From an uncultured Lachnospiraceae bacterium (GTDB lineage: Bacteria > Bacillota > Clostridia > Lachnospirales > Lachnospiraceae), in NCBI GenBank assembly GCA_945868485.1, contig CAMBLS010000007.1:1-32536 (forward strand): a stretch of 32,536 bases of DNA. The letters are read 5' to 3'. Shown in pieces: positions 1-32,536 of the stretch (its first letter is position 1; the number at the start of each line of letters is the position of its first letter). Under the pieces are notes generated by a model. It was not told the origin of the DNA. It saw nothing but the letters and a program-made list of their open reading frames with translations, and made no database searches. Position numbers and translations under genes: made by a program.

Positions 1-27
1 TGTGATTCTCATTACTTGACTTGCCAT
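1..27 (-). CDS. 5' end of a CDS cut by the window edge (reads MASQVMRIT...); product unknown
   Basis: Reverse complement of 1-27 is ATGGCAAGTCAAGTAATGAGAATCACA, preceded by AGGAGG with an 11-nt spacer. Only nine codons are visible; an internal ATG (MRIT) is an alternative start. Confidence 0.4.
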
Positions 28-74
28 AAAAAAAGTCGCCTCCTTTTCGCACTTTTATAAAGATTTAAGTACGA

Positions 75-332
75 CAAGCGGTGACTGTACACTCTCCCGT
101 GCGTGTCCTGCCTTCCCATAAGATTAAGTGCAGTTTTCTGCACATCTTAAGTAGGCACGCTTAACGCCCGTGTTTCTGCTCCTCTTGGCAGACGTTATGT
201 TTGTACAGTGACTTGCCGTCAGGTTCTTAGGTTCGGATTCCCGACCCTCTTGACATTCGCTCCACGGAAAACCTGCACTGTCTTTCGGCAGGGCAGCAAC
301 CTCACGCTTCACAGCTATCATGCCACAGCAAT
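75..332 (-). ncRNA. Structured non-coding RNA on the minus strand; candidate raiA-motif-type RNA (family unconfirmed)
   Basis: Promoter at 337-365 on the minus strand. Inverted repeats: TAAGAT/ATCTTA (119-124/144-149) enclosing GTGCAG-TTTT-CTGCAC (128-143); TCTGC/GCAGA (175-179/188-192); long-range ACTGTAC/GTACAGT (84-90/203-209); a GAAA-loop hairpin near 281-295. No credible ORF. The family name is from recollection only. Confidence 0.55.
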
Positions 333-336
333 TAGT

Positions 337-365
337 AGTATACATGATGTTTTTCAATCACGCAA
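337..365 (-). promoter_or_regulatory. Sigma-A-like promoter for the minus-strand structured RNA
   Basis: Minus strand: TTGCGT - 17 nt (gattgaaaaacatcatg) - TATACT. Confidence 0.6.
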
Positions 366-607
366 GATATTTTTCCAATTTTTTTCACAAAATTTTGTAT
401 TAAATTCTGTGCAATATATACATAGTGAATTTTCATGTTTTTAACACTAAATATAGTAGGATAACTGACGAGAGCTTTTATGCTTCCCAGTATTTCTCTA
501 TGTATTTTCCTGCTTCCTCCCCTCTATCCAGTAAGGAGTCATAGATTGACAAATTATACATAGTGTAATAATCTACTAATGTAGTGCCACTGTATTAATA
601 TAAAGAA

Positions 608-2098
608 ATGGAGAAACAGGTTTTGAACGGCAATATGAATGACTTGAAAACAAATTTAGAAAACAGTGATTTTTATGTACAGCAGGGTTCATTCGAAGAA
701 TTTGATACTATTGAAATGGCATCAAAGGGTAAACTGTTAAGCTGTTTTGGAAATAATGCGGGTTCAGTATATACAGTTCTTTTTTTCCCACCGGCACCGA
801 ATCAGGATTTTGCAAAAGGTAATGCTGAGCGTGGCTGGGATGATGAGAAAGCAACCATATACGATGATCCGGATGTGAAAAATTATCCTGCAAATCCATT
901 TTTTTCACCGGCAGGATGGCAGTATAAACTTCGCCAGGATGAGGCTTTGGTTCTATATACAGAACTTCCACCTGAATGCAAGTATTTTTCATTCATCAAT
1001 TACATCATGTTTACCAATGAGAAGGAGGGGAAGAACTACTCAGGTGAGAAGGGATACTTCCAAGTGGGTAATGAGGAAACAGGATTTTACCATCCGATTT
1101 TTGGCTCCATTGGCACATCCGTAAGTAATGGAAGCGTAAAATGTGACGGAGACAGTGTTTATGGTTCAAAAGCAGTCATCTTAATAAGTGCCAACAAAAC
1201 CGTGACAAAACAGGTGATAGAGCATCTTACAGAAGCAGGTATTTCTGAGAATATGATTAATGTTATGACTATCCCTGAAAAGACATACAGGATGGGTTTG
1301 GAAAAGGGAAAGGATACCTTCTGTATGATAGGCAGAATTTCGCAGCCAAAGAATCGCGACGAATACGAGAGGTATATTACTAGGCTCCCCGAAAACTCTG
1401 TTGCTTACCGTGTAACACCAAAGACAGAGATTGCTTCTAATCCATATGCCAACGAAACGATTATACCTAGGGGAACTGGCGAACATGAAGTTGCAATTTT
1501 AGATAATGCTGAAGAAAATCTTGATACAATCCGCCGGGCAATCATTGCAAAATATAGTGATGAATACAACTATGAAGAGCTAGGGGGAGAGATTGCAGTT
1601 CCAGAAGGACTTACTGCATACATAACAGATTTCAACGCAAAGGGTGATAACCGCGATACCAGTTACACTATGACACCTGATTTTACCCTTAACTCAGATG
1701 ATGATTTTATTGTTGTTTATGGCGTAAATCATACAGCAACAGGAAAAGCTCATTATTCAAATGCAGTATTATATGCAAAGCCAATGCTTAATGGTGTTTG
1801 CAGCGTATATGATTCTCTGTATCCGGGAACTGCACAGGAATATTTAGGAGATAACTGCAAGGATGCAGACAGTTACTATGTTTACAAAATGGCAAGAACG
1901 CAGATTGATAAGAATACAAGAATTATAGAGTACTCTACCGGAAACGAAAAAGGAAGGTTCTATGGAGTAGATAATGATAATCCGTTGGTTATGGCATTCC
2001 GTGCTTATGTGGATAAGACAGGGGTTGGACCTTCATATTATGAGATTGTCTATGATAGAACGATTGTATTTCACAAGAAAGGAAATGGTGAACGATAA
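608..2098 (+). CDS. Uncharacterised 496 aa protein (start 608 or 635)
   Basis: Long intact ORF; no recognised catalytic motif. Stop lies 2 nt before the next ATG, implying co-transcription with the MATE gene. No strong RBS at 608; ATG at 635 is an alternative. Confidence 0.8.
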   Translation: MEKQVLNGNMNDLKTNLENSDFYVQQGSFEEFDTIEMASKGKLLSCFGNNAGSVYTVLFFPPAPNQDFAKGNAERGWDDEKATIYDDPDVKNYPANPFFSPAGWQYKLRQDEALVLYTELPPECKYFSFINYIMFTNEKEGKNYSGEKGYFQVGNEETGFYHPIFGSIGTSVSNGSVKCDGDSVYGSKAVILISANKTVTKQVIEHLTEAGISENMINVMTIPEKTYRMGLEKGKDTFCMIGRISQPKNRDEYERYITRLPENSVAYRVTPKTEIASNPYANETIIPRGTGEHEVAILDNAEENLDTIRRAIIAKYSDEYNYEELGGEIAVPEGLTAYITDFNAKGDNRDTSYTMTPDFTLNSDDDFIVVYGVNHTATGKAHYSNAVLYAKPMLNGVCSVYDSLYPGTAQEYLGDNCKDADSYYVYKMARTQIDKNTRIIEYSTGNEKGRFYGVDNDNPLVMAFRAYVDKTGVGPSYYEIVYDRTIVFHKKGNGER

Positions 2099-2100
2099 AA

Positions 2101-3903
2101 ATGGAAGCAAGTCTTGATGTAACAAAAAACAGTAAGCTGTTAAGAAGAAATATTATTCAGATGCTACCTGCGTGCTTCTCATTAAGCATGGTTTATGTGC
2201 TTATGATTATGATTGACTCGCTTTTAGCCGGTAAATTTACAGGAACTACAGGAGTTGCTGCTGTATCCATTGGTGCACCAGCATATTTGATTTTCTTATC
2301 ATTTCTTAATGCCATAATACATGGAACAGAACTTCGTATGACATGGCGTCTGGGAAGAAATGATAAAGAGGGATTACAGAGAGCTTTTGCAGGTGGCGTA
2401 TATTTTACCATGGTTACGGGCATTCTTCTGTCTGTTTTCGTATTTTTTATTGCACGTCCATTAGTTATGATATTTGGTGGTAGCAAGAGCACGGAAGAAA
2501 TTGTTAACCTTGCAGTATTATATATTAAGTGCTGTGCATGGTGTATTTCTATTCAGGGAATAGGTGGTGTTTTTCGTTCACTTTTTAGTGTTATGGGATT
2601 TCAGAGAGACCGAATGATTACTAATCTGGCTAATGTTATTACAAATATTATCTTTTCAATACTTTTTATTAATCTGCTTCCTGCACCAATAAAGATTATG
2701 GGTCTTGGACTTGGTAGTGCATGTGCATCTGCTGTTGATTCAGCAATAGCAATTATCTTATATAAAAAGCATAAATTTGGATTATCATTAAAGCCTGTAT
2801 TGCTTAAACCAGCTGAGATTCTTGATACTATGAAGAGTGGATGTCCATCATCTCTTGATAATATTCTTGATTGTATCGTTTCTTCCATTATCAACAGACT
2901 GGTTCTCGGAGCATTCGGCTCAGATGGAGTAATGCTTTCGATGGTAACAGTAATCAATAATATTCGTAAGCTTGGCAGAATGCCTATTCAATGCATGGGC
3001 TATGCAGCTTCACCCCTATACGGTATTGCATATTCTGCGAGAGATAAAGGCAGTCTTATTGATTCTCTTAAGGAGAGTTTTAAGATTGGTCTATTAATTA
3101 CCGTAATCTGGGAGGTGATTTTATATATTCTTTCTCCTATAGTATTTAGTGTGTTTAATATGAGTGGTAATGCCATTGTACAGAGAGGAACGGTAATTGT
3201 TCTTGCTAGTATGCCAATTGTTTTGATTGTGTATTTGCTGGTATCTTTCTTTGAGTCTACTAAGAGATTTGGCTTGTCAATTTATATGGCATCCGCACCA
3301 GATTCACTGGTTTATCCAATTCTTGTTGCTCTGCTAATTCCTCTGCTTAAGAGTGACGGAATCTGGTATGCAATGGCATTAAACGGTATTATTGTTTTAC
3401 TGATTTCTTATTTGATTATGATGCTTGTAACAAAAAAGGTAAGGGTACCTGCTGAAACACTTTTATTCCTTGATAGTAGTGTTAAAAACGCAAATGCAAT
3501 TTGTGAAATGACAATTCATAATACACTTGAAGAAGCAACGGGAATATCAAAAAAAGTTCAAGAATTCTTTAAAGATAAGAATGTTTCAGAACGTATTCAG
3601 ATGGTCAGTGCTCTTGCGGTTGAGGAAATTATAGTTGATATGATTAAGCACCCTGGCATGGAAGAAAAAAGAGCAGGAAAGAGAGTGATGGATGTAAAGA
3701 TATTCGAGGATGATGAAAATGTTCAGATTCTAATTAGAAATATTGCCCCATTATATAATCCCTTAGCAAATTCAGATGACAAGGAAAACGAAACTAAGGA
3801 TGGAATCAGATTAGCGCAATTACTGGCTACTGACATAAGTTATTCGTATGTATATAAAATGAATGTTGTAAATGTTCTGCTCAATAAAGGTATTCAAGAA
3901 TAG
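2101..3903 (+). CDS. MATE-family (MatE) multidrug/polysaccharide-type transporter with C-terminal RsbW-like HATPase domain
   Basis: About 12 hydrophobic segments in MATE arrangement, followed by a soluble C-terminus with ALAVEEIIVDMIKH (N-box-like), ILIRNIAPLYNPL (G1-like) and GIRLAQLLATDISYSYVYKMNVVNVLL (G2-like). Confidence 0.85.
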   Translation: MEASLDVTKNSKLLRRNIIQMLPACFSLSMVYVLMIMIDSLLAGKFTGTTGVAAVSIGAPAYLIFLSFLNAIIHGTELRMTWRLGRNDKEGLQRAFAGGVYFTMVTGILLSVFVFFIARPLVMIFGGSKSTEEIVNLAVLYIKCCAWCISIQGIGGVFRSLFSVMGFQRDRMITNLANVITNIIFSILFINLLPAPIKIMGLGLGSACASAVDSAIAIILYKKHKFGLSLKPVLLKPAEILDTMKSGCPSSLDNILDCIVSSIINRLVLGAFGSDGVMLSMVTVINNIRKLGRMPIQCMGYAASPLYGIAYSARDKGSLIDSLKESFKIGLLITVIWEVILYILSPIVFSVFNMSGNAIVQRGTVIVLASMPIVLIVYLLVSFFESTKRFGLSIYMASAPDSLVYPILVALLIPLLKSDGIWYAMALNGIIVLLISYLIMMLVTKKVRVPAETLLFLDSSVKNANAICEMTIHNTLEEATGISKKVQEFFKDKNVSERIQMVSALAVEEIIVDMIKHPGMEEKRAGKRVMDVKIFEDDENVQILIRNIAPLYNPLANSDDKENETKDGIRLAQLLATDISYSYVYKMNVVNVLLNKGIQE

Positions 3904-3920
3904 AGGAAGTGGCTTTCAGC

Positions 3921-4016
3921 TGAGTTCAAAAATCAAGTAATTTCAAGGCTTGAACTCATGTATAAAGTAAACGTCAAACTTTAGTTAAGATGAGTGATTT
4001 GACGTTTACTTTATAC
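3921..4016. terminator. Compound inverted repeat between convergent genes, likely bidirectional terminator or repeat element
   Basis: TGAGTTCAA (3921-3929)/TTGAACTCA (3950-3958), and a perfect 19-bp repeat GTATAAAGTAAACGTCAAA (3960-3978)/TTTGACGTTTACTTTATAC (3998-4016). Confidence 0.55.
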
Positions 4017-4024
4017 GGATGAAA

Positions 4025-5053
4025 CTAACGTATTATTTTTTCTTTAATAAACTCATAAATTAGTGTTAATATCCCATCTAATAATGTCGTTAAAATAAAT
4101 AGCACCAAAAAACAAAGCACTGTGTTGCTCCCCATAACCGGGTATATTATTCCAAATATAATATATACCCCTGGTGCTTGAAGCAAATATATGTAAAGAC
4201 TATTCTTGCGCAGCCAATTATAAACCGCTGTTTCCTCCAGCTTTTCTACCACTTTTGTTCGACATAATCCCATGGAAAAAGTTAAGAACAATACCGGAAT
4301 AACAATTTGTAACATACATTCAATCATGTATATTTCTGTTGAAAGTTGAGCTAAAAATACACAAACCATAATGCCAACGAGTGAACCGACGATCAAAATC
4401 CATTTAGATACATTATGATAAACAAAATCTGATATATAAAAAAATGCTGCTCCAACAAAAAACACAATAATATAAATATCAATTTGAGAGATTTTGTAAT
4501 AATCTATTTGTCCCAAAAAGAAATGTGCCGCAAAATATAATACGACAGAAACCATTGCTCCATAAATAATATTTCTTTTTTTCAATAGTCCATTTAACAG
4601 AATCCAGATTAATGTAACCCAAAACATCATTAGAAGATACCAAGCCACATCAGAGAACTTCCCTAACGCCATCGCTTTATAACCATCTATAAGCGAAGCT
4701 CCCTTGTCTCGTCCAAAGCTTGGTATATCGAAAAAAGTATACGTTGGAACAAGCCATAATGTCCCATATATGAAATAAGGAATAAGCAACCGAACTGCTT
4801 TCTTTCTAATCAAACCAACAATACTACCTTTATTCTTTTGCAACGACAACTGAAGAAGAAAACCCGCAGCAAAAGTAAAAATCGGAATTACTGACAACAC
4901 AACAAATTTACTGATCCATCTTAATAATATGCTTTCCTGGTCTGCTTTTATAAGCCAAAATTCATTACCACTAAAAAACAAGGCGCAATGAGCTACAATC
5001 ACCATAAACATTGCCATTGTTTTCAAAAAATCAATATAATTATATTTTTTCAT
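4025..5053 (-). CDS. Acyltransferase family 3 (OafA-like) integral membrane protein
   Basis: MKKYNYIDFLKTMAMFMVIVAHCALFF... followed by multiple TM segments. The ORF track extends to 5191, but ATG at 5053 has an AAGGA RBS and matches the typical N-terminus. Confidence 0.8.
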   Translation of the reverse strand: MKKYNYIDFLKTMAMFMVIVAHCALFFSGNEFWLIKADQESILLRWISKFVVLSVIPIFTFAAGFLLQLSLQKNKGSIVGLIRKKAVRLLIPYFIYGTLWLVPTYTFFDIPSFGRDKGASLIDGYKAMALGKFSDVAWYLLMMFWVTLIWILLNGLLKKRNIIYGAMVSVVLYFAAHFFLGQIDYYKISQIDIYIIVFFVGAAFFYISDFVYHNVSKWILIVGSLVGIMVCVFLAQLSTEIYMIECMLQIVIPVLFLTFSMGLCRTKVVEKLEETAVYNWLRKNSLYIYLLQAPGVYIIFGIIYPVMGSNTVLCFLVLFILTTLLDGILTLIYEFIKEKIIR

Positions 5054-5097
5054 TTCTTTGATGTCCTTCATGGAAGATTTTGCAACTAGCCGACAGT

Positions 5098-6297
5098 CTA
5101 GTCTTTGAAAGAAGAATGGGATTCTATAACATTTGCTATAGCCGGAACCACAACCTTCTTCCTTGACGCATATGGTTCTAACTTGTACCAAATACCTTCA
5201 TGAACCGCTGTGTCATGAAAAGCATCTTCCAGCACCTCGTCTGCAATATCGTTGGAGGGAATCAAACAGGTGAACGAGACATCATCGTGGAGCACATTGA
5301 TCTGTGCGAATGCCATATCCATCCCAGTCGATGCAAGAGCTGAAGGGAACACATCCAGCATACGCTCAGCCAAATCTTTTGCGCTCTCTTCATCATATGC
5401 GTTGATATTGCCAATAGAATACTTTATGCCCCCACTTTCATATTCCTTATAGTCACTGAAAAATATCTCTTTATCCGTCATGCCCTCATAAGAAAGCGAT
5501 GCTTCATACATATCCTGGTAAAAAGCATCCACATCTTTTATTCCTGCCAGGTCACTCAGTGCCTTCAAAGCTTCCCTGTCTGCATAAGTAGTGTTTTCAG
5601 ACTGAAGATTTTTTGTGTCTGAAAGAATTGATCCCATCATGACCATAGCAGTTTGCTGATCAGGTGTGACTCCATAGTTCCGATAACGTATCCAAATGAT
5701 AGTGGCCGTTGAGCCGAGAGGTCTGGCATCATAAATGAGCTGTCCTGCTGTCGTTATTGTTCCGTCTGCGTGATGATCAATAATACTGACAATGTTTGCA
5801 TCCTGTATGTCCTCTGCAGACTGTGTATATTCGCTGTGATCCACCAGAACCATATTACATCCGGCTGTATCTTGAAGCACCATCAGCGTCTCAAGACCAG
5901 CGGCATTCAATATATATTTGCTCTCGTTATTTATCTGTCCAAGAACAACCGGCTGAGCATCGTATCCAAGTTCACAGAGCAGATACGCATATGCAATAGA
6001 ACTACCAACAGTATCAGAATCCGGGCATTTGTGTCCTGCCACATATATCGTTCCTGTAATCTTATCAAGACCGTCCAACTCGCTCCTGTTTAGCATGACA
6101 TTCATTTCCTGCTCAGCCTTATACCGGCTGGAAGCGACAGCTCCCCCCGCAAAAAAACAACCTGCTCCTATGACAATAGCTGCCAAAACCATTACCAGCT
6201 CTTTACATCTTTTTCTTTTCTTTGTCATTTCTACCAGTTCCTCATAATCCTTTTTTTTCACATCATCATTTCCGTATGCATTAAGCCTTGCACTCAT
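5098..6297 (-). CDS. Membrane-anchored family II (DHH/DHHA2) inorganic pyrophosphatase-like protein
   Basis: GHKCPDSDT, LVDHSE, IIDHHADG, GSILSDTKNL and a C-terminal SRKK motif, all typical of Mn-dependent family II PPases. N-terminal Lys/Arg-rich segment followed by a TM helix (LVMVLAAIVIGAGCFFAGGAVA). Start overlaps the upstream 5'-nucleotidase stop. Confidence 0.85.
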   Translation of the reverse strand: MSARLNAYGNDDVKKKDYEELVEMTKKRKRCKELVMVLAAIVIGAGCFFAGGAVASSRYKAEQEMNVMLNRSELDGLDKITGTIYVAGHKCPDSDTVGSSIAYAYLLCELGYDAQPVVLGQINNESKYILNAAGLETLMVLQDTAGCNMVLVDHSEYTQSAEDIQDANIVSIIDHHADGTITTAGQLIYDARPLGSTATIIWIRYRNYGVTPDQQTAMVMMGSILSDTKNLQSENTTYADREALKALSDLAGIKDVDAFYQDMYEASLSYEGMTDKEIFFSDYKEYESGGIKYSIGNINAYDEESAKDLAERMLDVFPSALASTGMDMAFAQINVLHDDVSFTCLIPSNDIADEVLEDAFHDTAVHEGIWYKLEPYASRKKVVVPAIANVIESHSSFKD

Positions 6298-7901
6298 TGA
6301 AAGGTATCCGTGGTTTTCACCATCCTCGGTGTCGTTACACTATCCCAAATAACATCCTCACTTTGTGAGAAATATCTTATCAACGCCTGGTCACAAGCGG
6401 AATACTCTCCCAATTCCTCTACCAGAGCAAGCTGAGGATAATCCTCGGATATCGCTAGATAATTATTCATGGCTGCTGTGTAAAGCTTCTCATCTTCAAG
6501 AGGCTCCTCCCCCACTTTAACCGAAATCACCCGTTTTCCATATTCCAGCGCCATATTATAGGAAACTGTGATTCCACCTACCTGCAGATAGCTGCCACTA
6601 TTTTCAGGCCATGCGTCATATTCTCCCAAATCATTGGCAACGATATTCTTTGTCTGAATATCAATAGAAGTCTCCAGGATCTCCCGGAGTGCTTTTCCAG
6701 TAATCTGCTTTGTAACAATATAATTTCCAAAGGGACCGACACCGATAATATCACCATAGGTCACATCTCCTTTGCTCACTGACTCACGAATGCCACCGGC
6801 ATTTTCAAGGGCGATATCTGCTCCGGTTTCCAACAGATAGGAATCGGTCACTGCTCTTCCCATATTAGTTTCATCGATTCGCAGACTAAACCAGTCTCCG
6901 TCAAGATCATCCGTCGATGTCCCCACCACCTGATCCAAAATAACGCTCTGGTCTTTATTAATATCGTCAAGCACAGCCCGAATCTCTGCATTTTCATCCA
7001 ATTTTCCTGCAGTTGTATAATCCACCTTCTCTGCGCTGATATCAATATCAACCACCTCACCATCGGCATTCAGAGAACAGTCAATCTCTATCAGTCCGAC
7101 CTCATAGAGATAATATCCATTTTCGATCACGTAGGACGAAGAACCATCCGGGGTCGTCACTTCCTTGTCTATGTCCATATGCTCATGACCACCAAGCCAC
7201 AAATCAACACCATCTACCTTTGAAGCAAGAGAAACAGGATCATAGGCATGTACCAGTCCGATGACAATATCACACCCCATATTCTCCAGTTCAGTAACAG
7301 CTTCACCTGCATAGGCAACAGCGTCATTAAAGGTAAGTCCCTCTACATTTGCCGGCGATGTGCTGCTATAGATAACCGGATCAATCTCCCCAAAGATGCC
7401 GACTTTAAGCTCCCGTCCATCCTTCATCACGGTTTCGCAATAATAGGGGGTATCAAAGAACATACTCCCATCTTTGTCAACAACATTCCCTGCAAGCATC
7501 TCAATATCCGCCAAGGCTGTCAGTTCTTTTAGTCTGTCTTTGCCATAATTCCAATCGTGATTACCGGCCGTCATAGCATCATAACCGCAGGCTTTCACAA
7601 GCTTTGCGATGGACTCGCCCTGCACAAGTGTTGCAATGGACTGTCCATGGAACATATCACCTGAGTCAAGGACCAAATCCATATCAGCACTCTCCGCATA
7701 ACTGTCAATTATGCTTTTTAGTTTCGGCAGTCCGATAATCCCACTGCTTTCATTTTCCTCAACTCTGGCATGAATATCATTTGTGTGAACAATTTTAACA
7801 CAAAAATCCGTGTTTTCCTCTGCGTCAGGCACCAGCATGTAAAAAATTCCAACCAGAAGTGCACATGCTAACATCGCAGCTACTATTCTCATCTTTTTCA
7901 T
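6294..7901 (-). CDS. 5'-nucleotidase / UshA-family metallophosphoesterase, exported
   Basis: N-terminal signal/TM segment, then HTNDIHA, DSGDMFHGQ, GNHDWNYG and GGHEH metallophosphoesterase motifs plus a 5'-nucleotidase C-terminal domain (GGIRESVSKGDVTYGDIIGVGPFGN). Confidence 0.92.
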   Translation of the reverse strand: MKKMRIVAAMLACALLVGIFYMLVPDAEENTDFCVKIVHTNDIHARVEENESSGIIGLPKLKSIIDSYAESADMDLVLDSGDMFHGQSIATLVQGESIAKLVKACGYDAMTAGNHDWNYGKDRLKELTALADIEMLAGNVVDKDGSMFFDTPYYCETVMKDGRELKVGIFGEIDPVIYSSTSPANVEGLTFNDAVAYAGEAVTELENMGCDIVIGLVHAYDPVSLASKVDGVDLWLGGHEHMDIDKEVTTPDGSSSYVIENGYYLYEVGLIEIDCSLNADGEVVDIDISAEKVDYTTAGKLDENAEIRAVLDDINKDQSVILDQVVGTSTDDLDGDWFSLRIDETNMGRAVTDSYLLETGADIALENAGGIRESVSKGDVTYGDIIGVGPFGNYIVTKQITGKALREILETSIDIQTKNIVANDLGEYDAWPENSGSYLQVGGITVSYNMALEYGKRVISVKVGEEPLEDEKLYTAAMNNYLAISEDYPQLALVEELGEYSACDQALIRYFSQSEDVIWDSVTTPRMVKTTDTFQ

Positions 7902-7967
7902 TATTATAATCCGCCTTTTCGCATATTTTAAGAATAAGTCAAACCAATTATTGTGAAAACGTTAACA

Positions 7968-8651
7968 CTATAAGCGGGTTCGATTCAAATAACCTATTGA
8001 GGACAGAGTAGGCAGCTTCATAGGACAAATATCCCTGCAGGCAAGAGATTTAGAACATCCTGCCGCAAAGTGCCTGCGATATTCCTTCGCAATTGCCTTT
8101 TTTCGATTTTCAGAAGAAGTATAGAGCAGATACGCCTCGTTTGCCAGAACCGCTCCGTAAAACCTCCCCTCCCCACCCACATAATTGGGGCATACTTCCA
8201 GACACAATCCACACTTTATACATTTTGCGGCAGAATACCGATTGGCAAACTCCTTTTCGTTTTCAGCACTTTTTTCTCCCAAATACATTAATGCTGCCTT
8301 CTGATGCTCCAAAATACATGACCGATCCGTGACGAGATCAGAGACGACCGGAAATTTCGTCAGAGGCTCCAAAACAAGCAGCTCTTCTTCCGTTGTATCC
8401 ACAAATGTTCCACAGGCAAGTGCCGGTATTCCGTTTATGACCATGGCACAGCCGCCGCACATTTTCTGCATGCAGCTGCACTCCCATCGAATCCTTCTTG
8501 ATGGCACTCCATTCTCATCTATCAAATCATCCCGGTAATTGATTTCATCCAAAATCCCGGCAACTGTTTTTCGACCCTTGCCAAAAAAATCAAAGGTCTG
8601 CCAGTATGGAGCTGTTTCTGGCTCATCCTGTCTTTTTATCCGAATTTTCAT
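7968..8651 (-). CDS. frdB: Fumarate reductase/succinate dehydrogenase iron-sulfur subunit
   Basis: CSCMQKMCGGC...C ([2Fe-2S]), CIKCGLCLEVCP ([4Fe-4S]) and CSKSLACRDICP ([3Fe-4S]). Start at MKIRIKRQ with an AAGGAGAG RBS. Confidence 0.92.
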   Translation of the reverse strand: MKIRIKRQDEPETAPYWQTFDFFGKGRKTVAGILDEINYRDDLIDENGVPSRRIRWECSCMQKMCGGCAMVINGIPALACGTFVDTTEEELLVLEPLTKFPVVSDLVTDRSCILEHQKAALMYLGEKSAENEKEFANRYSAAKCIKCGLCLEVCPNYVGGEGRFYGAVLANEAYLLYTSSENRKKAIAKEYRRHFAAGCSKSLACRDICPMKLPTLSSIGYLNRTRL

Positions 8652-10293
8652 ACCATGCGCTCTCCTTTTCGCAGGATTCTGCTTCAAAATTAATCTGAAT
8701 CTGACCATCGACCAGTTCTGCGACAGAACATTTCTGAAACGCCTCTTTGGTTTCCGGAAAATCCTCTCTTATATGTGCACCTCTTGTTTCCTCTCTTGCC
8801 ATTGCTGAACACAGGATAGCTTTGGCAAGCAACAGCATAGAATCAATACGATAGTTCTCATACAAAGACACAGTGTGGTCAAACTTTATGGACTTCATCA
8901 CATTCAGATAAAGGTCCATTGCTTCCAGCCCCTCCGAAAGACCCTTCCGATTCCTTGTAATACCCAAGTTATCATTCATAATCTCTGCCAGATTCCTCAA
9001 AATGTATACACTGGGGAACTGGCTCCTGCTCTCTTTAATACGATTTAACAAGGCCTCTTCCTGCTCAATGTAGGATGCAAAGTTCTCTACACGGACTTTG
9101 ACAGCTTCTTCTCTATGAATCGCTTCTGCCGCCACTCTTCCGGAATAAACAGCTGCCATAAGGGAATTTCCTCCCAGCCGGTTGGCCCCGTGGTATTTCG
9201 ATGCACATTCCCCCACCGCATATAGACGAAGAATATTCGTCCTATGGTTCCGATCTACCCGAATACCACCCATAAAAAAGTGAATGGATGGCGCAACAGG
9301 GATAGGTTCTTTGGTGACATCCAGTCCGATATAGTCTTTACAAAGCTGATAAACCTCCTCCAGCCGTTCATGGATCAACTTTTCCCCGAGAAAGGAAATA
9401 TCGAGATATACCTGGGACGGACAATCATAGATGCAGCGGGAAACAATATCTCTGGACATCAGATTTCCCTTCGGACCGTATTTATCCTCCATGAAATAAA
9501 CTCGTTTTTCTCCGTCCAGATAGTAGAGCCGCCCACCCTCACCCCGGGCTCCTTCTGTAATGAGCATTCGCTTATAATCTGTTTCAATGGTGGTAGGATG
9601 ATACTGGATAAATTCCAAATTTCTCAGCTGTACCCCCTGAGAAAACAGACGCCCCGCTGCATAACCGTCACACAGTTCGGAACCGGTAGTTTTTCCAAAA
9701 AGCTTATTCTGTCCACCAGTGGCCAAAATAACTGCATCTGCATAAATTGCCTGAAGTACTCCGGTAAAGTACTGACAAAATAATGCGCCATAACATACCC
9801 CGTCCCTGATAAGCCCCGAATAAAAATGAAGCCCCAGCCTTCGCTGAATCCTGCCGTCAATCTCATACTCCCGGCACTTCTGAACGAGTGCTGTAACGAT
9901 TTGTTTCCCGGTTGAAGCTCCCGCATAAGCGGTTCTTTTACGGCTCTGACCGCCAAAAGCTCTCAGACTAATTGCACCGTCTTCCTTTCGGTTAAAGACA
10001 ACTCCCATCTGCTCCAACCATCGAAGATTCTCCGGCGCTCTTTCACAGAATTGCCGAACATCATCTTCATTTTCCAGATAACAGCCGCCTTTGATGGTAT
10101 CCATGGCATGGTGTACATAGGAATCATCCTCTCCGGCAGTACCTACTGCCGCATTGATTCCTCCCGCTGCCATTACCGACTGTGCTCGTTCAGACGGATA
10201 AGGTGAAACCAAAACCACATGATTCCCCATATCAGCTGACGCAATTGCCGCAGCTAGCCCAGAGATTCCAGACCCAATGATTAATATTTTCAT
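8623..10293 (-). CDS. frdA: Fumarate reductase/succinate dehydrogenase flavoprotein subunit
   Basis: Rossmann GSGISGLAAA, GGINAAVGTAGEDDSYVHHAMDT (flavin-binding His region), YHPTT, GEGGR, HFFMGGIRVD. RBS GGAGGGTG before MKILIIGSG at 10293. Confidence 0.95.
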   Translation of the reverse strand: MKILIIGSGISGLAAAIASADMGNHVVLVSPYPSERAQSVMAAGGINAAVGTAGEDDSYVHHAMDTIKGGCYLENEDDVRQFCERAPENLRWLEQMGVVFNRKEDGAISLRAFGGQSRKRTAYAGASTGKQIVTALVQKCREYEIDGRIQRRLGLHFYSGLIRDGVCYGALFCQYFTGVLQAIYADAVILATGGQNKLFGKTTGSELCDGYAAGRLFSQGVQLRNLEFIQYHPTTIETDYKRMLITEGARGEGGRLYYLDGEKRVYFMEDKYGPKGNLMSRDIVSRCIYDCPSQVYLDISFLGEKLIHERLEEVYQLCKDYIGLDVTKEPIPVAPSIHFFMGGIRVDRNHRTNILRLYAVGECASKYHGANRLGGNSLMAAVYSGRVAAEAIHREEAVKVRVENFASYIEQEEALLNRIKESRSQFPSVYILRNLAEIMNDNLGITRNRKGLSEGLEAMDLYLNVMKSIKFDHTVSLYENYRIDSMLLLAKAILCSAMAREETRGAHIREDFPETKEAFQKCSVAELVDGQIQINFEAESCEKESAWYENSDKKTG

Positions 10294-10298
10294 AAATT

Positions 10299-10862
10299 TC
10301 ACCCTCCGAATCCAGTCCAAAGAGCAACAAATCTCGTCAACGCAACCATTGTAATGACCAGAAGCAGCCCGCAGAAAATCCCCAAAAGCCAATCAACCCG
10401 CTTCTGTACAGCGTCAGAACGAATCATTCCCATAGAAATCAAGCTGCGGCTAAACGATACTCCCAAGTGGGCAAAAATTGCTCCAAAGAACAAAAACTCT
10501 GTTATAAGAAGAAAGCATTTGTCAACTGAAGAGAGCGCCATACCGGTGACAATAAACCCAAATGCCTTTGTATGTAAGTGCAGCACAGCAATGATTACAA
10601 GCCCGCTGGCACGCTGCAATATGACCCGTCTGTTTTGCTTTTTATATTTCGAAAAATCAGCGCCGTCATGGAAAAAAAGCACAAGTATCAGACTGAGCAT
10701 GACATGGATTGCTACAGCAGCAGCCGTTTGGTGGGCAAGTCCCTTGCAGATGGAATAATCGTACCATCCTGTCAACATGGAATAACACATAGTCCCCAGA
10801 TGTCCCAGCAGGAATCCTATGATTATCCATGAACAAATTGTGTTAAATTTTTTTAAAAACAT
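10299..10862 (-). CDS. frdC: Fumarate reductase/succinate dehydrogenase cytochrome b-type membrane subunit
   Basis: About 190 aa with five hydrophobic segments and conserved-looking His residues, immediately upstream of frdA. RBS GGAGG 5 nt before ATG at 10862. Confidence 0.85.
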   Translation of the reverse strand: MFLKKFNTICSWIIIGFLLGHLGTMCYSMLTGWYDYSICKGLAHQTAAAVAIHVMLSLILVLFFHDGADFSKYKKQNRRVILQRASGLVIIAVLHLHTKAFGFIVTGMALSSVDKCFLLITEFLFFGAIFAHLGVSFSRSLISMGMIRSDAVQKRVDWLLGIFCGLLLVITMVALTRFVALWTGFGG

Positions 10863-10955
10863 TTCTACCTCCACATCAATTTACTCCAGCGAATCATGTA
10901 AAAAAGCACAATAAACCATAACGAAATTATAACCTTTCCATTCTCCATTTATTGG

Positions 10956-12713
10956 TTATATTCTATATTCTATTCCCTTTTTACACTGCTCTTTGTATTC
11001 CAGACAGAGCATGGTAATATCATCAAACTGCGGGACATCTCCTACGAACAGATCTACATCCCCTTTCACTCTCTTCAGCAGCACTTCCGGCGTAGTGTCC
11101 TTATTCCGATTCAGACATTGACACAGTCTTTCACTTCCATACAACTCACTATTTGCATTGGTGGCTTCCGGCACTCCATCTGTATAGAGAAACAATCTGT
11201 CACCCACTTCGAGTTGTACACTTTCTTCCTTGTATTGCATCTGTTCCATGCCCGCCAGGACAAAACCGGCTTTCACTTTATACGGCTCAAAGTTATCATT
11301 CTTCCGACAAATATAGGGTATCTCATGCCCTGCATTCACATAACGCAATTCTCCGGTCACCAAATCCAGAACTCCTTCAAATGCCGTGATGAACATGCCC
11401 TCGCTATTGGAAGCACACAACAGATTATTCACATCGGTAAATACATCCCCCAGGGATCCCTTAGGCTGGGTATGATCTTTGATCAATGTTTTGCCAATCA
11501 CCATAAATAAAGCTGCCGGAACCCCTTTTCCGGATACATCTGCCATCACAACTGCCAGATGTGTATCATCTACCATAAAGAAATCATAAAAGTCACCGCC
11601 CACCTCTTTTGCCGGGTTCATAGTGGCATATATATCAAATTCATTCCGATCCGGGAATGCCGGAAAAGTACTTGGCAGCATAGAGGACTGAATATGTGTC
11701 GCCACATCCAGTTCCGCCCCTATACGTTCTTTCTCCGCAGTAACCTTGGTTAAATGCTCCATATACTCATCCAAATCCGTAATCATACGCACATACGATT
11801 TTGCCAGATTTCCCACTTCCATATGGTCATTCACATACGGAGCACAGGCATCTTTAAAATCTTTAGAATTAAGTTTCTCTCCTCCCAGCTGTACATAATT
11901 ATTGGCGAGATGTGCCAGTTTTTCAATAGGAACCGTAATCCGTTTCTCCATATAAAGCAAAAAAGCAATTTCCACCAGAAAAAATATATTAATCGTGGTG
12001 GCTATATTGGTCCAAATTCTGGTCCATAAATACTGAGGTTGTGTAGAAACATGCACAGCCTCTCTCCAGGAAGTAATTCCCGTCAAAAAAGCTGCCAGGA
12101 GCACCAGCATCAAAAAAATCAATATCAAGCGCTCATTTAAAGAAATGTGGCGTTCCCGCCAGACAGACACTAGCGTAAATAACGGCAATCCCAACACATA
12201 ACAAAAATCCAGATTGTTCAAAAACATCATGAACGTGGCCTTGGAAAATACCTCTGTAATTCCAAAGGCTTTCATCTCCATTCCCAAAAGAATTGTAACT
12301 ACTGCTGAATCCACCAAAATAATCAACATGTATTTCAACACATGGGCTGTGGTGTCCATCTTCGGAAATGATGGCTTTTCTTCTCCACGTAAAGGTATGC
12401 GATACCACAACAGATATGGCAATATTCCCATCAAAAACTGAATCGGGAAACTACAGATGCACATACTTAGGGAATATCCCGTTCCTATGTCTGCAATCAA
12501 ATTTGCCACAGCACACCCTAATGCACCCCAGAAACCATATATCATCCCAAAGAGCGGTGGAAACACCGCTGCAGGTCGCATTTCTGCTACAGGCATCAGG
12601 GAAAAAAAGTGCCGAACCGGCATAGTGACAATAAAATACACCACTGCCGACAGGATAAAATACTGTAATCCTTTTTTCCAGTTTAAATTCTCTCCCGTAA
12701 TATTTTGTGCCAT
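10956..12713 (-). CDS. Membrane-bound SpoIIE/RsbU-type PP2C serine phosphatase
   Basis: N-terminal multi-TM module, linker, then EVGGDFYDFF, ADVSGKGVPAALFM, NAGHEIPYI, LYTDGVPEATN and FDDITMLCLE, a classic SpoIIE phosphatase. RBS AGGAGAAGAGAT before MAQNITGEN at 12713. Confidence 0.93.
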   Translation of the reverse strand: MAQNITGENLNWKKGLQYFILSAVVYFIVTMPVRHFFSLMPVAEMRPAAVFPPLFGMIYGFWGALGCAVANLIADIGTGYSLSMCICSFPIQFLMGILPYLLWYRIPLRGEEKPSFPKMDTTAHVLKYMLIILVDSAVVTILLGMEMKAFGITEVFSKATFMMFLNNLDFCYVLGLPLFTLVSVWRERHISLNERLILIFLMLVLLAAFLTGITSWREAVHVSTQPQYLWTRIWTNIATTINIFFLVEIAFLLYMEKRITVPIEKLAHLANNYVQLGGEKLNSKDFKDACAPYVNDHMEVGNLAKSYVRMITDLDEYMEHLTKVTAEKERIGAELDVATHIQSSMLPSTFPAFPDRNEFDIYATMNPAKEVGGDFYDFFMVDDTHLAVVMADVSGKGVPAALFMVIGKTLIKDHTQPKGSLGDVFTDVNNLLCASNSEGMFITAFEGVLDLVTGELRYVNAGHEIPYICRKNDNFEPYKVKAGFVLAGMEQMQYKEESVQLEVGDRLFLYTDGVPEATNANSELYGSERLCQCLNRNKDTTPEVLLKRVKGDVDLFVGDVPQFDDITMLCLEYKEQCKKGIEYRI

Positions 12714-12759
12714 ATCTCTTCTCCTATCTCCAAACAAATGCCACCGGACATATTTTTTA

Positions 12760-14772
12760 TTACGGTTCAACTATATTAAAGTATTTATAGTCACTAATTG
12801 TCTCGATTGCATCAGTAAGTTTTTTCAGATAACTCTCATCTCCTTCCTGAACAATCAAATCTGATATTTTATCTGCATTTTTTGAAATGATTGCTAACAA
12901 TCCCATCTTATTTGTTGTCCATGTAACATCTGCCTCCTCTAATGATGTATTTTTCTGATACATGACAACACCATTTTTAACAATCAACACATAATTTTTA
13001 TCCGGAAGAACAAGATTTGCTGTAAAGCTAAGGTCTTGCACCTTCGTTGTATCTACCAGAATTCCTATGTATTCCAATATCATCTCTGGTGTCATGTGAC
13101 TTACTGCTTCACCACTAGAAGACGCTCGCGTATCCGGATCCGTATTTGTCCCATTTCTAAGCTCCTGCGCCGCACTAAAATATGCATTTCTCCATGGTCC
13201 TGACTCTGCCTGGTATCCAAGCTGCTCAAGGGCATCTGCACATAAATATCGGGCATCTGTATTAGTTGGATCGGCATATACAAGCAAATTGGTAATCTCT
13301 GCTACCCATTGATATTCACCCTTGTCATAGTCCGCTTTTGCTTTTTTAAGAACCTCATTAATATCACCAAAATATTCTACATATTTTTTGGCTGACTCAC
13401 TTGGCTGTAGTTCAGCCAAATGTACGGGGTTTGCATCATACCATCCCATATATTTTTCATATACTGCTTTTGAATTATGAGCTACGGTTCCATAATACTG
13501 TCTGGTATACCAAACCTTCTCAAATTCTTCAGGCAACCTAATCATGTTGGCAATCTCAGCCTCCGTGTAACCCTCGTTAATATATAGAAGCGTCTGGTCA
13601 TTAATGTACTTATAAACAGCTGCCGTATTGGTGATATATTCCTTTATCGTATCATTTTCCCAATGTGGCCAGTTATGTGACTGAAACACCACTTCCGCTT
13701 CATCGCCATACAAACTCAGTGATTCCATAAGATATTCAGCCCATGCATTACCATCTCTGACCTGGGCACCACGCAGGGTATACAGATTGTGAAGTGTACC
13801 TGTACAATTTTCTGCCATCCAAAGGGCTTTTTTATCAGCAATCCACATATTCATTTCAGCAGGTGCTTCTGTTCCCGGAGTAAGCTGAAACTCAATCTCA
13901 ACACCATCTATCGTATGTTTTTCACCTGTTTGAGTAATATTTAATGTTGGGGAAATATATGAGGTTATTCCCTTCGACTGCCCCATTCCTATACCAATAC
14001 ACAGGGAACCTTTTTCACCCGGTTCAAGAATGGTTCCATACTGATAGCTGGCCCTTCTTGCCATAGCAGTACCTGCATAAACATTTTCGCTAACTGCATG
14101 CTCTTCAAAACCATCAGGTGCTATCACTTCTACATTACCTGCTAATACATCTTCTTCTGAAATAACACCCTTTACTCCGCCATAATGATCTATATGGGAA
14201 TGGCTGTAAATGACAGCTTTTATTGGATATTCGCCTAATTCCTCCGTCACAAGTTCTAAAGCCGCTTTTGAGCACTCCACTGACATGAGAGGATCCACAA
14301 CAATCCACCCTGTTTCCCCTTTAATAAATGTGATATTTGCCATATCGTATCCGCGCACTTGGTAAATGCCCTCAGCCACCTCAAATAAGCCATAGATATG
14401 GTTTAGTTGGGTATTCCTCCAAAGGCTCGGATTCGCTGTATCCGGTGAGTCACTCTCAACAAAGGAATATGCTGTCTGGCTCCAAATAACCTTTCCATTT
14501 TCATCTTTAATATCAAGCGTTTCCGGAGCTGCGATAAGTCCTCTTGTTGCATTCTCAAATTCATCCTTGTCGTCAAAATCCAGCAAGGCATATACTTCAT
14601 TATTTAGATCAATGGTATATTGAGATGCTCCTTTGACTTCCCCATTCAGTCCCAAATCTTCAGATGGGATATCTGGATTTTTTACCGATTCCTGATGGTT
14701 GCATCCCATCACTCCTGCTACCATGGATACTGCAATAAAAATTGCACTTAATTTTGAAATTTTCTTTTTCAT
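12760..14772 (-). CDS. Alkyl-sulfatase-like metallo-beta-lactamase-fold hydrolase (SdsA1/BDS1 family), predicted lipoprotein
   Basis: Signal peptide ending VMGC; GIYQVRGYDMANITFIKGETGWIVVDPLMS; HSHIDHYGG; WMAENCTGTLHNLYTLRGAQVRD; QSHNWPHW; C-terminal dimerisation and SCP2-like regions. Confidence 0.92.
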   Translation of the reverse strand: MKKKISKLSAIFIAVSMVAGVMGCNHQESVKNPDIPSEDLGLNGEVKGASQYTIDLNNEVYALLDFDDKDEFENATRGLIAAPETLDIKDENGKVIWSQTAYSFVESDSPDTANPSLWRNTQLNHIYGLFEVAEGIYQVRGYDMANITFIKGETGWIVVDPLMSVECSKAALELVTEELGEYPIKAVIYSHSHIDHYGGVKGVISEEDVLAGNVEVIAPDGFEEHAVSENVYAGTAMARRASYQYGTILEPGEKGSLCIGIGMGQSKGITSYISPTLNITQTGEKHTIDGVEIEFQLTPGTEAPAEMNMWIADKKALWMAENCTGTLHNLYTLRGAQVRDGNAWAEYLMESLSLYGDEAEVVFQSHNWPHWENDTIKEYITNTAAVYKYINDQTLLYINEGYTEAEIANMIRLPEEFEKVWYTRQYYGTVAHNSKAVYEKYMGWYDANPVHLAELQPSESAKKYVEYFGDINEVLKKAKADYDKGEYQWVAEITNLLVYADPTNTDARYLCADALEQLGYQAESGPWRNAYFSAAQELRNGTNTDPDTRASSSGEAVSHMTPEMILEYIGILVDTTKVQDLSFTANLVLPDKNYVLIVKNGVVMYQKNTSLEEADVTWTTNKMGLLAIISKNADKISDLIVQEGDESYLKKLTDAIETISDYKYFNIVEP

Positions 14773-14969
14773 CTTCCCTCCTGCTTTGCTTAATGTCTGC
14801 TCATTACGAACTTATTTCTCTACTCCATCAGACAATATCAGCTAAAAAATGTTCCAATGTGCTTAAGCAACATCATCTTTAATAATATAATGCTCCTTTT
14901 GTCACAATTTTCCTGCATTTATTTTAATATTTTTTATTATTCTTTTCAATAACTCTTCAAAATAAATAA

Positions 14970-14986
14970 GGCTGCACAAAGCAGCC
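14970..14986 (-). terminator. Rho-independent terminator for the EamA gene
   Basis: Minus strand: GGCTGC-TTTGT-GCAGCC followed by TTATTTATTTT. Confidence 0.7.
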
Positions 14987-15004
14987 CCATCTCATAACCA
15001 CTAT

Positions 15005-15904
15005 TTATTTTTCACTGTTACAATTCTTTTTTGTGTTCACATTTATGAGTACAATCGACCCCAGCACCAGACAAATCCCAATCAAATTCTGAAGTGTCAT
15101 TTCTTCCTTATACATAAACACACCAACCAGTGTCGCTACCACCGGCTCAATGGATGCCAGCACTGATGCTGTTCCGTTTTCCATTCCCTTAAGCCCCTTG
15201 GTATAACTTAAATAAGGAAGTAAAGTTACCACCAGTACCAAAAGCACCGTTTTAATCAAAAGTCCTGCGCTGCTTCCCAGTGTCACAAAAACGGCCCCTG
15301 CATCCACAAAAGAGAAGGTTGCAATTGTTGCAAAGAGAAATGTATAAAAAGAAATTGTGGCAGAACTATAATTTCTTTCCAATGCATACCTTCCGAAAAT
15401 ACTGTAAAGAGCGTATCCAAATCCGGCACCTAATCCATACAGAATTCCTGTAGCAGAAAGTGTTCCACCGCCACCCACAATTCCGGACACGAACGCACAT
15501 CCTACAAAAGCAAGTCCAAGGGCAGCCAACTTTCTTCCTGACAGTCTTTCCTTAAATAATACAGCGGACATCAGCATCACAAATGTTGGTGCCGTATAAA
15601 GCAGTACTGCTGCCACTGACAGAGAAGTAAGCGTCATGGTCTTAAAATAACAATAATTAAAAAATGCCACGCTGAAAGCACCTGTCCCAACAAAACACCA
15701 AATATCCTTAAGCCTGATCTTAAGTGCCTTCCTGTCAAAAACAAGAAGTCCTGTCAGCATACATATAAAAGCAACTGCTCCACGGATAAAACAAATATCC
15801 ATGGAGCCAAGCCCTACTATATTTAAAGTTCTTACCAGCAGCCCCATAAAGCCCCAAAGGCTTCCTGCTGCCAACACATAAATTGCCGAAAACTTATTCT
15901 TCAT
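15005..15904 (-). CDS. DMT-superfamily EamA-type transporter
   Basis: About 300 aa with ten TM segments and two EamA repeats (GSLWGFMGLLVR..., LGAGFGYALYSIFGRYAL...). Start overlaps the putP 3' end. Confidence 0.88.
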   Translation of the reverse strand: MKNKFSAIYVLAAGSLWGFMGLLVRTLNIVGLGSMDICFIRGAVAFICMLTGLLVFDRKALKIRLKDIWCFVGTGAFSVAFFNYCYFKTMTLTSLSVAAVLLYTAPTFVMLMSAVLFKERLSGRKLAALGLAFVGCAFVSGIVGGGGTLSATGILYGLGAGFGYALYSIFGRYALERNYSSATISFYTFLFATIATFSFVDAGAVFVTLGSSAGLLIKTVLLVLVVTLLPYLSYTKGLKGMENGTASVLASIEPVVATLVGVFMYKEEMTLQNLIGICLVLGSIVLINVNTKKNCNSEK

Positions 15905-17444
15905 CAAAATTAATTCTTCTCATACTTACATCATCAAATTCTTCATTCATTTCTTCTGAAGGTGCAGGTGTCACAAGGCTGACAATAACAATTGCAAGAA
16001 GACTCACTACGAAGCCGACTGCCAGCGAATAAAGCCCTGTTGCACTTCCAAGAGTGCTGCCTCCCACAAACGGTATGTAATCCCAGATGATTACTGTCAG
16101 TGCTCCTGACACAATACCTGCAACCGCTCCCTGGAAGTTAGTACGCTTCCAGTAAAGAGAAAGAAGAACGGTAGGCCCGAATGCGGCGCCTAAACCTGCC
16201 CATGCGTTGGAAACCAGACCCATAATAGAACTGTTGGGATCAAGGGCAATCAAATAAGCAAGAATAGCAATAACAACTACAGTAATTTTACTGATTTTGA
16301 ATACTGTCTCATCCTTTGCATCCTTTTTAACAATTCCCTTCACAATGTCCTCTGCAACACTGGATGCGCTTACAAGGAGCTGTGAATCTGCAGTGGACAT
16401 GATTGCTGCAAGAATACCACACAGGAAAATACCTGCAATAATCGGAGCTTTAATATCCCCTGCAAAAAGTTTAATAATCATATTGATAAATACCTTTTCT
16501 TCCTCACCACCTGTAAGGACATCGGGGAACAGATAAGCACGTCCCACAATACCAATTACACATGCAAGCACGAGAGAAAGGAAAACCCAGATAATTGCAA
16601 CTCCCTTGGACTTATTCAATTCCTTTTCATTCTTGACTGCCATAAATCGAACCAGAATATGCGGCATACCACAGTAACCAAGTCCCCACGCAAGACCGGA
16701 AATAATATCTACTGCCCTGTAAGGCTCACCGCCATTGGAAAATAAGCTTAAGAAGGCTGCCGAACCACCTGCAACCCCGCTTGCGTCAATGGCATCCACA
16801 ACATTAGCAGGTCCCACCAAGCCAAGTGCTACAATCGGAACTACCAAAAGTGCAATCAGCATCAATGTTCCCTGAATAAAATCAGTAGTACATACTGCAA
16901 GGAAACCGCCCAAGAATGTATAAGCAAGAATTACGATTGCTCCTATAGTAAGCGCAATTCTGTAATCTACATTAAATACGGAATTAAAAAGCTTACCTCC
17001 TGCTGCCAGTGCGGATGCAGTATACACCAGGAAAAACACTACAATGGTAACAGATGAAATAAAAAGTAGCACTCTCTTTTTGTCATGAAATCTATTCTCG
17101 AAATATGTAGGGAGTGTCAGTGCATTATTTGCACGAATGGTATATCTCCTTAGTCTCCCTGAAATAAAAATCCAGTTTAAAACAGTTCCGATAAATAAAC
17201 CGATTGCAATCCATGCCTGTCCGGTTCCCAACGCATAGATAGAACCCGGCAGCCCCATCAAGAGCCATCCGCTCATATCTGAAGCCTGTGCAGACAATGC
17301 CGCTACCCAGCCGCCTAACTTTCTTCCGCCCAGGAAATAATCCTCTGTACTGTTATTCTTTCTTGAATACACTGCTCCAACTACGATCATTGCGAGTAAA
17401 TACAACCCAAATGCCACAATGATCCAACCCATAGAATCACTCAT
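15894..17444 (-). CDS. putP: Sodium/proline symporter
   Basis: SSS-family motifs: STEDYFLGGRKLGGWVAALSAQASDMSGWLLMGLPG, GFLAVCTTDFIQGTLM, AAIMSTADSQLLVSASS. RBS GGAGGAG before MSDSMGW. Confidence 0.93.
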   Translation of the reverse strand: MSDSMGWIIVAFGLYLLAMIVVGAVYSRKNNSTEDYFLGGRKLGGWVAALSAQASDMSGWLLMGLPGSIYALGTGQAWIAIGLFIGTVLNWIFISGRLRRYTIRANNALTLPTYFENRFHDKKRVLLFISSVTIVVFFLVYTASALAAGGKLFNSVFNVDYRIALTIGAIVILAYTFLGGFLAVCTTDFIQGTLMLIALLVVPIVALGLVGPANVVDAIDASGVAGGSAAFLSLFSNGGEPYRAVDIISGLAWGLGYCGMPHILVRFMAVKNEKELNKSKGVAIIWVFLSLVLACVIGIVGRAYLFPDVLTGGEEEKVFINMIIKLFAGDIKAPIIAGIFLCGILAAIMSTADSQLLVSASSVAEDIVKGIVKKDAKDETVFKISKITVVVIAILAYLIALDPNSSIMGLVSNAWAGLGAAFGPTVLLSLYWKRTNFQGAVAGIVSGALTVIIWDYIPFVGGSTLGSATGLYSLAVGFVVSLLAIVIVSLVTPAPSEEMNEEFDDVSMRRINFDEE

Positions 17445-17493
17445 TTTTTCTCCTCCCGCTCTGCTCATTAAGAGCATTGCACGTTTTCTATAT

Positions 17494-17523
17494 ACTATAT
17501 ATGAATTTACCCTTGTCAGTCAA
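17494..17523 (-). promoter_or_regulatory. Likely promoter for putP
   Basis: Minus strand: TTGACT - 18 nt - TATAGT. Confidence 0.5.
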
Positions 17524-17551
17524 CCTAAAATTTATCCTGTTACTGTGCTAA

Positions 17552-18021
17552 AGTTAGAGTTCAGCTTTCTTGGGATACAAAGTCTGCCCGCTGTCATATT
17601 CTGCCCATGCCTATGACAGCTTTCGGGATTTTGGAAAACATTCGGGACAAATACCTATTAGCTGCTCCTTCTGGCAAACTTGAAGCCAATAGCCTGTAAA
17701 GATGCGACGAGCCTTTTAAAAAATTTTTTGAAAAATCAAGAAATTCATTTCAGAAAATGTACACACCAGTTTCAGTGTTCGAAGCGGAGCAAGTTTTGAA
17801 ACTGGTGTGTTTATGTCATATCTGAAATGGATTTCTTAGATTTCTCCAAAATTTTTTATAGGCTCTAGCACTTTATAGGCTATGGCTTCTTCAAACATGC
17901 CATTCGGACAGCAATATCTTTGTCCCGAATGTTTCTACAAATCCATCGAAAGGCAGTCAAAAGGCACGGGCAGAATATGACAGTGGGCAGACTTTATTTC
18001 CATGAAAGCCGAACTCTAACT
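17552..18021. repeat. 470-bp imperfect palindrome (long foldback inverted repeat)
   Basis: Arms of about 223 nt start and end with AGTTAGAGTTC.../...GAACTCTAACT. Perfect central stem ACACACCAGTTTCA (17761-17774)/TGAAACTGGTGTGT (17797-17810) around a 22-nt loop. Near-identical blocks such as GTCTGCCC(G/A)CTGTCATATTCTGCCC occur in both arms. No ORF. Confidence 0.93.
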
Positions 18022-18044
18022 GGTTAAAGCATTGCGCAAACTCA

Positions 18045-18074
18045 TTGACACTGTCCACGCACGCAACGTATAAT
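18045..18074 (+). promoter_or_regulatory. Consensus sigma-A-like promoter for the DUF1015 gene
   Basis: TTGACA (18045-18050) - 18 nt - TATAAT (18069-18074), 24 nt after the palindrome. Confidence 0.75.
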
Positions 18075-18113
18075 ACCTATAACTTAAGAAAAATTACTAA
18101 CGGAGGAAAACCT

Positions 18114-19355
18114 ATGCCAAAAGTTACACCCTTTCAAAGCATCCGCCCGGTGCCGGAACTGGCAAGCCGTGTAGCTGCTCTGCCCTATGATGTATACAAC
18201 CGCAAGGAGGCGCTTGCCGAAGTAAAAAGAGAACCTCTTTCTTTTTTGAAAATAGATCGTGCAGAGACACAATTCTCTGATGACGTAGACACTTACGATC
18301 CAATGGTATACGCAAAAGCCAAAGAGCTTTTAGATGCCATGATAGATGACGGAACCTTTATTACAGAGGACGTTCCCTGCTATTATATTTATGAACTTAC
18401 CATGAATGGCCGCTCCCAGACCGGCATTGTCGCATGCTCCGGTGTAGACGATTATCAGAACCAGCTGATTAAAAAGCATGAAAACACCCGGGAAGACAAG
18501 GAGCTGGATCGTATTCGCCATGTAGACATCACAGATGCCCATACCGGACCTATTTTTCTGGTTTACCGTTCTGTGCAGGAAATCAATGAAATCGTGGAAA
18601 AGGTTAAGGAAACGGAACCTACCTATGATTTTGTTTCCCCCGATCAGATTTCCCATAGGGCATGGTGCATTTCAGACGCTCAGCTCATTAACCGCCTGCA
18701 GTCACTGTTTGAACAGATTCCCTGTACCTACATAGCAGACGGGCACCACCGATGTGCATCCGCTGTCAAGGTTGGTCTGAAAAGAAGAGAAGAAAATCCC
18801 GGTTATACAGGCAATGAGGAATTCAACCGTTTTCTCTCTGTGCTGTTTCCTGATGACCAGCTTTACATTATGCCTTATAACAGAGTGGTTAAGGATTTAA
18901 ACGGCTTATCCAAAGAATCTTTCCTGGAAGCCATTGAGGATGCCGGATTTACTATTGAACAGAAAGGTAATGAGCAGGTAGCACCCTCCACCAAGGGATC
19001 CTTTGGAATGTATTTAGACCACCAATGGTATCTGCTTACCGCAAAGGAGCATTTACTCTCCTCTGATCCGGTAAAAGGACTGGATGTTTCCATTCTGCAG
19101 GATTATCTGCTGGCTCCCGTTCTGAATATTCAGGACCCCAGAACCGATAAACGTATCGACTTTGTAGGTGGCATCCGCGGTCTTGATGAACTTGAGAAGC
19201 GTGCGAACTCCGATATGACAGTGGCATTTTCCATGTATGCCACTTCCATTTCAGAACTGCTCTCTGTTGCTGATGCAGGGCTTTTAATGCCCCCTAAGTC
19301 CACCTGGTTCGAGCCAAAGCTGCGAAGCGGACTGTTTATCCATAAACTTTCATAG
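18114..19355 (+). CDS. DUF1015 family protein (SerK-like putative serine kinase family)
   Basis: PFQSIRPVPELASRVAALPYDVYNR and YIADGHHRCASAV motifs. RBS CGGAGG before ATG at 18114, so the ORF-track start at 18045 is too early. Confidence 0.88.
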   Translation: MPKVTPFQSIRPVPELASRVAALPYDVYNRKEALAEVKREPLSFLKIDRAETQFSDDVDTYDPMVYAKAKELLDAMIDDGTFITEDVPCYYIYELTMNGRSQTGIVACSGVDDYQNQLIKKHENTREDKELDRIRHVDITDAHTGPIFLVYRSVQEINEIVEKVKETEPTYDFVSPDQISHRAWCISDAQLINRLQSLFEQIPCTYIADGHHRCASAVKVGLKRREENPGYTGNEEFNRFLSVLFPDDQLYIMPYNRVVKDLNGLSKESFLEAIEDAGFTIEQKGNEQVAPSTKGSFGMYLDHQWYLLTAKEHLLSSDPVKGLDVSILQDYLLAPVLNIQDPRTDKRIDFVGGIRGLDELEKRANSDMTVAFSMYATSISELLSVADAGLLMPPKSTWFEPKLRSGLFIHKLS

Positions 19356-19369
19356 AAATTCTTTAACCA

Positions 19370-19395
19370 AAAAGGAGGGTATCCGCCCTCCTTTT
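19370..19395. terminator. Bidirectional Rho-independent terminator between DUF1015 and proB
   Basis: AAAAGGAGGG-TATCCG-CCCTCCTTTT, perfect 10-bp stem. Confidence 0.85.
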
Positions 19396-20194
19396 ACGCT
19401 TTAAATAATGTGCCCACTTCTTTTCCTTCCAATATCCTGCTGATATTTACCAAATCGTCTCCATTGGCAATTATCATATCAACCCCTGCGTGATTTGCAA
19501 TCTCTGCCGCCGCAATCTTAGTGGTCATCCCTCCGGTACCAAATGTGCTTTCCGGTCCTTTTGCCATAGAAAACAGCGTTTCATCAATCTTTTCCACGCA
19601 GCTGATGAACTCCGCCTTTTCATTGTTTCTGGGGTCATCCGTATAAAGCCCGTCAATGTCTGAAAGCAAAATCAGCGTATCTGCCTGCACCAATTCTGCA
19701 ACCATGGCAGAGAGCGTATCATTATCTCCGAAATTCTCGTCCTGAATCTGATCCGTGGAAACCGGGTCATTTTCATTTACAATGGGAATAACCCCCATAC
19801 CCAAAAGCTCACGGAAGGTATTCTCTGCATTCTGTCTGCTGATCTCATTTGTCATAATTCGTTTGGTAATCAGAATTTGCGCAATGGTCTGGTTATACTC
19901 AGCAAACAGCTTCTGATAAATCATCATCAGGCGTGCCTGTCCCACTGCAGCACATGCCTGCTTTTCCGATAAACTGCGGGGCTTTTCCTTAATTCCAAGG
20001 GCTTTTCTCCCTGCACCGATTGCACCGGAGGAGACCACCACAATCTCCTTATTCTGGTTTCTGATATCCGTCAGCACCCTTGCCAGCTTTTCCATTTTAA
20101 TCAGGTTCAAGTGCCCTGTGTCCACATGGGTAATTGTAGATGTACCAATCTTTACCACAATTCTCTTTTTATCTTTTAAAAATTCTCTGTTCAT
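19394..20194 (-). CDS. proB: Glutamate 5-kinase
   Basis: RIVVKIGTSTIT, VSSGAIGAGRKALG, NENDPVSTDQ, FGDNDTLSAMVA, LSDIDGLYTDDP, GTGGMTTKIAAAEIA. Short form without a PUA domain. Confidence 0.96.
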   Translation of the reverse strand: MNREFLKDKKRIVVKIGTSTITHVDTGHLNLIKMEKLARVLTDIRNQNKEIVVVSSGAIGAGRKALGIKEKPRSLSEKQACAAVGQARLMMIYQKLFAEYNQTIAQILITKRIMTNEISRQNAENTFRELLGMGVIPIVNENDPVSTDQIQDENFGDNDTLSAMVAELVQADTLILLSDIDGLYTDDPRNNEKAEFISCVEKIDETLFSMAKGPESTFGTGGMTTKIAAAEIANHAGVDMIIANGDDLVNISRILEGKEVGTLFKA

Positions 20195-20246
20195 TTATAA
20201 TCCCCTCACAATGCTTCCATGTCTGCCGATAGTATATCATGAATGC

Positions 20247-21728
20247 TTAAAATTGCAATGGAAAATTCATATGTTCAAGAAACAATTCCTGAAATCCGCT
20301 TTCCGCTGCCAGCTCCACATGAATAATCTGATCTTTTTCCTGATCCATCCACTCCTGAATCTTAGAAGAAAGCAGTGCCATTGCTGCACCTGCGCCGGCG
20401 AGATTTCCTGCCTGCACGATCTTTTCCCTGTCCATATCAGGCAAAAGCCCTATGCTTACTGCACTCTCTACGCTGATATAGCATCCAAACGCCCCTGCCA
20501 GATAAAAGGCATCCAACTGCCCCACCTCACATCCTGCCTTTGTAAGCAATGTTTCCATTCCGGCACGGATTGCACCAATGGACATCTGAAGCTGCCGCAC
20601 ATCACCGGCTGTCAAGTAAACGGGATTGCTGCTATCAGTCAGAAGAAATCGTCTTTCCCCGGCTTCCTCTTCAATCCGCTTACAAATCCGTTCCGGTGTT
20701 CCTACCTTTCTTGCCTCCAAAGCACTTCTCATATATCCGGTGTGTTCCAAAACCCCCACTTCATAAAGCACTGACAGACCATCCACCAGACCCGAACCAC
20801 AGATTCCCCGAGCTTTTCCCCCTCCAATGGCTCTCACCGCAATATCCTGCAAAGGAAACCTCCCGGCCAGGGAAACCATCCCAATTGCCCCTTCAGAAGC
20901 CCTCATTCCCTGACTGACCGCTCCCCCTTCAAGGGCAGGCCCTGCTGCCGTGGAACAGGCATACTTATTCCCCATATATTGCAAAAGAATTTCTCCGTTA
21001 GTTCCAATATCCACCGAAAGAATATTTTGTGTCCGACGCTCCAAGCTTACATAACTATGTACCATCAGAGCATCCGATCCAACATACCCTCCAATTGGCG
21101 GGAGTACAATTATGTCTGCCTTTTGCAGAAATGCAAACCCCAGCTCCCTGCCTTTTAATCGAATAATTTCATGATAGTCCGGTGTAAAAGGGGCACGGAA
21201 CAATCCTTCCGGTAATATTCCCAGCAGGATTTCACACATTGCTGTATTCCCTGCAATGGTCACCTTCCCAATGCCCTTCTCAACCTCATTCTCTGTTTCC
21301 ATCATGGCAGCTGCCATTTGATCCAGCCTTTCAATGACCATCCTCTGCATTTCCTTAAGCTGCTCCCTGTGGAGTACCGCCGCCTGGATTCTACTGACCA
21401 CATCCGCTCCGAATACCGCCTGTGGATTGGCGGCAGTCTCCGCATTCAGGAGTGCTCCGTTTTCCAAATTCCACAGCATTCCTGCCATGGTAGTGGTTCC
21501 CACATCAAAGGAAATTCCGAGCCCTTCCTCCGGCTCCAGCACAAATGCCTCCGGGAGGGATATCCTGCTATGCTTATTCGTATTCAGTTTCCGGTAGATG
21601 CCGCAGCCCTCGCACTGACTGCGTCTGCATCCCGGACATCGGTTCATCAAATTCATATACAGTTCCTGCCTTTCCATATCCTGTCCTGCATTTGCTCTGT
21701 CACAAACCACTTGCATTTTCGGAAACAT
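20247..21728 (-). CDS. RACo-like ASKHA-domain protein (DUF4445 / corrinoid-activation type) without a classical ferredoxin domain
   Basis: GISFDVGTTTMAGMLW, AGNTAMCEILLG, LSVDIGTNGEILL, ICGSGLVDGLSVLYE, AGAFGCYISVESA. N-terminus carries CPGCRRSQCEGC instead of a ferredoxin fold. Confidence 0.85.
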   Translation of the reverse strand: MFPKMQVVCDRANAGQDMERQELYMNLMNRCPGCRRSQCEGCGIYRKLNTNKHSRISLPEAFVLEPEEGLGISFDVGTTTMAGMLWNLENGALLNAETAANPQAVFGADVVSRIQAAVLHREQLKEMQRMVIERLDQMAAAMMETENEVEKGIGKVTIAGNTAMCEILLGILPEGLFRAPFTPDYHEIIRLKGRELGFAFLQKADIIVLPPIGGYVGSDALMVHSYVSLERRTQNILSVDIGTNGEILLQYMGNKYACSTAAGPALEGGAVSQGMRASEGAIGMVSLAGRFPLQDIAVRAIGGGKARGICGSGLVDGLSVLYEVGVLEHTGYMRSALEARKVGTPERICKRIEEEAGERRFLLTDSSNPVYLTAGDVRQLQMSIGAIRAGMETLLTKAGCEVGQLDAFYLAGAFGCYISVESAVSIGLLPDMDREKIVQAGNLAGAGAAMALLSSKIQEWMDQEKDQIIHVELAAESGFQELFLEHMNFPLQF

Positions 21729-21774
21729 TTCTCTATTATCAAAGGAGTAGATTATACCATGGAAGGAAAATATT

Positions 21775-22635
21775 ATGTGGATTGCAAATAACTGGAAAGA
21801 TTATGAAGTCATAGATACCTCCTGCGGAGAAAAGCTGGAGCGGTGGGGAAACTATATCCTGCTGCGCCCCGATCCACAGGTCATCTGGAATACACCAAAA
21901 GAAGTAAAAGAATGGAAACATCTGAACGGACATTACCACCGCAGCGCTAAAGGCGGCGGTGAATGGGAATTTTTTCATCTTCCAAACGAGTGGAGCATTC
22001 ATTACCGCGATCTCACCTTTCATTTAAAGCCTTTCAGTTTTAAGCATACCGGACTTTTCCCCGAACAGGCAGTAAACTGGGACTGGTTCTCAGAAATCAT
22101 CCGAAATGCTGACCGTCCTCTGAAGGTTCTTAATTTATTTGCCTATACAGGCGGTGCTACCCTTGCCGCTGCCAAAGCCGGAGCAAGCGTCACACATGTA
22201 GATGCATCCAAAGGTATGGTTACCTGGGCGAAGGAAAACGCTGTAGCTTCCGGTCTTGCCGATGCGCCAATCCGCTGGCTGGTAGATGACTGCGTTAAAT
22301 TTGTTGAACGTGAAATTCGCCGCGGCAACACCTACGATGGGATTATCATGGATCCCCCTTCCTACGGAAGAGGTCCCAAGGGCGAGATATGGAAGATTGA
22401 AGAGAGCATTTATCCTTTCCTTGAGCTAACCGCCCAGCTGCTTAGCAAGGATGCCCGTTTCTTTTTGATTAACTCTTATACTACCGGCCTGCAGCCCGCC
22501 GTCCTTACCTACATGCTTAATACCACCGTTGTCAAAAAGCTTGGCGGTCAGGTGGAAGCCTCCGAAATCGGTCTTCCTGTATCTGCCAGCCATTTGATTC
22601 TGCCCTGTGGCGCCTCCGGTCGCTGGACACCTTAA
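21775..22635 (+). CDS. Class I SAM-dependent methyltransferase (RlmI-like rRNA methyltransferase family)
   Basis: VLNLFAYTGGATLAAAKAGASVTHVDASKGMVTWAKEN and DGIIMDPPSYGRGPKGEIW motifs; RBS GGAAGG. Confidence 0.87.
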   Translation: MWIANNWKDYEVIDTSCGEKLERWGNYILLRPDPQVIWNTPKEVKEWKHLNGHYHRSAKGGGEWEFFHLPNEWSIHYRDLTFHLKPFSFKHTGLFPEQAVNWDWFSEIIRNADRPLKVLNLFAYTGGATLAAAKAGASVTHVDASKGMVTWAKENAVASGLADAPIRWLVDDCVKFVEREIRRGNTYDGIIMDPPSYGRGPKGEIWKIEESIYPFLELTAQLLSKDARFFLINSYTTGLQPAVLTYMLNTTVVKKLGGQVEASEIGLPVSASHLILPCGASGRWTP

Positions 22636-22656
22636 CCATAATGTGCGTCTCTTGCC

Positions 22657-23145
22657 TTACAGGGTGCGCCAGTGCAATATGCTCTGTATAAAATTTTCTA
22701 TTAAGTCACTATATCCCGGAATGTGCCTTGCCAATATGTTATTTTCGTGGTAAACATAGGGCACTCTGTTCGGGAAATAGTGATACATTCCATATCCGTA
22801 AATCAACAGCATCGCCGTTATCAACAGAGTAACTCCGACACCGAAGCCCCTGATTTTGCTCCCCCTGATATAACGGAAGTATGCACAATAAAGTCCAAAC
22901 AGAATAATTAGAAAAATAGAAGGATTAATATGGGCTGCCTTTTCAAGCTGTCCCTGCATGAGAAAAATGGTTGCCCGTGTAAGCCCACACCCCGCACAGG
23001 GAATTCCTGTGGTCACAAGCAGCGGACAAAAAGCTTTAAAGACGCTATTCACAATCCCGTAGTAAATTAGAAACACTACACCTGTCCATCCTGCTCCCTT
23101 CATATCCTTCCATATTCTGTTTGCAATTTCCTTGATTTTCCCCAT
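22657..23145 (-). CDS. DUF2752 domain-containing membrane protein
   Basis: CPLLVTTGIPCAGCGLTRATIFLMQGQLEKAAHINP motif with TM segments; 2 nt downstream of ktrA. Confidence 0.85.
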   Translation of the reverse strand: MGKIKEIANRIWKDMKGAGWTGVVFLIYYGIVNSVFKAFCPLLVTTGIPCAGCGLTRATIFLMQGQLEKAAHINPSIFLIILFGLYCAYFRYIRGSKIRGFGVGVTLLITAMLLIYGYGMYHYFPNRVPYVYHENNILARHIPGYSDLIENFIQSILHWRTL

Positions 23146-23147
23146 AT

Positions 23148-23798
23148 CTACAGCTTTTTCAGCAGACGTTCCACGTCCTCAATTCTTCCAATTACCATCA
23201 AATGCTCTTTATCATCAAATTCGTGATCCGCCATCGGAAGCAGCTTGGTATTCTCTCCTGTCTTGATTCCGAGAATACTAATCTTATATTTCGCACGGAA
23301 GTTTACCTCTTTAATCGTTTTCCCTACCCATTCAGTTGCTACCGGAATCTCAAAAATAGAATATTCATCATTAACTTCAATATAATCAAATACATGATTT
23401 GCACTGTGTCTGACTGCTACCTTTTCTGCTATATCCCGATCCGGATAAATAACCTCGTCTGCTCCATTACGCAGAAGGAACTTTGCCTGAATATCTCTGG
23501 TTGCCTTGCTGACAACATACTTTGCTCCATTTTCCTTTAAAAGAGAAGTAATCTCCAAACTACTCTGGAAGTTTGTTCCAATACACACAAAGCAAATATC
23601 AAAATTGTTAACTCCAATGCTCTTTAGCACTTCAATCTTGGTACAGTCACCAATCTGAGCATTGGTGACAAAGGGCATCATTGCCTCCACATTCTCCTCT
23701 TTAATATCGATTACCATAACCTCATTTTTCAGTTCAACCATTTTTTTACAAAGATGCTGACCAAATCTTCCCAGTCCGATAATTAAGATTGATTTCAT
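23148..23798 (-). CDS. ktrA: Potassium uptake regulatory protein, TrkA/KtrA family
   Basis: RCK N domain: IIGLGRFGQHLCKKMVELKNEVMVIDI plus TrkA-C region; adjacent to ktrB. Confidence 0.92.
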   Translation of the reverse strand: MKSILIIGLGRFGQHLCKKMVELKNEVMVIDIKEENVEAMMPFVTNAQIGDCTKIEVLKSIGVNNFDICFVCIGTNFQSSLEITSLLKENGAKYVVSKATRDIQAKFLLRNGADEVIYPDRDIAEKVAVRHSANHVFDYIEVNDEYSIFEIPVATEWVGKTIKEVNFRAKYKISILGIKTGENTKLLPMADHEFDDKEHLMVIGRIEDVERLLKKL

Positions 23799-23834
23799 AT
23801 AAATACCCTTACCTTTCTGAAACGTTTTAGTTTC

Positions 23835-25190
23835 TTACCCAATCATTATTTTTTCAACAGGCAGTTGAACCGATGCTGCCTTTTTCCGTTCTGTAAAGGA
23901 AAGCGCAAAAGACATGCTTCCAATTCTTCCGCAATACATGAGCAAAATAATCAAAATGCGTGATACCGTTGTCAAATCTCTGGTAATCCCTGTGCTCATT
24001 CCTACCGTTCCAATTGCAGAAAAAACTTCAAACAGAATATCCTCCACCAAAAGCTGTGGCTGGATAAAGCAGATGATAATCACAGATGTAACCGCCATCA
24101 ACAGACTGATTACCACCACATTGCTTGCTTTGCGTATCACATCATCATCAAGACGTCTGTGGAAAATATTGACTCCCTTACTTTCCCTCAAATTCGACCA
24201 GACATAAGTTACCAGTACCACGGCAGTAACCGTCTTAATACCACCCGCCGTTGAGCCGGGGCTGCCCCCAATAAACATCAGCACAATGGTAAGCAGCTTG
24301 GATGCACTGGTCAAGCCTCCCGTATCTATAGTATTAAATCCAGCCGTTCTCGCTGTAACAGAACTGAAAGCAGCAGCAAGCAGCTGATCCTTACCGTTCA
24401 TCCCTCCAAGAAGATTTTCCTTTTCAAAAAGCCAGAACAGAATAGTGCCGCCAATCAGCAAAAACGCAGTTGAAAACAATGTGATTTTGGTATGAAGCAT
24501 GTATTTTTTCCAACACAGACCATTCTTTCGAATATCACTCCACACAAAGAAACCAATTCCACCCAGAATGATCAATGCCATAATCACTACATTAATCAGA
24601 ATATCCCCATGAAATTCCACCAGAGAAGAATACTTTCCAGAATAGGTTCCCATCAGATCAAAGCCACCATTGCAAAAAGCCGATACCGAATGGAATACTC
24701 CATAATAAATTCCCTTCCATACACCGAAAATCGGAATAAATCTGGCGGCAAGAAGCACTGCACCCACACTCTCAAATAGCAACGTCCCTTGAAAGGCTGT
24801 TTTTAGAAGGCGTAACACGCCACCCATCTGCATATAATTCATGCTTTCCTGCAAAAGCCCCCTGACACGCAGAGTAATCCTCTTTTTCAGAAGCATTGCC
24901 AAAAGCACACCCATAGTCATAAATCCCAAACCGCCAATCTGAATCATCAGCAGAATAGTACCTTGCCCAAGCAGGGTCCAATGTGTCGCTGTATCCACCA
25001 CCACCAAACCAGTCACACAGGTGGCGCTGGTTGCAGTAAACAATGCCGTAAGAAAATCTGTCCTACATCCCTCTGCAGTCATTCCCGGAAGCAATAACAA
25101 TAATGTACCCAAAATAATGACCGCCAGATATCCCATGGCAATGATACGCACATAGGTAAGACTATTCTTTAAAAATCCAAACATTTTCAT
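23835..25190 (-). CDS. ktrB: Potassium transporter, TrkH/KtrB family
   Basis: TATSATCVTGLVVVDT, NGGFDLMG, TARTAGFNTID, FIGGSPGSTAGGIKT, AIGTVGMSTGIT selectivity-filter regions. Confidence 0.94.
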   Translation of the reverse strand: MKMFGFLKNSLTYVRIIAMGYLAVIILGTLLLLLPGMTAEGCRTDFLTALFTATSATCVTGLVVVDTATHWTLLGQGTILLMIQIGGLGFMTMGVLLAMLLKKRITLRVRGLLQESMNYMQMGGVLRLLKTAFQGTLLFESVGAVLLAARFIPIFGVWKGIYYGVFHSVSAFCNGGFDLMGTYSGKYSSLVEFHGDILINVVIMALIILGGIGFFVWSDIRKNGLCWKKYMLHTKITLFSTAFLLIGGTILFWLFEKENLLGGMNGKDQLLAAAFSSVTARTAGFNTIDTGGLTSASKLLTIVLMFIGGSPGSTAGGIKTVTAVVLVTYVWSNLRESKGVNIFHRRLDDDVIRKASNVVVISLLMAVTSVIIICFIQPQLLVEDILFEVFSAIGTVGMSTGITRDLTTVSRILIILLMYCGRIGSMSFALSFTERKKAASVQLPVEKIMIG

Positions 25191-25353
25191 TGTTTAATCC
25201 AGCCCTCTGTTTTCATCCAAAACTTACCTATACATTCTATACCAAAGTGCTCCTAAAATCCACAATAAAAATGATAGGAAAATTTCTCCTGATAGTGTAT
25301 AATAAAACGAAAGGCTTTTTGCCATACAAAAGTTACCAAAAGGAGTATTAACT

Positions 25354-26442
25354 ATGTCCAAAATTATTTTAACCGGTGACCGACCTACCGGACGCCTTCA
25401 TGTAGGCCACTATGTAGGTTCCCTAAAGCGCAGAGTGGAACTGCAGAATTCCGGTATGTACGATAAAATCTTTATTATGATTGCCGATGCGCAGGCACTG
25501 ACTGACAATGCAGAGCAACCCGAAAAGGTACGACAAAACATTGTGGAGGTGGCTCTTGACTACTTATCCTGTGGTCTTGACCCCGCTCAGTCCACATTAC
25601 TTATTCAGTCACAGATTCCTGAACTTTGCGAGCTTTCCTTCTACTACATGAATCTTGTAACGGTTTCCAGACTTCAGAGAAACCCTACTGTCAAATCCGA
25701 AATCCAGATGCGTAATTTTGAGGCCAGCATTCCAGTAGGCTTCTTTACCTATCCCATCAGTCAGGCGGCAGATATTACTGCATTTAAAGCAACCACTGTT
25801 CCCGTAGGAGAGGATCAGCTTCCCATGCTGGAACAGACTAAGGAAATTGTCCGCAAATTCAACTCCGTGTACGGAGACACTTTGGTGGAACCGGACATTC
25901 TGCTTCCTGACAATAAGGCATGCTTACGTCTCCCTGGTATTGACGGTAAGGCGAAAATGAGCAAATCCTTAAACAACTGTATTTATCTTTCCGATACGGA
26001 AGAAGATGTCCGCAAGAAGGTTATGTCCATGTTTACAGACCCTAACCATCTACAGGTTTCTGATCCCGGAAATGTTGAAGGAAATCCCGTGTTCATTTAT
26101 CTGGATGCTTTCTGCAAGGACGAGATGTTTGCAGAATACCTTCCCGAATATGCAAACTTAGATGAGCTTAAGGCACACTACACCAGAGGCGGACTGGGAG
26201 ATGTTAAGGTAAAGAAATTCTTAAATAATGTGCTTCAAGAAGAACTTGCACCGATTCGTGCCAGAAGAAAAGAATGGGAAAAAGACATTCCTGCTGTTTA
26301 CGAGATTCTCCACAAAGGCAGCCTTGAAGCAAGGGAAGCAGCAGCACAGACACTGGACGATGTAAAGAAAGCCATGAAAATCAACTACTTTGATGATCAT
26401 GCACTAATTGCCGAACAGGCAGCAAAATTTTCAAAGAATTAA
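25354..26442 (+). CDS. trpS: Tryptophanyl-tRNA synthetase
   Basis: [17 protein letters not shown] (HIGH-type motif) and KMSKS. Confidence 0.96.
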
Positions 26443-26446
26443 CAGT

Positions 26447-26480
26447 AAAGGGTATCCTGACATTTCAGGATACCCTTTTT
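26447..26480. terminator. Bidirectional terminator between trpS and the NCS2 permease
   Basis: AAAGGGTATCCTGA-CATT-TCAGGATACCCTTT, perfect 14-bp stem, followed by T residues. Confidence 0.9.
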
Positions 26481-26491
26481 AATCCGATTTT

Positions 26492-27892
26492 CTAATGTGA
26501 TACCAAAAACATTACAGCAAATAACGCAGCAATCACCCATCCAAATGGCTTAATCTCCTTAACCTTTCCAAGCAATAAATGAATCAGAATATAAGAAATC
26601 AACCCAAATGCAATGCCATAGCTGATGTTATAGGTAAAAGGCATGAATACAATTGTAAAAAATGCAGGGACAGATACTGATATGTCCTGCCAGTTTAAAT
26701 CTGCTACTCCACCCATCATCAGAGCACCAACATAAATTAATGCAGCTGCTGTAACACTGCCTGGAATCAGGACAGCAATGGGGCTTAGAAACATGGCAAG
26801 CAAAAACATAATTCCTGTCACCACTGATGTGAGTCCCGTTCTTCCTCCCTCCGCTACTCCGGAAGATGACTCCACATAGCTGGATACCGTTGAAGTACCG
26901 CAAATCGCTCCCATACAGGTTGCAATTGCGTCGGAAAGCATTGCCTTCTCAAAGTTTGGTACCTCTCCGTTCTCATCCAGAATCTTTCCTCTCGCACAGG
27001 CTCCGTACAATGTTCCCAGCGTATCAAACATATCAGTCAGACACATTGCCAATGCGGAAGTAAGCACAATTAAAATCAGATCTGTCATCGTATGCTCTGC
27101 CAGATATCCCGAAAAATCAAATCCTTCCGTAAAAACCTTTCCAAATGCTTCTGTTCCCCATGCCGCAAAAGCAGTAAAGGGATTAAAATTCAGACGCTCC
27201 AAAAAACCATTGTAAAATCCCGGAACTGTAAAACCAAGCAGATAATATAAAACAGATCCTCCAACAATTCCCCACAGCACTGCACCCCTTACCTTCCGGT
27301 AAGATAATACCACAATCAATATCAGCGCTATCAGCGTCACGAGACGTGGCATAATCTCTGCCCATCCCGCCTTTCCACCCAGAATATTAAAGGAAGCAAG
27401 ACTGACGCAGGTATCGCTGTTCGCTACTACCAGATCTGCATTCTGAACACCAAGAAAAGCAATGAACAAACCAATTCCTGCAGGAATCGCCGCCCTGACA
27501 CATTTAGGGATTGCCTCAAACAACATGGTGCGCACTCCTGTAACTGTCAGAATAATAAAAACAATACCATCAAGCAATACCAGCACCAGTGCATTTGCGT
27601 AGGATAACCCAAACGTAAAGCACACCGTGTAAACAAAAAAGGCATTGACACCCATCCCGGAAGCAAGTCCAATCGGAAGATTTGCCATAAATGCCATCAA
27701 AAGCGTTCCCACCACAGCTGAAATAGCTGTTGCAATATAAATTGCCTGATAAGAGACTACACCCAATTCGGCAAACATACTGGAATTAACCATCAAAATG
27801 TATGCCATTACCATAAATGTTGTAATACCCGCCATGATTTCTGTCCGTACCGTGGAACCTTTTTCTTTTACCTTAAAGTATTTCTCCAACAT
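26492..27892 (-). CDS. NCS2 family permease (AzgA/PbuG-like adenine/guanine/hypoxanthine transporter)
   Basis: RTEIMAGITTFMVMAYILMVNSSM, GLASGMGVNAFFVYTV, CGTSTVSSYVESSSGVAEGGRTGLTSVV. RBS GGAGG at the start; overlaps the dus 3' end. Confidence 0.93.
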   Translation of the reverse strand: MLEKYFKVKEKGSTVRTEIMAGITTFMVMAYILMVNSSMFAELGVVSYQAIYIATAISAVVGTLLMAFMANLPIGLASGMGVNAFFVYTVCFTFGLSYANALVLVLLDGIVFIILTVTGVRTMLFEAIPKCVRAAIPAGIGLFIAFLGVQNADLVVANSDTCVSLASFNILGGKAGWAEIMPRLVTLIALILIVVLSYRKVRGAVLWGIVGGSVLYYLLGFTVPGFYNGFLERLNFNPFTAFAAWGTEAFGKVFTEGFDFSGYLAEHTMTDLILIVLTSALAMCLTDMFDTLGTLYGACARGKILDENGEVPNFEKAMLSDAIATCMGAICGTSTVSSYVESSSGVAEGGRTGLTSVVTGIMFLLAMFLSPIAVLIPGSVTAAALIYVGALMMGGVADLNWQDISVSVPAFFTIVFMPFTYNISYGIAFGLISYILIHLLLGKVKEIKPFGWVIAALFAVMFLVSH

Positions 27893-28895
27893 AACCTGCC
27901 TCCTTTTTTAAATCTTTCTCCGCTTTTTTTCTAAAGTCTGTTCGGAATCCTTTTTCAGGATTCATCTTGCATTCTGAAAACAGACTATTTACTGCATTCA
28001 TATACTCTACTCCGGTTTTTGCCTTGCGGATTTTCTTTATGTACCTCTCGCTGTCATCAAATAAAAACTGCATATAATTCCACAGTTCTTTCATTTTAAA
28101 TAAGGTATTCGTATCTCCTGACATTATTCTTTGGTAATCTGCAAAGATTCTGTCATGAAAGCTTTTCAGTCTGTCTGAATCTATCACCTTTCCTGTCAGA
28201 ATTTCTGACAATAGCCCCGGATTGGCAATTAAGCCACGCCCCAGCATAATCCTTTGAATTCCGGAAAAAGCTTCTGTAAATCTCAAGTAATCCTCTACCG
28301 TAAATATATCCCCATTATAGCAGACTGGTGCCTTGCTCTTTTCCACTGCTATACGAAATGCTTCCATATCAGGACAGTTATCATAAAAATCTGCCCTTAC
28401 TCTGGGATGAATAATGAGCTCCGATAATGGATATTGGTTATAGATCTCCAGAATTTCTTCAAATTCCTCAGGTCTTTCCATCCCCACTCTGGTCTTAACA
28501 GAAACAGCAATATCCGCTTTCGCAAACACCTCTTCCAGAAAGTTGCTCAGCCTGTTCGTATCTGCCAAAAGCCCTGCCCCTTTTCCTTTGGACACTACCG
28601 TCTGGTAAGGGCATCCTATATTCAGATTAATCTCCTGATACCCCATCTCCTTAAGCTGTCTGATATAGGAAACAGCCTCCTCACCCTTACTTCCAAGGAG
28701 TTGTGGAACCACCACCATCCCCTGATTGTGCTGCTTTTTCAAATCCTCCAGTTCTCTGGACTTCATTAAGCCATTCTTATTCATTGCAATAAAAGGGGAA
28801 AAATACTTTTTAATTCCGCAGTCAAAACTTTCATGAAATGCATTTCGGTACAAATATCCTGTTATTCCCTCAAGGGGAGCAAAATAAAAATCCAT
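27873..28895 (-). CDS. dus: tRNA-dihydrouridine synthase
   Basis: FAPLEGITGYLYRNAF, EINLNIGCPYQTVVSKGKGAGLL, SVKTRVGM, IHPRVRADFY, YNGDIFT, MLGRGLIANPGL. Confidence 0.94.
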   Translation of the reverse strand: MDFYFAPLEGITGYLYRNAFHESFDCGIKKYFSPFIAMNKNGLMKSRELEDLKKQHNQGMVVVPQLLGSKGEEAVSYIRQLKEMGYQEINLNIGCPYQTVVSKGKGAGLLADTNRLSNFLEEVFAKADIAVSVKTRVGMERPEEFEEILEIYNQYPLSELIIHPRVRADFYDNCPDMEAFRIAVEKSKAPVCYNGDIFTVEDYLRFTEAFSGIQRIMLGRGLIANPGLLSEILTGKVIDSDRLKSFHDRIFADYQRIMSGDTNTLFKMKELWNYMQFLFDDSERYIKKIRKAKTGVEYMNAVNSLFSECKMNPEKGFRTDFRKKAEKDLKKEAGYVGEIL

Positions 28896-28955
28896 GTGTT
28901 TTCTCCTGTCTAGTTAGAATCCAGAAACAGTCAACGGGTATCCGTTCAAAATCAC

Positions 28956-29420
28956 CTAAAGCATTTTATCATAAATTACCCATTCTTCATCCAGTTTTGC
29001 ACCGATATGTTCATAGAAATTTCTGGAATCCTGATTCCAGCCAAGACATTTCCATGTCATTTTCAGACAATCATTTTCCCTGGCAATGTTCTCAAGTTCT
29101 ATGAAGAACTGATTTCCAATTCCGCTTCCTCTGTATGCTTCCCTGACAAAAATATCCTCCAGAAAAAGCACCTTCTTTGCAGGAAAAGAAACCAGCTGGT
29201 AATAATATGCGGCAAAGCCCACAATTTTTCCGTCCATTTCGACCTTCAGCATATGCAGCAGATTGTCCTGAAACATCAGTTTCTCCATTTCCTGTCTTGA
29301 AGCGGAAAAATAGTCCTCAAGCTTTTCGTAAGCCGCAAATTCCTGATATAATTTATAGATTTCTTCCATATCCTGTAACTTTACCATCCCAATAACCGGC
29401 AATATTTTATGATCTTTCAT
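28956..29420 (-). CDS. GNAT family N-acetyltransferase
   Basis: VLFLEDIFVREAYRGSGIGNQFFIELENIA motif A/B; WNQDSRNFYEHIGAK. Confidence 0.92.
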   Translation of the reverse strand: MKDHKILPVIGMVKLQDMEEIYKLYQEFAAYEKLEDYFSASRQEMEKLMFQDNLLHMLKVEMDGKIVGFAAYYYQLVSFPAKKVLFLEDIFVREAYRGSGIGNQFFIELENIARENDCLKMTWKCLGWNQDSRNFYEHIGAKLDEEWVIYDKML

Positions 29421-29502
29421 ACAAGTTTTATCCTCACTTTCAATTTCCTAATCATTGTATCAGTTCACTTGCGCACCAGCAACACAAATCAGCTCTTTCT
29501 AC

Positions 29503-29530
29503 TTGCATTTTGTCATAATTCACTTATACT
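29503..29530 (+). promoter_or_regulatory. Likely promoter of the DUF5721-like gene
   Basis: TTGCAT - 16 nt - TATACT. Confidence 0.5.
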
Positions 29531-29564
29531 GAAACTAACGTATTATATTAAAGCAGGAGTATTT

Positions 29565-30068
29565 ATGAAAGCATATCAGATCAAAGACGTTAAAAATTTT
29601 ATGAGCAGGCTTCTTTGCAGCGATACCTTTGACTCTTTTCTTTTGGCAGAGGCATCCATCACTACTTACAATCAGTTTCTTATCGATGGACATATGGTAA
29701 AGGAATTCTTCACCGGCGATGTCAATGACAGCGATGTGCTTCCTCCCTACGAATTTTCCGAATGGAAAAATATGCGTTCCCTTTGTTTTGACCTTATTAA
29801 AGGGAAACGCACTCCCGTTCAATTCAGGCTTGTACTGCATCTTAAACCGGAATTAATTGAAAAGATACTGACGCAGGGCGATGCTCAGGTTACCTGCAAC
29901 GACATCAAATCCTTTGTTCTGAATATAAAATACGATGGCAGCATGCTTACCTGCATCACCGCCACCGCTTTTCATACATTTCTTCCTGACAAAACTCCCG
30001 ACCTTCTTTGGGATCATTATGTGACAAACTTCCTAAACGACAAAGAACTCTCCTTTGAAGAGGTCTGA
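29565..30068 (+). CDS. DUF5721-like uncharacterised protein
   Basis: RBS GCAGGAG before MKAYQIKDVKNFMSRLL. The ORF-track start at 29409 is too early. Family assignment by recollection. Confidence 0.75.
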   Translation: MKAYQIKDVKNFMSRLLCSDTFDSFLLAEASITTYNQFLIDGHMVKEFFTGDVNDSDVLPPYEFSEWKNMRSLCFDLIKGKRTPVQFRLVLHLKPELIEKILTQGDAQVTCNDIKSFVLNIKYDGSMLTCITATAFHTFLPDKTPDLLWDHYVTNFLNDKELSFEEV

Positions 30069-30098
30069 TTGTACACACATTCGGGATTTCATGTTGAC

Positions 30099-31073
30099 TT
30101 ATCTGACGGTGTCCACCGCTGCACCTTTTAGTTCTTCTTCTGTCAGTTTCATTTCGTCCATAATTTTTTTGATTTCCTTCTGTACCGCTTCCATGGTGCC
30201 ATCCAGCTCCAGCATATACTGCGATACCACCTCTGTCTGATCTGAAATCGCTTCTGCAAACTCTTTCTTTTTGTTCTTGTCCTCTTTGAGTTCCTCCAGC
30301 TTCTCTTCTTCCTCTTTTTTCTTTTCTGCTTTCTCCCTGGATGTCTCTTCCCTTTCTTCCATCTCTTCGTCGATGTGATCCTTCGCCTCGTCCATCAACA
30401 TCCCCACGATCTCATCGCTTGCAGCCTCCAACACTGCATCTGCACTTTTATCAGCCTTTATCATGGTCTGTGATTTGAGCCTGTTTAACTTCGTTCCGGC
30501 GATAAAAGCATTTTCCGCCTGAATGCCTTCCTCTGCTTCCTCCATTTCTATCCTGTAAGCTTTTTCCCCCTCTTTTAGGGAAAGTGCATGCTGCTGATAT
30601 TCTGTAAGCCCTGCCTCTTCAATTTCTGCTATGCGTTTTTTCTCTTCCATAGTCAGGGTCACACCGGAATCCGGAATCTGCGCATCCACCTTCTTTTCAA
30701 GAAGTTTTAAATCCTGCTCTTCCTGAGAATCCTCCTCGACACTATAGGCTTCCCGCAGTGCCAGACGTTCTTCCCTGAGCTTGTTAATCTCCTCTCCTGC
30801 ATTCCCCATTTCCTTTTGGTATTGCCTGATTTTATTTCGGCTTTCCTCAAGTCTTCCATCCAGCTCCTGTTCACCAGCCCATGCATCGCTGACGATCTTC
30901 ATTGCTTTTTCTCTGGCTTCCTGCCTCTTTCGTGCTATGGGGTCAAGCTTTCTATTTAAATTTCCTGCAAATATATTGCTCCGGGCATTCTCCTGTTCCT
31001 TTACATTATTCTGCCGTTCTCTTCTGGTATTGTCACCGAAAAAAATGGTGGTATTTTGATTCTGTACCTTCAT
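30099..31073 (-). CDS. Uncharacterised Glu/Lys-rich coiled-coil protein
   Basis: Long intact ORF; likely start MKVQNQNTTIFFGDN at 31073 after GGAGG; long EK-rich heptad-like stretches. Confidence 0.8.
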   Translation of the reverse strand: MKVQNQNTTIFFGDNTRRERQNNVKEQENARSNIFAGNLNRKLDPIARKRQEAREKAMKIVSDAWAGEQELDGRLEESRNKIRQYQKEMGNAGEEINKLREERLALREAYSVEEDSQEEQDLKLLEKKVDAQIPDSGVTLTMEEKKRIAEIEEAGLTEYQQHALSLKEGEKAYRIEMEEAEEGIQAENAFIAGTKLNRLKSQTMIKADKSADAVLEAASDEIVGMLMDEAKDHIDEEMEEREETSREKAEKKKEEEEKLEELKEDKNKKKEFAEAISDQTEVVSQYMLELDGTMEAVQKEIKKIMDEMKLTEEELKGAAVDTVR

Positions 31074-31225
31074 AGCTCCATCTACCTCCATCCAAACAGG
31101 ATACTCCTTTATCCTGTCCACACATTTCTTTATATATCGTCATTTCTGCTTCATTCAAACAGTGCAATCCATACTCTTTTACCATGAACTTATAGAAGTT
31201 CTGCCTATGATGGGCATAAATAACT

Positions 31226-32536
31226 CTACTCCTTATGGATAATCTCCAGATCCTTTACATATTTCCTTTCCATCTGATGTCTCGCCTTTCGGTTTTCCAC
31301 GGTATCAAAAATAATGGAAAAGTCATAATCCTCCGGATACAACTCATCTGAGGAGACATGCAGCTTTACCCTCTTATGATTAATATAAATTTTCTTATCA
31401 GGAAGCTGAACGCGAAGTACACCCTTTTCATTTACTGGCTCACAGACAATACCAATCTTCTTATCTGGATAAACCATCACACTGTCCCCACGCCTAAATT
31501 TCTCGGAAAGCTGCTTCTGGTGAAACGGTTTGCTTTTTTTGACAGAGGCATTCTTTTCCTTCCTCAGTCCCTGTTCTAACTGGGTGTCAAACTCCTTTCC
31601 CACACTACTACTTCCATAGGCTGCCTTTTGTGCCTCCCACAGCATTCCTTCCGGCATCCCCAGTTTTCTGGCAATATAGAAAGCGCAGCTTTCTCCTGCC
31701 TCTCCAATAATCAGCTGATAAAGAGGTCTTAAACTTTCTTTATCAAATGTCATGCGGGCATTGACAACGCCTTCCTCCTGCTCTGCATAGGTCTTTACTT
31801 CAGGGTAATGGGTGGTTACCAGATAAAGCGCACCACTCTTTTTCAGTTCCTTTAAAATAGCAATGGCAATTCCCATTCCCTCTGCCGGGTCGGTGCCAGA
31901 ACCAAGCTCATCTAAGATAACCAGACTCTCCTTGTCTGCCTTTCTCAAAATAGAAAGCACATTTGTAATATGTGCCGAAAAGGTCGACAGGTTCTCTGTA
32001 AGATTTTGCCCATCTCCGATGTCGCAGAGAATCATGTTATTCATACAGATTTCTGCCCTTTCACAGGCAGTATGCAGACCACATTGCGCCAGAAGGCAAT
32101 TTAACGCTACCGTCTTAATGGCTACCGTCTTTCCCCCGGTATTGGGTCCTGTGATAATGACACCCTTAATTCCCCGCCCTATTTCAAATTGAAGGGGAAC
32201 ATTCACTTTCCGATCCATCAGGGGATGTCGTCCACCTTCAAGCCGTATATAACGCTCTGTATTGATGGATGGCTCCACACCATCATAAGCCATGCTCAGC
32301 TTTCCCTTGGCAAAGATAAAGTCAAGCTTCTCGATGGTTGCATTGTTTTTTACGATGATATCCGCCTTATCCGAAAGCATTGCTGTAAGGGTATACAGAA
32401 TTCGCCTTTCTTCATTTTCCTCATCAATCCTCATTTCCTGCAATTCTTCATACAGCTTTGCCACTGCCACAGGTTCTATAAACAGGGTGCTTCCTGTGGA
32501 TGATTTGTCAATCACAGAGCCCGGCACTTTAAACTT
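31226..32536 (-). CDS. MutS2-family ATPase, C-terminal part (5' end beyond the window), apparently without an Smr domain
   Basis: STGSTLFIEP, ITGPNTGGKTVAIKTV (Walker A), NLSTFSAHI, LVILDELGSGTDPAEG (Walker B), TTHYPEVK. The ORF is open to the window end. Confidence 0.92.
   Translation of the reverse strand, partial: KFKVPGSVIDKSSTGSTLFIEPVAVAKLYEELQEMRIDEENEERRILYTLTAMLSDKADIIVKNNATIEKLDFIFAKGKLSMAYDGVEPSINTERYIRLEGGRHPLMDRKVNVPLQFEIGRGIKGVIITGPNTGGKTVAIKTVALNCLLAQCGLHTACERAEICMNNMILCDIGDGQNLTENLSTFSAHITNVLSILRKADKESLVILDELGSGTDPAEGMGIAIAILKELKKSGALYLVTTHYPEVKTYAEQEEGVVNARMTFDKESLRPLYQLIIGEAGESCAFYIARKLGMPEGMLWEAQKAAYGSSSVGKEFDTQLEQGLRKEKNASVKKSKPFHQKQLSEKFRRGDSVMVYPDKKIGIVCEPVNEKGVLRVQLPDKKIYINHKRVKLHVSSDELYPEDYDFSIIFDTVENRKARHQMERKYVKDLEIIHKE

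What the first reader, a model, noticed from the sequence alone, without database searches (positions are those of the whole stretch)
17552..18021. 470-bp near-palindromic foldback element between putP and a DUF1015 gene
Two arms of about 223 nt are mutual inverted repeats along their whole length, by eye roughly three quarters identical, with a perfect 14-bp central stem and a 22-nt loop (gtgttcgaagcggagcaagttt). Terminal blocks (AGTTAGAGTTC(A/G)GCTTTC) and the GTCTGCCC(G/A)CTGTCATATTCTGCCC block are most conserved. There is no ORF, and this is far larger than a terminator. It ends 24 nt before a consensus promoter. It could be a non-autonomous foldback/MITE-like mobile element, a long double-stranded hairpin RNA, or a regulatory cruciform. 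Several arm differences are A/G or C/T, so pairing is partly kept as G:U on one strand or the other.
Basis: partly seen in the sequence, partly recalled or inferred. Interest (0 to 1): 0.72.

Follow-up and report, generated by a model that had tools for sequence, protein, structure and literature searches.

The report
Mobile DNA palindrome with self-matching arms
This is one of at least nine copies, in this bacterium's genome, of a roughly 470-base DNA palindrome that moves around like a small parasitic element; its outer arms change quickly but both halves change together, apparently because one half serves as the template for the other.

Summary
The palindrome is real: 468-470 bp, RNA folding z = -23, DNA folding z = -20. 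It is multi-copy: at least 9 dispersed places in this genome, and 10 of 37 searched genomes of the genus but none of 24 outside it. The window copy is an insertion: a sister species has the empty site. Ends are GTTAGAGTTC...GAACTCTAAC with an imperfect ~8-bp duplication. Other copies have clean duplications (TTTTCGAA, GGCTGTCC, 8/8) and GTAACAGTTCAGC ends. IS66-type elements in the same genus carry nearly the same ends (GTAACTATTCAGC) and an 8-bp duplication, so an IS66-type transposase is the likely mobiliser; none was found in this genome. The surprise is internal. The centre is conserved between copies; a ~30-bp block outside it is near chance level between copies (0.52) but 0.84-1.00 identical between the two arms of each copy. 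Mismatches show no G:U excess (G:T 147, A:C 142), so RNA selection is not supported. Between orthologous loci the centre is inverted in 4 of 8 pairs, and complementary double changes exceed chance. Best reading: a foldback MITE-like element whose arms are homogenised by hairpin template switching or arm-to-arm recombination. New variant of a known kind.

The parts
17553..18020 (.). the mobile palindromic element, GTTAGAGTTC...GAACTCTAAC, 468 bp
   Evidence: empty site in sister species, end and duplication scan, inverted repeats
17545..17552 (.). left copy of the ~8-bp target duplication (GTGCTAAA)
   Evidence: comparison with empty site CTGCGTTAAAGC; decayed, 5/8 to the right copy without gaps
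18021..18028 (.). right copy of the ~8-bp target duplication (TGGTTAAA)
17553..17578 (+). left terminal region (GTTAGAGTTCAGC...), counterpart of the family terminus GTAACAGTTCAGC
17996..18020 (-). right terminal region
17579..17610 (+). left hypervariable block, near chance level between copies but 0.94 identical to the other arm
17964..17995 (-). right hypervariable block, partner of 17579-17610
17611..17963 (.). conserved core shared between copies, with asymmetric bulges at fixed places
17761..17810 (.). tip: perfect 14-bp stem and 22-nt loop GTGTTCGAAGCGGAGCAAGTTT; part of the region most widely shared in the genus
18045..18074 (+). promoter-like site of the DUF1015 gene, outside the element
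17494..17523 (-). promoter-like site of putP, outside the element

Best explanation
The element is a non-autonomous, fully palindromic (foldback) mobile element. Shown: it is dispersed in many copies; this copy is absent from the same place in a sister species; several copies have 8-bp target duplications, and the ends resemble those of IS66-type insertion sequences of the same genus. Inferred: an IS66-type transposase acting in trans moves it by recognising the ends; 58-bp core-less palindromes with the same ends also carry duplications, so the ends seem sufficient. Also inferred: the two arms stay complementary while their sequence drifts because the DNA folds into a hairpin or cruciform and one arm is copied from the other, by replication template switching or by recombination between the arms. 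That explains the concerted changes, the clustered complementary substitutions and the frequent flipping of the centre, and needs no RNA function.
For: At least nine dispersed copies in the own genome; ten genomes of the genus. Empty sites. Target duplications TTTTCGAA 8/8 (L003), GGCTGTCC 8/8 (L159) and 7/8 (L167). Terminus GTAACAGTTCAGC 33 times in G015 against 0 for the control. IS66-type element L194 with ends GTAACTATTCAGCCTT, duplication AGGAATTA on both sides, 485-aa DDE_Tnp_IS66 protein; IS66 hallmarks GTAA ends and 8-bp repeats as described in PMC11946415. Arms: block identity 0.84-1.00 within copies, 0.52 between copies. G:T 147 against A:C 142 mismatches. Complementary double changes between orthologous copies: 4 of 4 in L086/L090 with 0.43 doubles expected, and others. 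Centre inverted in 4 of 8 orthologous-locus pairs. Template switching is known to give arm homogenisation and spacer inversion (PMC8604942).
Against: No IS66-type transposase was found in this genome or in the two other strongest carriers, although they are incomplete metagenome assemblies. The window copy's duplication is imperfect. The core keeps the same asymmetric bulges in all copies, which free arm-to-arm copying should erase, so some constraint acts on the core. Some orthologous-locus pairs may be repeated insertions, because the tree of centres does not follow the locus.
Confidence: 0.68

Rival explanations
1. A long structured or double-stranded RNA: the element is transcribed and the arms co-vary because selection keeps the RNA stem.
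For: Very stable fold; covariation between arms; conserved bulges.
Against: No excess of G:U over A:C mismatches in 30 copies; covariation comes in clusters and with inversion of the centre; core-less forms with the same ends persist; no Rfam family. Caveat: decaying copies blunt the G:U test.
Confidence: 0.08
2. DNA hairpin under direct selection: transposition or another process needs a full-length folded strand, so only copies with matching arms spread; the arms match by compensatory mutation and not by copying.
For: All sizes from 58 to ~500 bp are palindromic, even core-less ones; pairing kept without strand bias.
Against: Double changes are clustered, the centre flips, and the block was lost from both arms in L097, which fits copying better than independent compensation.
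Confidence: 0.17
3. Two nested elements: the core palindrome is a separate mobile unit that inserted at the centre of unrelated small GTAAC-ended palindromes, which would make the outer arms differ between copies.
For: Sharp drop of similarity at the core edge; core-less palindromes with the same ends exist.
Against: The core-less L161 keeps a remnant of the core edge (AGCTATGACAGCT) and looks like a deletion product; the 18 nt next to the core are still faintly alignable between copies; no direct duplication flanks the core; no core was seen outside such arms.
Confidence: 0.05

Closest known systems
IS66-family insertion sequences (single-ORF type, DDE_Tnp_IS66 with DUF6444; L194 and L192 in this genus)
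   Same: Ends GTAAC-TTCAGC, 8-bp target duplications.
   Different: No transposase gene; the whole element is a palindrome; only about the first 13 nt resemble the IS ends, the interior is unrelated.
Bacterial MITEs (for example QMITE2, Chunjie, as reviewed in PMC10969869)
   Same: Short, non-autonomous, multi-copy, intergenic, terminal inverted repeats with target duplications, strong hairpin.
   Different: Inverted repeat over the full ~470 bp; the centre is conserved and the arms variable, the reverse of a usual MITE.
Quasipalindrome template switching (PMC8604942; E. coli work such as PMC7202029)
   Same: Arm homogenisation, clustered changes, inversion of the spacer.
   Different: Known mostly for short repeats as a mutation process; here it appears to act on a dispersed mobile family over long arms.
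REP/REPIN elements with RAYT transposases
   Same: Dispersed intergenic palindromes mobilised in trans.
   Different: About ten times longer, with GTAAC ends and 8-bp duplications in place of short tagged hairpins.

Membership tests
MITE (miniature inverted-repeat transposable element) | multiple dispersed copies without transposase gene | tested here: met
MITE (miniature inverted-repeat transposable element) | insertion into an otherwise intact site with target duplication | tested here: met
   empty sites; duplications 8/8 and 7/8, though imperfect in the window copy
MITE (miniature inverted-repeat transposable element) | terminal repeats shared with an autonomous element of the same genome | tested here: inconclusive
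   shared with IS66-type elements of other species of the genus, none found in the own genome
IS66-derived element | ends beginning GTAA and 8-bp target duplication | tested here: met
   family terminus GTAACAGTTCAGC, GTAA enriched at ends 15/58, duplications; the window copy itself begins GTTA
IS66-derived element | mobilised by an IS66 transposase | not testable with these tools
   needs a transposition assay
Structured non-coding RNA | pairing conserved with G:U favoured over A:C on one strand | tested here: not met
   147 against 142
Structured non-coding RNA | match to a known family | tested here: not met
   Rfam gathering-threshold search; only generic hairpin miRNA models far below their thresholds

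The most novel reading that the evidence does not exclude
The palindrome is not passive: the conserved, asymmetrically bulged core is a protein-recognised DNA hairpin that drives a dedicated arm-copying and centre-flipping cycle, so that each lineage of the element carries its own renewable perfect arm block while the core stays fixed. This would be a mobile element that maintains itself as a self-templating DNA hairpin.
Probability: 0.12. Interest if true: 0.8.

Novelty: new variant of a known kind. Interest (0 to 1): 0.5.

Why it matters
Long palindromes are usually regarded as unstable in bacteria, yet here a family of ~470-bp palindromes has spread through a genus and persists. Because its sequence and its pairing evolve at different rates and orthologous copies exist, it is a natural record of how often palindrome arms copy each other and flip in wild bacteria. 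It also warns that perfect covariation in a hairpin can arise from DNA-level arm copying and need not mean a functional RNA.

Tried and rejected
Target inverted duplication (outer arms copied from the insertion site): rejected for the window copy, whose empty site holds neither arm; yet in L090 the arms do contain the 3' end of the flanking gene. Conserved RNA: not supported by the G:U test. IS66 transposase in the own genome: none. Wider spread in the family: hits outside the genus are 22-45 nt and without a palindrome. Plasmids, phages and viral contigs: none. Pattern scan of the genome collection: only the sister species' assembly JAQXYZ01. I first read L041/L099 as an inversion; orienting by flanks showed it is not. 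Deep 'orthologous' loci: the tree of centres does not follow the locus, so repeated insertion or replacement of the centre is as likely as common descent; I rely most on L023/L029, L030/L085 and L086/L090. A promoter-disruption role: both promoters are intact.

Full report
Observation. The 17552-18021 palindrome is present as described: five pairs of inverted segments in register, a folded energy far below shuffled sequence as RNA (z -23.4) and as DNA (z -19.7), and no ORF of 90 aa or more inside. It lies between two divergent promoter-like sites, TTGACT-18-TATAGT before putP (17523-17494, minus) and TTGACA-18-TATAAT before the DUF1015 gene (18045-18074), and disrupts neither.

It is a dispersed repeat. 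The window's genome (G000, 330 contigs) holds at least nine places with the core (contigs C7, C9, C154, C66, C28, C18, C143, C13, C236), several cut off at contig ends. Among 61 genomes searched, ten carry it, all in one genus. A search of 397 genomes of the family found nothing convincing outside the genus: the weak hits are 22-45 nt and have no palindrome. Plasmids, phages and viral contigs gave nothing.

It is an insertion. The sister species G018 has the same putP/DUF1015 intergenic region at about 95% identity and no element: CTGCGTTAAAGC against CTGTGCTAAA-[GTTAGAGTTC...GAACTCTAAC]-TGGTTAAAGC. The duplication is about 8 bp and decayed. Other copies have empty sites too (L003, L004, L009, L012). 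Clean duplications are TTTTCGAA around L003, TATTGCTT/TATGGCTT around L017 (read), GGCTGTCC around the 58-bp palindrome L159, and 7/8 around its sibling L167.

Its ends are of IS66 type. The family terminus GTAACAGTTCAGC (up to one mismatch) was found 33 times in G015, against 0 for the reversed control, mostly 40-200 nt from contig ends: assemblies break inside the element. GTAA is enriched at palindrome ends over the full copies (15/58, against 0-7/58 at other offsets). Two IS66-type elements in the genus, L194 and L192, carry GTAACTATTCAG at both ends; L194 has AGGAATTA on both sides and a 485-aa DDE_Tnp_IS66 protein. IS66 elements are described with terminal repeats beginning GTAA and 8-bp repeats (PMC11946415); a GTAAC variant is quoted in PMC12888890. 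No such transposase was found in G000, G018 or G015. IS66-type mobilisation is therefore inferred from ends and duplications, not shown.

Core-less palindromes of 58, about 63, 93, 123 and 163 bp with the same ends exist, and the 58-bp form is present at two places with duplications. The ends therefore seem sufficient for movement.

The unusual part. From the tip outwards a copy has a conserved core, a ~30-bp block, and the terminal region. In nine close copies, core identity between copies averages 0.77 (0.86 in the closest six), while the two core arms of one copy are only 0.74-0.78 alike. For the block it is the other way round: 0.84-1.00 between the two arms of one copy and 0.51-0.52 between copies, against 0.48 for shuffled sequence. 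Thus the block changes fast, and in both arms together. The core keeps bulges at fixed places in the copies compared.

RNA or DNA. Selection on an RNA stem would tolerate G:U on the transcribed strand more than A:C. Over 30 full copies there are 147 G:T and 142 A:C mismatches (p = 0.81). Either pairing is kept at the DNA level, or the copies decay neutrally from a well-matched state; neither shows an RNA.

How the arms change together. In copies at orthologous loci I counted base pairs changed on both sides. Complementary double changes against the number of doubles expected by chance: L086/L090 4 of 4 (0.43), L034/L109 3 of 4 (0.65), L024/L097 8 of 10 (1.9), L041/L099 11 of 12 (3.6), L023/L029 2 of 3 (1.1), L030/L085 0 of 1 (0.75), L025/L108 0 of 1 (0.3). 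They tend to cluster (positions 54-66 in L086, 147-158 in L024, 114-117 in L034). L097 lacks the block on both arms while keeping the terminal ~20 nt of L024 at the same locus. With each pair oriented by its flanks, the centre is inverted in L030/L085, L086/L090, L024/L097 and L021/L040, not in L023/L029, L041/L099, L032/L094 and L034/L109, and unclear in L020/L096. Homogenised arms, clustered changes and inverted spacers are the described products of template switching between inverted repeats (PMC8604942); recombination between the arms would also invert the centre. I cannot separate the two here.

Limits. The genomes are metagenome assemblies; copies at contig ends are truncated. Deep orthologous loci may be repeated insertions, since the tree of centres does not follow the locus for G007/G017. 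The constraint on the core remains unexplained.

Verdict. A new family of full-length palindromic, IS66-ended, MITE-like elements. Insertion and multi-copy nature are shown, the mobiliser is inferred, and arm copying is well supported but not proven.

Noticed in passing
window 213-320, minus strand: S10-Clostridia ribosomal protein leader (RF03136, 65 bits, threshold 35).
   Followed up: no
L090 (G034:C44) against L086 (G025:C52): The palindrome arms of L090 include the 3' end of the flanking gene and an inverted copy of it on the other side; the orthologous locus L086 lacks the inverted copy. It suggests that palindromes can grow into neighbouring sequence.
   Followed up: partly
L009/L032/L094, L020/L096, L021/L040, L024/L097, L041/L099, L003/L022: Copies in different species lie in the same intergenic regions far more often than their number would predict, although their centres are not sister sequences: insertion hotspots or in-place replacement of the centre.
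   Followed up: partly
L194 (G024:C114), locus 1351-3174; L192 (G019:C24), locus 675-2471: Two single-ORF IS66-type elements with GTAACTATTCAG ends and DUF6444 plus DDE_Tnp_IS66 domains.
   Followed up: partly
L014 (G000:C193), locus 1479-1536: A 58-nt hairpin made from a short piece of the element's right arm and a perfect inverted copy of it with new flanking sequence; looks like a small template-switch product.
   Followed up: no
L038 (G025:C82), locus 1289-2007: An inverted-repeat span of 720 nt around one copy, longer than the others; its outer arms were not identified.
   Followed up: no
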